Source: an uncultured Pseudomonadota bacterium (GTDB lineage: Bacteria > Myxococcota_A > Bradymonadia > Bradymonadales > Bradymonadaceae). Taken from it: DNA of 64,000 nt. The first letter of the stretch is position 1. Every line of letters starts with the position of its first letter. The position numbers and the translations under genes are program-made. Positions 1-64,000 of the stretch are shown here, piece after piece. The notes under the pieces were generated by a model that had not been told where the DNA came from, searched no databases, and saw only the letters and a program-made list of their open reading frames with translations. The stretch covers positions 1-64,000 of the forward strand of contig CATLTV010000004.1 of NCBI GenBank assembly GCA_950059285.1, given 5' to 3'.

Positions 1-483
1 AAGTACCGTGTGTCTTATGATGATCAGGAACTCACCATGAAGGAGTCGCACTGGTTGGTATCGCCTCGTGCTATTTATCACTGTTCTCGCAACTGTGTGC
101 GTCATGTTGAGGATCTAAACTGGTTACTTGGTTACATGCAGCGTATGACACCTCTTTACTTGTTCCCTATCAAGATGGGAAAAGCCTGGAGTGATGCGCG
201 TGACTCCGAGCAGGACGCGACCAAAGAGCTGAAGAATGCGGCGGTATCTGTGGCATCCCTGACTCAAAATATTGAGGTGCCTTCGGGTAAGTTTAATGGT
301 GTCTATGTGGTTGATATCAATGGAAAAGGCCTCGTGTCTGACCCATTCTTCCATGTGGATCATGTGAAGCAGTCCTTTGTGCGTGGGCAAGGTGTGATTC
401 GTCAGGAGTACAAGGGAAAGAGCTTTCAGGGAGAGCCTCGCTGGATTATCGAGGAGCTCGTTGAATCACGCATCATGCCTTGA
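1..483 (+). CDS. hypothetical protein, C-terminal part
   Basis: The reading frame is open from the first base, so the true start probably lies upstream; an internal GTG at 10 could also serve as a start. The visible ~160 residues end in RWIIEELVESRIMP and contain a PSGKFNGVYVVDINGKG segment that looks like a beta-rich globular domain. There is no signal peptide, membrane helix or recognisable catalytic motif in the visible part. It is followed 62 bp later by another unknown gene on the same strand. I do not recognise the family and make no functional claim. Confidence 0.6.
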   Translation, partial: KYRVSYDDQELTMKESHWLVSPRAIYHCSRNCVRHVEDLNWLLGYMQRMTPLYLFPIKMGKAWSDARDSEQDATKELKNAAVSVASLTQNIEVPSGKFNGVYVVDINGKGLVSDPFFHVDHVKQSFVRGQGVIRQEYKGKSFQGEPRWIIEELVESRIMP

Positions 484-545
484 GTTGAGGGTGGCAGCCT
501 GAGTGTGCCTGGAACGTAAATCCATGTTGATATGAGAGTGAAACA

Positions 546-1670
546 ATGAGTCGAACAACACCAGATATCTCTGTGCCTTCATGGCTACACAAGGTGGCAG
601 AAAATTATGACCAGTGGCAATGGTTGGACCAGGATGCCAGTGACAAGATCGCGGAAGAGATGAACACGCGTTATCTTGGACGAGGACCAGCCTTTGTTCC
701 ACTACAACCTCAGATTGTGAAGCTTTGCCATATGTTGGTGGGTCGACTGCGTGCGGTTGCCACGATCCCGACCACGGCAAGAAGACCTGATGTTGTGGAC
801 CATCAGGCGACAGTTTTTATCGAGATCACAAATCCCAAGCATATGATTGTCTGTGTGCATCACGAGCTGCCGCCGTTACTCTGGTTTCCTGCTGGAGATA
901 CAGCCAGCCAGCTTCGTGAGCAGATGGCACCTTATGCGACCGAGAGCTCTGCGCCAGACGTGGTGCACTTTCCCTTACACCGCCGTGGCTTCATTGGCAC
1001 ACCTGGCATCCTTGAGATGTCTCGCGATGAGCTCTTTGCGCACTGGTCCACAAGCCCTCTGGCTGAGTCCCTGTTCTGGGGAAGCGCCTTTGAGAAAGAC
1101 CCCTGGCCTGCCAAAATTACAGAAGAAGAGATCCCTGGTTTGGCAGAGCAGGCAGCGTACTATCTGACTCAACATCAAGATGGTCCATGGGGCATTAGCT
1201 TCCGCGCGATCGCCTCAAGGAGCGTGCTCTGCTTTGAGGATATGGATGGGCTCTGGACGCTCGAATTACATTACGAGCCAGCTGCACACCATGATCTGAT
1301 CCAGGCACTCAATGCTCAGTTCTCGCAACAATGGCCGCTTGATTTGCCCGTTGATGTGTGCGCCTTGTTGATTGGAATGCATTTCGAGGAGGGTGAGCAA
1401 ATTCTTGAATTTATTCAGGAGTCATCCATGGTGAAGGGGCAGGAAGAAGAGCTTGTCTTCAACCTCTACGCGTATGCGAGCGTGATGAGAAATGACCTCT
1501 CCGCTGTAGAGACGCTTCGTCCATTCTTGAGCCATTTTGAGCCCGATGTGCGAGAGGCCGTGGTGGATATTGCGCTAAGAAATAACCTCGACTTCATGTT
1601 GCTCTGGTTCCTTGCTGTTGAACCTCAAAACTCTCCTCTTTACCATGAAGTCGTTGCGCGACTCTCATAA
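546..1670 (+). CDS. hypothetical 374-aa cytoplasmic protein
   Basis: This is a complete ORF of 374 residues beginning MSRTTPDISVPSWL, with a GAGAG stretch just before the ATG. It has no signal peptide or membrane helix. The first ~230 residues look like a mixed alpha/beta domain. The last ~100 are helical, with a HEAT-like stretch (LRPFLSHFEPDVREAVVDI). The next gene starts only 12 bp after the stop, and that protein also ends in helical repeats, so the two probably work together and are co-transcribed with the downstream methyltransferase. I do not recognise the family. Confidence 0.75.
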   Translation: MSRTTPDISVPSWLHKVAENYDQWQWLDQDASDKIAEEMNTRYLGRGPAFVPLQPQIVKLCHMLVGRLRAVATIPTTARRPDVVDHQATVFIEITNPKHMIVCVHHELPPLLWFPAGDTASQLREQMAPYATESSAPDVVHFPLHRRGFIGTPGILEMSRDELFAHWSTSPLAESLFWGSAFEKDPWPAKITEEEIPGLAEQAAYYLTQHQDGPWGISFRAIASRSVLCFEDMDGLWTLELHYEPAAHHDLIQALNAQFSQQWPLDLPVDVCALLIGMHFEEGEQILEFIQESSMVKGQEEELVFNLYAYASVMRNDLSAVETLRPFLSHFEPDVREAVVDIALRNNLDFMLLWFLAVEPQNSPLYHEVVARLS

Positions 1671-1682
1671 CCATCCTCCTGT

Positions 1683-2252
1683 ATGAAGGTAGATCACATG
1701 TTACGTGATGTATTGGTCTTTTCGAACGATTTTCAAATAGAGTCTCTTCATGCTCTCGCCGAAGAGTTGGACTGGGAGCTTGAGCATATTTATCCCTCGC
1801 GTGTCACATCTCATGGTGGATTTGTCTGGCTTACTCCTGACAATATACGCGTTCATTATATTGAAAATAAACGCTTTTATGTGCGCTACTTGATCCTTGG
1901 TGATGAGCATCAGGATACTCCGCTCTTCAAGCAGTTGATGAAGTCGTTGCCGATCCTGGATCTGACCGAGATCTTTCGTACCATCGAGTATGAAACAGAC
2001 GATATCAAGCGTATCGAGGCTCTGCACAAGAGTAGCGCGCTTGTCTCTCCCAAGGACAAGGACGACGCTTATGCCGAGATGTTGCGTCGTCTGCTGACCT
2101 CAGATCAGGTCTCCGATTTGATGCGTATGGCTACCTTGCAGCTCTGTGAGGAGCTTGCATGGGACGAGTTGATGCCATGGATCGAGCAGCTGGCATATGA
2201 AGAATGGTTGGGGATGGACATGGCAAAGAGGGTGTTCAGGGCATGTCAGTAG
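1683..2252 (+). CDS. hypothetical 189-aa protein
   Basis: A 189-residue protein starting at ATG 1683, or at the in-frame ATG 1698 (MLRDVLVFSND). The N-terminal ~90 residues look like an alpha/beta domain and the C-terminal ~80 are helical (LMRMATLQLCEELAWDEL). There is no signal peptide or membrane segment. It follows the 374-aa gene after 12 bp and its 3' end overlaps the start of the trmN6-like gene by 10 bp, which suggests an operon with translational coupling. Function unknown. Confidence 0.7.
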   Translation: MKVDHMLRDVLVFSNDFQIESLHALAEELDWELEHIYPSRVTSHGGFVWLTPDNIRVHYIENKRFYVRYLILGDEHQDTPLFKQLMKSLPILDLTEIFRTIEYETDDIKRIEALHKSSALVSPKDKDDAYAEMLRRLLTSDQVSDLMRMATLQLCEELAWDELMPWIEQLAYEEWLGMDMAKRVFRACQ

Positions 2253-3064
2253 ATGAGGTGACGCAGGACTGCATCTCGGGTCGGTTGATGATTTCTCAGC
2301 GACGCAAGGGCTATCGTTATGGTCTGGATGCGTTGCTGCTTGCCACGGATCTGCCTGAAATTAAAGCGCTGGCACAAAAAGGTTGTGTGCTTGAACTTGG
2401 CGCAGGTCAGGGCGCTGTTGGTCTCTCTATTGCCTCACGTAAGGCTGCTAGCCGCGTGGTTCTTGTGGAGCGTAACGATGTGATGCGTGCGCTGTTACTT
2501 GCCAATGTCGAGCATAATAAGTCCCTATGGGGTGATGTTGATGTGCAGGTCAAGGAAGTTGATCTGCGCGAGTACAGAGCTCATCTTGATGCGCACAGTG
2601 CAGATCTCGTGTTGTGTAATCCTCCTTATTTTCCATTGGGTTATAGGCGTGAGAGTGAGCAGGCCGATCGCGCCGACGCACATCATGAACGTCATGGTGG
2701 TCTGGGTGATTTTCTCAAGGCTGCGACCTACTGCATGAAACATCGTGGTTGGCTCAAGATGATCATACCGCCATGGAGGTTGTCAGATGTGATGACTGAC
2801 CTGCCTCATGACCTCAAGGTTTTGTCACTCCGATTCATCCACGCCGAGCCTGGCGAAGTTGCATATCTTGTTGAGATTATTGCGCGTCGTGGCGGTGGGC
2901 CAGAGCTCACGATCAGGCCGCCTCTCTTTGTGCGCGATGCAGATGGAATGTACAGCATGGAAGTTGCTCGGCGTGTTGCAGGAGCTGCTCTGGAGGATAG
3001 TCCTGCTGAGGATGTCGTCGAGAAAGTGCAGCGTGCGAGCGATAAAAAGCGAGGCATGGCATGA
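2243..3064 (+). CDS. TrmN6-like tRNA/DNA adenine-N6 methyltransferase
   Basis: A class I SAM-dependent methyltransferase of the TrmN6/YfiC (tRNA1(Val) A37 N6-methyltransferase) type. Numbering from the ATG at 2243, the SAM-binding motif LELGAGQGAVG is at residues 50-60, an acidic strand-2 end (VERND) follows, and the N6-adenine catalytic motif NPPY is at 126-129, followed by a Phe as is usual. The N-terminal motif RRKGYRYGLDALLLA is typical of TrmN6. A longer ORF from 2204 is open, but the 2243 start gives the usual N-terminus and a short coupled overlap with the previous gene. It overlaps the next gene by ATGA. The tRNA target is inferred from family only. Confidence 0.85.
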   Translation: MSVDEVTQDCISGRLMISQRRKGYRYGLDALLLATDLPEIKALAQKGCVLELGAGQGAVGLSIASRKAASRVVLVERNDVMRALLLANVEHNKSLWGDVDVQVKEVDLREYRAHLDAHSADLVLCNPPYFPLGYRRESEQADRADAHHERHGGLGDFLKAATYCMKHRGWLKMIIPPWRLSDVMTDLPHDLKVLSLRFIHAEPGEVAYLVEIIARRGGGPELTIRPPLFVRDADGMYSMEVARRVAGAALEDSPAEDVVEKVQRASDKKRGMA

Positions 3065-3615
3065 GGTTTTGGCGTAGCGCAGTTGTTCTGTGTGTAAGTC
3101 TTGTGACTCTTTGCTCAACGTCGTGTGCCTTGTTAAGAGGCTCCAAAAAAGACGTCACCACCACGCCTCCCGAGATGAAAGCTCAGATGAGAGCGACGCG
3201 GGCTGTATTTGAAGCGCGTGAAGAGGCTTTTGACGACAGCGAGTCTGGTTCAGAACATGAGGTCAGGGTGCGTTATAATCCTGGTCGATGTGGAGCGCCA
3301 TCCGATGAGATCCTTGTGTATGGCTCGTGGCATCGCGTGGCTCTGGTGGGGAAAAACGAGCGTGTTGAGCTTGCAATCAAGGAATGGAAAGAGCAGCTCG
3401 AAGAGGATTCTCTTGAGCTGCTCCTGGTGGAAGGTGGTTGGGATAAGCGCGACTGGTTGTCGGCCTCGGGCGTGTCGTGGCCCGTCTTTGAGGTCAATGT
3501 GGTGAGCTCGGATGTGATCAGAGATCGTCTGACTTCAGGGGCATCAACGCAGGAGAGTGTCGCGCGAGTTGATGCACGGGAGCTTGCTCAAGATCGGTGC
3601 CATAACGTCGATTAA
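3061..3615 (+). CDS. small lipoprotein of unknown function
   Basis: A 184-aa protein with an N-terminal signal sequence (MRFWRSAVVLCVSLVTL) and a candidate lipidated Cys at residue 22 (CSTSC). The -3 position is Ser rather than Leu, so the lipobox is only approximate. The mature part is charged and soluble, with conserved-looking GGWDKRDWLSASG. Its start overlaps the stop of the methyltransferase gene by ATGA, indicating co-translation. Its last ~98 bp overlap the 3' end of the convergent gene at 3518-4567. No family recognised. Confidence 0.7.
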   Translation: MRFWRSAVVLCVSLVTLCSTSCALLRGSKKDVTTTPPEMKAQMRATRAVFEAREEAFDDSESGSEHEVRVRYNPGRCGAPSDEILVYGSWHRVALVGKNERVELAIKEWKEQLEEDSLELLLVEGGWDKRDWLSASGVSWPVFEVNVVSSDVIRDRLTSGASTQESVARVDARELAQDRCHNVD

Positions 3616-4567
3616 GACCCTGACCTTCGGCGGCGATTCCACGTGCTCGTACAAGCTCTTCAAAGAACGCTTGATGGGTGAGCAGTGTCAGCGCAAAGCG
3701 AGGCACATAAGCGGGTTTATAGCCAAGATCTTGCTCGGCAAATTCAATCAGCGAGGGGGCTCCATGGAGTGTTAACGTGGCATTGGTCAGGAAGTTATTC
3801 AAGAACCTCTGACCGCGTCGAACCTGCTGAATCGCACGTTCTTTCCCCTGAGCGATCTGACCATAATTGGGATAAAGCGTGTGTGGTTCAAGATCAATAA
3901 GACGCTGTTGGCTGGAGAGGTAACTATGTACCTCATTGAGTCTGTAGGGGAGGCCATCCAGTGTGATGTCGCCTGTGAACAGCTCCTTGCTGTGAGGTTC
4001 CCACAGACAGATGTGGTTGGGCTGGGGGCCAGGTGTATGAAGGACCTCAAGCATACGTGAACCCACGCGAATATGGTGGCCATCCTTGAGCGGTGTGTAA
4101 TTGAGCTTTGATGCGACAGGAGGGAAGTAGGCATCAAAAAATTGGTCAAGCTCATCCAGTGTGCAGAGCTGATCGTAGCCGTGTTGTTCTACCAGCTCCC
4201 GTGCGATGGATTCCCATTGAGCACGCTCCTGTGTAACAAGCGCGTTGTAGTCCTCGGGTTCGGTCATCACAGGGCTATACAAAAAGAGCTCTGCATGTGG
4301 AAACGCCTGAATATTGCCCATGAGATGGATGGACCATCCTGTGGTGATGACACGCTCAATACGCTCGGGGTGAACGCCAATATCGATCAGAGCTCGCGTC
4401 AAGGCGAGGTGTTGTGTGGGGTGGCCCACATTGATCAATGTGGGGGCGTGAGAGCCTGCAAGGAGGTAGACATTGCAAGGATGTGCAGCGGGGAGGTGTG
4501 GGTAGAATACGGGGGCGGGGAGAGTAATTTGCCAGAGATCGTGATCAATCGCGTGGATAGCGTACAT
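3518..4567 (-). CDS. metallo-beta-lactamase-fold protein lacking metal ligands
   Basis: A 349-aa protein with the overall order of an MBL-fold hydrolase: NVYLLAGSHAPTLINVGHP (32-50), a helix, then the position of the HxHxDH motif, and later HTPG (177-180) and LFTGD (196-200). The HxHxDH motif is replaced by TTGWSIH (75-81), keeping only the last His. The His after HTPG is Pro, and the C-terminal GHG-type motif reads YPNYGQ. Only the TGD Asp and one His remain, so it is probably not a normal dinuclear-metal hydrolase. It lies 134 bp downstream of the FHA gene on the same strand. The start at 4567 is ATG with AGGTC upstream. Confidence 0.85.
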   Translation of the reverse strand: MYAIHAIDHDLWQITLPAPVFYPHLPAAHPCNVYLLAGSHAPTLINVGHPTQHLALTRALIDIGVHPERIERVITTGWSIHLMGNIQAFPHAELFLYSPVMTEPEDYNALVTQERAQWESIARELVEQHGYDQLCTLDELDQFFDAYFPPVASKLNYTPLKDGHHIRVGSRMLEVLHTPGPQPNHICLWEPHSKELFTGDITLDGLPYRLNEVHSYLSSQQRLIDLEPHTLYPNYGQIAQGKERAIQQVRRGQRFLNNFLTNATLTLHGAPSLIEFAEQDLGYKPAYVPRFALTLLTHQAFFEELVRARGIAAEGQGLNRRYGTDLEQAPVHQLARHSPALMPLKSDDL

Positions 4568-4700
4568 GGTGAAGACCTGAATGGAGCCAACATGAAAACA
4601 AGGATGGTGTGTTCAAGAGGAGAACAGACCATCCTTGTGCAAGGTGTGATGAGGATGAAGGTGTGTCACTGTGGAGCGACTCATGTGAGACAGGTGATGA

Positions 4701-5519
4701 TTACCTGTAGCTAAACCTGAGTTCGTAATCACAGAGGTAGAACACGTCGCCTTCTTCGATCTTTTTGGACTCGATACGGTTTCCTCGATATTCGATGCCG
4801 TTGGTTGAGCCAAGATCTTTGATGTAATAGCTGCCGTTGTGATAAATCACAGCGCAGTGTTTACGAGAGATGTTTCCATCGCGGATGGTCAGGTCGGTTT
4901 GCTGGCTTCCACGGCCGATGACAAACTTGTCCTTGTCGATGGTGTAACGGTTGTTGTGGAAGGTCAAAAAGAGGTTTTGCCTTGCCATGCCCGAGCTTCC
5001 GAATCCACCCTGCTGACCTGGTGTCTGCTGTTGCCAACCGCCCGAGTTTGGACGAGGTGGGGGTGGGGGTGGACCTGCGGCCAATCCTCCTGGAGGTTGT
5101 GGTGGTGCAGGCTGACCTGGCGCCTGAGGTGGTGAAGGACGACCTCCCACAGCAGGCATGCGCTCAAGTGTGCGATGCTCAAATGCGCCTGCTTGCTGAC
5201 CGACATTAAAGCGATCCACAGGAGCTTGTGGGCGAGGAGGTGCGGGCGGTGTGCCTGCACCAAAAGGTGATCCGCCTGGTGCGGGAGGAGGGGAGAGCTG
5301 ACCAAGCTGACCTGCGTTGAACCCACCTTGCTGTGTCTGTTGTGGCTGACCTTGCGTGGGATCTACCGAAAAATCACGACTGCGCGCATACATGCGCATC
5401 GATTCGTTGACGAGGTAGTCCATGGAGCAACCAAGCTCATGGGTCATTTGTTCAAAGAGTTCCCAGAGATAATCGCGGCAATAAAAGCTGCGGAGGGTTT
5501 TTCGATTTTGATCTGTCAT
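4701..5519 (-). CDS. FHA-domain protein
   Basis: A 272-aa cytoplasmic protein with three parts. The N-terminal ~50 residues (DQNRKTLRSFYCRDYLWELF) are helical and resemble a small DNA-binding or dimerisation segment. A Pro/Gly/Gln-rich low-complexity linker of ~130 residues follows. The last ~85 residues form a forkhead-associated domain with the canonical motifs FVIGRG, ISRKHC and GSTNG, which bind phosphothreonine peptides. ATG 5519 is preceded by AGGA and preferred to the TTG two codons upstream. No kinase gene is adjacent, so the partner is unknown. The gene order suggests co-transcription with the MBL-fold gene downstream. Confidence 0.88.
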   Translation of the reverse strand: MTDQNRKTLRSFYCRDYLWELFEQMTHELGCSMDYLVNESMRMYARSRDFSVDPTQGQPQQTQQGGFNAGQLGQLSPPPAPGGSPFGAGTPPAPPRPQAPVDRFNVGQQAGAFEHRTLERMPAVGGRPSPPQAPGQPAPPQPPGGLAAGPPPPPPRPNSGGWQQQTPGQQGGFGSSGMARQNLFLTFHNNRYTIDKDKFVIGRGSQQTDLTIRDGNISRKHCAVIYHNGSYYIKDLGSTNGIEYRGNRIESKKIEEGDVFYLCDYELRFSYR

Positions 5520-5884
5520 GGTCAATGTTCCTACAAGCCCAATCTATTCTTTCCCCATGGTGCATGAACGCATGCACAAGTTGGTTCGAATCCTACATTA
5601 CGATGTCTCACTATACACGCACCTCCTAGAAATGCCAGAATCTTTATTGAAGAGTTCCGAACATTGTGAAAGATCTTTTCTCCTTGATCGCAGCGCTCTT
5701 GCCTGTCCATTCTCAAGGACACTCAGGGCAAGTTTGTCTGGCCCTCTTAACTCATCTGTACTTCTCCCGTTGAGTACGTTACACGTGCTCGTGAAGTCGA
5801 CCTCTTGCATGTTTTTCAAGTGCTCGTACTTTAAGCTTATTTTCTTTATGACGAGTTCGCTCCAGAGCCCAGTAAGATACCTCC
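5520..5884. other. intergenic region between divergent genes
   Basis: A 365-bp gap between the FHA gene (minus) and tlyA (plus), so it should hold promoters for both. A short hairpin with 6-bp arms (GTGCAT/ATGCAC) lies at 5560-5577. It is followed at ~5584 by GGTTCGAATCC, which looks like a tRNA T-loop but has no matching acceptor stem or CCA. Several short ORFs here have no coding support. I see no other structure. Confidence 0.5.
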
Positions 5885-6652
5885 ATGGCAAAAAAGAAAC
5901 GACTTGATATCCTCCTCGTTGAACGTGACCTCATTGAGAGCCGCTCCAAGGCTGCTGCTCGCATCATGGCTGGTGATGTCTTTGTGAAGGGACAACGCTG
6001 CACCAAGGCTGGCACTAAACTTGACGAAAATGTTCAGATTGAACTCAAGGGCAATGCGCTCCCTTACGTCTCTCGCGGTGGTCTCAAACTTGAAGCCGTC
6101 CTCGATGCCTTCTCTTTTGATTGCACCGATTTGACGGTCATTGATGTTGGCGCTTCCACGGGCGGCTTTACTGATTGCGTTCTTCAACGTGGTGCCCGCA
6201 AAGTCTACGCTGTCGATGTGGGCTATGGTCAACTTGCCTGGCGACTGCGCACAGATGAACGTGTGGTCAATATTGAACGCACCAACATTCGAGGTATGGA
6301 ACGCTCCCTTGTCCCCGAACCCTGCGATCTCGCTGTGATGGATTGCTCGTTTATCTCGCTTGAAAAAATCCTTCCTCACACGCTCCCATTCCTCTCCTCC
6401 GAGGCCCATGTGATCTCGCTGATTAAGCCTCAGTTTGAAGTGGGTAAGGAACATATCGCCAAGGGCGGCGTGGTGCGTGATACCAAGGCCCGAACCCGCG
6501 CCATTGAACATGTCATTCAGGAGGCAAGCGACCTTGGTCTACGCTTTGTCCATGGCATCGACTGCCCTGTGCACGGACCTGCGGGTAACATTGAGTACCT
6601 CGCGATCTTCAAACGTATTCGTGGCGGTTTCTACGCTGATGAAGAAGAATAA
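5885..6652 (+). CDS. tlyA: TlyA family rRNA 2'-O-methyltransferase
   Basis: A 255-aa protein with an N-terminal S4 RNA-binding domain (about residues 5-60; LDILLVERDLIESRSKA) and an FtsJ/RrmJ-like methyltransferase domain. The SAM motif is DVGASTGGFTDCV (87-99), followed by VYAVDVGYGQL and CSFISLEK, with the late motif LIKPQFEVGKEH. TlyA proteins 2'-O-methylate cytidines in 16S and/or 23S rRNA; older annotations as haemolysin come from the same family. Length is normal. The gene stands alone and ends at a long palindromic terminator shared with the convergent L,D-transpeptidase gene. Confidence 0.93.
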   Translation: MAKKKRLDILLVERDLIESRSKAAARIMAGDVFVKGQRCTKAGTKLDENVQIELKGNALPYVSRGGLKLEAVLDAFSFDCTDLTVIDVGASTGGFTDCVLQRGARKVYAVDVGYGQLAWRLRTDERVVNIERTNIRGMERSLVPEPCDLAVMDCSFISLEKILPHTLPFLSSEAHVISLIKPQFEVGKEHIAKGGVVRDTKARTRAIEHVIQEASDLGLRFVHGIDCPVHGPAGNIEYLAIFKRIRGGFYADEEE

Positions 6653-6660
6653 CCGACACA

Positions 6661-6726
6661 TAGATAAGTAAAAAAGGGCGGCCTGGTGAGTTTAAACTCA
6701 CCAGGCCGCCCTTTTTTACTTATCTA
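6661..6726. terminator. perfect 66-bp palindrome, bidirectional terminator
   Basis: The 33-base left arm and 33-base right arm are exact reverse complements with no spacer. The arms run from an A/T-rich foot through an A6 tract (T6 on the other arm) to a GGGCGGCCTGG stem, so each strand reads as a GC hairpin followed by a T tract. It lies 8 bp after the tlyA stop and 8 bp before the stop of the convergent gene, so it can terminate both. Confidence 0.9.
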
Positions 6727-6734
6727 TGCGCGGC

Positions 6735-9074
6735 TCAGGATTCCTGATCGTAAATATCAATCAGGAAGTTTGCTTTGCCCTGATCATCCACGCGTGAGGT
6801 GAAGTACACCACGTGCACAGGCACATGTGTCTTGAGGTACACGGGGTTGTAGGTCTTGTCTGCAAGCTTGCGCTCAATATCTTTGCTGTACTGACCATCG
6901 TTTTCAAGCAGCCACTTGGCAAAATCGAGCGGCTGATGCATGCGCATACATCCGTGGCTGTAGGCGCGGATTGTTCTGCTAAAGAGCGCCTTTGCAGGTG
7001 TGTCGTGCAGGTAGACATCATGCAAGTTGGGGAAGATCACTTTGACCTTGCCCAGTGCATTCTCGGGTCCATTGAGCTGACGTACATACTCCCAGCTCTT
7101 GCCTGCATACATCACCTCGTAGCCATTCTTTGCATACCATGGTGGAACATTTTCAGGATCGGTCGTGGATACGTCTACAAGACCTGTCTCCTGCTGCAAG
7201 TATGGGAACAATGCAGCGAGGTCGGCAGGGCTGCCATGTTTGGCCTGATATGCGCTCTGGAACGCTGCAATGTCGAGCTTCCACTGGCCACCACTCTTGC
7301 TGTAGGGCTTTGCGACCTGAGCAACAGGGGCCTCTGTAGGTGCAAGAATACCTGTCGTCGCTGCGGTCGGCTTGGGTGATACCACTGTGGCTGCTGGCTT
7401 TTTGCCACCCCCCAGTAACTTGTCGACCTTTGCTTGATAGACAGCCTCAAGATCCTTGCGTACATCCACCAGAATCTCGGTGGTGCGAATGCGTGGCGTG
7501 ACGTTCCAGTATGGATTGTAAATCACGCGATCAATATACGCTGATAACTGTGGTGTTCTGTTCGCCTTTTTCCACTCGCCAGTCTCTTCATCTTGCACGC
7601 GATCATTGTTTCCGATGACCACGCGCATACGCATTTTACGTTCTTGCTTCTTCCAGATTTCAGCGCTAAAATCTGGAAGATTTACAAGCACATATGTGTC
7701 ATCTGTGTGGTGCTGCACATTGGATGAACGCCACTTCTTCATCGTGCCAAGTAGCTGCTTTGCGCGCTGCTCGGCAGGAATGTTCAGACTGCGCCAGAAG
7801 GTGCGTCCAGGTTTGCCATCGATGTCCATCTGATGGGTGCGCTGGTAATCCTTGATGGCGTCTTCAAGATCGGCGTCAAAGAGGTTCGTGACCGTCTTGT
7901 CCTTGGGGAAATAGCCCTCAACCTTCAGGCGCTCCTTGAGCTGCTTGACAACCTCGCCCTTGGCACCTTTCTTCAGGCGTTTTTTCTCAGGAACAGTGGC
8001 CCAGCCACCATCCTTGGCGATCTTGTTGTATCGTACATACTCTTTTTTGAGCCCGTCATACTGCGGTCCAGGAGAGAGCGTGGTGATGAAAGTGCCCATC
8101 GCCTTCTCATCTCCTGTGAGCGCCGCCTGTGTGTCGTTGGTGAGCCTTGAGATCAGAATCTCGTCGCCGCGAGCGTCCAACATGCCGTCCACTACAAACG
8201 ATGCATGACGCCAGATCTTGCCAGCTTCATAGGCTCCCTTTGCGTCGATCGGGCGAGCAGCGCGCGTCTCGGGGTTGTTGTAGACATCGTCCTCGCGGGG
8301 GTACACAAAGATGCGTGGGTTGTGAGAATATTTCATCTCCTTTGCATAACGTGTGAGCCCCACAGCAAGCAGATATTCAAGCTCCGCCTGAGCCTCACTC
8401 ATCTGCTGACCCAGCGCATTTGCCTTGTCAATTTGCTCCTGTAACTTGGTGCCTTCATCGCTCGCCTTGTAGCTCTCGGCAAGCACAGTCCACTGCGATT
8501 CATCGAGCGCAAATTTCTCTGGATTCTTGGCTGCGATCTCGTCGATGAGCACCTTTTGTGCGTCAGCGCTGACCTGGAAATCACCAATGTTATCAAGCTC
8601 TTTGTTGAGTCCTTCTAACTCGGCAAGCTTCTCTTTGATCTGCTTGACCTGATAGGGGGCGCTTGAGAACCCATCATCTTCAACTTGCTCAAGTTGCTTG
8701 AGTACAAGCTCCCCTTTTTTGGAGAGTTTACCGCTCTTGAGGAGCGCCGTTTTGTACTCCTGTGCACCGTAAATTCCATCAAGGATTTTGGCATACTTTG
8801 GTTGCTTCTGATTTAAGTTCTTTTGCTCTTTGCTCTGCGCATCAGCGAGCTTTTGCTTGAGCGCGTCAGATACGCTGCCCGATGAGATTTGCTCCTTGAG
8901 CTTTGGACCAAACTGCTCCGCCCATGTTTGTACAAACGGGGTCGCCTGCTCGGGGGTGTACTTGGGATCTTCACAGCCAAAACCTGCGGTGAATAACGTG
9001 GCGCAAAAAAGCCCGTGGAGAAGGAGTTTTGGAAGTCTGTTTTGAAGGCCATGTGTGGCAGAACGATGCTTCAT
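6735..9074 (-). CDS. YcbB-type L,D-transpeptidase, secreted or lipid-anchored
   Basis: A 779-aa protein from ATG 9074; an upstream GTG at 9119 is less likely because the signal sequence begins at MKHRS. The hydrophobic signal segment ends in FTAGFGC, so Cys34 may be lipidated although the lipobox is not canonical. A long helical, Lys/Glu-rich region follows (to about residue 370). Then comes a peptidoglycan-binding domain (KGAKGEVVKQLKERL) and a YkuD catalytic domain with HDTP and the active-site motif YSHGCMRMHQ (Cys about residue 709). Such enzymes make 3-3 cross-links in peptidoglycan or attach proteins to it. An Ala/Pro-rich insert (about 580-610) lies inside the catalytic domain, as in YcbB homologues. 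Convergent to tlyA. Confidence 0.9.
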   Translation of the reverse strand: MKHRSATHGLQNRLPKLLLHGLFCATLFTAGFGCEDPKYTPEQATPFVQTWAEQFGPKLKEQISSGSVSDALKQKLADAQSKEQKNLNQKQPKYAKILDGIYGAQEYKTALLKSGKLSKKGELVLKQLEQVEDDGFSSAPYQVKQIKEKLAELEGLNKELDNIGDFQVSADAQKVLIDEIAAKNPEKFALDESQWTVLAESYKASDEGTKLQEQIDKANALGQQMSEAQAELEYLLAVGLTRYAKEMKYSHNPRIFVYPREDDVYNNPETRAARPIDAKGAYEAGKIWRHASFVVDGMLDARGDEILISRLTNDTQAALTGDEKAMGTFITTLSPGPQYDGLKKEYVRYNKIAKDGGWATVPEKKRLKKGAKGEVVKQLKERLKVEGYFPKDKTVTNLFDADLEDAIKDYQRTHQMDIDGKPGRTFWRSLNIPAEQRAKQLLGTMKKWRSSNVQHHTDDTYVLVNLPDFSAEIWKKQERKMRMRVVIGNNDRVQDEETGEWKKANRTPQLSAYIDRVIYNPYWNVTPRIRTTEILVDVRKDLEAVYQAKVDKLLGGGKKPAATVVSPKPTAATTGILAPTEAPVAQVAKPYSKSGGQWKLDIAAFQSAYQAKHGSPADLAALFPYLQQETGLVDVSTTDPENVPPWYAKNGYEVMYAGKSWEYVRQLNGPENALGKVKVIFPNLHDVYLHDTPAKALFSRTIRAYSHGCMRMHQPLDFAKWLLENDGQYSKDIERKLADKTYNPVYLKTHVPVHVVYFTSRVDDQGKANFLIDIYDQES

Positions 9075-9300
9075 GAAGCTCTCGGCTAGTAAAGAGGGGT
9101 CGGGGAGAATCTTGTGCACATCTTGCGTTGCGTTCGGAGTATGTCGCTGTTTTTGCCCGAGGGCAAAAAACTTCGTCTTGTTGCGTATGTTCGTTTAATA
9201 GATGGACTCCTAACATGCAACAACCGCACTCCTATAACTGATTTCACCAGCCAAGTCATTCCTTGTATGTACGACTTGTATCTGATGGCGCACGCTCTCC

Positions 9301-9353
9301 AGGGGGCTCTGCCCCCCATGCCCCCCGCAAGGGACTGTCGCCCCTTGACCCCC
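9301..9353. repeat. GC-rich dispersed repeat, copy 1
   Basis: A ~53-bp unit beginning AGGGGGCTCTGCCCCCCATG and continuing through GCAAGGGACTGTCGCCCCTTG to a C tract. It contains two small hairpins (GGGGGC..GCCCCC and CAAGGG..CCCTTG). It directly abuts the stop codon of the OmpA-family gene (TAA on the minus strand at 9356-9354). Two more copies are at 43836 and 58634 on the same strand of the window. Confidence 0.85.
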
Positions 9354-10397
9354 TTATTTTACGATCTTCCAGGCTGCTGAAGGAATGTCGTTGCTTGTGG
9401 GGGGTGGTCCATTGCCCAGCACATAGATCGCGCGTCTGTTGCGTTCTTCAGGTGTTTCGTCGGGAGTTTTGACAGCCATCACCGATTCACCAAAGCCCTG
9501 TGCATACACAGGCATATCCACGCCTTTCTTCTTGAACCACTTGGCGATGGCGCGTGCGCGTGCCTCACTCAGCTTTTTGTTCTGCGCTGCGCTGCCCACG
9601 CGGTCTGTGTAACCTGCCACATACAACCTCATGTCAGGTCGATGTTTGGCGTGTTTCTTCATCGCAGACTTGATCTCTGCCAGTGATTTCTCAAGCTTGG
9701 GCTCCTCGCTTTTTTGCCAGGTTGCCTTGCCAAAATCAAAGATGATCTCCTCATGCTCGATCTCGATCCACCATGGTTCAAGCAAGACGCTCGACCAGAA
9801 CCCTTGCGTATCGTACGCCACAATTGAAATGCCGCCGATCTCCTCGCCTGCGCTCCAGTCAATCACCAGGTTGCCCGATTTTCCGCCAAATTGCTCGATT
9901 TCGGTGCCGATCTTGTTGCCATCGGTATCAAAGAACTCAACCTCGGCTCTGTCCAGAGGGACGTTGACCCTGAACGGAATGACTCCCTTGGTGGTGTCCA
10001 CCTTGTCACGATCGATCATGAGCTTCATCGGCTCCACGCGTGCCACATTGAACTGAAATGCGATCGCGACTTTTTCGTCATTCAGTGTCGTGGACTCCAC
10101 CTTGACATCGATCGTATGCTCCCCCTTCTTGACCTTGAGTGGAATCCTCAATACCTTGCCAGGATTCATTCTCTGCAACTTCATGCTCTTTGAATACCCA
10201 CCAGAAATCGTGAGTTTGCCCCCCTTGACCAGATCCGTCACCTTCAAGACCAACACGGGACCATCGCTGTCCGTTGTCGATTTCTGATTCTCTACAAGAT
10301 ATTCAAATCCCTGGGCGTATACGCTTGAGCCAATGCTCATCAGCGCAAAAAAACATGCAATCCCTGCTACATGTGTATAAGATCTTGGGGTCGACAT
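9354..10397 (-). CDS. OmpA-family outer-membrane / peptidoglycan-binding protein
   Basis: A 347-aa exported protein from ATG 10397, which has an AAGGA ribosome site; the longer ORF to 10469 lacks one. A signal peptide is cleaved after about residue 28 (SSVYA/QGF). The middle is a beta-rich region. The last ~110 residues form an OmpA C-terminal domain (LYVAGYTDRVGSAAQN, LSEARARAIAKWF, YAQGFGES) that binds peptidoglycan. There is no obvious beta-barrel, so it is more likely a periplasmic protein tethered to the wall. It has its own promoter region upstream and ends against the GC-rich repeat. Confidence 0.88.
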   Translation of the reverse strand: MSTPRSYTHVAGIACFFALMSIGSSVYAQGFEYLVENQKSTTDSDGPVLVLKVTDLVKGGKLTISGGYSKSMKLQRMNPGKVLRIPLKVKKGEHTIDVKVESTTLNDEKVAIAFQFNVARVEPMKLMIDRDKVDTTKGVIPFRVNVPLDRAEVEFFDTDGNKIGTEIEQFGGKSGNLVIDWSAGEEIGGISIVAYDTQGFWSSVLLEPWWIEIEHEEIIFDFGKATWQKSEEPKLEKSLAEIKSAMKKHAKHRPDMRLYVAGYTDRVGSAAQNKKLSEARARAIAKWFKKKGVDMPVYAQGFGESVMAVKTPDETPEERNRRAIYVLGNGPPPTSNDIPSAAWKIVK

Positions 10398-10586
10398 AAC
10401 GCTTATCTTCCTTACTATAGAGGTTGAGATGTCTCCAATCTGTGGGCACGTGTGAATGCACACGCTCACACCTTCACTGTGAGCTATGACGAACGCTCAC
10501 CTCCATTGATTCACTCTCAATCAAGATGAACAGGCGCAACCACGTCGTGTATACAACCTGACAATTTTACTCCTGTAAAGGTTCCC

Positions 10587-10826
10587 ATGCTTTTTAATAC
10601 TATGCCCGCTCCTCTACTCGCTGCGCTACCCCCTGCACCATGGCCCACGGTGGGATTGGTGATGGCGATCCTTATTACGTTGATCCCTCTTACTGCCGTC
10701 CTTGCCATCTATTTCAAGCTCGCAAAACGATCTCCTCATAAACCGATCGAGCTCCTCCCTCTGGCTGAAAAAAGCCCTCGTGCGCTCTCGGACCAGCGCG
10801 CCTCCAGACTCCTGGAGGACAAGTGA
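10587..10826 (+). CDS. small membrane protein, 79 aa
   Basis: A 79-residue protein with one hydrophobic segment (WPTVGLVMAILITLIPLTAV) and a basic, Pro-containing cytoplasmic-type tail. The ATG is preceded by AAAGG. Its stop overlaps the start of the downstream Nudix gene by GTGA, so the two are translationally coupled. No family recognised. Confidence 0.65.
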   Translation: MLFNTMPAPLLAALPPAPWPTVGLVMAILITLIPLTAVLAIYFKLAKRSPHKPIELLPLAEKSPRALSDQRASRLLEDK

Positions 10827-11755
10827 CCTCACCTCAGACGCTGCGCGATGCCTCAACCGTGATTCTTGTGCGAGAATCACAGGATGCTCCTTCTCACTGG
10901 CAAGTTTTAATGGTCAAGAGGAGCGCTAAAAGTTCTTTCATGCCAGATGTTTATGTGTATCCAGGTGGCGCGCTCGATCCTGCTGACTGTACGCACAACC
11001 TCACATCCGTGCTCGAACCAGGCTGGGGTGCTGATGAGGCACACCTCCGCCTCAGAGAACCTCAACTCTCTCCACAACAGGCGCTTGGTCTGTACCTCGC
11101 TGCAATCCGTGAGGTGTTTGAGGAGTCAGGTCTGTTGATCGCCTGGGATAGGGCCACAGGTCAGCTCGTAGACCTCCTGTCATCCAAAGAAAAGACGCAA
11201 GCCTTCTCAAAGTACAGGGCCGAGCTCGTGCAGTATTCCATATCAATGCATGATCTGCTTGAGTCTGAAGACCTCTTCCTGAAACCTTCCCAACTTGGCT
11301 ATTTTGCGCGCTGGATTACGCCCCTCCACCTGGAATCAAGGCGTTATGATGCACGCTTTTTTGTGATTAAAGCCCCCCTGAATCAACGCGCTCTCCCTGA
11401 CTTTTCCGAGGTTGTGGATTCTCGCTGGGCGCGACCCGCTACATTCCTTGATGATTATGCTCAGGGTAAAATCGAGCTGGCTCCTCCGACGATCTCCTCT
11501 CTCAAGCGATTGGCGGCCTTCTCATCAGTCGATGAGCTGTTTGCAAGCGCTTGCCAGTGTGCTCCGCTTCCCATGCTTCCACACGCGGTAAAACGCGATG
11601 GCGCACTGGAGTTGCTGCTTCCTCACCATCCTGATTATCCATCGCAATTAAGGGAATCAGAGCTGCTCCCACGCTGGGATTCCGAGCATAACCTCGATAC
11701 GCCAGCCTGGAACGCGTTCTCAAGAACTACAGATGGTCGCTGGGTGACGTGTTAG
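10823..11755 (+). CDS. NUDT19-like Nudix hydrolase (probable CoA/acyl-CoA diphosphatase)
   Basis: A 310-aa Nudix protein starting at GTG 10823, forced by the 4-bp overlap with the small membrane-protein gene. The Nudix box is split: the Gly part VYPGGALDPAD is at residues 45-55 and the catalytic REVFEESG is at 96-103, with a ~40-residue insert between. This insert and the later motif FARWITPLHLESRRYDARFF are typical of the NUDT19/RP2p group, which hydrolyses CoA and acyl-CoA to 4'-phosphopantetheine derivatives. Substrate is inferred from family. The convergent neighbour is an acyl-CoA reductase, which may be a metabolic link. Confidence 0.85.
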   Translation: MTSPQTLRDASTVILVRESQDAPSHWQVLMVKRSAKSSFMPDVYVYPGGALDPADCTHNLTSVLEPGWGADEAHLRLREPQLSPQQALGLYLAAIREVFEESGLLIAWDRATGQLVDLLSSKEKTQAFSKYRAELVQYSISMHDLLESEDLFLKPSQLGYFARWITPLHLESRRYDARFFVIKAPLNQRALPDFSEVVDSRWARPATFLDDYAQGKIELAPPTISSLKRLAAFSSVDELFASACQCAPLPMLPHAVKRDGALELLLPHHPDYPSQLRESELLPRWDSEHNLDTPAWNAFSRTTDGRWVTC

Positions 11756-11812
11756 AGCGTGATGGAGAAGGAGCTTTTCCTAACAGATCCTTCTTTATAA
11801 TGCTCCAGGTTC

Positions 11813-13024
11813 TTAAAGTTCATGTTGAGTAAATCGCAGTAAATCCAGTATGTTGGGCTGTCCGTCGTGAATCCAACCTGGACCAGGAGACTGGAGCATT
11901 CCAGGTTTGCAAATCCTTGTCACACCAAGCGTGGCAAGCTTCTCTGCGCAAATACGCTGCATGCTGCGAGGTGCGTAAAGCGCTGCTCCCTGAAGTTGTG
12001 TGACAGGTACCTGTACAAGATCAGGTACACGCTCCAACTCCGTGGTCGTATGCACGCTCAACACATGTGGGCTGATTTGCTGTCCTCGCCAGGGGGTGTT
12101 GACCATCTGTGCCCAACCAATACCATCTCCATATGCTGTGCCAATGAGTTCTGCCATTCCTTTGGCCTGTGCTCTGCTTGCCAATAGTGCAGGATCAAGT
12201 GACTGTGCTCCCCATTGTGCTTCATAAAATGCGATCGCATCGCCCAATCTTGTGGCAAACTCCACACCTCGTGAACGTGGTCCACAAAAGATCACACTTC
12301 GTGCCGAAAAACACCCCTGTTGGTGCCACATTACTGCATCCTGTGCGCAAAGCGCAGCCTGGGCCATCGCCTGATCGCTGCCATCATCTACGATCAGGGC
12401 AAAGCTCACGCGGTGCCCATAACCGATCATCACGGGACCCTTTCTGTGCGCGGGCCTGCCCAAAAACTCGTGCAAGGTGTTTAATGTGTCGTCACTTCCG
12501 CTCACCAGTACGGCGTCTGCATCTCTCCAGGCGCTATCCATGGAGCCAAACACCAGCTCAAGCTCTTGCACATGAGGTCGCATCACCTCGCGACTGACAC
12601 GCTGCAAATATTCAGCAAAGTATGTACCTCGGCTCGATGGCCTGACGACCTGTGTAATTCCGAGTAACCAGCCTATCAATACAGGTGTTAGACCCGCGCC
12701 AGGGAGCGCAGGCCAGATGTGGATCACTTTCCCAGGTTTGAACGCACGAAACCTCAGCTCCATGGCGTTTTGTGTGGGGGCGCTAAAACCATCAAGCGCA
12801 GCAAGTCCACCAAATCCCGAGAGCTCAAGCTCAAGTGCAGCGAGGATGGCGTCAACATTCCAGGTGCGCCGATGAAGCTCAAGGCCACAACGAACCATCG
12901 CTTCTGGCCAACCATCTGCAACAATTGCTTGCACGGTGTCATCAAGGTGTTCATATAAAGAGGAGATGAATGCTTTGACGAGTGCTGCGCGGTGAGTGAT
13001 CGTGTTTTGGTCGTCGGTGTTCAT
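11813..13024 (-). CDS. LuxC-type acyl-CoA reductase
   Basis: A 403-aa protein from ATG 13024 (an upstream start at 13096 would overlap the divergent gene). It matches the LuxC/acyl-CoA reductase family of the aldehyde dehydrogenase superfamily: a Rossmann region with HIWPALPGAGLTPVLIGWL, VVRPSSRGTYFAEYL, VSGSDDTLNTL and GYGHRVSFALI, then the catalytic Cys in WHQQGCFSAR (about residue 238). These enzymes reduce activated fatty acids to aldehydes with NADPH. No luxD/luxE or luciferase genes are near, so bioluminescence is unlikely; fatty aldehyde or alcohol synthesis is the better guess. Confidence 0.8.
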   Translation of the reverse strand: MNTDDQNTITHRAALVKAFISSLYEHLDDTVQAIVADGWPEAMVRCGLELHRRTWNVDAILAALELELSGFGGLAALDGFSAPTQNAMELRFRAFKPGKVIHIWPALPGAGLTPVLIGWLLGITQVVRPSSRGTYFAEYLQRVSREVMRPHVQELELVFGSMDSAWRDADAVLVSGSDDTLNTLHEFLGRPAHRKGPVMIGYGHRVSFALIVDDGSDQAMAQAALCAQDAVMWHQQGCFSARSVIFCGPRSRGVEFATRLGDAIAFYEAQWGAQSLDPALLASRAQAKGMAELIGTAYGDGIGWAQMVNTPWRGQQISPHVLSVHTTTELERVPDLVQVPVTQLQGAALYAPRSMQRICAEKLATLGVTRICKPGMLQSPGPGWIHDGQPNILDLLRFTQHEL

Positions 13025-13063
13025 TTTATGTGTCTGAATATAAACAGTTTTTGGAGTGGTTTG

Positions 13064-14659
13064 ATGGCTTTTTGCGGCGATGCTTGTCGAGTTCACAAGG
13101 GGGTCTTGTGTCTCTTGATTCTCGCATGTTCCTCGTTTTTATCCCTTGAGGCAAGCGCACAGGACAAAGATCGTCAGCAGCTAGAGGACGCGCTCTTTGG
13201 TGCCGAGCTGGAGAGCGACTCCACAGACAGCTCTCGCCAGTCGCTTGAGGACGACCTTTTTGGTTCACATGAAGAGGATGAAGATACTGCGGATACATCA
13301 TCGCCGCTGGTGTCCTCCGAACAAGGTGCCACACAACGAATTCGGGAGGCGCTGCTTGAGGCTGATGATGAGCTTGCGATCGGTGGGTTCTTGTTCATGC
13401 AACTTAACCAGTCACGCTCTTCAGGAGATACCTTCAAGGACACCTCCATTAGCGCGCCGAACTTGTTTGACCTCTACCTTGATGCTCGCCCGAGCAATCG
13501 CGTCAGGGCCTTTGTCAGTGGTCGGCTTCTCTATGACTATACTATTGATGATACAGATGGCGGGACACTCCTGGGGCAAGGAAGCTCGCAGAGCTTCCTT
13601 GCCCCAGGAGTGTCCACAAGCGAGCCCTTACAGGCCCAGCTTGCGCAGCTCTGGCTCAAGTTCGATCTGTGGCGAAAAGTATATGTCACCCTCGGTCGTC
13701 AACGCGTACGGTGGGGTAGCGGGCGCTTCTGGAACCCCACTGATTTTTTAAACCAGAGCCAGATCAACCCCATCGCATTGTTTGATCAAAGACTTGGTGT
13801 GGATATGATCAAGGCACATCTCCCTGTTGAGGCGCTTGGTTGGAACTTTTACGCCGTCGCCACGCTTGGTTCAGCCTCATCGTTTCAGGAGGTTGGTGGT
13901 GCCTTGCGCGGTGAATTTATCCTCTTTAATGGAGAACTTGCTACATCTGTATCTGCGCGAAGGCAAGTCGTCAGTGGCCCCACTGCATTGGAACCATTTT
14001 ATACACCTTCAGGCTCATGGCCGAGTGAGGGGACGCCATTAAGGCTTGGGCTTGATTACTCACGTGGTGTGGGGCCATTTGAATTACGTGTCGAGGCTGC
14101 GTTTGTGCGTGGTGAGCAGAAGCCGTTTTACCGTGGCTCCTTAAACCTCGATCTTGCCGAGCTGGAGTTTCCCGAGGATTACACTCGCAAGGATGAATGG
14201 CTTGCACAGGTCGTGGTCAGCAGTGATTTGACGCTGACATATGCAGAGGATGAGACGCTGATTCTGGCTGCCGAATATTTTTATAACCAACAGGGCTATT
14301 CAAGCAGTGATCTTTATCTCTGGTTGGCGCTCCAGCAGGGGCTGACCCCACTGTACCTTGGGAGGCATTATGGCGCGGTTGCTGCGGTGATACCATCTCC
14401 AGGCTCCTGGAATAACACGTCTTTTACGGCGAGCGTGTTGGGCAACCTCAGCGATGGCTCATTTTTAAGCCGACTTGACTGGAGTTATGCATTGTTCTCT
14501 GACTTGAGGATCAACGCCTATGTCATGAAGTTCTTTGGGAATACAGGAGAGTTCAACTTTCGCGTGTCCATTCCTGCCATTCCTGGTCAGACAGACGCCC
14601 CCGTTGAGTTTGCTGCGCCCTCTCTCTCAACAGGTGTTGGCTTGCGTGCAAGTTTTTGA
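13064..14659 (+). CDS. outer-membrane porin-like beta-barrel protein
   Basis: A 531-aa exported protein from ATG 13064, which has GGAG six bases upstream; longer starts at 12992 and 13028 lack a signal peptide at the right place. The signal peptide ends near SLEASAQ. The mature N-terminus carries an acidic duplicated motif (QQLEDALFGAELE and QSLEDDLFGSHEE). The remainder is a barrel-like sequence of alternating polar/hydrophobic strands, including GRQRVRWGSGRFWNPTDFL, which resembles DUF1302/porin-type outer-membrane proteins. It ends in the aromatic residue Phe, as barrels do. A perfect 25-bp-arm hairpin lies inside the coding sequence. Confidence 0.8.
   Translation: MAFCGDACRVHKGVLCLLILACSSFLSLEASAQDKDRQQLEDALFGAELESDSTDSSRQSLEDDLFGSHEEDEDTADTSSPLVSSEQGATQRIREALLEADDELAIGGFLFMQLNQSRSSGDTFKDTSISAPNLFDLYLDARPSNRVRAFVSGRLLYDYTIDDTDGGTLLGQGSSQSFLAPGVSTSEPLQAQLAQLWLKFDLWRKVYVTLGRQRVRWGSGRFWNPTDFLNQSQINPIALFDQRLGVDMIKAHLPVEALGWNFYAVATLGSASSFQEVGGALRGEFILFNGELATSVSARRQVVSGPTALEPFYTPSGSWPSEGTPLRLGLDYSRGVGPFELRVEAAFVRGEQKPFYRGSLNLDLAELEFPEDYTRKDEWLAQVVVSSDLTLTYAEDETLILAAEYFYNQQGYSSSDLYLWLALQQGLTPLYLGRHYGAVAAVIPSPGSWNNTSFTASVLGNLSDGSFLSRLDWSYALFSDLRINAYVMKFFGNTGEFNFRVSIPAIPGQTDAPVEFAAPSLSTGVGLRASF
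13563..13615. repeat. perfect inverted repeat inside a coding sequence
   Basis: Two 25-base arms separated by GCA are exact reverse complements. The arms read GGACACTCCTGGGGCAAGGA then AGCTC. They encode part of the porin-like protein around GTLLGQGSSQSFLAPGVST, a Gly/Ser/Gln-rich loop between predicted strands. Confidence 0.9.
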
Positions 14660-14663
14660 GTTT

Positions 14664-14713
14664 ACACCAAAACAGGCGAGTGCTGCTTCAGCAGCACTCG
14701 CCTGTTTTGGTGT
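14664..14713. terminator. bidirectional hairpin terminator, 23-bp stem
   Basis: Perfect 23-base arms (ACACCAAAACAGGCGAGTGC then TGC) with a TTCA loop, between the stop of the porin-like gene and the stop of the convergent MYXO-CTERM gene. The CAAAACAGGCGAG part resembles other hairpins in the window. Confidence 0.88.
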
Positions 14714-14738
14714 TGTTTATATGTCAGAACGCTTTGAG

Positions 14739-15485
14739 TTAAGCGGACTTACGACGGCGCCAGAAGCCGAGCATTCCAAGCGCGGTAAGGAGGCCAAAGC
14801 CACCAGGAAGGCTGCCTGAGCCTGTCTGGTTACAGCCACTCTCCTCGTCGTCTTGTGCGGTGTCAGGGGTTTCGGAGGCGCCCATGTCTTCACCACCAGC
14901 GGAGGCGCCCATGTCTACTTCGCCTGTACCCATGTCCTCGGGGCTTTCGCTACCCATGTCGACAGCAGGGGTGTCCATATCGTCTACGGGAGCGTCCATG
15001 TCGTCTACAGGAGCTTCCATGTCTTCCACGGGAGCTTCCATATCTTCTACAGGAGCCTCCATATCAGACACGCTGCTGCCCATGTCCATGTTCATTCCCA
15101 TGTCCATTTCCATGACAGTAGGCTTGGATGCGGAGTCCGCAGGATCTGTGATTTCATCACATACGGGGTCGGCATCGCCAGGGGACCATGTGCCCATTGG
15201 GTCGCAGAGTTCTTCACCGTTTGTGAAGCCGTCGCCATCACTGTCGACATCGTAAATCTGGCTCCAGTCAGGGCCGCCGACGTCATCCACAGTGTTGCCA
15301 AATGCGTTGCGTGCGCCGCCACCACCTGCGCTCAGGTGGCAAATGCCACAGGAACCGTTGCTGTTAGGGATGCTGGAGGGCCAGCCTGGACGGGCCTGTG
15401 CGCTTTCAGGTGCCATGAGAAGGCACACTGCAACGATGGAACCAGCCGTGCTGAGAGATTTCAAGAAGGAGTTTCTTCCAGACAT
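14739..15485 (-). CDS. MYXO-CTERM surface protein with CxxCH and Asp-Met repeats
   Basis: A 248-aa exported protein. The signal peptide ends near PESAQA. Residues 46-50 are CGICH, a single c-type haem-binding motif. A calcium-binding-like DVDSDGDGFTNGEE follows (about 78-91). A repeated linker (about 130-200) is built from DMEAPVEDMEAPVEDM units and variants. The C-terminus has GCNQTG, a hydrophobic helix and RRRKSA, the layout of the MYXO-CTERM sorting signal. It is probably displayed on the cell surface. The exact number of haem groups is one at most; a structural rather than redox role is possible. Confidence 0.8.
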   Translation of the reverse strand: MSGRNSFLKSLSTAGSIVAVCLLMAPESAQARPGWPSSIPNSNGSCGICHLSAGGGGARNAFGNTVDDVGGPDWSQIYDVDSDGDGFTNGEELCDPMGTWSPGDADPVCDEITDPADSASKPTVMEMDMGMNMDMGSSVSDMEAPVEDMEAPVEDMEAPVDDMDAPVDDMDTPAVDMGSESPEDMGTGEVDMGASAGGEDMGASETPDTAQDDEESGCNQTGSGSLPGGFGLLTALGMLGFWRRRKSA

Positions 15486-15663
15486 GATGATGAGCTTCCT
15501 TGTGTTGTGTGTTAATCTAAGGATGTTGTTTCGAGCACTTAAAATTGAGCCCGTGCTTGTACTACAACAGATATAAAAAAAGAAGGCAAAATTTCAGGGA
15601 GCATAATGCATCTATTTGTTTTGCTTGCATTTTGTCGGGCGGAAAATCGAGGTTGTAAAAAAC

Positions 15664-16977
15664 ATGAGTGCAGATCGAGTCAGTGGGGAGCCTCTGGCGT
15701 TACTATTTAAGGGGATGGGTGTTCTGCTTTGTTTGAGAGCTCTCAAGCTGATGTTGGTACATATCGATTATTATGGTGACACCACGCTCCTGTTTGATTT
15801 TTGGGGGTTTTCCTGGGTTCCAAAGTTACCACCTGCGGGCGGTTATCTCGTGCTTGGTGTAGCTGCTCTGAGCGGCGCGCTGATGGCTGCTGCCAGGAAC
15901 GCTCGTGTGCGTCAGGGGGCCCTCTGGTTGGGCATCGCAAGTTTTGGGCTCTTCTTCCTGCAAGACAAGGCATTCTATGGAAACCTGAACTATGCGTTGC
16001 TCTGCATTCTTGTAAGCCTTGGCCTCGTCAAGGCGTGGAGATCGCTTGACGAACTTCGGGTTGTAAGCGCCACCACACTCCTTGTGCCGCGCGTCATGGT
16101 CGCGTTGATGTATTTTTATGCAGGTGTCATCAAGTTATCGCCAGACTGGTTAAGTGGCGATGTGATCGGCCTGTTTATCAGCTCTGATACGCCCATGTTT
16201 GCACATGGGCTCATGTCTCACCCTTTGGTTCTGATGTCCATGGCGGTGCTCGGCGCCCTGTTTGATCTTGCCATTGGTCCGCTGTTATTATGGAAAAAAA
16301 GCAGACGATTTGGGTTGATCCTGATGACGGGCTTTCACATGACAAACGCGCTCACGCTGGATGTTCCTGAAGTTGCCATCTCGATGTTTTTATTGACGAT
16401 TCTTGCGTTTGCCTCGCCAGAAATGGCGCGCAAGGCGTTGCGTGTGGTGTCGACCTCACATGACGATTCACGTCATGATGGTTTGTCGCGACCAGGGCAA
16501 GGTGTGATCATTGCGTTTTTGATATTTCAGTGTGTGTGGCCGCTCAGACCTTATGTCCTTGGTGCAAGTGATAGCCGCTGGACACACGTATCTCAGGACT
16601 TTTCCTGGTGGTTACGCTCGACGAGTATGACTGTGAGTATCCAGTTTTACATTCATGTCGATGCGCAAGAACCATACAAGCTGGATGTGTCCAGGTATCT
16701 GGATATCAAGGAACAAAAGGCATTCGCGATGGACCCATATCTGGTGACTCAATTTGTTCAGCACATGCATGAGCGCCTGAAAGAAGAGCATCCCGAGGCA
16801 CAAGAGATCACGATCAAGGTCGTGAGTTCAGCCAGCTTGAACAGGTGCGCAGAGCAGCCCTGGATCAGAGAGGATCTGGATCTTGTGCACGAGCCATTAC
16901 AGTATGACATGTCGCATGTGGTGCACCCGCTCAGGTCACACACGTGTCGTGCGTGGTCAGGTCAGCAGGAGAGATAA
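15664..16977 (+). CDS. HTTM-domain integral membrane protein
   Basis: A 437-aa protein from ATG 15664 (the upstream in-frame start at 15616 precedes no ribosome site). It has about eight hydrophobic helices and resembles the HTTM / vitamin K-dependent gamma-carboxylase-like family. Motifs include FLQDKAFYGNLNYALL, RVMVALMYFYAGVIKLSPDW and TGFHMTNALTLDV. The C-terminal ~130 residues are soluble. In bacteria the substrate of such proteins is mostly unknown. It is followed 3 bp later by a MYXO-CTERM protein gene, suggesting that the two are co-expressed and may be partners. Confidence 0.82.
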   Translation: MSADRVSGEPLALLFKGMGVLLCLRALKLMLVHIDYYGDTTLLFDFWGFSWVPKLPPAGGYLVLGVAALSGALMAAARNARVRQGALWLGIASFGLFFLQDKAFYGNLNYALLCILVSLGLVKAWRSLDELRVVSATTLLVPRVMVALMYFYAGVIKLSPDWLSGDVIGLFISSDTPMFAHGLMSHPLVLMSMAVLGALFDLAIGPLLLWKKSRRFGLILMTGFHMTNALTLDVPEVAISMFLLTILAFASPEMARKALRVVSTSHDDSRHDGLSRPGQGVIIAFLIFQCVWPLRPYVLGASDSRWTHVSQDFSWWLRSTSMTVSIQFYIHVDAQEPYKLDVSRYLDIKEQKAFAMDPYLVTQFVQHMHERLKEEHPEAQEITIKVVSSASLNRCAEQPWIREDLDLVHEPLQYDMSHVVHPLRSHTCRAWSGQQER

Positions 16978-16980
16978 GCA

Positions 16981-18339
16981 ATGTACAGACGATGTATGAC
17001 AGGAGCGATGATTACCGCGTGCGTGTATACGGTGTTGATGGGCGTCAGCGTGGGGGCATATGCACACGGTACAAATCCTGCGCCGCGCGATGTGCAGGTA
17101 TTGGGTGATGGTCAGTGGCTCCTTGTGACAACGTTTGGCGTGATCACCTCGGAGCAACCCGACCGGTATGTGTGTGAAGAGGCGTTTCTTGGCTCCGAGG
17201 ATTTTTTGGTGCTTGGCAAGAGTACACAGCAATGGAGCGCTTTTTCTCGCGATCATGTCATTGTCACCACGGATGGCGGCTGTAGTTTTCAGGTGAAGAT
17301 GGAGCTTGAGCAAGTCCCCGACGCCGTCGCCATGTCTTCAGGTGGACATCAGGCGATGTTGTATGATGGCAAGTTGTTCTGGAGCGATGACCTGTGGGAG
17401 AGCGAACACCACCATGACCTCGCATCACTGGGCGATATTCAATGGACAGGTTTGAGGTTCATGGATGAGAGCACGGTGTATCTGGCAGGATACTCACGGG
17501 AGGAGGCAAGTCGAGGTGATGCGCGTTTGTTTCACTTTGATATCAGTGGTTTGGGTGATGCAGCTCAGCAGGACGTGATGGGTGCAAAGTATCCCTACAT
17601 CTTTGGTGCAGCAGGGGGGGAGCTTGCCGGGATTGCGAGCGTGGAGGGGGAGTTATCCTTGTTATGGGGAGAGCCTTCACAGTGGTTGGCATCAAGGCAA
17701 GCGCTTGATGCATGGCCTGTGGATGGATCTCTTTCACCAGATGGCGCCAGCCTTGCGATGTCCGCTGCGAGCGCGGATGGTGAGGTCGTGGTGTATGGCA
17801 AGGATGGGGAGTCTGTCGTGAGCGTGGCAGGAGAGTCATCCTCGTGTGTGGCGTGGTCTGATGATGCTGGTGAGCTTTTGCAGTGCGCAAGTAATGCATC
17901 ACAACCCTTTGCGCTTGCTCGTGTGAGCGAGCGTGAGGTGCAGGATGTGTTGGTCGATTTTAATCAGATCAAGGGACCAGTGACGGGGTGTGCACAGCAG
18001 ACGGCTGCGACAAAGACCTGCGCGTTGGTGTGGCCTGATCTTGCGCGCACGTTAAGGATCGATGTACAGGAAGAGCCCCTGATGGATATGGGGCAAAGTG
18101 ATGAGGATATGAGCCCCGATGCGGGGGGCGTGTCTGACGATATGGGGGGAGGATTTTACGAGGAAAATGAACCAGATATGGGTTCATCGCAAGGTGGCGA
18201 TGATACATCAGGTTGTAATAGTTCTGGTTTATCGCAAAATAACGATAGTGGATTTGGCTGGGGTGTGATGATGGTTTTTCTGGCCCTGTGTGGTGTGCGT
18301 ATCAGAGGGAGAAGCCAAGGGATGTCGCGTACCAGGTAA
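16981..18339 (+). CDS. MYXO-CTERM surface protein, beta-propeller-like
   Basis: A 452-aa exported protein, starting 3 bp after the HTTM gene. The signal peptide ends near VGAYAHG. The middle ~330 residues have repeated beta strands with DGEVVVYGKDGE, DGGCSFQVK and similar units, suggesting a propeller of the PQQ/WD or sortilin type. A linker with MDMGQSDEDMSPD and DDMGG leads to SGCNSSG, a hydrophobic helix and an Arg-rich end, matching a MYXO-CTERM anchor. The last 38 bp overlap the 3' end of the convergent prepilin peptidase gene. Confidence 0.75.
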   Translation: MYRRCMTGAMITACVYTVLMGVSVGAYAHGTNPAPRDVQVLGDGQWLLVTTFGVITSEQPDRYVCEEAFLGSEDFLVLGKSTQQWSAFSRDHVIVTTDGGCSFQVKMELEQVPDAVAMSSGGHQAMLYDGKLFWSDDLWESEHHHDLASLGDIQWTGLRFMDESTVYLAGYSREEASRGDARLFHFDISGLGDAAQQDVMGAKYPYIFGAAGGELAGIASVEGELSLLWGEPSQWLASRQALDAWPVDGSLSPDGASLAMSAASADGEVVVYGKDGESVVSVAGESSSCVAWSDDAGELLQCASNASQPFALARVSEREVQDVLVDFNQIKGPVTGCAQQTAATKTCALVWPDLARTLRIDVQEEPLMDMGQSDEDMSPDAGGVSDDMGGGFYEENEPDMGSSQGGDDTSGCNSSGLSQNNDSGFGWGVMMVFLALCGVRIRGRSQGMSRTR

Positions 18340-18910
18340 GGAGGCCAGGCCAGCCATAGAGATGTTCGGTGACCACGAGGACACCGCCCATAAAGATGGC
18401 GACAGCAAAGGGGAGCTTTGAGCGTTCATCTTCTTCGAGCTTGGGTTCAAGGTTCTTGCTTTGATAGATGAGCATCAGCGCATAGCCCTTGATCAGCCTC
18501 CAGAGTCTACCGAGCATGACGCGGAGGTAGCCATTTTTAAGGCTCATCAGGATGCCCATAAAGAAGCCCGCGAAGACAGCGTAGAAGAAGACCTCAAGGA
18601 GGGCTTTTCCGCCAGCGAAGGCTCCCACGACCATGAGGAGCTTGATGTCACCGCCCTTGAGCGCGGGTGTGGCGATCAGGAACAGTCCGATCACAAAGGT
18701 GACGACCACAGCGAGCAGACCTGCGAGCAGGCCATCAAGGCCGAGCACGACGGTGTGGAGCAGCAGTCCAATGGGGATCGCGGGGTAGGTGAGCTTGTTG
18801 TAGACCTTGCGCTCCTTGAGGTCCGTGCCTGCGGCAATGGCGAGCACGATGCCGAGGGGGATGAGGAGCAGGAGGATTTGCCAGGTGTGGAGTGCGAGTA
18901 TGTGCTTCAT
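18302..18910 (-). CDS. prepilin peptidase (A24, TadV/CpaA type)
   Basis: A 202-aa integral membrane protease. The two catalytic Asp residues of the A24 family are in AGTDLKERKV (Asp30) and KGGDIKLL (Asp88). The long N-terminal methyltransferase-type extension of PilD is missing, as in the short TadV/CpaA form that processes Flp pilins. Start at ATG 18910. It lies downstream of the two Flp pilin genes on the same strand, so its substrates are probably their products. The rest of the Tad machinery is not in this window. Confidence 0.88.
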   Translation of the reverse strand: MKHILALHTWQILLLLIPLGIVLAIAAGTDLKERKVYNKLTYPAIPIGLLLHTVVLGLDGLLAGLLAVVVTFVIGLFLIATPALKGGDIKLLMVVGAFAGGKALLEVFFYAVFAGFFMGILMSLKNGYLRVMLGRLWRLIKGYALMLIYQSKNLEPKLEEDERSKLPFAVAIFMGGVLVVTEHLYGWPGLLTWYATSLGFSL

Positions 18911-18936
18911 GGTGTGGCTATACAACGGGGAATAAA

Positions 18937-18984
18937 AAACCTCTCAAGATGAGTGTATGTGATACACCAGAGCTTGAGAGGTTT
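18937..18984. terminator. branched hairpin between pilin and peptidase genes
   Basis: Twelve-base arms AAACCTCTCAAG and CTTGAGAGGTTT enclose an inner hairpin (GTGTAT/ATACAC). It lies after the second pilin gene and before the prepilin peptidase gene, so it may attenuate transcription and keep pilin mRNA more abundant than peptidase mRNA. Confidence 0.75.
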
Positions 18985-19011
18985 CATAGCATTTTTAAGT
19001 CCTGACCTGAG

Positions 19012-19212
19012 TCAGATCGCAGGGTGTGTTAACCACCAGACGAGGAAGTCTCTGTAGCCCTTGACGTAAGATGCTACGCTTATCAGGGCCAAGGTCGCGC
19101 CAAAGCTTACGCTGGAGAACACAATAATATACTCGGTCATCGCGACCCCAGACTCATCTTCATGAAAGAGCTTGAGGCGATGTTTTGTATGTAAGAGCGC
19201 GTTCTTTAACAT
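19012..19212 (-). CDS. Flp-type pilin, second copy
   Basis: A 66-aa type IVb pilin. After a short basic leader with HEDESG, cleavage after Gly22 would give VAMTEY, placing Glu at +5 and Tyr at +6 as in Flp pilins. The hydrophobic helix is IIVFSSVSFGATLALISVAS. The C-terminus is unusual, ending in YRDFLVWWLTHPAI. It is less typical than the neighbouring pilin and may be a minor pilin. Confidence 0.85.
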   Translation of the reverse strand: MLKNALLHTKHRLKLFHEDESGVAMTEYIIVFSSVSFGATLALISVASYVKGYRDFLVWWLTHPAI

Positions 19213-19336
19213 AGCAATAACAACCTTGTGTGAAGGGTAATACGGTCAAGACCTTGAGCGCATGGATGGAGCAGTGTGTGTTCTCATCCATGTCCCACAA
19301 TGCGCTTGCGCTGTGGAAAGTTGCCCGTATCTGAAC

Positions 19337-19525
19337 TCAGAAGTTGACCTGACCCTGCACAGATGAGTTTGCTGCTGCGAACTTGGAGGAGATCGTGGAA
19401 CCAAAGGTCTTGACGATCGCGATCACCACACAAGCAATCAGGATAAGAAGGATAATGTATTCTGTTGCACCAGCACCGTCTTCGTCATTGTGAAATGCGA
19501 GCAAAAGATTCTTCAATTCTGTCAT
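19337..19525 (-). CDS. Flp family type IVb pilin, major copy
   Basis: A 62-aa pilin precursor: leader ending NDEDG, cleavage after Gly17, then AGATEYIILLILIACV with Glu +5 and Tyr +6, and a short C-terminus with SSVQGQVNF. This is the classical Flp layout. The two pilin genes and the peptidase are consecutive on the minus strand. A ~440-bp upstream region provides space for its promoter. Confidence 0.9.
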   Translation of the reverse strand: MTELKNLLLAFHNDEDGAGATEYIILLILIACVVIAIVKTFGSTISSKFAAANSSVQGQVNF

Positions 19526-19963
19526 GGTTGTTCTCCGTTCAGCTTTGGGCTTTGTAGGGTTTTAAAAAGTTACTGTGTTCACTCGTTCCCTGAGTTACAC
19601 ATCATAACCTCATGTGCTTCATTCCGCTACCTGTGAGATGTAATCATTGAATCTCTCCGCGGTAACACCCTCGTATTATGCTTGAATCATGCCACATTGA
19701 CAAGAACATAGATCAATCCACTCCTAAACACGTGTGATCAGCACCATATCACCCCTTTTGCGCATATATTCTGCAATCCCCGCATGTTGTGGGGTAGGTG
19801 TGACATGTTGTCGTGGTTGGGTGGGGTCTTGTGGTGTGTTGTCCTGACTCTCGTGTTCCGAGCATTGACAGCGTTCCTCTCCTGCACTACTCCTTTTCGG
19901 CTCTATTTTGCACTGCCTGACCTTCATGTATGTGTTTGAACCTACTTTCTTTCTCCTCGGTGT
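19526..19963. other. intergenic region upstream of pilin and mfd genes
   Basis: A 438-bp region between divergent genes that must hold promoters for the pilin operon (minus) and mfd (plus). A sigma-54-like element on the minus strand is listed separately. A T/G-rich stretch at about 19790-19860 precedes mfd. ORFs that cross this region have no coding support. Confidence 0.5.
19680..19695 (-). promoter_or_regulatory. candidate sigma-54 (-24/-12) promoter for pilin genes
   Basis: Read on the minus strand the sequence is TGGCATGATTCAAGC, with GG and GC separated by exactly ten bases as in -24/-12 promoters; the -12 box is AAGC rather than TTGC. It lies about 155 bp upstream of the major pilin gene. 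No enhancer-binding protein gene is nearby. This is a pattern match only. Confidence 0.3.
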
Positions 19964-22900
19964 TTGACGATGGCTGACTCGACCCCACACACTTCTCCCA
20001 TGATCTCTGATCGCTACCCGATGTCCGCGTTGCGTGCATCCTGGGAGCAGCAAATCTCTCGGAATGATGGCGCTCAGGTTCAGGTTGTGGGTGCCTCTGG
20101 CCCATTCCTTACATGTATCATCGCCGATCTTGCCCGACAGCTTGAGCGAAAACTTCTCGTGATCACGCCTTCGCCAAAGAGCGCCGCTGAATTGACCAGC
20201 GATCTGACGCTCTTTGCGCAAGAAGATCCCTCGCTCTCCGATGATGAGGACGATCTGCCCTCCTCTCAAAGCCATGTCGCGCTCTTCCCCGAATACGACG
20301 TGGGGCCTTTCCACGAGGCTTCTCCTGATCGCAAGCTCACCTTGCAGCGTCTGACCACGCTCTTTCGGTTAAGCTCCGCGACGCCGCCCCAAATTACCGT
20401 GGCGAGCGTGCGTGCGCTTGTGCGTAAGACACTTCCCAGAGATGTGATGCAGTCGTTTGTGCGTGAGTTCTCCATTGGTGATGAGATTGATAACGCCTCC
20501 TTGCGTCAGCACCTCTCGCTGTGTGGATACTCCGAGGTCAAGGTCGTGGAAGATCCAGGCACCTTCGCTATTCGCGGTGATATTGTCGATATCTTCACGC
20601 CCTTTGAGACGTTTCCTGTGCGTATTGAGCGCTGGGGTGATGAGATCGCAGAGCTGCGTACGTTCCACCCGCAGACACAGCGCACGATCTCTGACATCGA
20701 GGCGTGTTCGGTCTTTCCTGTGCGTCAGGAGATCCTGAACAAGGACGCGATCTCGATTGCTCATGAGCGCCTCTATGCGCTGGCCGAGATGCTCAAGCTC
20801 CCCTCATCTTCGGTTCAGACGATCCTCACGGATCTGCGTGCAAACCTCCACTTCATTGGGATTGATGCGATCCTTCCTGCGCTTCATCATGATCTGCATA
20901 CAATTCTGGACTACATCTCGGACGATACGCTGATCGTGGTCGTGAAGCCTGATACCTGTCTTGCAAGTATTGAAGAACTCTTTGAAAAACGAGCGAAGGA
21001 GTTTGCCGTCACGGAAGAAAAGAAGGCCCTCTTCTTCCCCGTTCAGAACTACTACATGTCAGAGACAGAGCTGATTGACACCATCGACAAACGCAAGCAA
21101 CGCATCGATGTGAGTCGGCTCGCGTTGACGCCTGATCCATCACGTCCACACTTTGCGCCTCCCTCCGATCCCGATGCGATGACCTTCTCGTTTCATGCAC
21201 GATCCAACGAGGATATCGTGCGTTTGCGCAAGTCGTGTCAGGGCCCAGAGCAGATGATCAAGGCGCTCTCTCCGCTGCTGACCGAGTGGATGCAGTCCTA
21301 CGGGCGTATCTGTATTGCCTGTCGTACACAGGGCCAGGTTGAGCGCCTTGAGTCGTTGCTCAGAACCTTCTTCAGTGGTGACTCCATGGCGCTGCCACCA
21401 CCCCTTGATGTGTCCGAACCGCTGCCGCCACCCGCGTTTCTTATTGAGGTCTATCACGCGCCATTATCACAGGGTTTTCGCTCGGAGATGCTTGGCCTGT
21501 GCCTGATATCGGGCAGTGAGATCTTTGGTCAACGTGTGGCGACCAAAACCGACGCTGCACAGTCGTTCTCGGATCAGACCGCGATTAGCCACTTCAGGGA
21601 GCTCTCTGTGGGTGATCTGGTGGTGCATGTCGACTTTGGTATTGGTCGCTACCTTGGTCTTGTACACATGGAGGTTGAAGGGGTTGGTAATGACTTCCTT
21701 CAACTTGAGTATGCCAACCAGGACAAGCTCTATCTGCCGATCTACAGGCTTGGCAGGGTGCAGCGTTATATTGGTGCTCCCGATAGCATCAGGCTTGATA
21801 AACTTGGTGGTAATGGTTGGGAGAAGACCAAGGAACGCGTCAAGGAGAACATCCGTGAGATCGCAGGCGAACTCCTCGCGCTCTATGCGCGTCGTGAGAT
21901 GGTCAAGGGCTTTGCCTACTCGCCTCCTGATGACATGTATCACGAGTTTGAAACCAACTTCCCCTTTGAGGAGACACCTGACCAGGCGCGCGCCATTGAG
22001 GAAACCCTCAATGATATGCAGCGCATCCGTCCGATGGACCGCCTGATCTGTGGTGATGTGGGCTTTGGTAAGACCGAGGTCGCCATCCGTGCGGCGATGA
22101 AGGCCGTCCTTGATCACAAGCAAGTTGCCGTGCTTGTGCCCACCACGATCCTCGCCGAGCAGCACCTTATTTCCTTTAAAAAACGAATGGATAGCCTTGG
22201 TGTGGTGGTGGAATGCCTCAGTCGATTCAGGACGCCAAAAGAAGCCAAGAACATTATTGAGCGTGCCAATGAAGGGAAGGTCGATGTGATTATTGGTACA
22301 CACCGACTGCTGAACAAGAGCATTGAGTTTCGTGATCTTGGGCTCCTGATTGTGGATGAGGAGCAGCGCTTTGGCGTGGCGCACAAGGAGAAGATCAAGA
22401 GGATTAAAAACCAGATCGATGTGCTCACACTCTCGGCTACACCGATTCCTCGCACGCTACAAATGAGCTTGCTTGGGATTCGCGACCTCTCGATCATTGC
22501 CACTCCTCCGCATAACCGACTCGCTGTGCGTACACATGTGGCCAAGTTCGCGGATGGCATTATTCGCGAGGCGATCATGCGTGAGCTTGAGCGTGGCGGA
22601 CAGGTCTTCTTTGTACACAACCGTGTGGCAAGCATTGATGAGATGGCCGAGCACCTGCGCAAGCTTGTGCCCGAGGCTCGTGTGGGTGTGGGGCATGGAC
22701 AGATGGGTGAGCAAAAGCTTGAAAAGGTGATGCTCAGTTACATTCGTGGTGAGATCAACGTGCTCATTGCGTCCACGATTATTGAGAGTGGTCTTGATAT
22801 CCCTAACGCCAACACCATTATTATTAACCGTGCAGATCGCTTTGGTTTATCTCAGCTTTATCAGCTTCGTGGCCGCGTCGGTCGAGGAAAGGAGCGTGCC

Positions 22901-23596
22901 TACGCCTACCTTTTGATCCCCGCGCGAGGCAAGCTTGCCAAGGATGCGGAGCGTCGTCTTGATGTGATTCAAACACACACCGAGCTGGGCAGCGGATTCC
23001 ATGTGGCAAGTTACGATCTGGAGATCCGTGGCGCAGGTAACCTGTTGAGTGATAACCAGTCAGGTCATGTGACTGCGGTGGGTCTTGATCTTTATAACGA
23101 ACTCCTTGAGGAGGCCGTGCACGATCTGCGTGGTGAAGAGGTTGAGGAAGAGATCGAGCCTGAAGTGAACGTGCCTGTGGCAAGCTTTATCCCTGATGAT
23201 TATATCCCGGCGACGAGCTTGCGTCTGATGTTCTACAAGCGGTTCTCTTTGGCGAGGACGCTTGATGAGCTTGATGAGGTCTTTGCTGAGCTTGTGGATC
23301 GTTTTGGCTCCGCGCCTCGTTCTGTGCAGAACCTCAAGCAGATTGTCGCGATCAAGATCGGGTTGCGCCAGATGCGTGCGCGTCGACTGGATGCTGGTCC
23401 TTCCGCGATCGTGATTCAACTGGATCAGAGCACCACACTTGATCCCGATGCGATCATGGCGCTGGTGACGAAGTCTCGTGGCAAGTTGCGTGTGACACAG
23501 GATATGCGCCTTGCGCTTGGCCTCAAGCCCGATGAGTCAGCAGCACCGCTAAAAACATCAAGAAAGCTTATCGATATGTTGGTGGCGACCATGTGA
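19964..23596 (+). CDS. mfd: transcription-repair coupling factor Mfd
   Basis: A 1210-aa protein, slightly longer than the ~1150 usual for Mfd; the start could also be the ATG at 19970. Order of domains: UvrB-homology modules in the N-terminal half (VALFPEYDVGPFHEASPD, GDIVDIFTP), the RNA polymerase interaction domain (LVVHVDFGIGRYLGL, about 550-565), then an SF2 translocase with Walker A GDVGFGKTEVA (about 696-706), DEEQRFGV and SATPIPRTLQM, the TRG motif region, and a C-terminal regulatory domain. Mfd removes stalled RNA polymerase from DNA lesions and recruits UvrA. The gene ends at the first of two near-identical hairpins. Confidence 0.97.
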   Translation: MTMADSTPHTSPMISDRYPMSALRASWEQQISRNDGAQVQVVGASGPFLTCIIADLARQLERKLLVITPSPKSAAELTSDLTLFAQEDPSLSDDEDDLPSSQSHVALFPEYDVGPFHEASPDRKLTLQRLTTLFRLSSATPPQITVASVRALVRKTLPRDVMQSFVREFSIGDEIDNASLRQHLSLCGYSEVKVVEDPGTFAIRGDIVDIFTPFETFPVRIERWGDEIAELRTFHPQTQRTISDIEACSVFPVRQEILNKDAISIAHERLYALAEMLKLPSSSVQTILTDLRANLHFIGIDAILPALHHDLHTILDYISDDTLIVVVKPDTCLASIEELFEKRAKEFAVTEEKKALFFPVQNYYMSETELIDTIDKRKQRIDVSRLALTPDPSRPHFAPPSDPDAMTFSFHARSNEDIVRLRKSCQGPEQMIKALSPLLTEWMQSYGRICIACRTQGQVERLESLLRTFFSGDSMALPPPLDVSEPLPPPAFLIEVYHAPLSQGFRSEMLGLCLISGSEIFGQRVATKTDAAQSFSDQTAISHFRELSVGDLVVHVDFGIGRYLGLVHMEVEGVGNDFLQLEYANQDKLYLPIYRLGRVQRYIGAPDSIRLDKLGGNGWEKTKERVKENIREIAGELLALYARREMVKGFAYSPPDDMYHEFETNFPFEETPDQARAIEETLNDMQRIRPMDRLICGDVGFGKTEVAIRAAMKAVLDHKQVAVLVPTTILAEQHLISFKKRMDSLGVVVECLSRFRTPKEAKNIIERANEGKVDVIIGTHRLLNKSIEFRDLGLLIVDEEQRFGVAHKEKIKRIKNQIDVLTLSATPIPRTLQMSLLGIRDLSIIATPPHNRLAVRTHVAKFADGIIREAIMRELERGGQVFFVHNRVASIDEMAEHLRKLVPEARVGVGHGQMGEQKLEKVMLSYIRGEINVLIASTIIESGLDIPNANTIIINRADRFGLSQLYQLRGRVGRGKERAYAYLLIPARGKLAKDAERRLDVIQTHTELGSGFHVASYDLEIRGAGNLLSDNQSGHVTAVGLDLYNELLEEAVHDLRGEEVEEEIEPEVNVPVASFIPDDYIPATSLRLMFYKRFSLARTLDELDEVFAELVDRFGSAPRSVQNLKQIVAIKIGLRQMRARRLDAGPSAIVIQLDQSTTLDPDAIMALVTKSRGKLRVTQDMRLALGLKPDESAAPLKTSRKLIDMLVATM

Positions 23597-23623
23597 GTCT
23601 GTGTTTGTGATTGTGCTCTCTGA

Positions 23624-23692
23624 GCAAAGAAGCGGCCCGAGGGGGCAAAAATTTACGCAGTAAATTTTTGCCCCCTCGGGCCGCTTCTTTGC
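23624..23692. terminator. long hairpin terminator, copy A
   Basis: Perfect 33-base arms with a GCA loop; the arm contains AAGAAGCGGCCCGAGGGGGC followed by an A/T tract. It sits 28 bp after the mfd stop. A 65-bp core is repeated almost exactly (64 of 65 bases) at 24683-24747, after the next gene. Confidence 0.92.
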
Positions 23693-23712
23693 GAGAAATG
23701 AATATTTCTCGC
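23691..23712. repeat. short hairpin next to terminator copy A
   Basis: Nine-base arms GCGAGAAAT and ATTTCTCGC with a GAAT loop, overlapping the last two bases of the long hairpin. It is absent next to copy B, so it marks the host side of the boundary before the helix-turn-helix gene. Confidence 0.7.
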
Positions 23713-23792
23713 ACAAAGTACGTCGTCTGATGATGTGATTCATCATGTTCTCTGGGAATGCTCCCTTTAAAAGTCTTGGACAAGGAAGGTTT

Positions 23793-24674
23793 ATGGTTAT
23801 CTGGTCTCATGCACGTCAATCCTTTGCAAAACACATTGCCTATCAGTCAGGTAGGACGCTCGCAGCGCTGGCAATTATGGATGGAAAGAGGAGGCCATTA
23901 TCGTGGGTCTGGGGGCATATCTGGAAAGGGTTGATCGATGAGTTCCAGGATCAGGGAATCTCGAACAAGGTCGCTGCTGATATTATGGGCTGTACATTAA
24001 GGACGTATCAGCGTCGGTTCTCGGAGTATACCGAGCCATGTGATGAGGTAGGGTTGAACATTTGGTTCAGGATTTACGACGCGCTCAAGACCCCTCTGAG
24101 CGCGGATCAGGTCATTGTGAAATTTCACCACTACAAGAAGCGTGAGATTCTGTCGATCCTTTCGGATATGGCAAAAAGTAACTGGATCGAGCGTGATGAG
24201 CAGGATCGCTACTGTAAGGTTGAGAGTTATGAGACCTGGGATCTGGAGATGTTGTGTGAATACGTGCATGCATATAACCACCTGAGTGGAAAGCAAAACT
24301 GTACGCCCGAGGAGTTTGAGCAGCATACAGGGCTCCCGAGAGATGCGTGGCAGGTGGCGATTGACAGGATCAGCGAGCAGGAGATCGAGTACTTCTGGCG
24401 CTCCACGGATGCATTGTTTCTGGGATTGCGAGCGATGGTCTCCAATGTGATGTCCATCTCACGTCGTCAGGGGCCTGCGAGGTTTCATCTTGGTTACTGC
24501 CCCGATGTGGAAGAGAACCACGAGAAGATCGAGACTTTAAAGCAGTTGATGGACGAATCGGCCAAAAAACTGCGCGACAGGGATGACTCCATGAAGGAGG
24601 CGATCATTCCTTCAGACCGAACCTTTACATGGGTTGCGACATGGTCTTATACGCCGCCTGTTGAGGATATATAG
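23793..24674 (+). CDS. helix-turn-helix protein bracketed by twin hairpins
   Basis: A 293-aa cytoplasmic protein from ATG 23793, which is preceded by AAGGAAGG at good spacing; the upstream ATG at 23745 is not. A probable helix-turn-helix is at ISNKVAADIMGCTLRTYQRR, with a region like a winged helix after it (KREILSILSDMAKSNWIERD). The remaining part is helical, with DESAKKLRDRDDSM near the end. No enzymatic motif is visible. It is likely a DNA-binding regulator. It is a single gene between two 65-bp hairpin repeats and could have been gained or moved as a unit. I do not recognise a named family. Confidence 0.8.
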   Translation: MVIWSHARQSFAKHIAYQSGRTLAALAIMDGKRRPLSWVWGHIWKGLIDEFQDQGISNKVAADIMGCTLRTYQRRFSEYTEPCDEVGLNIWFRIYDALKTPLSADQVIVKFHHYKKREILSILSDMAKSNWIERDEQDRYCKVESYETWDLEMLCEYVHAYNHLSGKQNCTPEEFEQHTGLPRDAWQVAIDRISEQEIEYFWRSTDALFLGLRAMVSNVMSISRRQGPARFHLGYCPDVEENHEKIETLKQLMDESAKKLRDRDDSMKEAIIPSDRTFTWVATWSYTPPVEDI

Positions 24675-24680
24675 AGCGTA

Positions 24681-24749
24681 ATAAAGAAGCGGCCCGAGGG
24701 GGCAACAATTTACGCAGTAAATTTTTGCCCCCTCGGGCCGCTTCTTTAT
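24681..24749. terminator. long hairpin terminator, copy B
   Basis: Two 33-base arms with a GCA loop and one mismatch, seven bases after the stop of the helix-turn-helix gene and shared with the convergent acylase gene that ends at 24768. Its core is nearly identical to copy A at 23624-23692. The left flank GAGCGTAATAAAGAA (24674-24688) also occurs at 60462. Confidence 0.92.
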
Positions 24750-24767
24750 CGTGCTGAAATTATTATG

Positions 24768-27572
24768 TTATTCAGCAGGCTTGATGTCGAAGACCTCATC
24801 CTGAGCGTGTGCTTTGACGTCTTCAAGCTTGAAGGGGAGGGTGTTGGGTGTCTGGGTCAGCCAGTCCTCCAGGAGGTTCAGGTAGCGAGGATCTTCGCGG
24901 TCATGGATCTGTCCACCAGGGAGCTGGAACCAGGTCTTGAACCCATTGTCCTTGTCGAGTTCGATGACCGTGCGGAACGATGCCGCGTGGTTGTGAGCGT
25001 AGGTGTCTTCGCGAGGTCCATAATGGCGAGGATTGGCGACATCGACAGTTTCAAACCCGCCGTCGTTGGGCTGTCCGCCTTCGTTGTAAAGCATGATGTT
25101 GGCGCCAGCAAAGAAGCTTTCAAGGAGGACCACATGAATGCGTCCCCAGAGCCATGTGGCAGGATCAGCGCTCTGGAACAGCGTTTCAAGTTCGGTGGCA
25201 GTGCCTTCAACAGCGGCAAGAAGCGTGGTGCTGCGATCTTCAACGACATCATCGGTGGTGATGTTATCAAAGTACGCGTCGCCATGGTTCATGGTTTCAG
25301 GCTCGCTGATGATCTGATGTACCGCACGTTGGAGCTCGTACCAGTCGATGCGTGCGTCAAAGTCTTCAATGTCCTTGAGTTCATCGGCGAAGATTTCAGC
25401 GCCAAGATTCTTGAGGAGGACGTGGAATGCAGCGCAGCCAGCAGCTTCGGCGACTTCGGTTGCATCTTGTGAAGCGGGGCTCATGCTTGCATCAAAGCCA
25501 TCCACACCTGTGGGGCATGTGTATTGCCATGCTTTGAAGGTGTTAATCACGCTTTGTGCTCCAGCGCTTGGTGTGGCGCCAGACATTTCAATTTCGCTGA
25601 TGATTTGTGGCACGATGATTTCAGCGAGCAAGACCCTGGTGTCGCCCTGAATGGTGAGCATGGTCTCGGGCGTGTGTGTGTTTCCGCCTGCGTTGATCAT
25701 GTCGGTGATGCGATCAAAGCGGAAGCCCTGAACGGGAGTCCATTGCCAGACGGTGTGACCATCGTTGAAGGGGTCTCCGTCGTTGTAGCTGCCATCAAAG
25801 TCACTGTTTGCGGTGACAATGAAGTTATTTGTGGGGTCGAACATTTGAGGTGTGTCTTCTTCCTTGAAGAAGCCATCCCACTCGGCAGAGCCATCACCAG
25901 GGAGCGCCATCCATGTGGGGGTATCAAGTGAGCCCCACGGACGATTTGGGATGTAGGAGTGAGGATACCAGGCGATCTTGCCTGTCTCGTCGGCGAGTAC
26001 CCAGCTCTGGTTAAGCGCGCGGACTTTCTTGAGCGCCTCAGCAGCCTCATCCACGCTCTGAGATTTCATCATTTGCACGAAGAAGTTGATATCCTCGCCG
26101 CCCTCATGAGCAACCCATCTGACAGATACACCACGCTTGTTCTCGGTATCTTTTGAGATCAGAGGGCCATGGTGTGGGACATATTCAAAGGTTTCAGTGA
26201 CAGGTTGTCCGTTGTGAACCTCAAAGGTGAATTCCCTTGTGACAATAGGAACTTCCTGACCGTTGAAGATGACCGCAGTGCCGTCCTCATTCAGGGTTTC
26301 GATGTAGACATCAGACATATCAAGGCGAGAGGTTGTGGTGCCCCATGCAACCTTCTCGTTGTGTCCGACGACGATGCCAGGGACGGAAGGGATTGATGCG
26401 CCAGCGACGTGAATTTCGCCTGTACCTTCGGTCTTGGAGTCGATGACCACAAAGTGCCAGAGAGGGGGGTTACCAAGGGTCAGGTGAGGATCATTGGCGA
26501 GCAGAGCGTTGCCGTTGGCAGTCATGCTTGGTGCGAGGACCCAGTTGTTGGAGCCTTGAGAGTCGGTCTTTGGTCCCATGACAACAGATGTGGCGCGATC
26601 AAGGACAGTGAGGGCGTCCTTGATCGCGTTATGTGCAGGTTTGCTATATTGAATGGTCTGTGAACCCACAACTTTGGGCGTATTGTCCACTTTTTTGAGC
26701 ATGTTGGGCGATCCTGACTCGCCAGATGCGCCATACACAGAGGAGTGTGTTCCTGTGCGCACGGTAAAGATGTCCGAGGCGACGTCAGCGCCGAGGGCTT
26801 CGTGGAGTGCCGTGGCGCGAAGCTCTGTTTGTGAGCGTTCGCCAAGCTGGTAGGCGAGCTGCATGTAGACGGCGATACTGTCAAGAGGCGTCCAGTCGGG
26901 GATGTCTTTGTTGAACAGAATGAAGGAGTATTCTTCGCTGAGTTTTGCGCCACGTCGTTTGGCGCGTTGGTCTGCGAGGAAGGCGTTGACACCGTTTGCG
27001 TAGGATTCGAGAGCGCTCTTGGTTTCGTCGTTGAGCTGTGCGTAATAGACTTCTTCGAGTTTTTGGCCGTCTGGAGTGCTCATGAGGTGGCGAAATGCCT
27101 TGTCTGTTTCAAGGACGTTCTGGCCAATAGCTGTGGCGAGCTTGCCGAGTGTTTGTCGGCGAAGGAGGTCCATGGCGATGAGACGGTATTTGGCGTGCAG
27201 GTAGCCCTGTGCAGCAAAGCAGTCGTTATCTGTTTGGCAGCTCAAGAAGAGGACGCCATGTTGGTCCAGACGAACATCAACAGGTGCGCTCAAACCATCA
27301 ATATGGAGTTGTGTATCTTCCATGATGTTCATGTCAGCCATATCGGCGGACATATCACCTGGCATGTCAGCATCAGGTGTGTTGATGACGTCCATGTCGG
27401 CATCAGGCGTGTTGACGACCGTCATGTCTGCATCGGGAGCAGAGGTCATGTCTGTGGTGGTGTTGTTCTGTGTGTCATTGTTTGATCCACAGTCGCCACA
27501 GGCCGAAAGCGTCAGAAGAAGAAGAGCTAAAACGGATGTTTTAAAATAGTTTACACGTTGATTATGTGTCAT
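24768..27572 (-). CDS. penicillin-acylase family N-terminal-nucleophile hydrolase, lipoprotein
   Basis: A 934-aa protein from ATG 27572. The signal peptide has a lipobox LSACG. A linker with PDADMTVVNTPDADMDV units follows. The rest matches the penicillin amidase (Ntn hydrolase) family: alpha-subunit region, then the self-cleavage site with the nucleophile Ser in GSNNWVLAPS (about residue 340), followed by NALLANDPHLTLGNPPLWH and GIVVGHNEKVAWGTT, all standard for the family. Members hydrolyse amide bonds of beta-lactams, acyl-homoserine lactones or other N-acyl compounds; the substrate cannot be read from sequence. The anchor suggests an envelope location, possibly at the cell surface. Confidence 0.92.
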   Translation of the reverse strand: MTHNQRVNYFKTSVLALLLLTLSACGDCGSNNDTQNNTTTDMTSAPDADMTVVNTPDADMDVINTPDADMPGDMSADMADMNIMEDTQLHIDGLSAPVDVRLDQHGVLFLSCQTDNDCFAAQGYLHAKYRLIAMDLLRRQTLGKLATAIGQNVLETDKAFRHLMSTPDGQKLEEVYYAQLNDETKSALESYANGVNAFLADQRAKRRGAKLSEEYSFILFNKDIPDWTPLDSIAVYMQLAYQLGERSQTELRATALHEALGADVASDIFTVRTGTHSSVYGASGESGSPNMLKKVDNTPKVVGSQTIQYSKPAHNAIKDALTVLDRATSVVMGPKTDSQGSNNWVLAPSMTANGNALLANDPHLTLGNPPLWHFVVIDSKTEGTGEIHVAGASIPSVPGIVVGHNEKVAWGTTTSRLDMSDVYIETLNEDGTAVIFNGQEVPIVTREFTFEVHNGQPVTETFEYVPHHGPLISKDTENKRGVSVRWVAHEGGEDINFFVQMMKSQSVDEAAEALKKVRALNQSWVLADETGKIAWYPHSYIPNRPWGSLDTPTWMALPGDGSAEWDGFFKEEDTPQMFDPTNNFIVTANSDFDGSYNDGDPFNDGHTVWQWTPVQGFRFDRITDMINAGGNTHTPETMLTIQGDTRVLLAEIIVPQIISEIEMSGATPSAGAQSVINTFKAWQYTCPTGVDGFDASMSPASQDATEVAEAAGCAAFHVLLKNLGAEIFADELKDIEDFDARIDWYELQRAVHQIISEPETMNHGDAYFDNITTDDVVEDRSTTLLAAVEGTATELETLFQSADPATWLWGRIHVVLLESFFAGANIMLYNEGGQPNDGGFETVDVANPRHYGPREDTYAHNHAASFRTVIELDKDNGFKTWFQLPGGQIHDREDPRYLNLLEDWLTQTPNTLPFKLEDVKAHAQDEVFDIKPAE

Positions 27573-27815
27573 ACAAATACTCCAGCACAAGTTGTCTTAT
27601 ACATTATATTACAGGGTTATAGAGCTGCTGGCAGGCGTTTACCCTGTCTTGCTGTAAAAATCAAAACACAAAATTTGGTGACTGGTGTGAAGTGTTGGTG
27701 AGAGGAGTTTAAGAGGTTGTGGCGAAGCTATATTTGCTCTGGCTTGAAGCTCGTGGCATAGTGCAGATGTTCGCGTGTGGATCACTGATTGATTTTGGTG
27801 GTGTGTTGTAAGGTT

Positions 27816-28850
27816 ATGATATTTAAGGTGTTTGAGTTGTTTGCTAAACATGTGCTTCTCTTGCTCGTGGGTTGTGTTTTTGTTGTGGGGTGTGCGCCTG
27901 AGCGTCCATCGGAGAAGAGTCAGGAGGTCAAGAAGGGGACGACATCGACCGAGGCCGACCAGCGCCCTGTGGCTGTGATTGACGGAGAGGAGATCACGGT
28001 TGAGGATTTTGAGCGTCGTCTTGGTGGGATGACGCCTTATGCGAGGGTGCGTTACAACACGGTGGAGAAGCGTCAGGAGTTGCTGGATGCGATGGTGGCG
28101 TTTGAGCTTCTTGCGCGTGAGGCAAAGAGCAAGGGATATGACAAGGATCCTGCGGTGTTGCATGCGGTCAAGGACACGATGGTGCGCAGGATGCTCGATG
28201 ATGAGTTGCGCAAGAAGGTGTCACCTTCGGATATCTCCGAGGCCGATGTGGAGCGAGCGTATCGCGAGCGGCAGAAGGAGTATGCGCACCCTGAGCAGCG
28301 TCGAGGAGCGTTGATTTCGGTGGGCACAGAGGATGTACTCAAGACGTTGATGGAGCGGGTAGAGCCACTCAAGGAGAAGCCACTCAAGGAGCGTGTGAAC
28401 AACTTCAGAGTGTTGGCCAGCCGTTACAATCTGGAGTCTGAGATTGCGGGAAAGGGTGGTGACATTGGTTTTCTGAACAATCCTGCGTCATTGAAGGGAA
28501 CAGAAGCGCCCAACGTGCATGCCGAGCAGCTGTTTGCACTCAATGAGGTGGGTGATATTTCAGGAGCCTACAAACTTGGTGATACCTGGAACGTGGTGTT
28601 GTTGTTGGACAAAAAGAGTGCGACGAAGCGACCGATATCCGAGGCGACATCGGAGCTGCGACAGTACCTTTATAAGAAAAAGCGTCATGAAGCGCGCGAG
28701 GAGCTGATCAAGTCGCTCAAGGATTCGGCGACGATCGAAGTGAATGATGGTGTGCTTGAGAGCATCAAGCCACCCGAGGGCTCGATCAGTCTGGATGATC
28801 TGAACTTTGGTTCCACGCCTGTGCGTGACCTGAAACGTACGCAGAAATAA
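27816..28850 (+). CDS. SurA/PpiC-like peptidyl-prolyl isomerase lipoprotein
   Basis: A 344-aa lipoprotein from ATG 27816 (an upstream ATG at 27789 adds residues before the signal). Lipobox VVGC gives Cys26. A SurA-N-like helical chaperone region (about 45-150; VIDGEEITVEDFERRLGGM) is followed by a parvulin-like domain (HPEQRRGALIS, GKGGDIGFLNNPAS, LNEVGDISGAYK). It likely assists folding of outer-membrane proteins. The next gene, 120 bp downstream, encodes a second SurA-like protein. Confidence 0.85.
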   Translation: MIFKVFELFAKHVLLLLVGCVFVVGCAPERPSEKSQEVKKGTTSTEADQRPVAVIDGEEITVEDFERRLGGMTPYARVRYNTVEKRQELLDAMVAFELLAREAKSKGYDKDPAVLHAVKDTMVRRMLDDELRKKVSPSDISEADVERAYRERQKEYAHPEQRRGALISVGTEDVLKTLMERVEPLKEKPLKERVNNFRVLASRYNLESEIAGKGGDIGFLNNPASLKGTEAPNVHAEQLFALNEVGDISGAYKLGDTWNVVLLLDKKSATKRPISEATSELRQYLYKKKRHEAREELIKSLKDSATIEVNDGVLESIKPPEGSISLDDLNFGSTPVRDLKRTQK

Positions 28851-28970
28851 GAGCTGTGTTTGAAACGCTCTCCGTTGGCTTGATTTTTTTGCTGCTTTTG
28901 GAGATGGTGCACAGCCTGCGCTGATGGCGCAGATATGAGAAATGTTGTTTTGACCCCAGGAAATAGGTCC

Positions 28971-29951
28971 ATGTACTCCTTTAAAAAGCTTTGTGTTGCT
29001 CTTGTTGCTAGTATCCTCCTGATTTCGGGCGCTCAGGCCGATGTGGTGGCGATGCCTTTTGATGGTGTGGCTGCGAGGATTAACTCCGACATCATTACCA
29101 TTTATGATGTGCGTGAGGCGGCAGCTCCATTCCTGTTGCAGCAGGGGATTGATCCTGCATCGCTCAGGTCCAGAGAGCAGCGCGACAAGATTTACAGGCA
29201 GGTATTGGACGACTTGATTGAGCGCAAGTTGCTTGTGCAAGAGGCCAAGAAGCTTGGTGTGTCAGTTGGGGATTCCGAGTTAGAGCAATGGCTTGGATAC
29301 ATGCGTCAGCAGCAGCAGTTAACGGAGGAGCAGTTCAGAGCATCTGTGGAACAGTATGGCATGAACTACGATGAGTATCGTGAGATGATGCGCGATAACT
29401 TGCTTCGTATGAGGATCACACAGCGAAGCGTGGGCTCAAAGGTGAGCATCACGGATGCAGAGGTTGAGGACGCTTATCGCGCACGTTATGGCGAGCTTTC
29501 ATCGACCGAAAAATACTTGAAGATCAGTCACATATTAATTCAGCCTGCGACCAACTCCAAGGAAGATCTTCAGGCGGCATACAAGCGTATTCTTGTGGCA
29601 AAGCAGCGTCTGGATGCAGGAGAGGACTTTGGCCTGGTGGCAAAAGAAGAGAGTGAAGGGCCAAGCGCAAGCACAAAGGGAGAGCTTGGTGTGTTTCGAC
29701 GCGGCGAGCTTGATCCAGATTTTGAGAGCTATGCATTTGAGCTGAGCAAGGGTGAGACATCTGGGATTGTGAAGACCAAGTTTGGTTATCATATCATCAA
29801 GATTATTGATGAAGAGGAGCGCTCCAACCCTGATGTAGAAGATCAACTCGATCGTATTCGTGGCGAACTACGACAGGTTGCGACAGAGCGTCAGTTTAAG
29901 TCCTACATGAAAGGACTCAAGACGCGCGCATTTGTAGAGGTTTTGCTCTGA
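28971..29951 (+). CDS. SurA-like periplasmic chaperone / PPIase
   Basis: A 326-aa protein from ATG 28971 with AGGAAATAGGTCC upstream. The cleavable signal is MYSFKKLCVALVASILL..AQA. The N-terminal chaperone core (VAARINSDIITIYDVREAA, QVLDDLIERKLLVQEAKKLG) and one parvulin domain (YLKISHILIQPATNSKE, GELGVFRRGELDPDFE, TKFGYHIIKIIDEEE) match SurA. E. coli SurA has two parvulin domains, this one has a single. Periplasmic. It ends at a strong terminator shared with carB. Confidence 0.9.
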   Translation: MYSFKKLCVALVASILLISGAQADVVAMPFDGVAARINSDIITIYDVREAAAPFLLQQGIDPASLRSREQRDKIYRQVLDDLIERKLLVQEAKKLGVSVGDSELEQWLGYMRQQQQLTEEQFRASVEQYGMNYDEYREMMRDNLLRMRITQRSVGSKVSITDAEVEDAYRARYGELSSTEKYLKISHILIQPATNSKEDLQAAYKRILVAKQRLDAGEDFGLVAKEESEGPSASTKGELGVFRRGELDPDFESYAFELSKGETSGIVKTKFGYHIIKIIDEEERSNPDVEDQLDRIRGELRQVATERQFKSYMKGLKTRAFVEVLL

Positions 29952-29959
29952 GCTTACAG

Positions 29960-30033
29960 GCAAAGTAAAGACGACAAAAGAGGGGGCGAGTTGCTTTGGC
30001 AACTCGCCCCCTCTTTTGTCGTCTTTACTTTGC
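29960..30033. terminator. bidirectional hairpin terminator, 35-bp perfect stem
   Basis: Perfect 35-base arms with a TTTG loop, between the surA-like gene and carB; the right arm covers the last codons of carB. The core AAAAGAGGGGGCGAGTT resembles those at 56988 and 59929. Confidence 0.93.
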
Positions 30034-33000
30034 TAATCTTTCCTGGATGGGAGTCATGTGAACTTCAAGATTTTGGTCCATGGTGTTCAGCATCCAGGAG
30101 AGCGCCTGAATGGTGCTGACGTAGGGCCATTTTTCGGCGAGCACATGTCGAAAGAGTGTGTTGGTGTTGGCTTGTGTGCGCGAGCCCACGGGGGCGATGA
30201 GCGCGACCAGGCGAGGGGATTGATTGAGCTCTGGTGTCCAGAGCGTGATGGGGAGCTCCAAAGCTTGCTTGCAAGCGTCAATGCAATGTGCAGGTGCCAT
30301 GATCTCGTATTTGGCGAGTGTGTCGCGTAAGGTACGAAGCTCCGCGAGACTCTCGGGCGCGGCATCAAGCAGCAGAGGTTCTGTGGACATTTTGGGGGCG
30401 TTTCCAACAGCCACCTGCGCTCGCCAGAACGCCTGTTGTGGTGAGTCACCATATGCGAGGACTTCACCTGTGGATCGCATTTGTGGACTGAGCGTGGGTT
30501 GCGCGCCAGGGAAACGTGAGAAGGGTAACACGACCTCTTTACATGCCCAGCCATGTCCTCCCTTTTGAACCTCCTTGGGGAGAGGTTCGCCAAGGAAAAC
30601 ACCTGTTGCAAGGCTAGTGAGACAGACACCTGTGGCCTTCTCAACAAAGGGGATGGTTCGGCTAGCGCGCGGGTTGACCTCGAGCACGTAGATTTCATCA
30701 TCTTGAATCGCGAACTGAATGTTGATCAATCCCTTGATCTCAAGAGCCTTTGCGATGCGCTCTGTAAGTGACTCAAGTTGTTCGGTAATCTCTTGTGGTA
30801 GCGTGGCGGGAGGGAGCAAGCAAGCGGAGTCTCCCGAGTGCACACCAGCAGGTTCGATCTGCTCCATGAGTCCACCAATGAGCACATTGGTGCCATCACT
30901 TACTGCGTCCACATCGACTTCAACCGCGCCATCAAGATACGCATCAAGCAGGAGTGGGAGGGCTTCAGGATCGTAGGCATCTCCCGAGGAAGAGAAGAAG
31001 CGATCGAGCATAACCTCAAGATCGTTATCATTTCTCAGGATGGCCATTGACTGACCGCCAAGCACGCGAGACGGGCGAGAGAGTACGGGGTAGCCAAGTG
31101 ACGCAACTTCCTTGCGGACGTGCTCAGGTGTGTGTGCAATGGCTTGTGGTGGTAGCTTGAGATCGTTGTTGATTGCAAATTGTTTGAATCGCTCACGATC
31201 TTCGCAGGTGTCGATAACATCCTCTGTGGTGCCAAGGATGGTGACGCCTGCTTCGTTCAGGCCATGTGTCAGTCGTAGAGGAGTTTGTCCACCAAGTTGA
31301 ACAATGACGCCGAGAGGTTTTTCCTTGTCGATGACGTTCAGGACAGCTTCCAGATCGACAGGTTCAAAGTAGAGTCGATCGCTCATATCGTGGTCTGTAG
31401 AGACCGTTTCAGGGTTGCAGTTAAGCATGATGGCTTCGATGCCACGCGCCTTGAGCGCCATCACAGCCTTGACACAGCTTGTATCAAACTCAATGCCCTG
31501 ACCAATGCGGTTTGGACCACTGCCAAGGATGATCACACAGGGGGTGTCTGTGGGGTCTGCCTCGCAAGCATCCGCATATGTGGAGTAGAGATAAGGTGTG
31601 CTCGACTCAAACTCGGCGGCGCAGGTGTCAACACGTCGGTAGACAGGTGTGATCCCTGCGTTTTGGCGTGCAGCACGCGCAGCGCTTTCAGTCGCGTTAC
31701 AACAGTGTGCGATGGTGCGGTCCGAGAGTCCAAGTCGCTTGAGTTGTCGCCAGTCCAGCGCATCAAGGTCAGTGATATCTGATGGCAGCTCTTCTGTCGC
31801 GAGGACGATTTGAGCGATTTGTTCAATGAACCAGGCGTTGATTGATGTGAGCGCGTTGATGTGTTTCACGCTCACGCCAAGACGTAAAGCCTGGGCGACG
31901 TACCACAATCTATCGACTTCAAAAGATTGGATTTTTTCAAGGAGTTCTTCTTTTGAAAGTGAGGCGATATGAGGTGGTGCGAGCAGATCAGTCTGACCAT
32001 TTTCAAGTCCGCGCAATGCTTTGAGCAAGCTTTCTTTGAAGGTTCGTCCGATGCCCATGACTTCACCTACAGATTTCATCTGTGTAGTGAGGGTTGTGGT
32101 TGCATCAGGAAACTTTTCGAACGCGAAGCGAGGGATTTTGGTGACAATGTAATCGAGTGTGGGTTCAAAGCACGCGGGAGTTTTGCCTGTGATTGCGTTA
32201 TCGATCTCATCAAGTCCGTAGCCAATTGCGAGCAGGGCTGCAATCTTGGCGATTGGAAAGCCTGTAGCCTTACTTGCGAGCGCGCTGCTTCGACTCACGC
32301 GAGGGTTCATCTCGATGACGATCATGCGATTGGTGAGCGGATCGAGTGCAAACTGAATGTTTGAGCCACCTGTGGCGACACCAACTGCACGAATCGTTGC
32401 AAGTGAGGCGTTACGCATGCGTTGATATTCGCGGTCGGTCAGGGTTTGTGCAGGTGCAATGGTGATGGAGTCACCCGTGTGAACACCCATGGGATCAAGG
32501 TTTTCAATGGCGCAAACGATGACCGCACGGTCGTATTGATCGCGCATGACCTCCATTTCAAATTCCTTGAGACCAAGGAGCGATTCCTCGATCAGGACTT
32601 CAGACACAGGGCTCATATCGAGCGCCCATTCGACCATAGCATCAAACTGTTCGGGGGTTTCTGCGATACCACCGCCAACGCCACCAAGTGTGAATGACGG
32701 GCGGAGCACACAGGGAAAACCTGTTTCGAGGCTAATGGCACGTGCTTCTTCAAGACTTTTTGCGTGTCCGCTGATGGCGACATCGAGGCCAATTTCGACC
32801 ATACGTGCCTTGAAGAGCTCGCGATCTTCTGCGAGTCGGATCGATTCAGCGCTTGCACCAAGGAGCTCAATACCGAGCTTTTCGAGCACGCCTCTGTCAT
32901 GGAGTTCGAGCGCAAGTGTCAGCGCGGTTTGGCCACCCAGTGTGGGGAGGATCGCGTCGGGTCGCTCGATTTCAAGGATTCGCTCAAGGTCTTCGGGTGT

Positions 33001-33207
33001 GAGCGGTTCAATGTAGGTGCGATCTGCGATATCCGTGCTTGTCATGATGGTCGCAGGGTTGCTGTTGATCAGGATAATTTCGATGCCTTCTTCACGCAGC
33101 GCTTTGCAAGCCTGTGTGCCAGAGTAGTCGAATTCGCAGGCCTGTCCGATCTGGATAGGACCTGCACCGATCACACAGATACGTTTGAGGTCTTGTCGGC
33201 GTGGCAT
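30025..33207 (-). CDS. carB: carbamoyl-phosphate synthase large subunit
   Basis: A 1060-aa protein of normal length, with two ATP-grasp halves ([17 protein letters not shown] near the N-terminus, RIGQGIEFD in the second half) and the C-terminal allosteric domain. Starts with [20 protein letters not shown]. It makes carbamoyl phosphate from bicarbonate, ammonia (from CarA) and two ATP. It is the last gene of the arginine operon. Its 5' end overlaps the 3' end of carA by 37 bp, with AGGAG upstream of the ATG. Confidence 0.98.
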
Positions 33208-34388
33208 GATGGCGTGCTCCTGTGAATGAGGTCGATGAAACGAAGGAAGTGGTGGTGTGCGTCGTGAGGACCAGGGCTAGCTTCGGGGTGGTACTGGACG
33301 CTGAAGACGGGCAGTGTGTTGTGCGCGATGCCTTCAAGAGTGTGGTCGTTGAGGTTGACGTGAGTGACCGTAATATCGTCGGGAAGTGACTCTGAAATGA
33401 CATGGTAGCCATGGTTCTGGCTTGTGATTTCGATACGTCCTGTGGCGCGGTCAAGCACAGGATGGTTGGCTCCTCGGTGACCAAAAGGAAGCTTCTCAAC
33501 AGATGCGCCCATGGCCAGTGCAAGTATCTGATGACCAAGGCAAATTCCAAACATTGGGACCTTGCCAAGCATCTGTGTGACGGACTGGATTGGGCCTTCA
33601 AGTTGGCGAGGATCTCCAGGGCCGTTGGAGAGGAAGACGCCGTCGGGATTCATGCGCAAGACGGCATCTGCGGGGAAGTTTGCGGGGACAACCACCACCT
33701 TACATCCAAGCGCTGTGAGCTGCTCCAGAATGGCGCGTTTGATGCCAAAGTCATATGCGACAATGAGCCTGTTTTCACCGCGTACGCTCTGATGTTCAGA
33801 GGGTTGAATGGTGTACGGACGAGGCGTGCTTGCAAGCATGGCAAGCGCATGTTGGCGATGTTCGTCCCAGCTTGTGACGCTGTGTGCAAGCTCGGCCGCG
33901 ACCTCGGGCTCAATCTTCCATGGACCCGTTTGTGGGATGTTCGTGGTAAGCATCGCGGCCTGTGCACCTTGTGAGCGGATGTGTCGCACGAGCGCGCGTG
34001 TGTCGATTTGCGCGACGCCCATGATGCCATGATCCTTGAGGTATGCGTCGAGGCTCATCACCGAGTGCGGGTGACTTGGGATGTGTGTTTCTTCAGAGAT
34101 AATGAGGCCCGCAAGTCGAGGTCGGCTCGACTCGCTGTCGCGGGCCTGAATTCCTGTGTTTCCAATGTGTGGGTGTGTGAGCGTGACGATCTGCCCTGTG
34201 TAGGACGGATCGGTCAGGACCTCCTGATACCCTGTCATTGCAGTGTTGAACACGACCTCGCCGAAGACACTTCCTGGCGTGCCAAAGCATACGCCCAGAA
34301 AAGTTGTCCCGTCAGCAAGCACGAGCGCGGCGCGCAGCGGCTTGGTCGGCGTGTCTGGCGATTGTGGTGTGGATGATGGGCGGGTCAT
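33171..34388 (-). CDS. carA: carbamoyl-phosphate synthase small subunit
   Basis: A 405-aa protein from ATG 34388, which overlaps the argH stop by ATGA; an upstream in-frame start would cut into argH. The N-terminal CarA domain ([36 protein letters not shown]) is followed by a class I glutamine amidotransferase domain with the nucleophile Cys in [14 protein letters not shown] and a downstream [10 protein letters not shown]. It supplies ammonia to CarB. The presence in this operon suggests that carbamoyl phosphate is controlled with arginine demand. Confidence 0.97.
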
Positions 34389-35740
34389 GGTGACTCCTTT
34401 GACGTGAGCGTATCGACAACATTTTGCAGGCGTGATGTTTGCGTCTCGCACCAGGTGATATGCTCGTTGATGCGTTGTTGCATGCGCTTGATTTGTGTAG
34501 AAATATCAGGTGCTTGCGATGATGCTTCCGTGGTTGAACCTAGTTTTCCTTCTTCGATTTCCTGTGCAACTTGACGATATGCCTGCCGAAATGGAACGCG
34601 CGCTGCGACGAGCTCAAGCGCACGATGTGTGGCATAGAGTTCGGGCGTCATGGATTGCGCACATGCAGGTTCAATGACTTTGAGGCCATCAAAGACATGT
34701 CGAATGACATCAACCGAGGCGCTTGTGGATCGCGCGCCGCGCATAAGAGGAGCTTTGAGGAGCTGGTAATCACGATGGTAGCCCGAGGGCAAACTTGTCG
34801 GGAGGCTCATGACTTCAAGCAGTGCTGCGCGCACCCCATGGCCTTGCCCACGGATGAGTTCCATCACATCTGGGTTCTTCTTCTGAGGCATGATCGAACT
34901 CCCTGTGGTGTAGGCATCATCAAGCTTGAGCCAGCCCCACTCAGGGTTCACATAGAGGACAACATCACTGGCGAATTTGGCCAGCGTCCCCATCGATTGC
35001 GCCATGCAGAAGAGTAGTGACGCCTCCATCCTTCCTCGCCCTGCCTGCACCGCAGTCACAGGCTCAATGGGACGATCAAAACCAAGCAAGGACGCGGTGT
35101 AATCGCGATCAAGTGACACCAGATCGGTGGGCACGCCATATCCCGCAGCGCTGCCAAGTGCGCATACATTGCACGCTTTCCATGCATCGCGCGCCAGCGT
35201 CACGTCATCAAGCAGCAGTGATGCAAAACCGAGCGCCCAGAGCCCTACACTTGAAGGCATCGCGGGTTGAAGATGTGTCATTCCTGGAATGAGTATGTGC
35301 TTGTGAACGCTTGCAAATTCGATCGCTCTCTTGGCCACATCAAGTAGGCCAATCGCATGAAGGAGTGCCTGTTCTCGACACCACATCGCGATATCCACAG
35401 CAACCTGATCATTCCTTGACCTCGCTGTATGCAAGCGACCAGCGCTCTCGCCAAGTTTTGATGTCAGGATGCGTTCAACCGCAGAGTGAATGTCTTCATC
35501 CATCGGTCCAGGTGCAAGCTCTCCAGCCTCAGCAAGCGCGTAGAGTGCGATCAGCTCTTTTTTGAGCGCGAGCATCTCCTGATGTGTAAGAACACCTGCT
35601 TTTTCAATGGTTTTGATGTGAGCAAGGCTGCCGAGTACATCGTGTCTGGCGAGCTTGGCATCAAGGGTTTGATCATCCCAGATGGTGAATGTGGCGATTG
35701 CTTCGTTGAGCTTACTGCCCTTATCCCAGAGGGTTTTCAT
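34385..35740 (-). CDS. argH: argininosuccinate lyase
   Basis: A 451-aa member of the fumarase/aspartase superfamily. The signature GSSIMPQKKNPD is present, along with HTARSRNDQVA and MTHLQPAMPSSVG. It splits argininosuccinate into arginine and fumarate, the last step of the pathway. Its start overlaps the argE stop and its stop overlaps the carA start, each by ATGA. Length is normal. Confidence 0.98.
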   Translation of the reverse strand: MKTLWDKGSKLNEAIATFTIWDDQTLDAKLARHDVLGSLAHIKTIEKAGVLTHQEMLALKKELIALYALAEAGELAPGPMDEDIHSAVERILTSKLGESAGRLHTARSRNDQVAVDIAMWCREQALLHAIGLLDVAKRAIEFASVHKHILIPGMTHLQPAMPSSVGLWALGFASLLLDDVTLARDAWKACNVCALGSAAGYGVPTDLVSLDRDYTASLLGFDRPIEPVTAVQAGRGRMEASLLFCMAQSMGTLAKFASDVVLYVNPEWGWLKLDDAYTTGSSIMPQKKNPDVMELIRGQGHGVRAALLEVMSLPTSLPSGYHRDYQLLKAPLMRGARSTSASVDVIRHVFDGLKVIEPACAQSMTPELYATHRALELVAARVPFRQAYRQVAQEIEEGKLGSTTEASSQAPDISTQIKRMQQRINEHITWCETQTSRLQNVVDTLTSKESP

Positions 35741-36810
35741 GGTGTGGCTCCTTGGTGTGAATTCATAAACTCCTGAATCACACCCTTGTAGAGATTAACA
35801 GCGAGGTACACTTCATCGATGGCAACAGATTCGTTTGGCGTGTGTGAGCGTTCGCTTTGCCCAGGACCAATCTTGATGGTGGGTGTGTTCTTGAGATGAA
35901 CCCAGTCGCTCATGGTCGGCGATCCAAAGAGAGTGCTGCTTGGAGAGGATGCTTCAAGTGCTGCGAGTAACTTGCCTTGTGCGGGGGTTTCCACAGGAAG
36001 GAAGCGTTCGGAGTGCACACGAAGCTCTGACTCGGTGATGCCATCGAGTAGCTCAAAAATATCTGCTGGCGTGTATGAGGGCGTGTAACGAATATCGATT
36101 GTGTATTCGCACAGATCGGGGATCACGTTGTGGCGATCTCCACCCGAGATGACAGTCACGTTTGCCGAGGATGTGCCAAGATGTGGATGCACACGATCCA
36201 ATGTAAGTGATTCAATTGCAATAAGATCTCGTGCTGCAATTGTGAGCGCATTTTTACCCAAATGGCTACGCGCAGCGTGAGCTGTCTGGCCATGTGCACT
36301 GGCCTTGATAATCATCAACCCACTTTGTGCCACGGCTGCATCAAGCGATGTGGGTTCGCCGACAAGCGCTGCATCAAGCTGTCCAAGCGCGCTGCGGATC
36401 TCTTCAAGCCCGCCGCCACCTGTTTCTTCAAGTACGGTCGCGGCAAAGATGAGCTCCCCACAAGGAAGACCTTCCTGAGCAAGCTCCACCACGGAGCGTG
36501 CCATGGAGCATACGCTGGCCTTTGCATCGCCTGAACCAAGTCCCACGAGGCGTCCATCAATGATTTGAGGCGTCCACGGGTCCGTGTCCCAGCCTTGCTT
36601 GGCAGGGACCGTATCAAGGTGAGAGTTCAACAGGAACGTGGGGCCAGGCGTGGATGATTTGAGGCGGCACACTACATTATCACCCATACGGGTCACGCTC
36701 AGGTTGTGATCCGTGAGGTACGTGGTGAGCAGGTTGGCGGCGGCAGTTTCGTTGCCACTGACTGAAGGTGTCGCAACAAGCTGTTCAAGCAGGGTGATGA
36801 CATCGCTCAT
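35737..36810 (-). CDS. argE: M20 deacetylase, ArgE type (probable N-acetylcitrulline/ornithine)
   Basis: A 357-aa M20 metallopeptidase. Metal-binding motifs: LLNSHLDTVPA, GLGSGDAKAS, the catalytic ATVLEETGGGGL, and VGEPTSLDAA. In most bacteria ArgE removes the acetyl group from N-acetylornithine. Since the operon encodes an acetylornithine-type carbamoyltransferase, the likelier substrate here is N-acetylcitrulline, as shown for Xanthomonas. ATGA overlaps with both neighbours (argB and argH) indicate translational coupling. Confidence 0.88.
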   Translation of the reverse strand: MSDVITLLEQLVATPSVSGNETAAANLLTTYLTDHNLSVTRMGDNVVCRLKSSTPGPTFLLNSHLDTVPAKQGWDTDPWTPQIIDGRLVGLGSGDAKASVCSMARSVVELAQEGLPCGELIFAATVLEETGGGGLEEIRSALGQLDAALVGEPTSLDAAVAQSGLMIIKASAHGQTAHAARSHLGKNALTIAARDLIAIESLTLDRVHPHLGTSSANVTVISGGDRHNVIPDLCEYTIDIRYTPSYTPADIFELLDGITESELRVHSERFLPVETPAQGKLLAALEASSPSSTLFGSPTMSDWVHLKNTPTIKIGPGQSERSHTPNESVAIDEVYLAVNLYKGVIQEFMNSHQGATP

Positions 36811-37709
36811 AGCTCAACTCCCTCGTGCTTGTGTGGGACAATCAATGTGCCGCAGCCTTCATTGGTAAAGACTTCAAGCAGCAGTGATGAGGGTTGGAAT
36901 GCGCTGACCATGTGCACCTTGTTGACGCCATTCTTGAGGGCAGCCAGTGCAGCGAGGATCTTGGGTTTCATACCGCCAGAAATTGCTTTACTTTGAATCA
37001 TTTGCTCAAGGTCATTGCAGTCGCAATAGCTGACAAGTGAGGAGGGGTCACCAAGCTTTTCAAACAGCCCTTGTTGGTCCGTCAGCAGGAAGAGTTTGTC
37101 AGCGCCAAGGGCAATGGCGAGGTGTTGTGCGATGGTGTCAGCGTTGACATTGAGGACACCACCTGTGCGTGTCGCGCCAAGTGAACAGATGACAGGGACA
37201 AAGTTTGCTTGTGTGAGCGCGGTGATGACCTCGGTGTTGATCTTGGCGATGTCTCCCACATGACCAAAGTCGACCTGAGTGGTTGAGCCATCTTCCTTGA
37301 CCACATCCACAGGATGGCGGCGTGTAGCCTCAATCAGGCTGCCATCGTTTCCACTAAGTCCCACGGCTTGTGCGCCTGCTTCGCGCAGTGCAGAGACAAG
37401 CTCGAGGTTGAGCTTGCCACGGAACATCATCTTGGCCAGATCCAGTGTTTGCTCATCTGTGACCCTACGACCTCCGACGATGTGTTGTGGTACATCGAGT
37501 CGGTTGGCAAGCTCATTGAGTTGTGGTCCGCCGCCGTGGACGACGACGACATGAATGCCCACGTTGTGGAGCAGGACGATATCCTGTGAGAGAGAGCGCA
37601 GCGCCTCGGGTTTTGTAAAGATGCGACCACCAAGTTTGATGACAAAGATCTTGCCGCGATGCTGTTGAATGTAGGGAAGTGCTTGTTTCAGGTTGTGAAC
37701 GCGATCCAT
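36807..37709 (-). CDS. argB: N-acetylglutamate kinase
   Basis: A 300-aa amino-acid kinase. Motifs: KIFVIKLGGRIF at the N-terminus, VVVHGGGPQLNELANRL for substrate binding, GLSGNDGSLIEA, VNADTIAQHLAIALGADKL and GGMKPKILAAL. There is no fused GNAT domain, so acetylglutamate itself must be made by another enzyme. It phosphorylates N-acetylglutamate, the second step. Overlaps the argE start by ATGA. 59 bp separate it from argF'. Confidence 0.97.
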   Translation of the reverse strand: MDRVHNLKQALPYIQQHRGKIFVIKLGGRIFTKPEALRSLSQDIVLLHNVGIHVVVVHGGGPQLNELANRLDVPQHIVGGRRVTDEQTLDLAKMMFRGKLNLELVSALREAGAQAVGLSGNDGSLIEATRRHPVDVVKEDGSTTQVDFGHVGDIAKINTEVITALTQANFVPVICSLGATRTGGVLNVNADTIAQHLAIALGADKLFLLTDQQGLFEKLGDPSSLVSYCDCNDLEQMIQSKAISGGMKPKILAALAALKNGVNKVHMVSAFQPSSLLLEVFTNEGCGTLIVPHKHEGVEL

Positions 37710-37768
37710 AATCTGGGGCTCCGTGTGATGAGTTTGTTTGTGTTTTATTTGTGAATTGATTCAGTGTG

Positions 37769-38830
37769 TTATGTGGGTGTCATCGCCAGCATGAGCGCCA
37801 TTTGAGCCCAGAGTCGATTGTTTGCCTGATGTTGGACAAGTGATTGAGGTCCATCCAAGACCGAGTCTGTCACGACGACGTTTCGGCGCACGGGGAGGCA
37901 GTGCATAAACTGAGCTTGAGCGAGTTTGTGTTCGTCCACGATCCAGTTGTCGTAGCTCATGTTGCGTTCGGAGCCGTGTGCAGCGTTGCCATAATCACAG
38001 GGTGCTCCCCATGCCTTGGCGTAAATCACGTCAGCGCCCTGACAGGCTTCATCGATATCCTCGCTCAGTGTGAGTGAGCCGCCTGTGTGCTTTGCGCTCT
38101 CCCTGGCCATCTGCATGACTTCGGGATGAAGTGCATATTCCTTGGGGTGTGCGAGCGTGACATCCATGCCAAGTCGTGTCGCCATGAGCAGCGTGGATTG
38201 TGGGACCGCGACACCGCACATGCGTGGGTGTTTGGCCCAGGTGAGTGTGAACTTTTTGCCTGCAAGAGGCTGTGCGTTGGCCTCCATATGTTCATGCAAG
38301 GTGAGTGCATCAGCCAGCGCCTGACATGGGTGCCACATGGCAGATTCCAGCGAGATTACGGGCACCGAGGAGTGTTCTGCGAGGGCCTTGATGGGGACAT
38401 CTTTCATCTCTGAATCAAAGTCTTGCATGGCGCTAAAAGCGCGCAAGGCGAGCAGATCGCTGTAGCCCGAGAGCACCCCGGCGGCTTCAATGATGTGTTC
38501 TGCGCAGCCCTGATCCATGACCGCGCCTCTGGTGTATTCAATGGCCCATGAGCTTGCACCAGGTTCAAGCACTACCATGTGGCCACCAAGATGTTTCATT
38601 CCCACTTCAAACGATGTGCGTGTGCGCAACGATGGGTTCATGAATAATGCGGTGAGAATCTTTCCGTTGAGCGGTGTTAATTCTTTGAAATTAGGTGTGT
38701 TTTTGAGTGCTTTTGCAAGTGTCAGGACAGCGTCAAGAAACTCTGGTCCTCCCTCCAGGCCAGAGATGTAGTGAGAGGGAGCGAGGTTTGATGCAGCCAA
38801 CAGCGCAGATTGGTAAGAGGAGTCAGTCAT
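37769..38830 (-). CDS. argF': N-acetylornithine (or succinylornithine) carbamoyltransferase
   Basis: A 353-aa transcarbamylase. Carbamoyl phosphate motif: MNPSLRTRTSF. The family marker for the acetyl/succinyl-ornithine type is the C-terminal FMHCLPVRRNVVVTDSVLD, and also WAIEYTRGAVMDQ, HPCQALADALT and YAKAWGAPCDYGN; classical OTCases have HCLPA and a different SMG loop. In place of the Glu (acetyl, Xanthomonas) or Pro (succinyl, Bacteroides) that I recall before EH, it has Ala (CAEHIIEA). The acyl group is therefore uncertain. 8 bp downstream of argC. Confidence 0.88.
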   Translation of the reverse strand: MTDSSYQSALLAASNLAPSHYISGLEGGPEFLDAVLTLAKALKNTPNFKELTPLNGKILTALFMNPSLRTRTSFEVGMKHLGGHMVVLEPGASSWAIEYTRGAVMDQGCAEHIIEAAGVLSGYSDLLALRAFSAMQDFDSEMKDVPIKALAEHSSVPVISLESAMWHPCQALADALTLHEHMEANAQPLAGKKFTLTWAKHPRMCGVAVPQSTLLMATRLGMDVTLAHPKEYALHPEVMQMARESAKHTGGSLTLSEDIDEACQGADVIYAKAWGAPCDYGNAAHGSERNMSYDNWIVDEHKLAQAQFMHCLPVRRNVVVTDSVLDGPQSLVQHQANNRLWAQMALMLAMTPT

Positions 38831-38838
38831 GGCATCAC

Positions 38839-39891
38839 CTATGGGAGAGAAGGGGCGTGGAGCAGCCCTGTCGTTTCTGGGAGGTCAAACATGAGGTTCA
38901 TGTTTTGAATCGCCTGTCCTGAAGCGCCTTTGATTGTATTATCAATGGCACACATCACGACGAGTTCGTCGTCACCACAGATTACGCCAATGTCAGCGAA
39001 GTTTGAGCCGACGACGTGGTTGATTTCGGGTGATCCTTCACGCACACGTACAAAGGGAGCATTTTCGTAGGAGTCGAGGATGCTCTGTTTCAGCGCTTCG
39101 GGGTTGTCGGTGTGCATATGCGCGGTCGCGAAGATGCCGTGTGTCATGGGGGCGCTTGCTGGAATGAACGACAGCTTGGTGGTTTGCCCAAGTTGGTTGA
39201 GCAAGGCCAGCACCTCGGGCACATGTTGATGCGAGAGGACTTTGTAGAGTTTGTAATTGGTGTGACGAGAGGGGTGGTGCGTGCCTGCACCAGGTTTTTT
39301 CCCCGAGCCTGTAGAACCTGTGGCCGCGAAGATCGTGACATGCTCGGGGAGCACGTTGTGATGGGCCAGAGGTGCGAGGATCAGGTTGAGGGCAGTGGCA
39401 AAACAGCCAGGGTTTGCCACTGCTTTGGAGAGTTTCACTGCGTCACGGTTCCACTCAGTGAGCCCATAGACAAAGTTGTCCATGAGTTGTGGCGCGACAT
39501 GCTCCTGTTTGTAGTGTGTGGCGTAGAGGTCTGCCTGTGCTTCAGGAAGTCTGAAATCACCTGAAAGATCAATGATATGGCAGTCTGGTTCGCCCTGTTC
39601 AAACAGGGGGGCGATGATTTGAGCGGAGGCCTTGTGAGGGAGCGCAAAACAGATCGCATCTACTTCGTTAGTAAGCGTGTCGAGGTTTTTGATATCCCCA
39701 CAAGTAAGGTCGATGATACCTGCAAAGTGAGGCCAAATTTTGGAGAGCTTGATGCCGTTGAGATCGCGGGCAAGCGCGTGGGTGAGCTCAAAGGCAGGGT
39801 GGGCTGCGATCAAGCGGCACAGCTCAGCTCCGACATAACCTGTGACCCCGACCACGGCGATCTTCTTTTTTGCAGCGAGTGGTGCTGTCAT
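38839..39891 (-). CDS. argC: N-acetyl-gamma-glutamyl-phosphate reductase
   Basis: A 350-aa NADPH-dependent reductase of the semialdehyde dehydrogenase family: Rossmann motif VVGVTGYVGAELCRLI, catalytic Cys in VANPGCFATALN, and PASAPMTHGIFATAH. Third step of arginine synthesis. Overlaps the stop of the P-loop gene by ATGA. Confidence 0.97.
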   Translation of the reverse strand: MTAPLAAKKKIAVVGVTGYVGAELCRLIAAHPAFELTHALARDLNGIKLSKIWPHFAGIIDLTCGDIKNLDTLTNEVDAICFALPHKASAQIIAPLFEQGEPDCHIIDLSGDFRLPEAQADLYATHYKQEHVAPQLMDNFVYGLTEWNRDAVKLSKAVANPGCFATALNLILAPLAHHNVLPEHVTIFAATGSTGSGKKPGAGTHHPSRHTNYKLYKVLSHQHVPEVLALLNQLGQTTKLSFIPASAPMTHGIFATAHMHTDNPEALKQSILDSYENAPFVRVREGSPEINHVVGSNFADIGVICGDDELVVMCAIDNTIKGASGQAIQNMNLMFDLPETTGLLHAPSLP

Positions 39892-40985
39892 ACCTCTTCC
39901 TTTTGATGCTTCAATTTTTGTAGTTCTTTAACGCCTTCAACCACGGCAGCGCCAAACTCTTCTGTGTGGATGATGGCGTTAAATGCTTTGGTGTGGAGTT
40001 GTTCACGAATTTGCTGGCATCCGATGTGATTGTCGGTGACTGGACCAGAGAAGATATCAGGGCGTTTTTTAAGCTCATTGGCAAAGAGTGCCATGGCACC
40101 AAAGCTCCCCACAGGATCGCTTGCGCAGCACACATGTAGTGTTGGAATTTGTGCAATGATGGGGTCCTTCAGGATTTCCATCACGCCGTAAGCGCCAAGG
40201 AGTCCATCGCCCATTTCCACAACGATGACATCAGGGTTAGTGCCCTGGTGACTGAGCGCGTAGAGCAGTTGTTTTGCGCTGTGAGGTGCGGAGTCTGCTG
40301 ATGTGGATGGGAGGCCCACATCGACGAAAGTCATTGCCTTTGTGGCACCACAGTCAAGCATGGAGAGCACGTCCTTGCGAGCGGCGACGCCTGTGAACTT
40401 TGCCGCATCAACACCCATGCCCGATTTTTTGAGCGCACGTACCGCAGCGCTCGCAGCTAACGTCTTTCCTGCGTTCATACAAGTGCCTGAAATGATAACC
40501 AAAATGGGCACATCTTTGATGTGTTGCTCTTGAAGCGCGGGGGTGGATGACATCTCCGACATGTTCAGGTTTGCAGGCACACCTTCACGCGAATCAATCA
40601 CGGGAAATGTGAGGACTGAGCCGAGCACTTCGAGCACCGTGGGAGGGCCAACCATCGGGTTGGATGTTTTGCATATACCCATCACACCACCCAGGTTGAG
40701 CATGTGAATGGTGTCGCCAACTTCCAGTGTTTCAGGAATGACGCCGCCATGTCCATGTAATGCGTGGCGCTGACCGAGTGCGCCCACCACCACATCACCC
40801 ACATGGATCTCAACCTGACGACCGTATATATCTTCAAGATGTCCGTAGCGCTGGCTTCTTTCCAGCACTTTTGCGGCGATGATTTCACCACGTTGTGCCT
40901 GGATTTTCTCGCTCAAAAGCGCCTGTGTGGCGATGGAGAGTTGCGCTGTGACGCTACCTCGTTTGTCAATGGTCACGCGCTTCAT
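39888..40985 (-). CDS. uncharacterised P-loop NTPase within the arginine operon
   Basis: A 365-aa cytoplasmic protein. The N-terminal ~150 residues are a beta-rich domain (VEIHVGDVVVGALGQRHAL, GGVMGICKTSNP). Then a Walker A motif, SGTCMNAGKTLAASA (about 165-180), begins a P-loop domain resembling the dethiobiotin synthetase/DUF1611 type, with DVIVVEMGDGLLGAYG as a likely Walker B-like strand. It overlaps the argG stop and argC start by ATGA on both sides, so it is made in step with arginine enzymes. It might be a ligase, a regulator or a substitute for a missing step. I cannot assign a reaction. Confidence 0.85.
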   Translation of the reverse strand: MKRVTIDKRGSVTAQLSIATQALLSEKIQAQRGEIIAAKVLERSQRYGHLEDIYGRQVEIHVGDVVVGALGQRHALHGHGGVIPETLEVGDTIHMLNLGGVMGICKTSNPMVGPPTVLEVLGSVLTFPVIDSREGVPANLNMSEMSSTPALQEQHIKDVPILVIISGTCMNAGKTLAASAAVRALKKSGMGVDAAKFTGVAARKDVLSMLDCGATKAMTFVDVGLPSTSADSAPHSAKQLLYALSHQGTNPDVIVVEMGDGLLGAYGVMEILKDPIIAQIPTLHVCCASDPVGSFGAMALFANELKKRPDIFSGPVTDNHIGCQQIREQLHTKAFNAIIHTEEFGAAVVEGVKELQKLKHQKEEV

Positions 40986-42220
40986 AATGTCTCCTTGTCA
41001 GCCTGTGTGTTGGCTTGCTGGCGAGCGCGTGCGGCAAGAAGAGACTGCGTTCCAAAAATGGTACAGAATCCACGTGCATCGGCAGCGCTCCAAAGCGTGT
41101 TTCGCTCGCCATATGTACCTGCTGCCGCTGACATCATGGAGTACGGAGACTTCACGCCACAGACTTGCACGCAGCCCTGGCGGATCTTGATGCGCACCTC
41201 ACCACAGACCGTGTACTGTGAGGAATCAAGGAACGCTTCCATGTCGCGCATGACGGGGTCGAAGTACTGCGCTTCATGGAGTAACATGCCGTAAAAATTG
41301 GATATTTGAGTGTTCCAGTGTGATTGCCAACGTGTCAGGACAAGCTTCTCAAGTTCGCGGTGTGCGTCGTGCAAAATGCTCGCTGCGGGAGCTTCAAATG
41401 CGATCCTTCCTTTGATACCAAGGATGGTGTCGCCCACATGAATTCCGCGACCAACGCCATGCTCCGCGCCAAGTTGGTTGAGCGTGCGGACTAGCTCCAC
41501 GCCACCCAGTGGTGTGCCATCAATCGCAGTGGGAATACCCTGGTCAAAGGTCAATGTGAATGTGTGTCCTTCATCGGGTGCTTCATGTGCAGGCTTGGTC
41601 CAGACGTAAGCCTCATCAGGCGGAACTTGCCAGCTATCGTGAGTTTCCTTGCCGCCAATGGTGACGCCCCAGAGCCCCTCGTTGATAGAATAATCTGTGG
41701 TGGATGTGGGGATCTCGACGCCATGTTTTGCGAGCCACTGGCTGCACGCCTCACGGGTCCATTCTTCATCGCGGACAGGGGCGAGCAGCTCGGTGTTGGG
41801 GCAGAGCGCACGAAGGGCGACGTCAAAGCGAATCTGGTCGTTGCCTGCGCCTGTGGAGCCATGTGCGATGGCGTTTGCACCAAATTTGTTGGCGATGTTT
41901 GCGACGACACGTGCTTGCACCACACGCTCTGCGCCCACACACAACGGATAAACTCCACCACGCTTGATGTTACCCTTGATCAGGTAGGCGATATGATCAT
42001 CAAAGACCGCCTGCGTGGCGTCAAAGTGGATGTGTTCCTTGACGCCAAGGGCGTGCGCACGTTCGGCGATTTCTTTGGCTGTGTCCTTGTCAAAACCACC
42101 TGTGTCTACGGTGACTGTGATGACGTCATAGCCAAACGTTTCCTGGAGGTAAAGGAGGCAGAACGAGGTATCAAGTCCGCCAGAAAAGGCAAGTACAACG
42201 AGTGGGTTTTGTGTGGCCAT
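40982..42220 (-). CDS. argG: argininosuccinate synthase
   Basis: A 412-aa ATP-pyrophosphatase-type ligase: PP-loop AFSGGLDTSFCLLYL, then AIAHGSTGAGNDQIRFD, YSINEGLWGVTIGG and SPYSMMSAAAGTYGE. Joins citrulline and aspartate. First structural gene after argR, from which it is separated by 115 bp of AT-rich DNA. The stop overlaps the P-loop gene start by ATGA. Confidence 0.98.
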   Translation of the reverse strand: MATQNPLVVLAFSGGLDTSFCLLYLQETFGYDVITVTVDTGGFDKDTAKEIAERAHALGVKEHIHFDATQAVFDDHIAYLIKGNIKRGGVYPLCVGAERVVQARVVANIANKFGANAIAHGSTGAGNDQIRFDVALRALCPNTELLAPVRDEEWTREACSQWLAKHGVEIPTSTTDYSINEGLWGVTIGGKETHDSWQVPPDEAYVWTKPAHEAPDEGHTFTLTFDQGIPTAIDGTPLGGVELVRTLNQLGAEHGVGRGIHVGDTILGIKGRIAFEAPAASILHDAHRELEKLVLTRWQSHWNTQISNFYGMLLHEAQYFDPVMRDMEAFLDSSQYTVCGEVRIKIRQGCVQVCGVKSPYSMMSAAAGTYGERNTLWSAADARGFCTIFGTQSLLAARARQQANTQADKETL

Positions 42221-42335
42221 GGGGCATCTCCTGCGCGAGGTTGCGTCTGTGGTTTTTTGGTGTAAGGTGTTTAAAAATAATTGTTTTTGTTAGGTTGTGT
42301 TTAACGGTCGCGATGGGACGGTTTTTAATCACAGC

Positions 42336-42782
42336 CTAGTTGATGCCAGCAACCTCACGGAGCTGATCCGCGAGCGCCTGTTGGTGCAAGCTGTCCTTGA
42401 GCGCGATAAAGATGGTGTCATCACCTGCGATGGTGCCTGCAAGTCCTGGCAATGGGAGCGCATCAAGCGCGGCGCCCACGAGCTGGGCCGTGGCTGGCTT
42501 GACGCGCAATACAATCAGGTTCTCTCCCACACAGTACAGCGTCAGGAGGTGGTGCCATACCGTGCCCGAGAACTCGGGAAACTCGGGGAGCTGCTCTTCA
42601 ACAGGGAGGCAGTAGACGCCGTTGGTTTTGCTCAGGTTCAACGCCTTGATATCGCGTGAGATGCTGGACTGCGTCAGGTTAATTTGGTGTTGGGCCAGCG
42701 CATCGATAAGATCGGACTGGGTGCGGTAGTCATTCTCTGCGATCAGGTCACGCAAAAGTTCAAGTCGTTCTTGGCGGTTCAT
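42336..42782 (-). CDS. argR: arginine repressor ArgR
   Basis: A 148-aa regulator with an N-terminal winged helix (RLELLRDLIAENDYRTQSDL, LTQSSISRDIKALNL) and a C-terminal hexamerisation/arginine-binding domain (LPGLAGTIAGDDTIFIALKD), which keeps the GDDT motif that contacts arginine. As the first gene of the operon it likely represses its own transcription and that of argG to carB in the presence of arginine. Confidence 0.96.
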   Translation of the reverse strand: MNRQERLELLRDLIAENDYRTQSDLIDALAQHQINLTQSSISRDIKALNLSKTNGVYCLPVEEQLPEFPEFSGTVWHHLLTLYCVGENLIVLRVKPATAQLVGAALDALPLPGLAGTIAGDDTIFIALKDSLHQQALADQLREVAGIN

Positions 42783-42940
42783 GACAGGAATCCAGGTGAT
42801 AAATTGGGGCCAGATATACGAATGTGTTGCAAGATATGGTGATTTGCCACGCCTGCATGTTGGCTTGTATGCAGCTTTGAACTCTGAATGTCAAATAATA
42901 TGCGCATTTTTATTTAAATATTCGATTTTATTCAGGTTTT

Positions 42941-42959
42941 TATGCATTTATTCTGCATA
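42941..42959 (-). promoter_or_regulatory. candidate ARG-box operator upstream of argR
   Basis: TATGCATTTATTCTGCATA is a 19-bp inverted repeat (TATGCA, seven-base spacer, TGCATA) in an AT-rich region about 160-180 bp upstream of argR. It resembles known ARG boxes in size and AT content, without matching one consensus. Nearby AT-rich half-sites (TGAATGTC, ATATTCG, TTATTCAGG) could form further boxes. Low confidence. Confidence 0.3.
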
Positions 42960-43050
42960 TTGCGTGGTTTTATTTGCATGTTTTTTAAATGGCTTTCCAA
43001 CGCTGTATTTGAAATAATCCACGCCCGATGTATGAACTCTGGAGGTAAGG

Positions 43051-43560
43051 TTGCGGCTAGATTTTGGATACAGAGACCTCACACACGAGGCACTTGAAGA
43101 CCTGCTTCGGAAGACCCCCCACCTCGATCGCGTAACCCACCTTGATGTGTTTGATAACCAGATTGGTGATGAGGGGCTCAAGGCGCTGATAGATGCCCTG
43201 TATGCAGCTCAGTCTCCCCTGCAATCGCTTGATATTGGCGCAAATCAGATCCACGATCCTGGTGCAGCCGCCCTCATCACGTCCCCCGTTCTTGTAGGCA
43301 TCAAGGAACTCAACCTCGCCTTTAACAAGCTTACTGACCTGACCGCGTTTGAGCTGGCCCGATCCCCCCATCTCACAGCTCTTCGAGCGCTCCACTTGAC
43401 GGGAAACGCCATCTCCGAACAGGGTGCCATCGCCATGGCTAACTCTGCATATCTCAAACATATTGCGTTGCTTTGTCTGAGTGAGGAACACATCACGGAT
43501 GTCGGCTTTCAGGCATTTCAACGTTCGCCATATCTCCAGGGCGCTGTACACTGGGAATGA
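43051..43560 (+). CDS. leucine-rich repeat protein
   Basis: A 169-aa protein starting at TTG 43051, chosen because GGAGGTAAGG directly precedes it. It is composed of about five ribonuclease-inhibitor-type LRRs (LTHLDVFDNQIGDEGLKAL, LQSLDIGANQIHDPGAAAL, IKELNLAFNKLTD, LRALHLTGNAISEQGAIAM). No signal peptide. LRRs mediate protein binding; the partner is unknown. Followed by a second LRR-like fragment. Confidence 0.8.
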   Translation: MRLDFGYRDLTHEALEDLLRKTPHLDRVTHLDVFDNQIGDEGLKALIDALYAAQSPLQSLDIGANQIHDPGAAALITSPVLVGIKELNLAFNKLTDLTAFELARSPHLTALRALHLTGNAISEQGAIAMANSAYLKHIALLCLSEEHITDVGFQAFQRSPYLQGAVHWE

Positions 43561-43611
43561 CTCTGTACACCTGTACAAACGGGCTCAATTACGTGAATGA
43601 AGATGTAAGTA

Positions 43612-43815
43612 ATGACCATCAAGTATGATAACCCTCTCATCAGTCATGATGGGATCAAAGCACTCGCGAACTCCAGCAATATCAAGAACCTTCAGCGGTT
43701 TCAGTGGGATTCTTCTGAGGCGCGCACTGATGCTGTTCAGGCGTTGGCAAGGTCTCCTTATTTGCCTCATCCACTTCGGCCGCTTTACGAGGCCTGGGAA
43801 CAAGTAAGCATCTAG
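43612..43815 (+). pseudogene. LRR C-terminal fragment
   Basis: A 67-codon ORF resembling the end of an LRR protein: GIKALANSSNIKNLQRF and AVQALARSPYLPHPLRPL, matching the repeat end SPYL of the upstream gene. It has no strong ribosome site and only about two repeats. It is probably the remnant of a second LRR gene, or a gene broken by deletion. Could be expressed but unlikely to fold alone. Confidence 0.5.
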
Positions 43816-43835
43816 CTCGCATGACACGTTTTCCC

Positions 43836-43887
43836 AGGGGGGCTCTGCCCCCCATGCCCCCCGCAAGGGACTATCGCCCCTTGACCC
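43836..43887. repeat. GC-rich dispersed repeat, copy 2
   Basis: Same unit as at 9301-9353, with one change (GGGACTATCG instead of GGGACTGTCG) and one extra G. It directly abuts the stop codon (TAG, minus strand) of hrpB, the same relation as copy 1 to its gene. Confidence 0.85.
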
Positions 43888-46431
43888 CTATCCTCTTAGC
43901 ATAATGACTCTGCTCGCCTGTTTGTAGCGCACACGATAGCCCTGAAAGCGTGGAAGAACCTGTGTGGCGGGCTCCTTGCTCTGCTTTGCGGCCTTGTTTT
44001 CGGGGCTCATCTCCACCTTACGTTGTCGTGGAAAGACCTGACATACATACTGTGCGCCCTGATGTTCCCAGATCCTTGGAAAGTCCTCAAACAACAGGTC
44101 AATTTCAGGCTGATAAAGACCAGTTAGCTTTATTAGGTCTGGTAAAAGGTCTTCATTTTCAAGGAGTTCTATCTCATCGCAAGTCTGCAATCCAAGCTCT
44201 TCAAAACGTTGTGTGAGCCATTGCTCGGGTGGCACAACAAGAGATTCAAGCGCGTGTAATTTATCAAGGTTCCAGTGCTGTGTATCCAGCGTATCTACCC
44301 ACTGACTCAGGATCTCCAGTATGTGCAACCTGTCTTTTAACGCCTCACCTGCGCCTTTGAAGATACGGTTCTCAAGCACCAGTGACGCGGCGGCTTCCTG
44401 AAGCTGTGTTCCTTCAAGCTCCTCCTTGCTCCCTGTCAGTGATACTCCCGCCAACTCTCTGGTGATCACGGCTTCAATTCGAACAGAGCCCTTTCTTTTA
44501 CGAACCTCCAGCTGCCCAACCTCAACCTCAACATTGGCATATTTCGCGAGCACCCTGGCTGAACAGGGCAAAAGCAAACTTCCTCGCCCGCGTGCACCAT
44601 AACCCTTTCGATCTCCCAGCCATGTGTGGTCGCAAATGATACCTGTGGTGGGTGGTTTGTAGTGTGGGTTTTCCTGGATGTTAAACGGTTTGTACGGAGA
44701 CACCGCCACCTCAACATCTCCATTTGCCCATGGTTGTGTGGTGCTCTTTCTTCCTCCCTTTCGGGCCTTTTTCTGTGCACGTTCTCGTAATACAAAACCC
44801 ATCTCTGGAGCTTGTGATAAGAGGTGTGCGGCCAGTTCGTCACGATCGGGCAGGGGAGAGGTGTCTTGCTTGGGTGATTTGACTTCACATCCTGTAAGTG
44901 CTCTTAAGTTCTCTGCTATTCTTTGCGTTTCTCGCAGGCCAACTTCGTGCAAGTGATGGCGGCGAGGCTCGCCAAAACGCAATACAGTGAGCGCTTCAAG
45001 TACCTCATCATCCACATCACTCAGGAGATCCTTGCGAGCTTCAATGATACGCTCCTGTTGATCGCCCTTGATGCGGTCAAGGCGCAGCATCAACCTGTAG
45101 CCACGCTCCATTAACGCCACCAGGTCACACACAGCACCCAACAGATGTGTGGGCGCATTGACAAGTAAACGTGCCGTATCTGTTGAGACAGGAAGGTGTA
45201 ATAACTTCTCGCCAAGGTTTGTGATCTCACCTTTCTGGCTTACTGCGCCAATCTCGATCAGTCGTGCACGTGCCTTCTCAACGGCAAACTCGGGCGGAGC
45301 GGTGACCCAGGGCATTTGCTCGAGCTTCATGATTTCCAGCCCGCAAATGCCCGCGCGCAAGACCATATCATCAAGTTCGACGCGCTCGATCTCTGGTGCG
45401 GTGATCTCCTGCGCTCTGTAGCTCGCATCCCACAGGCGTATGCAGTGACCTGCTCTGACACGACCCGCACGACCCGCGCGCTGATCCATCGACGCCTGTG
45501 ATGTGGGGAGCAGTGATAATGCTGTCTTTCCTGCACGGTGCACCTGCATGCGCACCAGTCCAGAGTCCACAACCCATGTCACGCCAGGCAAGGTCAGCGA
45601 TGTTTCGGCGACGTTGGTCGACAGGAAAACCCTGCGCTTGCCTGGCGTGGGATCTTCAAATGCACGCATCAACCTGTTCATGGGGAGGCTTGCGTGGACC
45701 TCCAATACTTCAATATTATCAGGGTGTTGTCTCTGTAGATTGCCAAGCTGACTTGCGCAAGATGCGATCTCACCTTTACCAGGAAGGAACACAAGAACCT
45801 CGCCATCACCAGGTTCATTAAGCGCACGCCGAACAGCGCGCTCCACGCGCTGTTCAAGGTCTTCATTGCTGGGTAAAGAGGCGTCGCGCTGATACATGAT
45901 ATCCACTGGATACGTGCGGCCTTGCGCTTCAATTAACTCTGCACTCAATGCTTCCTTGAGGCCCTGAGCATCAAGCGTTGCACTGGTGACGACAAATTTC
46001 AGCGCCTCTCCACGTGCTCGGCGTGAGCGAATCACCGCAGCAACAAGATCGACCTCCCACCCGCGCTCATGAAATTCATCGATAAGCACGGCATCAAACG
46101 CAAGCTCCTTTTCAGAGAGAATGCGCAACGCCACACCAGGCGTGGCAAACAAGATCTTGGTCTTGTGCGATTGCATGTTCTCAAAGCGAACGCTGTAACC
46201 AATCTCGTCGCCAACCTTGAGGTTGGCTTGTTTTGAGAGGAATGTGGCGAGCGCACGACAGGCGACACGACGGGGCTCAATGACGAGGACCTTCTTGGAG
46301 AGATCCCCCATCCACAGAGGTAGTCGTGTGGACTTACCCGAACCTGTAGGCGCAGTGACAATCAGGGGCGCATCTGCGTTTTGGTAGAGCTTTGTGAACT
46401 GTGGGCGAACATCATCAACAGGAAGTTTCAT
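43888..46431 (-). CDS. hrpB: ATP-dependent helicase HrpB
   Basis: An 847-aa DEAH-box helicase. Walker A in VTAPTGSGKSTRLPLW, motif II DEFHERGWEVDL, SATLDAQGL, VFLSTNVAETSLTLPGV and QRAGRAGRVRAG. The C-terminal HrpB domain is present (VRYKQASRVIMLRG at the end). Length is normal. HrpB is an RNA helicase-like protein with unclear function in bacteria. Starts 5 bp after the TetR stop and is probably co-transcribed with it. Confidence 0.95.
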   Translation of the reverse strand: MKLPVDDVRPQFTKLYQNADAPLIVTAPTGSGKSTRLPLWMGDLSKKVLVIEPRRVACRALATFLSKQANLKVGDEIGYSVRFENMQSHKTKILFATPGVALRILSEKELAFDAVLIDEFHERGWEVDLVAAVIRSRRARGEALKFVVTSATLDAQGLKEALSAELIEAQGRTYPVDIMYQRDASLPSNEDLEQRVERAVRRALNEPGDGEVLVFLPGKGEIASCASQLGNLQRQHPDNIEVLEVHASLPMNRLMRAFEDPTPGKRRVFLSTNVAETSLTLPGVTWVVDSGLVRMQVHRAGKTALSLLPTSQASMDQRAGRAGRVRAGHCIRLWDASYRAQEITAPEIERVELDDMVLRAGICGLEIMKLEQMPWVTAPPEFAVEKARARLIEIGAVSQKGEITNLGEKLLHLPVSTDTARLLVNAPTHLLGAVCDLVALMERGYRLMLRLDRIKGDQQERIIEARKDLLSDVDDEVLEALTVLRFGEPRRHHLHEVGLRETQRIAENLRALTGCEVKSPKQDTSPLPDRDELAAHLLSQAPEMGFVLRERAQKKARKGGRKSTTQPWANGDVEVAVSPYKPFNIQENPHYKPPTTGIICDHTWLGDRKGYGARGRGSLLLPCSARVLAKYANVEVEVGQLEVRKRKGSVRIEAVITRELAGVSLTGSKEELEGTQLQEAAASLVLENRIFKGAGEALKDRLHILEILSQWVDTLDTQHWNLDKLHALESLVVPPEQWLTQRFEELGLQTCDEIELLENEDLLPDLIKLTGLYQPEIDLLFEDFPRIWEHQGAQYVCQVFPRQRKVEMSPENKAAKQSKEPATQVLPRFQGYRVRYKQASRVIMLRG

Positions 46432-46436
46432 AAGTG

Positions 46437-47027
46437 TTAGTTTCTGAGGGAGTCCATGGTCCAGCGACTGATATCATCAAGAGCGCGCATCTCGCTGCCC
46501 GCTCTGGACATGACCGCCATGCCCTGCGCAGTGCTCGTCAGTGCGCGTGCAATTTGTCGAGGATCCTTGCGTACATCGAGCACCCCATCAATCTGAGCTT
46601 TGCGTAGGCCCTGATAAAAACCTGTCTCAAAATCGGCGAGGATATCACCTACTTTGCGCAGCAGTGGACGCTTGCCCTGAACACACTCCACGCTGGCGAT
46701 TGCAACGAGGCAACCTGCGGGTGTGTCCTGGCTTGTGAGTCTGTCGATCAACGCATCAAGAACGTGCTCAATGGTATCAAGGCCCTGATTGGTGTCGGGC
46801 TCAAACAGAGGTTCCAGCCATGGACCAATGATGCGCGTGTGATAGCGCCCAAGGGATTGAATAAACAGGTTTTCCTTGCTCTCAAAGGCAGAGTAAAGGC
46901 TTGCCTTTCCAAGGCCCATCGCATCGGTGAGCAGGCTCAGGGACGCGCCCTCATAGCCCTTCTCCCAAAAGACACGCATCGCTTGATCGAGCACTTTGAG
47001 GGGATCAAATTCTCTGGGGCGTGCCAT
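46437..47027 (-). CDS. TetR/AcrR family regulator
   Basis: A 196-aa regulator with the N-terminal helix-turn-helix MARPREFDPLKVLDQAMRVF, LTDAMGLGKASLYSAFESKE, and a C-terminal ligand-binding helical domain including TPAGCLVAIASVECV. It is 5 bp upstream of hrpB. A ligand or target cannot be assigned. Confidence 0.92.
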   Translation of the reverse strand: MARPREFDPLKVLDQAMRVFWEKGYEGASLSLLTDAMGLGKASLYSAFESKENLFIQSLGRYHTRIIGPWLEPLFEPDTNQGLDTIEHVLDALIDRLTSQDTPAGCLVAIASVECVQGKRPLLRKVGDILADFETGFYQGLRKAQIDGVLDVRKDPRQIARALTSTAQGMAVMSRAGSEMRALDDISRWTMDSLRN

Positions 47028-47097
47028 AACGTGGGACTCCTTGGGTCAGGTTTGTCTGGTGCAAGGACAGACGTGTGTGTTGCGAAGTGATTGAATA

Positions 47098-47409
47098 TTA
47101 TTCGCTTTTTGGTGCTTCTTTGGCAGGTTTGTCAAATTTGCGGTTGTAGCGTTCGGGCCGTTTATATTGGCCTCGCCAGTCCACACCTTGCTTTTGATAG
47201 CCCTGCCTTGCGGGGTTTGTGCTGTTTCCAGTGCGAAGCGTGTGTACGCCTTGGAACAAACCTGCGCCAAAATAGCAAATACAGGGAGAGGCGAGCAAGA
47301 AGATCACGACGACAGCGATAATGGAAAAGACCATCGCGTTGCGTTCTTGCTTTTTAGTTGCCCGATCTGTGTGTTGTTCGGGCTCTTCTTGAGGGGTGGA
47401 GGTGCTCAT
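47098..47409 (-). CDS. small membrane protein
   Basis: A 103-aa protein from ATG 47409. A hydrophilic N-terminus rich in Glu/Lys precedes one membrane helix (MVFSIIAVVVIFLLASPCIC), then a basic, Tyr-rich tail (RGQYKRPERYNRKFDK). No family recognised. Upstream of the TetR gene on the same strand. Confidence 0.65.
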   Translation of the reverse strand: MSTSTPQEEPEQHTDRATKKQERNAMVFSIIAVVVIFLLASPCICYFGAGLFQGVHTLRTGNSTNPARQGYQKQGVDWRGQYKRPERYNRKFDKPAKEAPKSE

Positions 47410-47749
47410 AATGATCTCCGTGGAATACAGACTGCTCACTCCATCAACGAACACAATCGTTCATATAAGCAGATGACCCCAGAACACAAGGAGGAGTAGA
47501 TTTTATTGTTTTGGCTTCAGCAAGATACAGCAGAAGAAAATGAACATGCTCTGCAAGAGATTGAACCTGACTTGAGGGTGCATAGTATGCGGCGAGGTTA
47601 TTTTGAGTCGTCCTGAACTCCAATGCGATCCTGGTAGACCGGTTTTGTTTTTTAAGTTGTTGTTATTGAATGATTATTTGTTTTTTTTTGTTTTTGATCC
47701 GTTGTGAAGAGAGGCGTTGTGAATACGATGTGATGCAAGAGAGGTTTTA
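47410..47749. other. intergenic region between divergent genes
   Basis: A 340-bp gap with promoters presumably for the small membrane protein (minus) and the porin gene (plus). It includes a T-rich stretch at 47640-47700. I see no repeats or RNA gene. Confidence 0.5.
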
Positions 47750-48913
47750 TTGAGGTTTTATCAACTGATCATGGTGCTGGTGTTGATGTGCGTGGTGTGG
47801 CCTACACAGTTGCACGCGCAGGAGAGTTCCATTGGGCCGTTTCAGATCCGCGATGAGGCGGGCCACACTCTTCGGGTGACTGGGTTTGCGCAGCTTCTTG
47901 CGCAGGTCAATGGCAAGGAGAGTCAATATGACAATACAATTCTGAGGGTGAGGCGTTTGCGTCCTGGTTTAAGCGCTTCACTGGGGCATGGTTTGGAGTT
48001 TGATGCGATCTGGGATCTTGCTCCAGGATCAGGACAGCTTATTGATGCTGTGGCCACACTCGACGTAAAGTCTCATGTTAAATTACAGCTTGGGCAGTTC
48101 AAGACGCCATGGTCACGGTATCGATTGACCTCGGGCTCAGACCAGGTTCTTGTGAACTGGTCTCATACAACAGCATATTTTGGTGGGGAGCGTCAGCTTG
48201 GATTGGCTGTGAGTCGAAGTGATCAATCTCAAGGTCGGTTGCATTATCATCTTGGCGTATTTTCAGGCAATAATGCGCGTAGCTCACACGGAATAGGGCT
48301 TGCCAAGGTTTACAAGCAACCTGTTGAAAATACTTCTTTATTTGGCAAGTCTTCGGTGTCAAGAGATGTGCATCCAGAGCTTGTGGGTCATGTTGGTGTG
48401 GGCTCACAAGGAATGGATGTCGCGCGGCTTGATGATCCTTCAGGAGGTGGTCTTCGAGCATATGTGGGCATTGGTGCGACGCATGATTTTCAGCCCGAGG
48501 CGATGTATGATGCGGACTCACGTGCACAGGCCGAGGTGATCATCAAGTGGTCAGGATTTTCGACATACACAGGGGTATATGCACAGCGTAATGCATTGCA
48601 GCAAGATGATGGGCGGTATGGTGTGATGTATGGCGGCCTGTTTGAGTCGACGTATCATGTGGGCACACGCACATCTCTGGGGATAAGGGCTTCAAGGATG
48701 AAGCTCTCCGATGCATTGCTTCAGGATGCAAGGCTTGTCTCTGCATCTTCCGAGGTGTGGCATCAACTCGATGAGTTTGCTCTCGGCGCGCGTTATCAGG
48801 TGTTAGGTGAGAACCTTGTGTTGACCTCAGACCTTGGTTTGAATCAGGCATATGTGGAGGATGCTCGTCAGAACTCCTGGCGAGTTCGTCTGCAAACACA
48901 GCTCAGCTTTTAA
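47750..48913 (+). CDS. OprO/OprP-like porin
   Basis: A 387-aa outer-membrane porin from TTG 47750, preceded by GAGGTTTTA. The signal peptide ends in QLHAQ. The mature protein is an alternating barrel pattern with LRVTGFAQLLAQV, ILRVRRLRPGLSASLG and VKLQLGQFKTPWSRYRL, motifs typical of phosphate/pyrophosphate-selective porins. It ends in LQTQLSF, with the terminal Phe of outer-membrane barrels. Substrate specificity is inferred by family only. Convergent with and overlapping the next gene by 4 bp. Confidence 0.85.
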   Translation: MRFYQLIMVLVLMCVVWPTQLHAQESSIGPFQIRDEAGHTLRVTGFAQLLAQVNGKESQYDNTILRVRRLRPGLSASLGHGLEFDAIWDLAPGSGQLIDAVATLDVKSHVKLQLGQFKTPWSRYRLTSGSDQVLVNWSHTTAYFGGERQLGLAVSRSDQSQGRLHYHLGVFSGNNARSSHGIGLAKVYKQPVENTSLFGKSSVSRDVHPELVGHVGVGSQGMDVARLDDPSGGGLRAYVGIGATHDFQPEAMYDADSRAQAEVIIKWSGFSTYTGVYAQRNALQQDDGRYGVMYGGLFESTYHVGTRTSLGIRASRMKLSDALLQDARLVSASSEVWHQLDEFALGARYQVLGENLVLTSDLGLNQAYVEDARQNSWRVRLQTQLSF

Positions 48914-50292
48914 AAGGTTTTATTGATGCCAATGCCACCCATGATGTAGCGCTGTGAGTAGCTGCCATTGCCGACGACGGTGGTGTTTTCGCCTGAAGCA
49001 TCGGTGGGGTTAATCTGGCGCACCTGTGAGTTTGTGATGTTTCGGTCGGGCATGTGAAGGTAGCCAAAGCCCGCGTCAATGCTCATTTTTTTGAACTGGT
49101 AGGAGCCACCCAGTGAGAACAGGTGCTTGGTGGAGTCAGGGAGAAAGACGCTGTAATACTCATCAGGTACAGCGCTTGACTCAAAGGTGTAACCTGCACG
49201 CAGAGAGGTTTTGGTGTTGAGTTGGAACTCTGCACCATTTCGGATGGAGAAGGTGTCTCTGTAATTGAGAGGAACGTTGGTCGCGCCAGCTTCAATGGAG
49301 CCAATGCCAGGTACATTGTCCACGGTGACATCATTAGGCACAGCGGTGACCTCTTTGACCGAGCCCCAGTTTTCATACACCATTGCCAGCTCATAATCGA
49401 ACGTATCAAGGACAAGTCGCAGGCCCACGCGTGCCATAAATGGGAACTTGAGGGAGGCATCCATTGTGTCCCCATTGACCTCCGCGTTGGCAAATAGGGG
49501 GTTGTCTTCAGGGAGTTTGAGTTCAAGGTCCGCGTCACGATCGCGAATCTTGACGGGAAGCTGCATGGAGATGGCTGCTTCAACATTGGGCGCGATCTTG
49601 ACCCATGCGCCAAGGTTACCCGTGGGGCTAAAGTAGTCATGCAATGAGATGCGCGTGAGGATGTCCTGATCGCGATCCTCTGGATCGCCATAAAGACCTG
49701 TGTAGCCCGAGGTTACGGTGACCAGCGAGAAGCTCCCGATAAGGTTCTGGAAGCCAGCACCAATACGGATGGAGTCGCCAAATTCCTTGGCGAGCGCGAA
49801 GTGAAAGTAGCCAAGCAAAGAACCATTGTTATCAACCAGAGAGTAGCGTTGTGCACCATCTTCAGGGAAGGTTTGTGGTGCGGTATAAGGGGCATAGAAG
49901 CCAAACGCCCAGTAGGTGTCCTTGAGTTTTGGTAGAGCACCTCCCACAAGGATTTGAGGGTTGGGCAGTGGAGGTGCTTCGTTGGAGACAGGATCAAAGG
50001 TGATGGTGTCTCCGTTTTCAAGTTGTCGCGGTGCGCGTGCAAACTGGAAGTCCAGTGCGATCAGGTTGAGATCTACAGTGAGCGTGAGGTCATCAATGCC
50101 TGCGATATTTGCAGGGTTGTGCCAGATGCTATTCAGGTTGCCGCCCCCACTTGCGACAAACGCGCCTGCTCTTCCCAGCGGCTTGACGCCATGGCCAGGG
50201 AGGAAGAAGCCTGATGCCAGAGCGTCAGAGGTGAAGCACAAAAGCAGTGCGATGGTGAGCAGTGTGGCGCGAAGTGAGGCAGTGGTGCGCAT
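48910..50292 (-). CDS. FadL/OmpP1-like outer-membrane transporter
   Basis: A 460-aa protein from ATG 50292; the longer ORF to 50322 runs into a hairpin. Signal peptide ends in SDALASG. The N-terminus SGFFLPGHGVKPLGRAGAFV, with SIWHNPANIAGI, is the FadL plug/hatch signature. The rest is barrel-like and ends GGIGINKTF. FadL proteins import hydrophobic compounds such as long-chain fatty acids. Downstream of a large lipoprotein gene and separated from it by a terminator. Confidence 0.88.
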   Translation of the reverse strand: MRTTASLRATLLTIALLLCFTSDALASGFFLPGHGVKPLGRAGAFVASGGGNLNSIWHNPANIAGIDDLTLTVDLNLIALDFQFARAPRQLENGDTITFDPVSNEAPPLPNPQILVGGALPKLKDTYWAFGFYAPYTAPQTFPEDGAQRYSLVDNNGSLLGYFHFALAKEFGDSIRIGAGFQNLIGSFSLVTVTSGYTGLYGDPEDRDQDILTRISLHDYFSPTGNLGAWVKIAPNVEAAISMQLPVKIRDRDADLELKLPEDNPLFANAEVNGDTMDASLKFPFMARVGLRLVLDTFDYELAMVYENWGSVKEVTAVPNDVTVDNVPGIGSIEAGATNVPLNYRDTFSIRNGAEFQLNTKTSLRAGYTFESSAVPDEYYSVFLPDSTKHLFSLGGSYQFKKMSIDAGFGYLHMPDRNITNSQVRQINPTDASGENTTVVGNGSYSQRYIMGGIGINKTF

Positions 50293-50311
50293 GAGTGTGA
50301 GGTCCTTGATG

Positions 50312-50351
50312 AAGAGAAGCAAATCAACCTCGGGGTTGATTTGCTTCTCTT
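50312..50351. terminator. hairpin terminator, 18-bp stem
   Basis: Eighteen-base arms AAGAGAAGCAAATCAACC and its complement with a TCGG loop, between the giant lipoprotein gene (stop at 50386) and the FadL-like gene (start at 50292), both minus strand. Confidence 0.85.
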
Positions 50352-50385
50352 TTGTTTTGTGGTTTTAAGTTTTTGAATTTATTTG

Positions 50386-53300
50386 CTAATTGGCTCTGAG
50401 GTCGACGAGGTCGTACATTTGCTCCATGCCCTTGGCATCATCATCAAGCCAGTCTGCGATCTGCGTCAGAATGAATTCATAGTCGGCAGGGGCAAGAGGT
50501 GCAGAGGAGCTTGGATCAAGGCGCAAGTACTGCGCAAAGAAGTCAAGCAATGTGAACAGAGGTGCATTGTCGTTTTGAGCCTTCAGGAGCGCTCGGTTCA
50601 TCAGCGCGATGCCTGTGCCATCGGTATCATTGAGCATAATGTTATGTAGCATCAACGCACCCATTGATGCGAAGTGCATCTGAGCGTACTGACCCGAGAC
50701 GTTCCATTCACGATCGGGATCGATGAGCCTGGAGAGGTTTTGTGCAATGGGGAGCCAGACATCGGTGTTCACCGAGCGAATCAGGAGTTGATAACCCATG
50801 ACGGTGGTGTGTTCACGACCCACAGGAGTGCCCACGAGGTACGCGATAAAGTCGTCAATGGCGGCGCGGTTTTCGGGTTCTTCGAGAATTTGTTCGGCGA
50901 TGAGCACAAGACCTGCGAGCAGACGAGAAGTCCAGAGGTCTTCAAGCATGTGATAGATATCATCCTGAAGCCAGGAGTTTAGCGTATTGTCATCGCGTTT
51001 CTCTGCGGTGAAGTCTGCGGCAAAGTTCAGCACGCTCGCACCAAGCGCGATGCTTGCGTCGCTCTTGAAGCGAGGATTTTCTCCTGCGGGCCACTCTGCG
51101 CCAAGGACGAGGTCCACGAGCGCGCCAAATGCGCGTGAGAACTGCTCCTTTGCCTCGGGGTCGCTGGTCACGGCCTGTGTGATCTTGGTGAGGCTGTGGG
51201 TCATTACATGAAGAGGGGAGAGGTTGCGTTGTGTGCGGCCATCGGGGAGGCTGATATAATCGAGGCCATCTCGTGTGGTGAAGTTACCTGGAGTGGTGGC
51301 ATGCACGATAAAGAGCCTGAGCTGTTCGTTAAGATCAAGCCCTGTGCTTTGTTTGAGCGTTTGAAGTCGTCGTGAGAGGTTATAGAGCGACTTCATGAGC
51401 CTGCCATCAGCAAAGACTTCAAGCATGATGGGTTCAAAGCTACGCAGATTGGCGGCCTGAGAAGGAGACATGAGGCCATTTGCCTGCACGTATACTTCGG
51501 GGTGTTGAGGGTAGTGCTTGTGGACGACCTCAAACAGTTCCAGCATGAGGTGTTCCTTGTCGTGATCACTGAACGCCTTGGCCATGGGGTAGACCGCATC
51601 AATCAGGCCCGAGGCTTCTGCTTCAAAGAGCCCATCAGCGAGGTTGTCTGCAAGCTTGTAACCCTCGGCATCACGAGGTTCACGGATGTCGATGATCACA
51701 GCGTCGCTTCCTGATCCTTCTCTGTAGCTGATGTCTTCCTGAGTAAACATGCGGGTGAGCTGGTCAGGGGTTGGTTTTTTGCTCAGTGTGACACCAAAGA
51801 GTTCGCTGAGCATTTCAACAAAACCAGCGATGTTTCCGTTGGAGATTCCGAGCGCGTTGAGGATCGGTCCAAGGTCATTGCCTTCGAGGATTTCGCGAGG
51901 CACAGCCTGTTCAAGGTCGAGGTTGCCTGCGACGCTGCGGAGGAACGCTTCTGCACCGCCAGGCAAGGAGATAAGCGCAGGAGGTGCAGGAGGCGTGCTT
52001 GAGCCAATGCGAACCTCATCCATTTCCATGTCATAGGGCACACCAGCAAGGGACCACATCAGGTGCCATGTGGCCTGAAGCTGGCTTCGGTTCTCTGGCG
52101 TTTCTGGCGCAGAGTAGTCCATGGGGATCTTGAAGATCTCGCCAGAGGGACAGGCGCGGACACATTCAAAGCGATCATTGGTGCCGATGGTGTAGGTCAG
52201 CTTGCATTGCTGGAAGCAGCTATCATAAGGGCCGCCTGGTGTGACGGTGGCCTTTGTATTTTTGTAGGAGAGGAGCGTGCCCATGGCGTCACCCACACGA
52301 GGAGTGATGGGGTCACCGAGTGCGTTCATGAAGTCGTGCCAGAGCTCCTTGTCGCTCGCGATGGCGTTGAGTGTGGGGATAAGGTCATTAATCAGTGTTT
52401 GTGTGGGTTCAAGCTCTGCATCGGGGAATGCTTTTGAGACCTCGACGCCATAATCGAGCGCGACAACAACACCTGCGAGTTCGGAGCTGCCCTTTTCCAT
52501 GAACGTGGCGGTCTCACTGGCAAGCTCGGGGAGGTGAGGATAGGAGAGCGCGCGTGAAGCGCCCCAGGTGAGGTCCATCAGGGGGTTGTCCTGTCGGAAT
52601 CCTTCAAAGGGGCCGCGTTCATCGGTGTTCACGGTAGTGGGGCCCATGATGTGGCGGAACGTGGCGAGCAGATCTGCGGCGACGCCCTGCTCGGAGAGCT
52701 TGGCGTATTCACGGATAAGGTAGCCGAGCGCGGTGAGGTTGAGGTCGATGTATTCAAAGGCAAACTCGCCATTGATCATGGTGCGACCGAAGCCATCACG
52801 CGTGACCCCATCCATATCGGCGAAGGCTTCCTTGGGGATAAAGCCGCCATTTTTGAGGATGAAGTTATTGTTGGTGTCAACATCAGGGAGGCCATCGTTG
52901 TCGACGTCAGCAAAGAGGTCCTGTGTGAGCTCGGGGTTGATTTGAGGTAAGCCGCGCGAGTCATAGACAGCGACATAGAGCGGGCGAGTGGAGTCGAGCG
53001 GTTCAAAGCGAGGATCTTCTTTAAGGAGGATGTCGCGCACAATAATGGCGAGCGGATCACCGACCTGTTCGGGGCTAATATCCTGGAGTGCTCCCGAGAG
53101 TGTGCGTAGAAGCTCTGTGACACCGTTGGATTCATCAAGGCTTGGAGCACCATCATCGGTGAACCCATCATTATCGAGCACAATGCGTGTACCCTTGATG
53201 CCGAGGTCCTGAAGGTTTGGGTAGGTGGTGACATAGCCGATGAGGTCAGGCGCAGAGATGGGGCTGATGAAGTCTGCGGGCTGAGGCTGGAAGGCGCTGG

Positions 53301-53676
53301 AGATGTTTTGTAAGAGCTGTTGGTCCTGGCTTGCGGTGCGAAGCATCTTGGATGTCTTGCGCGTCATGCCAGGCATCAGGCCGCTGTCGATAAGTTTGAG
53401 CGTTTGTTGAAGAAAGACATCAAGCAGGGCGAGCTGTTGTTGGGGGGCGATGGTGTCAACGCTGTTGATGAACTGCTGTCTTTTTTCAATCAGCAGCGCT
53501 TCTTTCTCAGCACCCTTATGTACCGCACGCGGTGCATCCTTGAGCATGATTTTGTGGGCTTCCTCGCCGAGGGTGCCAAGCTGCGTGTTGCTCTTGGAGA
53601 AGTCATACTCCTTGACGCAGGAGCTGAGCATGAGCAGTGCCGCGAGCGTGATAAAGATGCGTGCTTGATGGGTCAT
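50386..53676 (-). CDS. giant lipoprotein of unknown function, 1096 aa
   Basis: From ATG 53676. The signal MTHQARIFITLAALLMLSSC gives lipid-modified Cys20. The mature protein is mostly helical and has several Asp-rich, calcium-binding-like loops: LDNDGFTDDGAPS and DVDNDGLPDVDTNN. Repeated phrases such as DLIPTLNAIASDKELW and LTKITQAVTSDPEAKEQF suggest alpha-solenoid organisation. A Cys-containing insert (CFQQCKLTYTIG..CVRACPSG) could carry disulfides. No catalytic motif seen. It precedes the FadL-like gene and may work with it at the outer membrane. Confidence 0.85.
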   Translation of the reverse strand: MTHQARIFITLAALLMLSSCVKEYDFSKSNTQLGTLGEEAHKIMLKDAPRAVHKGAEKEALLIEKRQQFINSVDTIAPQQQLALLDVFLQQTLKLIDSGLMPGMTRKTSKMLRTASQDQQLLQNISSAFQPQPADFISPISAPDLIGYVTTYPNLQDLGIKGTRIVLDNDGFTDDGAPSLDESNGVTELLRTLSGALQDISPEQVGDPLAIIVRDILLKEDPRFEPLDSTRPLYVAVYDSRGLPQINPELTQDLFADVDNDGLPDVDTNNNFILKNGGFIPKEAFADMDGVTRDGFGRTMINGEFAFEYIDLNLTALGYLIREYAKLSEQGVAADLLATFRHIMGPTTVNTDERGPFEGFRQDNPLMDLTWGASRALSYPHLPELASETATFMEKGSSELAGVVVALDYGVEVSKAFPDAELEPTQTLINDLIPTLNAIASDKELWHDFMNALGDPITPRVGDAMGTLLSYKNTKATVTPGGPYDSCFQQCKLTYTIGTNDRFECVRACPSGEIFKIPMDYSAPETPENRSQLQATWHLMWSLAGVPYDMEMDEVRIGSSTPPAPPALISLPGGAEAFLRSVAGNLDLEQAVPREILEGNDLGPILNALGISNGNIAGFVEMLSELFGVTLSKKPTPDQLTRMFTQEDISYREGSGSDAVIIDIREPRDAEGYKLADNLADGLFEAEASGLIDAVYPMAKAFSDHDKEHLMLELFEVVHKHYPQHPEVYVQANGLMSPSQAANLRSFEPIMLEVFADGRLMKSLYNLSRRLQTLKQSTGLDLNEQLRLFIVHATTPGNFTTRDGLDYISLPDGRTQRNLSPLHVMTHSLTKITQAVTSDPEAKEQFSRAFGALVDLVLGAEWPAGENPRFKSDASIALGASVLNFAADFTAEKRDDNTLNSWLQDDIYHMLEDLWTSRLLAGLVLIAEQILEEPENRAAIDDFIAYLVGTPVGREHTTVMGYQLLIRSVNTDVWLPIAQNLSRLIDPDREWNVSGQYAQMHFASMGALMLHNIMLNDTDGTGIALMNRALLKAQNDNAPLFTLLDFFAQYLRLDPSSSAPLAPADYEFILTQIADWLDDDAKGMEQMYDLVDLRAN

Positions 53677-54059
53677 GGTATATCTATACGAAAAGGATTG
53701 TATGGTTGTCAGACAAACAGTCCGAAATGGTATCAAAATCACAACACGAATCAAGGGAGAGCCGCATGAAAAGCGATGACGCGGCGCGTCATGAGGTTTG
53801 AGTGGGTGTTGGTTTCTGGTATCAAATAGGGGGCGTCAGTGGTTGTCGGAATGCAAAAATCGGGGTGAGATGTTGTTCTGAGTGGTTGACCCTACTTGAC
53901 TGGCTCTGATAGGTTACGCCACCAGGAGTAGGAGTGAGCGCCAAGAATAAAGTTGAGTTTGGTGGTTCATGTATTAGGATGGGTCAGGTTAGATATGGGC
54001 ATGAGTAGTTTAAGTACTTGCGCACTTGAGTTGATATAGACTTTACGTTGAGGAAACAG
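53677..54059. other. intergenic region between divergent lipoprotein genes
   Basis: A 383-bp gap serving two divergent lipoprotein genes. It has a small hairpin (ATGACGC/GCGTCAT) at 53776-53792 and a possible -10 (TATAGA) near 54036 for the plus-strand gene. No coding sequence supported. Confidence 0.5.
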
Positions 54060-55184
54060 ATGAAGGCACGAGCTGCGGCCATGATGGTGGGGTCGGCATT
54101 ACTTCTTGGATTGGTAGCTTGCGAGAAGCCAGTGGTCGTGACGGCTGGTTCTCCTGCTGTGGCGGGAGGGATGCAGTTTGAACTTGGAGATTACAGTGTT
54201 GAGAAGCTGGAAATCCATGAGGGAGATGATAGTTACGCCTATGATCGCGCGGTGCTCATCCTCCCTGTGACCATCACCAACAAGGGCAAAAAGCCCTACA
54301 CCTATACACCTACACACAACTCTCCCCAGATGAACGAGGGCAGTACACCGCTTGTGTACGCCAACCCTGGTGCCGAGGCAGAGCTTCCTCCCGCACAAAA
54401 GCAAGCGCTGCAAGGCGTGATGTTGAGCAAGGGCGCGTTCTCAAAACAACTTGATGAGCCCAAGGTCATCAACGCTGGTGAGAGCGTGACGGATTATTAC
54501 CTGTTTGAGTTGCCAGCCAAGGGTACGTCGGGCCTGATCTTCAGCGTGCCTCCCACATGGCACAGCGGCAAAATGCCGACCCTGATCAAGTTTGATTACA
54601 CCCCCAAAAAGGTGAAGGGTCCCAAGATCTTTGCCAAGGATGAAGCGATCGATTTCAGTGGTGTGACCTTCACCGTCACAGGCGTGGAAAACACCTACAT
54701 CAAGACCAGCGACACTGCTCAGGGCGAAGGGTTCTCAACCAATCCTCTGCTCAAAATTACCTTTACGGTAGAGAATGGTCGTGAAGAGTCCATCACCTAT
54801 GAGCCAAACCACAAGGCCGTGGCGGGTGCCATCGGTGCACGTCTCTCCTCGCTCAAGGAAGGTTCTCACAAGCGCGTCCAGTTTGGCCCCACAACCTCTC
54901 CTGAAGGGCAACTCTCAGGAAAGACTGAGGTCAAGGCAGGCGACAAGATCACGGATTACGTGCTCTTTGAACAACCTGGTGAAGATGTCGCTTCTCTGAT
55001 GCTTGAGTTCCCTGCAGCGCTCTTTGACGCCAGCGGTCTTGCTCGCGTCTCACTTGACTACACCTACTCCAAACCTGCACTTCCCAAGGAACTTGAGAAG
55101 AAGGAAGAGAAAAAAGAGGGTGAGGCCAAGGAAGGTGAGACCAAAGAAGGCGAAGGCGATAAGAAAGAAGAAGAAAAGAAGTGA
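54060..55184 (+). CDS. lipoprotein with two Ig-like domains and charged tail
   Basis: A 374-aa protein from ATG 54060 (GAGGAAACAG upstream; the TTG at 54048 is not needed). Lipobox GLVAC. Two similar domains: FELGDYSVEKLEI..PVTITNKGKKPYTYTPTHN (about 35-190) and DFSGVTFTV..ITFTVENGREESITYEPNH (about 195-345), a duplication. The last ~30 residues are Lys/Glu only, likely disordered. Similar folds bind ligands or other proteins at the cell surface. Function unknown. Confidence 0.8.
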   Translation: MKARAAAMMVGSALLLGLVACEKPVVVTAGSPAVAGGMQFELGDYSVEKLEIHEGDDSYAYDRAVLILPVTITNKGKKPYTYTPTHNSPQMNEGSTPLVYANPGAEAELPPAQKQALQGVMLSKGAFSKQLDEPKVINAGESVTDYYLFELPAKGTSGLIFSVPPTWHSGKMPTLIKFDYTPKKVKGPKIFAKDEAIDFSGVTFTVTGVENTYIKTSDTAQGEGFSTNPLLKITFTVENGREESITYEPNHKAVAGAIGARLSSLKEGSHKRVQFGPTTSPEGQLSGKTEVKAGDKITDYVLFEQPGEDVASLMLEFPAALFDASGLARVSLDYTYSKPALPKELEKKEEKKEGEAKEGETKEGEGDKKEEEKK

Positions 55185-55291
55185 GCTCTTGAACCAGCTC
55201 CTACATCACGCTCCCATGGAATATGCCGCCTCTTCACCTGGTTGATGGGGCGGTAACTTTCTTGTGAGCAGTAAGGTGAGTGGTGAGAATT

Positions 55292-56506
55292 ATGGCCAGT
55301 AAAAAGAAAAAGAAGAATTCATCCCGAAATAAAACCTCCCAGCAGGGCTCCTTTTCCAGCGGTGCGCTCGCCAGTCAACTCTCTGGCTTGAAGCTTGACC
55401 CCAAAAAAGACCAGTCCAAAAAGCATGTCGGGCGCGTCAAGACGCCCGAACCTGCTCCTGTTGCTGCCGAGGAGATCTCCCCCGAGGAACTTCTCGATGG
55501 TGAAGATCTCTTCCTCGCAGCGCTTGATGCCATGCCCGAGCCTTCCTCCAAACAAAAGCAACGCGGCACATCACCATTCCAGGGCAAGTTTGCACAGCAA
55601 CTCAAAGGGCATCAATCCTTTGCTGAACGTCTTGAAGGTGTGCAAGTTGCTGATTCTGATGGTGAAAGTGAAGGTGGTTCTGATGGCGGTGAGAATCAGT
55701 CTCCTGAGCCACAGACCACAGCAGAACCCTTGCATCAGGATGTTCCTCTGGCAGGAGAGGCGCTCTTTGAGCACGCTCTTAATCAGATGAAACCCACGGA
55801 TCTTTTTGTGGGAAAATACCACGGACAGGTCAAGGGACTCCCCAAGGACAAAAAGAAAAAGGCCCCGTTTACACCTCAAACAGGTGCCGCTACTGCAAAA
55901 AAGAAGACCCGCGCCGAGCGTCAGCGTGAGGAGGAAGAAGCGCGTCAACGTGTTGCAGAGGTGCGCGAAGACATGCTCTTTTCACGCGCCGTGGGTCAGC
56001 TTGATGAGGTGTTTAGTGGTCAGGAAAAGTACTACAAACACGCCCCTCGCACGTTCAAAGAAGACACCGACAAACGTGGCTACAGCTCCGAGATTCCCGA
56101 GGGCATGATCACGCCACCTCTTCCCAAGACTGGAGAGGGTTTAAACAGGATCGATGAACTTCATCCCGAGTTTAGAGGGCTGCTTAATCGCTCAAAGTTG
56201 TGGGCCAGAAAAAACCAGATGGATACCCTGAACCTTCGTGGTGATGTGGTTGAGGATGCGCTCAGACAACTTGAGCTGTTTATTCATCAGCAATGGAAGG
56301 ATGGCGCACTTTATGTCAGGATTGTGCACGGCAAAGGGCTTCAGAGTGAGGATGGTATTCCTGTGCTCAAGCCCTCGATTTTGCACTGGCTAGAAGGCCC
56401 TGGCTTCAGGTATGTCAGAGGATATGCACCCGAACTTACACAGGATCGCGACTATGGGAGCGTGGTTGTGTGTCTGACTCGTAAGGGTGAGAAGAGCGAC
56501 AAGTAA
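55292..56506 (+). CDS. Smr-domain protein with N-terminal repeats
   Basis: A 404-aa cytoplasmic protein from ATG 55292 (GGTGAG upstream). The N-terminus is basic (MASKKKKKNSSRNK). Three similar short motifs occur at GEDLFLAALDAMPEP, GEALFEHALNQMKPT and DMLFSRAVGQLDEVF. The C-terminal ~100 residues form an Smr nuclease-like domain (DTLNLRGDVVEDALRQLELF, VRIVHGKGLQSEDG, VRGYAPELTQDRDYGSVVV), with the HGKG motif. Smr domains nick DNA or cut RNA in ribosome rescue. Next gene starts 19 bp downstream. Confidence 0.88.
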   Translation: MASKKKKKNSSRNKTSQQGSFSSGALASQLSGLKLDPKKDQSKKHVGRVKTPEPAPVAAEEISPEELLDGEDLFLAALDAMPEPSSKQKQRGTSPFQGKFAQQLKGHQSFAERLEGVQVADSDGESEGGSDGGENQSPEPQTTAEPLHQDVPLAGEALFEHALNQMKPTDLFVGKYHGQVKGLPKDKKKKAPFTPQTGAATAKKKTRAERQREEEEARQRVAEVREDMLFSRAVGQLDEVFSGQEKYYKHAPRTFKEDTDKRGYSSEIPEGMITPPLPKTGEGLNRIDELHPEFRGLLNRSKLWARKNQMDTLNLRGDVVEDALRQLELFIHQQWKDGALYVRIVHGKGLQSEDGIPVLKPSILHWLEGPGFRYVRGYAPELTQDRDYGSVVVCLTRKGEKSDK

Positions 56507-56525
56507 CGATCAGGACAGAGAGACC

Positions 56526-56969
56526 ATGAGCACACCTGCGGAGGAGATTCCTCTATCAAAGCGCGATTTTGAAGCGGCCCTGGCCGCCCTCAAAAAAGAA
56601 GAGTCTGCGCGTAAAGACGCCCCTGGCAGTTATCAGAGCACCGACTGTGTCAGATGCTTTGACTGCATGTTCACCACCAGCAGCGTCGACTGTTTTTCAT
56701 GCACTTACTGCAATCAGTGTGAGGCATGTAGCGATTGTACGCACTGTACTGGGTGCACCAACGTGCACGGTTCAAGCTACTGCCAAAAGAGCACCAACTG
56801 TTACAAGAGCTCTTACATGCTCGTGAGCCACAACTGCTACGAATGTGTCTTTTGTTTTGGTTGTGTGGGGCTCAGGAAAAAAGAATTTCACATCCTGAAT
56901 AAACCCTTCAAACGTAAGGTTTATTTTGAACTTGTGGAGCAATTGAAGGCGTCGCTCGGGTTGACGTAA
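56526..56969 (+). CDS. Cys-rich repeat protein, 147 aa
   Basis: From ATG 56526. After a helical N-terminus, about 70 residues contain a Cys every two to five positions in CxxC steps (CVRCFDCMF, CFSCTYCNQCEACSDC, CTHCTGCTN). This looks like a stacked beta-helix with aligned Cys columns, which could bind metal ions or iron-sulfur. The end has KKEFHILNKPFKRKVYFELV, resembling a conserved tail I recall in Cys-rich beta-helix proteins from other bacteria. No signal peptide. It is 19 bp after the Smr gene and likely co-transcribed. Confidence 0.75.
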   Translation: MSTPAEEIPLSKRDFEAALAALKKEESARKDAPGSYQSTDCVRCFDCMFTTSSVDCFSCTYCNQCEACSDCTHCTGCTNVHGSSYCQKSTNCYKSSYMLVSHNCYECVFCFGCVGLRKKEFHILNKPFKRKVYFELVEQLKASLGLT

Positions 56970-56987
56970 CTTCTTGATTTTACGATT

Positions 56988-57037
56988 AAAACAGAGGGCG
57001 AAGTTTTTGTGCCAACAAAAACTTCGCCCTCTGTTTT
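56988..57037. terminator. hairpin terminator, 23-bp stem
   Basis: Perfect arms beginning AAAACAGAGGGCGAAGTT with a GCCA loop, after the Cys-rich gene. Shares the GAGGGCGAA core with the hairpin at 59929. Confidence 0.9.
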
Positions 57038-57098
57038 GGTAGCCAGAAGAATTGATTTACTGTATAAGTGTTCAGCGTTTTTTGACACGGAGGTGAAC

Positions 57099-57740
57099 AT
57101 GACAGTACAGGAGTTTTTTCAACGCACACAACAGCAACACGTACTTGATTCAGAGGATGCGCACACATTTGTGTCGCATACGCTGTCGCAAGGCGAGGAG
57201 GTTCTGTGTGGTCAGCTACCACAGGAGCTTATCCCTTCATCACAAGGGTTTGAGTCATGGTGGGATCTTCACCCCGAGGAGCATCCAGAGATCATGATGC
57301 ATGGCAAGAAAGTGCCAATCCCACGGTGGCAGAAAGCGTATGGACGAGATTACAGGTTTAGCGGTCAGGTCAGCCCCGCAGATGAGCTTACAGAAGAGAT
57401 GGAAGCGCTTCTTGAATGGGCCAACACACATATTTTTCAGGGCCTTAATGGTGTCCTGCTGAACTGGTATGATGGTGCGAAGGGTCACTACATTGGAGCG
57501 CATCGCGACTCCATCGTTGGGTTGACCAAGGGGAGTCCTGTGGTCACGATCTCGTTTGGCGAGCGCCGTGTGTTTCGTATGCGTCCCTATAAGGGGAGTG
57601 GATATGAGGATTTTGAGGTTGGCCATGGCGATGTGCTGATCATACCATGGCGCACGAATATGATGTACACCCATGAGGTCCCTCGAAAGGTCAGCTACCA
57701 CAGGCGGCGAGTTTCGGTGACCTTGAGGGCGTTTAGCTAG
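57099..57740 (+). CDS. AlkB-like 2-oxoglutarate/Fe(II) dioxygenase
   Basis: A 213-aa protein from ATG 57099 (GGAGGTGAAC upstream; a longer ORF starts inside the terminator). The C-terminal dioxygenase has iron ligands in IGAHRDSIVGL (His-x-Asp) and MYTHEVPR (His), and the 2OG/substrate Arg pair in RRRVSVTLR. NWYDGAKGHYIG is typical. AlkB enzymes reverse alkylation damage in DNA or RNA. Nearest to the eukaryote-like ALKBH group by layout; substrate unknown. Confidence 0.9.
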   Translation: MTVQEFFQRTQQQHVLDSEDAHTFVSHTLSQGEEVLCGQLPQELIPSSQGFESWWDLHPEEHPEIMMHGKKVPIPRWQKAYGRDYRFSGQVSPADELTEEMEALLEWANTHIFQGLNGVLLNWYDGAKGHYIGAHRDSIVGLTKGSPVVTISFGERRVFRMRPYKGSGYEDFEVGHGDVLIIPWRTNMMYTHEVPRKVSYHRRRVSVTLRAFS

Positions 57741-57941
57741 CCCATTTACAGCGGTGGAAGTGATTGTGTACGAAGAGCTGGCGAAGGATAAAGGCGTGAG
57801 AGCAAGGAGGGAAAACAAAGCAAGTGCCTTGTACTGCTGCTGGTTTTCCGACACAGCGCTCGCTCACTCAGACCAGTCAGCGCCCGTACATAATTGTTTT
57901 AACTGCTGTATACATTTACATATCTTGCTGATGAGGTTTTC

Positions 57942-58607
57942 ATGATCAAGCTCCACTATTTGAACAATTCGCGAGCCCAACGTTTGCTCTGGCTTCTTGA
58001 GGAGTTAAACCTTGAGTATGAGCTTGTCACTTACGAGCGCAACAAGGCGACCATGCTCGCACCGCCCGAGCTGAGAAAAATACATCCTCTTGGCAAGTCT
58101 CCTGTGCTTGAGGATGATGGTCGTATGATCGCAGAGTCTGGCGCGATCGTGGAGTATTTGCTTGAGCGTCATGGTGATGGAGCACTTCGTCCCGAGGTCG
58201 GCTCTGATGAGCATCTTCAGTACCGTTACTGGCTTCATTATGCCGAGGGTTCTGCGATGTTTCCTCTCGTGCTTTCGCTTGTGTTCAGCGAAATGGTCAG
58301 GCAATCGCCCTGGATTGCAAAGCCTGTGATGCGCGGTATTGAATCCACCATGCGCAAGCAGATGATTGATCGAGAGGTTCGTAATCATGCAAAACACTGG
58401 GAAAATCATCTCAAGTCAAACACCTGGTTTGCGGGTGAGCAACTCACGGGAGCTGATATTCAGATGAGCTTCCCGTTGGAGGCGTTTGTTTCGCGCAGTG
58501 GTATGGAGGGAGACTACCCTCATGTGTGCGAATATGTGGCGCGTATTCATGAGCGTGATGCTTACAAGCGCGCGCTTGAGCGTGGTGATGACTATCTTTA
58601 TGCGTAA
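57942..58607 (+). CDS. glutathione S-transferase
   Basis: A 221-aa GST. The N-terminal thioredoxin-like domain has LHYLNNSRAQRLLWLLEEL and the glutathione-binding GKSPVLEDDGRMIAESGAIV. The C-terminal helical domain contains LTGADIQMSFPLEAF. Preceded by GAGG before ATG 57942. It may detoxify electrophiles, and its neighbour AlkB repairs alkylation damage, which is a plausible functional link. The separate promoter region of ~200 bp between them shows no feature. Confidence 0.93.
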   Translation: MIKLHYLNNSRAQRLLWLLEELNLEYELVTYERNKATMLAPPELRKIHPLGKSPVLEDDGRMIAESGAIVEYLLERHGDGALRPEVGSDEHLQYRYWLHYAEGSAMFPLVLSLVFSEMVRQSPWIAKPVMRGIESTMRKQMIDREVRNHAKHWENHLKSNTWFAGEQLTGADIQMSFPLEAFVSRSGMEGDYPHVCEYVARIHERDAYKRALERGDDYLYA

Positions 58608-58633
58608 ACGTTGTGCATAAGGTGTTGCAGTTC

Positions 58634-58683
58634 AGGGGGCTCTGCCCCCATGCCCCCGCAAGGGACTGCCGCCCCTTGACCCC
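58634..58683. repeat. GC-rich dispersed repeat, copy 3
   Basis: Same unit as copies 1 and 2 with slightly shorter G and C tracts, 26 bp after the GST stop. Unlike the others there is no minus-strand stop codon directly beyond it; a TATAATATATAG stretch follows. Confidence 0.82.
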
Positions 58684-58746
58684 TTTATAATATATAGTAT
58701 AAATCAATGCTCTATATGTCATTGTACGATTTTTACGAGGTGTTTG

Positions 58747-59787
58747 ATGGGTAGCAAATCTAACCTGAGAGCTGTCGTTGTGTGTGCTCTCTTTGTGTGT
58801 GCGTGCGGGCCATCCGAGAAGGATGATGAAACCATCATTGTGGTTTCTGAAGATATGCAGTCCACAACTCCTGGCAGTGATATGACTGGTGGTGAGGCAA
58901 TGTCTGATGACATGGGGGGTCAGGGTGAAGAGCCTGCCGATGACACTCAGGCTGTTGTTCAAAGCTTGAAGGTATCATCACAGTCGATTGATCGCATTGA
59001 GGGCGCCACACAGGTGGGTGTGGAGACGGTCTTTCTTGCCAGTATTCTCAATGGTGGTGAGTCGGTAGTCAGCACAGGTACGGTCACACAACAGGGGGCA
59101 ACCGATCAATTCACGTACTCGGCTTCTCCTGCGGATCATCTGGTGCTTGAACTCACAGGTGCAAAGCCAATTCACATTACGTTGAGCGCATTTAACGGTG
59201 ATTTGAGTCAGGATGCATCCTACTTTCTTTACCACAGCCATCAACTTGATGTACGCGTTCAACAAGACGAGAATGTGGATTTCCATATTCAGTCCACGCG
59301 TCAGGGGAGCGCCTCTCAAGGTGCTGTCAGTGGAAGTGTTGAGCTTGACGGTGTGACCTATCAGGTTGATTTAAATTACAACGGTACATATGAGTCGACT
59401 GCCGAGGCAGGTTCTGCAACACATGACTCCTCTGACGCGTATACAGGAGCAATTACTGCGCCAGGTGTCTCCATCGCGATGGATCAAAGTCACGCCTTCA
59501 AGTTGATCGTCTTTGAGCATGGGGTAAGTAATGTCATCAAAACGATGAACAATACCGCCACCATTAATGGTTCTACATACGCTTTTGAGGGGATCAAGGT
59601 GCGCTATGAAACTATGGATGGGTGGCCCAATCCTACCGATTACTGGCTTGCTGAAGGCACCATTAAAAAGGATGGTCAGCCCATCGGACAAGTGAGCTAC
59701 GATTACTCAAATAACGCCTGGATTGAACTTGTGGTGACTCTTAATGGTCAGTCGCACGAGCTTGAACGGTTTGTTTTAAAGCAATGA
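58747..59787 (+). CDS. lipoprotein with Asp-Met linker
   Basis: A 346-aa protein from ATG 58747 (GAGG upstream). Lipobox FVCAC. The linker has SEDMQSTTPGSDMTGG and SDDMGGQGEEPADD. The rest (about 60-346) is beta-rich and resembles repeats of immunoglobulin-like strands (VSTGTVTQQGATDQFTYSA, LVVTLNGQSHELERFVLKQ). Family unknown. Followed by a repeat-rich patch. Confidence 0.75.
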   Translation: MGSKSNLRAVVVCALFVCACGPSEKDDETIIVVSEDMQSTTPGSDMTGGEAMSDDMGGQGEEPADDTQAVVQSLKVSSQSIDRIEGATQVGVETVFLASILNGGESVVSTGTVTQQGATDQFTYSASPADHLVLELTGAKPIHITLSAFNGDLSQDASYFLYHSHQLDVRVQQDENVDFHIQSTRQGSASQGAVSGSVELDGVTYQVDLNYNGTYESTAEAGSATHDSSDAYTGAITAPGVSIAMDQSHAFKLIVFEHGVSNVIKTMNNTATINGSTYAFEGIKVRYETMDGWPNPTDYWLAEGTIKKDGQPIGQVSYDYSNNAWIELVVTLNGQSHELERFVLKQ

Positions 59788-59808
59788 ACATGAAACGTTT
59801 GAGACACA

Positions 59809-59883
59809 CAAAATTTGTTGTCGCTCTTCCTGTTGAAGCGTGGTGACTTGTGTGGCTGGACTGTTGAAGACTGTTAACACCCC
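59809..59883 (-). mobile_element. partial copy of MITE end
   Basis: On the minus strand the sequence from 59883 reads GGGGTGTTAACAGTCTTC and is colinear for about 75 bases with the left end of the MITE-like element at 60627 (roughly three quarters identical, no gaps). Only one end is present, right after the lipoprotein stop. Confidence 0.65.
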
Positions 59884-59928
59884 AAAATAACGTTCTCCTT
59901 CGTTTGTGGTTGGTTTTTTTGTAATGAA

Positions 59929-60002
59929 ATCAAAAAGATAACCCAAAGAGAGGGCGAACTTGTTAAAACAAGTTCGCCCTCTCTTTGGGTTATCTTTTTG
60001 AT
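59929..60002. terminator. hairpin terminator, 36-bp perfect stem
   Basis: Thirty-six-base arms with a 2-base loop. The arm contains ACCCAAAGAGAGGGCGAACT. The right arm covers the last codons and stop of the small four-helix gene. Longest stem seen in the window. Confidence 0.92.
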
Positions 60003-60364
60003 CCTGACGTGCGCTCGTAATGTTCAAGCTCAATGCGTTGCCGTTCAAGCTGTCGAACAAACTCGGGATCAATGTCAAAGAGCCTCAACTGTCGAGCCAC
60101 ATCAAGCGTGGATTTGAGTAAGTGCAACGACTTGTTGGCTTTGAGTAGACTGTCCGAGCGTTCTGCGTGAGTGGTGCTCTGGGACATGAGTGTGATCTCC
60201 GAGAGCATCAGTAACGCATATTTCCAGATGGGTTTTCCGATGAGCTCAAAGTCTCTTGAGCCAAGGTTTTGGTTGAGGTTGTGAAGCTCCAGCAGAATGT
60301 CCATGGCGCGTTGCCATATGCCAAGCTTGCAGTGGTGAAGTGGGGTCTGATGTGTATGTATCAT
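59990..60364 (-). CDS. four-helix bundle protein, S23/bAvd-like
   Basis: A 124-aa protein from ATG 60364 (AAGGAG upstream; the ORF to 60430 begins inside a hairpin). It is all helical: LGIWQRAMDILLELHNLNQN, KPIWKYALLMLSEITLMSQ, LLKANKSLHLLKSTLDVARQ, EFVRQLERQRIELEHYE. The KANKSLHLLKSTLDVARQLRLFD stretch resembles four-helix proteins of the 23S-intervening-sequence/Avd type. Avd is found with diversity-generating retroelements, but no reverse transcriptase is in this window. Function unknown. Confidence 0.6.
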   Translation of the reverse strand: MIHTHQTPLHHCKLGIWQRAMDILLELHNLNQNLGSRDFELIGKPIWKYALLMLSEITLMSQSTTHAERSDSLLKANKSLHLLKSTLDVARQLRLFDIDPEFVRQLERQRIELEHYERTSGSKR

Positions 60365-60393
60365 GGTATGTAAAATCTCCTTGAATAAAGAGA

Positions 60394-60428
60394 GGCCGAG
60401 AACCTCTGTTGCACAGAGGTTCTCGGCC
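60394..60428. terminator. hairpin at 5' side of small gene
   Basis: Sixteen-base perfect arms GGCCGAGAACCTCTGT with a TGC loop, upstream of the four-helix gene. In minus-strand sense it may be part of the 5' untranslated region, or terminate plus-strand transcription. Confidence 0.7.
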
Positions 60429-60460
60429 ACACATCAGCATCTGTTGCGGAGCTTGCCCCC

Positions 60461-60624
60461 AGAGCGTAATAAAGAAAAGTTTGGAAGGAAAAGCTCGTGG
60501 AAAGCGAGGATTTCAGTGTGACAAAACCAGAATGTAACATGGCTACATTTCTTGGTTTTTGTTCCTCGAACTCCGCGCCTTCTCCTTCGCTTTTCTTCTT
60601 CCATTTCTTTCTTCATCACGCTCT
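60461..60624. repeat. 164-bp imperfect palindrome (foldback)
   Basis: The whole segment folds back on itself. The left side starts AGAGCGTAATAAAGAA and the right side ends in its near complement TTCTTCATCACGCTCT; arms are about two thirds identical, meeting at AATGTAACATGGCTACATT. It does not have a likely coding sequence. The GAGCGTAATAAAGAA end also flanks the hairpin at 24681. The adjacent MITE is inserted at its right end. Confidence 0.7.
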
Positions 60625-60626
60625 AA

Positions 60627-60987
60627 GAGGGTGTTGACAGTTATCAAAAGCCCAGTCATGCACATCACAACCTTCCAACAAGGCGAGCGACAACAAATTT
60701 TTTGCGCAGCCTATCCAACCATCAGAAAACGTCATGAATTTAGTCACTTAATCAGGCTATCCCCTTTGGTATAAGAGGCGAAGCGAGGAATTTGATGGAG
60801 CCGTTTTGCACCCAAAACCTACAGAGATGAACGGAGCGAAGCGCAGTGAAACTCCAGAGGTTTTGGGATCGCAAAACAACGCAAGAAAGACCCTCTTGCG
60901 CGCCTGAGACCTCACTCTACACTCTTTTTGTGCTCCTCAAACGCTTCAGGACATTTGAAATGAACAGGAACAACTGTCAACACCCTC
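60627..60987. mobile_element. MITE-like element with 16-bp terminal inverted repeats
   Basis: Ends GAGGGTGTTGACAGTT (60627-60642) and its exact complement (60972-60987), flanked by TAA on both sides (60624-60626, 60988-60990) as a probable target-site duplication. 361 bp, no ORF for a transposase. An internal imperfect hairpin has GTTTTGC..GCAAAAC arms. The first ~75 bp resemble 59883-59809. This fits a non-autonomous element mobilised by a transposase elsewhere. Confidence 0.75.
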
Positions 60988-61021
60988 TAAGAGTGGAGGA
61001 GTCCGCTTATGTTCGCTGAAC

Positions 61022-63139
61022 CTAACGGATAATACATGGTGCAGTAAGCGTTTCATCGCAATAGTCGCCAGAGCTCAAGATAGGCGAGCTACAACACTCT
61101 GCTGCACCTCCTGGTCGACCTCCGCAGCCACTTCCTCCGCATGTGCCGCACTGTGATGCGCAACACACCTGCCCGTTTGCAATGCCTGGACATACCTCGG
61201 GAATCTCAGGAACAGGTGTCACCAACGCAAGCTCACCCACACCTTTCCATGCGTAGAGTGTGGTCCATAGTGTGCCCTGACGTTGCGCTTGCGACGTGAT
61301 TGCATTGACCGCAGGTGTTCCGAGTCTGTCTTCAAGTTGTTGAAGATAAAGGCTTCTTGGTGTTGCATGTTGCTGTGCGGATTGAATCATTCCCGTATCT
61401 TCCTCGGGTGCCCAGGAGCCTTCGTCCAGGTGCTGATACATGGTTCCCACAGACCAGTTCATGGCCGCAGGAGGCGCATCAATAATGATTCTCTCTACCA
61501 CGCTGTTCCAGAGCATGACCTGTGCGCCCGCCCATCCATGTCCTGAGCCCGAATCCTTGCTATTCTGTACATGGAATCGTGTGCTCTGGATGTTATCAAA
61601 GAGCAAACCTGTGGCCCAACGGTGGTGTGGGCCATCGTCATTGGAGGAGCTCATCGCCAGACAATCAAGCCAGACATTGGGGCCTGTAACGCGTGAACCT
61701 GTCACAAAGTTATGGCGTCCCTGTTCAGCATAACATCGCTGGATCAGGTTGTACGAACCATTGATATAGAACGGGTATCTGCGCCCACCTGTGACCTGTG
61801 AGACAGGGTTAAGGAAAGCTACTTCCTGCGCCGTGTTATACAGCGCTCCCTGGTTCAGGTGTACAGTCGACAACCCCATATGCTCGCCTGTCACGCCATG
61901 AATCCAACTATGACGAGCGCGGTTAAACGCGATCGCAGTCCAGGCGTGTTGCTCATCCTCTGGATTATTTTGATCGTAGTCTGAGCGAATCCACAGGTTT
62001 TGCACACCGACCTCCTGAATGAAGTCAGCGCTGGTGATTTTGGTGATTGTGCCCGAGCCGTATATATCCTGTAGCGCATCCACAATGGGTACGTTGATTG
62101 TGACGAAATTTCCTTGAATTCCAGTAATATGGCGTATGTGTGGGATGGCGTAGCTGGTTGTGGTCCACCCATAGGTTGCCATGTCCAGAAGGTCGATCCA
62201 CGCCTGATTGGGAGTGCGTGTGATGACGACCTCATCGCCCACCTGAAATGTGGCTGCGTTTGTAACTTCAAATGAGGTTGCTCCCACAGGAACATGGGGC
62301 GAGGTGATATCCTGTGTGGATGCTTCATCAAGGTGAAGTCCCAGTCCAGAGCCAGGTCCATGCACATCAATCACCGTGTGTTGTGCGGCCTTACGTGCGA
62401 TGAGCAGGGTGCCTCGATCTGGATTCTGACCTGCGCCACTCAGGATGATTCCATCTGCTGTGATGGTGAGTCCCTCATCAAGTTCATAAGATCCTGCCTC
62501 AAGATACACCTCTCCTCGGAGGCCTTGCGCATCTTTGGGCAATGTGGCGACCATGTCGATGGCCTGTTGGATGCGCTGGTGATCTGATGCATCGTTTGTA
62601 TCAGGAGAGAGGGTGACATGCCTTGTGTAAGAGGATGGTAGCGCGACACCTCCTCGCTGATATCCTGCAAATGAAAAGTCAGGAAGTGTATGTATTTCCT
62701 GCGTTTGATTGTGGTTTGCGTAAGGCGCGTAGGCAAGCTTTTGGGTGCATGGATCAAGCGCAGCGAGTGGATCACCAGGTTGTGGCGTGAGAGGTGTGCA
62801 GGCTGGCATATCGGGAGTTGCGTCCTCAACCTCAATGAGATCGGCAAGGTTCATGTCCTCTGTTGAGGTCATGTCCTGTGCATTCATATCCTCTGGTATG
62901 TTGGCCATATCGCGAGGCACGTGCATATCCTGTGACGAGTCAGGCATGTGGGCCATATCGAAGGAGTGGGTGTCAGGCAAGTCGCTGGGGGCATCCGCGA
63001 GAATGAAGCTGGCATCGCCCGTCATATCAGATGTGGTGTGTACAACTTCTTCTTTGTTCTCAGCAGGTTCCGAGGAGCAATGAAGTTGTAGTGAGGACAG
63101 GAGAACGAGGTTTGATAAGATAAAGTGGTTGAGTTTCAT
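61022..63139 (-). CDS. secreted beta-helix (pectate-lyase-like) protein, lipid-anchored
   Basis: A 705-aa protein from ATG 63139. The signal peptide ends SSLQLHC, so Cys21 may be lipidated with an unusual -1 His. The linker (about 30-110) is rich in DM pairs (DMANIPEDMNAQDM). A pectate-lyase-type right-handed beta-helix follows (FSFAGYQRGGVALP, GEVYLEAGSYELDEGLTI, WIRSDYDQNNPEDEQ, QRCYAEQGRHNFVTGS). The last ~60 residues are Cys-rich (CCASQCGTCGGSGC). It probably degrades or binds polysaccharide; catalytic residues are not assigned. Confidence 0.82.
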   Translation of the reverse strand: MKLNHFILSNLVLLSSLQLHCSSEPAENKEEVVHTTSDMTGDASFILADAPSDLPDTHSFDMAHMPDSSQDMHVPRDMANIPEDMNAQDMTSTEDMNLADLIEVEDATPDMPACTPLTPQPGDPLAALDPCTQKLAYAPYANHNQTQEIHTLPDFSFAGYQRGGVALPSSYTRHVTLSPDTNDASDHQRIQQAIDMVATLPKDAQGLRGEVYLEAGSYELDEGLTITADGIILSGAGQNPDRGTLLIARKAAQHTVIDVHGPGSGLGLHLDEASTQDITSPHVPVGATSFEVTNAATFQVGDEVVITRTPNQAWIDLLDMATYGWTTTSYAIPHIRHITGIQGNFVTINVPIVDALQDIYGSGTITKITSADFIQEVGVQNLWIRSDYDQNNPEDEQHAWTAIAFNRARHSWIHGVTGEHMGLSTVHLNQGALYNTAQEVAFLNPVSQVTGGRRYPFYINGSYNLIQRCYAEQGRHNFVTGSRVTGPNVWLDCLAMSSSNDDGPHHRWATGLLFDNIQSTRFHVQNSKDSGSGHGWAGAQVMLWNSVVERIIIDAPPAAMNWSVGTMYQHLDEGSWAPEEDTGMIQSAQQHATPRSLYLQQLEDRLGTPAVNAITSQAQRQGTLWTTLYAWKGVGELALVTPVPEIPEVCPGIANGQVCCASQCGTCGGSGCGGRPGGAAECCSSPILSSGDYCDETLTAPCIIR

Positions 63140-63257
63140 GCTGTGTTCACAAGTGTATGAGGTCAAATAACAGGTGCTCCAGTTCTCTTGATGTTTGTGG
63201 TAGCATCCCTACTTTAGCACACGAAGTGGATAACCCGAGCAAGATTCAGGAGGACAG

Positions 63258-64000
63258 ATGTACAGAGTGATAGGCGTGACAATGGGAGACCCCTCGGGCA
63301 TTGGTCCCGAGGTCATCTTGAAGGCGTTTCAGCAAGGTTCTCTTGGGGATGATGTACGCGTGGTGGTGTATGGGAGTCGCGAGGTATTTCTGAGCCAGGA
63401 TGCGATGTTATCGCGAAAGGGAGGGGATTACTCGACGATGAACAAGAAGATCCTCGACTTCAAGGCCGTGGATGAGATTGATTTTGAGAACCTTGGCAAG
63501 GAGCATCTCTTTATCATCGATGTGTCCGATGGGATCGAGCACATTGACAGGGTACGTCCAGGAGAACCGAGCGCAGCGGGCGCTCGATTGCAACTTGCTG
63601 CATTGATGCAGGCGATTGAGGATGCAAAGCGTGATGTGATTGATGCGATCGTGACAGCACCATGGACAAAGAACCTGTTTCGTTTGATTGGGCATCCTGC
63701 CACGGGACACACCGAAGTGTTGGCGCGTGAGTTTGATGTGGAGGATCAGGTGATGATGCTGGCGGGGCCATTATTGAGGGTCGCGCTTGTCACGACGCAC
63801 GTTCCTTTGAAGGATGTGAGCAAGGGGATTACGCCAGAGCGATTGGAGGAGACGATCAGGACCACTGCTCAGGATTTGACGAGGTGGTTTGGGATCAAGC
63901 GCCCACATGTGGCGGTAGCTGCGTTGAACCCTCATGCTGGCGAGCATGGCGTGATTGGGGATGAAGAAGACGAGGTCATCAGGCCCACGATCGAGGTCTT
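63258..64000 (+). CDS. pdxA: 4-hydroxythreonine-4-phosphate dehydrogenase, partial
   Basis: The first ~247 codons of PdxA, running off the window. ATG 63258 is preceded by CAGGAGGAC. Motifs: VTMGDPSGIGPEVIL, the metal-binding GHTE, TAPWTKNLF, and LNPHAGEHGVIGDEE. It acts in pyridoxal phosphate synthesis, oxidising 4-phosphohydroxythreonine. Spacing and length so far are normal. Divergent from the beta-helix gene. Confidence 0.93.
   Translation, partial: MYRVIGVTMGDPSGIGPEVILKAFQQGSLGDDVRVVVYGSREVFLSQDAMLSRKGGDYSTMNKKILDFKAVDEIDFENLGKEHLFIIDVSDGIEHIDRVRPGEPSAAGARLQLAALMQAIEDAKRDVIDAIVTAPWTKNLFRLIGHPATGHTEVLAREFDVEDQVMMLAGPLLRVALVTTHVPLKDVSKGITPERLEETIRTTAQDLTRWFGIKRPHVAVAALNPHAGEHGVIGDEEDEVIRPTIEV

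Follow-up and report, generated by a model that had tools for sequence, protein, structure and literature searches.

A P-loop protein encoded between argG and argC as a candidate N-acyl-L-glutamate synthase of arginine biosynthesis

We analysed a 64,000-nucleotide stretch of bacterial DNA (the window) and report that X, a protein whose gene sits between argG and argC in an arginine operon, is probably an N-acyl-L-glutamate synthase that starts arginine biosynthesis, an activity and an essentiality that we infer from its position, its synteny, the exclusion of profiled synthases, the specificity residues of the accompanying carbamoyltransferase (ArgF') and a predicted fold. The best explanation is that X is a non-homologous replacement of ArgA and ArgJ, and, if it does make an N-acyl-L-glutamate, the acyl group that we infer for its donor is likely to be succinyl. 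The family of X is large and unnamed, and a search of open-access papers gave no description of it.

Results

On the minus strand of the window the genes run argR-argG-X-argC-argF'-argB-argE-argH-carA-carB (Table 1), with 4-base overlaps also joining argB to argE and argE to argH. The preliminary description of this DNA had pointed to a P-loop reading frame with a Walker A motif, coupled to argG and argC by ATGA overlaps in an operon missing argA, argJ and argD, and all of this was borne out: the reading frame is real, each of the two ATGA overlaps spans 4 bases, and none of the three genes lies within the window's arginine operon. The missing argD is uninformative because the gene is found on another contig of the source genome (G000:C54; TIGR00707, 497 bits against a cut-off of 410) and within the cluster in many relatives. 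A search of the whole source genome found no ArgJ, and no ArgA of the TIGR01890 type was found there either. The argE-like gene is a candidate N-succinylcitrulline desuccinylase. The listed start of carA overlaps argH by 67 bases and is probably too far upstream.

Table 1. Genes of the arginine operon in the window and the basis of their assignment.
Gene	Coordinates	Strand	Product	Basis
argR	42336..42782	(-)	arginine repressor	Arg_repressor N and C domains; 115 bases upstream of argG
argG	40982..42220	(-)	argininosuccinate synthase	PF00764/PF20979; TIGR00032 324 bits, cut-off 268
X	39888..40985	(-)	365-aa candidate N-acyl(succinyl)-L-glutamate synthase	ORF, alignments, AlphaFold2, Foldseek
argC	38839..39891	(-)	N-acyl-gamma-glutamyl-phosphate reductase	TIGR01850 333 bits, cut-off 234
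argF'	37769..38830	(-)	N-acylornithine carbamoyltransferase	NF003384 395 bits, cut-off 288
argB	36807..37709	(-)	acylglutamate kinase, 300 aa, without fused acetyltransferase domain	TIGR00761 237 bits, cut-off 151
argE-like	35737..36810	(-)	M20 deacylase	Peptidase_M20 and M20_dimer; DapE/ArgE family, below equivalog cut-offs
argH	34385..35740	(-)	argininosuccinate lyase	Lyase_1
carA	33171..34451	(-)		CPSase_sm_chain and GATase
carB	30025..33207	(-)		CPSase_L domains

Relatives of X were sought across GTDB species genomes with a nine-sequence alignment, which matched 400 species, and gene order was counted in the best 80 of these 400 loci from a tblastn layout, chosen because the ORF picker merged or lost some genes in the 80 loci. 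The record titles of the loci kept span about ten phyla and include Myxococcota, Planctomycetota, Elusimicrobia, Acidobacteria, Armatimonadetes, Gammaproteobacteria, Gemmatimonadales, Bdellovibrionales and Eisenbacteria. Within these best 80 of 400, X is followed immediately by argC in 73 of the 76 loci uncut at that side and preceded immediately by argG in 69 of 79, so that the repeated co-occurrence of X homologues with the two genes, raised in the preliminary description, is found. Since the order argG-X-argC recurs in loci of many other groups, the coupling of X to arginine genes is not a matter of chance. The clusters commonly carry argG, argC, argD, argF', argB, argE and argH, and no profiled glutamate N-acyltransferase was found in them; the remaining steps are thus commonly present, and at the place of the missing first step stands X, conserved and without an assignment. 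ORFs of about 375-400 aa, located in the cluster either between argC and argF' or at another place, have ArgD models as their best match, as scanned in eight cases (or seven plus the source genome's own argD). We rejected X as the missing aminotransferase, given that argD is present in the source genome outside the operon and, in many loci, in the cluster next to X. Viral contigs yielded no X relative.

ArgA, the NAGS-kinase fusion (NAGS-K) and ArgJ supply N-acylglutamate, and their presence is complementary to that of X in Myxococcota. We searched one set of 284 Myxococcota genomes for X, ArgJ, NF003384 and ArgA, the synthase profiles being TIGR01890 (ArgA), PF01960 (ArgJ) and PF04768 (NAGS-K). 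Full-length X is present in 53 of the 284 genomes and ArgJ in 142, and ArgJ accompanies full-length X in 1 of 53 genomes as against 141 of the 231 without X (Fisher p 4.6e-17 with kinship ignored, Fisher values being descriptive only because the genomes are related); the sole genome with both (G259) has 6% contamination. Classical ArgA occurs in 17 of the 284 genomes, none of them with full-length X, and PF04768, which models the acyltransferase part of NAGS-K, was found among these Myxococcota genomes in 18 of the 20 with an acetyl-type carbamoyltransferase and in 0 of the 53 with X. In 50 X genomes reached through loci titled as other groups, ArgJ was found in none and full-length ArgA in one (G285, 627 bits, on its own contig), where it is possibly contamination. 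Their argB matches cover the kinase part of TIGR01890 alone, to about position 290 of 429, with no GNAT part, and hence no fused acyltransferase was seen in these genomes. ArgJ recycles the acetyl group, which a linear pathway cannot do. X matches none of the models of these enzymes in family scans: with an E limit of 0.1, the window protein hit neither TIGR01890 nor PF01960 nor PF04768, and the two Pfam models are also missing from the family matches of 62 X members.

The acyl group can be approached through the carbamoyltransferase. Matches to NF003384 above its cut-off in the 284 Myxococcota genomes split into two score classes, one above 548 bits (20 genomes, 0 with X and 0 with ArgJ) and one of 306-435 bits (58 genomes, 50 with full-length X). 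At residues 92, 185 and 302 (Xanthomonas numbering) acetyl-type enzymes have E, N and K and succinyl-type enzymes A/S/P/V/Q, P and V/I/E (PMC4581275), and at the first of these positions the succinyl substrate is favoured by S, P, A or V (PMC7311316). Carbamoyltransferases associated with NAGS-K have E/N/K in 20 of 20 cases; among those of X loci, all 61 that were aligned carry one of A, P, S, Q, T and V at position 92, with mostly P at 185 and V, I or E at 302, and on these residues X most likely makes N-succinylglutamate. One genome (G064) has X and no acylornithine carbamoyltransferase above the cut-off. The window ArgF' reads A/G/V, of which two residues fit the succinyl set and the third, Gly185, is neither the acetyl residue (Asn) nor the usual succinyl one (Pro), a pattern that suggests N-succinylornithine as its substrate. 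This glycine speaks for a reading in which X performs the same step with acetyl-CoA, as an N-acetyl-L-glutamate synthase akin to DgcN on D-glutamate; every enzyme-level argument would then hold except that for the acyl group, and the DgcN model is that of an acetyltransferase. We nevertheless consider acetyl transfer unlikely, as position 92 is non-Glu in 61 of 61 X-locus carbamoyltransferases (succinyl-favouring sets in PMC7311316 and PMC4581275) and the acetyl-type ArgF' goes with NAGS-K and never with X in the 284 genomes.

X carries SGTCMNAGKTLAASA, its Walker A motif occupies residues 166-175 (SGTCMNAGKT), and K174 and T175 are invariant across 62 X-family sequences. The protein comprises an N-terminal beta domain (about 1-126) and a C-terminal SIMIBI-type P-loop domain (about 160-365), and its AlphaFold2 model from the 62-sequence alignment has a pLDDT of 95.1 and a pTM of 0.93. 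Profile scans assigned the window protein to no family of Pfam or NCBIfam, its NCBIfam scores all lying well short of the cut-offs; a PDB sequence search returned no relative, and a PDB profile search matched the P-loop of BioD alone (E 0.034). Foldseek groups the P-loop half of the predicted structure with BioD, SRP GTPases (FtsY), HypB and DUF1611 (2obn, E 2.8e-5, TMq 0.39) and finds no PDB counterpart of the isolated N-terminal domain (best E 0.36).

The preliminary description had pointed to DUF1611 and BioD for comparison, and rightly so: the P-loop domain is distantly related to both. No match rises above the family cut-offs. PF07755 is matched weakly by 40 of the 62 X members (best E 5.5e-4). 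The window protein matches neither the Pfam nor the NCBIfam model of DUF1611/DgcN, scores 13.5 bits against mobB (cut-off 76.2) and does not match bioD. Aligned by hhalign with 12 DUF1611/DgcN proteins, X shows a weak collinear match of 167 columns (E 9e-4, probability 22.6%), all confined to the P-loop part. The DUF1611 proteins retain the P-loop (GTDC..GK) and match the NCBIfam DgcN N-acetyltransferase model (NF041892) below its equivalog cut-off; we take the function of DgcN from the NCBIfam name and PLSDB annotation, and the enzyme reportedly acetylates D-glutamate using acetyl-CoA. DgcN (NF041892; DUF1611, PF07755) thus lies in the same broad P-loop group as X, for which glutamate N-acylation is likewise the proposed reaction. 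Annotated dgcN genes, however, adjoin those of the N-acetyl-D-glutamate racemase DgcA and a D-amino-acid transaminase, whereas X adjoins argG and argC; L-glutamate and a succinyl group are predicted for X, and the kinship observed is that of the P-loop domain.

BioD, a dethiobiotin synthetase, resembles X in the fold of the P-loop domain and in the surroundings of the Walker A motif (Foldseek E 5.5e-6, profile E 0.034), but X has the additional N-terminal beta domain, scores far under the bioD model and sits among arginine rather than biotin genes. Its place among the best fold and sequence matches, together with the intact Walker A motif and its invariant K174 and T175, would by analogy make X an ATP-dependent ligase that couples free succinate or acetate to glutamate. 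However, the P-loop is kept in DUF1611/DgcN proteins as well, and these include a named N-acetyltransferase, so a P-loop need not imply ATP hydrolysis. We regard as rather improbable both a ligase of this kind and its narrower form, in which X would join free succinate to glutamate by ATP-driven ligation, as one of a superfamily of P-loop enzymes that N-acylate amino acids; were it true, arginine synthesis in many bacteria would start by chemistry other than acyl-CoA transfer and the superfamily would have further unexplored members.

Weaker relatives of X exist outside arginine clusters, among them a group adjoining genes for an M20 hydrolase and for a protein resembling glutamate-cysteine ligase, and a paralogue on a Priestia plasmid whose phosphonate-like cluster holds two ATP-grasp genes together with genes for an ornithine carbamoyltransferase, an M20 amidohydrolase and a member of the PEP-mutase family; others are found on Rhodobacterales plasmids. 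Two of the non-arginine groups adjoin M20 amidohydrolases, which we count in favour of N-acylation. The paralogues scanned stay under the 25-bit cut-off of PF07755 and reach at most 26 bits against bioD (cut-off 83.3). They keep the Walker A motif, D205, D211 and E257 and vary at S11, L76, G78, N97, G264, D318, N336 and A337, which makes these eight residues candidates for a substrate pocket; one paralogue (L143), translated in a wrong frame, carries no weight in this comparison.

Eight of the 58 genomes with a succinyl-class ArgF' have no full-length X. In five of them (G160, G237, G277, G266 and G183) either the contig is short or stops close to the arg genes, or an X fragment lies at a contig end, and the missing X may therefore reflect an assembly break. 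G043 has an argR-argG-argC-argF'-argB-argH-carAB cluster with an A/G/V ArgF' and neither X nor ArgJ nor classical ArgA, and in G232 and G167 an ArgF' of non-acetyl type belongs to a rearranged cluster from which X is missing; up to three genomes with a succinyl-type carbamoyltransferase thus truly do without X and must have a different synthase.

Proteins of the BT3761/Cabys_1732 family have the GNAT fold, whereas X is a P-loop protein. This family (BT3761, an N-succinylglutamate synthase candidate, and the NAGS Cabys_1732) has been assigned the first step in Bacteroidetes, the step here proposed for X, in a succinylated arginine pathway (PMC7311316). An unlinked GNAT of this type could have escaped the profiles used, which are those of ArgA, NAGS-K and ArgJ, and perform the first step while X has some other role in the pathway, and G043 must indeed use something other than X. 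This would require the GNAT to be unlinked across the sampled groups while the other arg genes cluster with X, and it leaves X without a step; we judge it improbable.

The preliminary description had offered a regulator of flux, an ATP-dependent ligase and an unrecognised pathway step as possible roles. The close coupling of X in translation with argG and argC, and a SIMIBI fold shared with GTPases such as FtsY and HypB, would suit a regulator or chaperone of arginine flux that acts as a nucleotide-dependent switch on ArgG or ArgC and is no pathway enzyme, but this is very unlikely, as it leaves unexplained both the near-exclusion with ArgJ, NAGS-K and ArgA and the association with the succinyl-type linear pathway, and argR is already present in the operon. 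Mutual exclusion with the known synthases thus disfavours regulation, and the pathway step is the option we favour, specifically the missing N-acylation of glutamate.

Discussion

As an N-succinyl-L-glutamate synthase, X would transfer the succinyl group of succinyl-CoA onto the amino group of L-glutamate, after which ArgB, ArgC, ArgD, ArgF' (as a succinylornithine carbamoyltransferase), a desuccinylase, ArgG and ArgH would complete the pathway. Its setting, here and in many other bacteria, would be the linear N-acylornithine-carbamoyltransferase pathway. The P-loop would be expected to hold the donor, whether CoA or ATP, by its phosphate-rich part. The N-terminal beta domain, together with the clade-specific motifs ALHG, LN.GG, GDG..G.Y, GP.TDN and NA, may form or close a pocket for glutamate and the acyl group; these residue roles are putative.

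Genome-based reconstruction would score bacteria with X as arginine auxotrophs, or as having a gap at step one, with ArgA and ArgJ missing. If X is the synthase, this gap would be closed for several hundred species, a non-homologous fold would be added to a much-studied reaction and the succinylated arginine pathway would extend far outside Bacteroidetes. It would also name a testable P-loop superfamily with members in arginine clusters, in a phosphonate-like plasmid cluster and in other contexts, some of them beside M20 amidohydrolases.

Relatives of X outside arginine clusters

Weaker relatives of the candidate N-acyl-L-glutamate synthase X are encoded outside arginine clusters. The Priestia megaterium plasmid copy (L198) shares its cluster with a PEP-mutase-family gene, two TPP-enzyme genes and two ATP-grasp genes, together with ornithine carbamoyltransferase and M20 amidohydrolase genes; this looks like a putative phosphonopeptide-type biosynthetic cluster. 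The paralogues on Sulfitobacter and Paracoccus plasmids (L196 and L197) are annotated as DUF1611 proteins, and in both cases an ABC transporter ATP-binding gene comes next. At loci L139 and L140, the paralogue adjoins an M20 hydrolase gene and faces a glutamate-cysteine-ligase-like gene; their genomes (G068, G072) are carriers of ArgJ and ArgA.

Arginine genes across genomes

Features discussed in this section
Feature	Location	Detail
X paralogue	L198, 5899-6960	P. megaterium plasmid
Classical ArgA	G285:C65:415-1704	full-length, 627 bits
argR-argG-argC-argF'-argB-argH-carA-carB	L186 (G043:C173)	
carA	window 33171-34451	listed start GTG

The planctomycete MAG G285 holds X and a single classical ArgA, the latter possibly contamination. 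The G043 cluster encodes an A/G/V-type ArgF' and lacks both X and argE. In the window, carA as listed overlaps argH by 67 bases, and its true start probably lies downstream. Among sampled members of family f1, X is present only in the window's genome (G000), most sisters have an acetyl-type ArgF', and many carry a NAGS-K domain. The arginine pathway seems to have been swapped wholesale, acyl group included.
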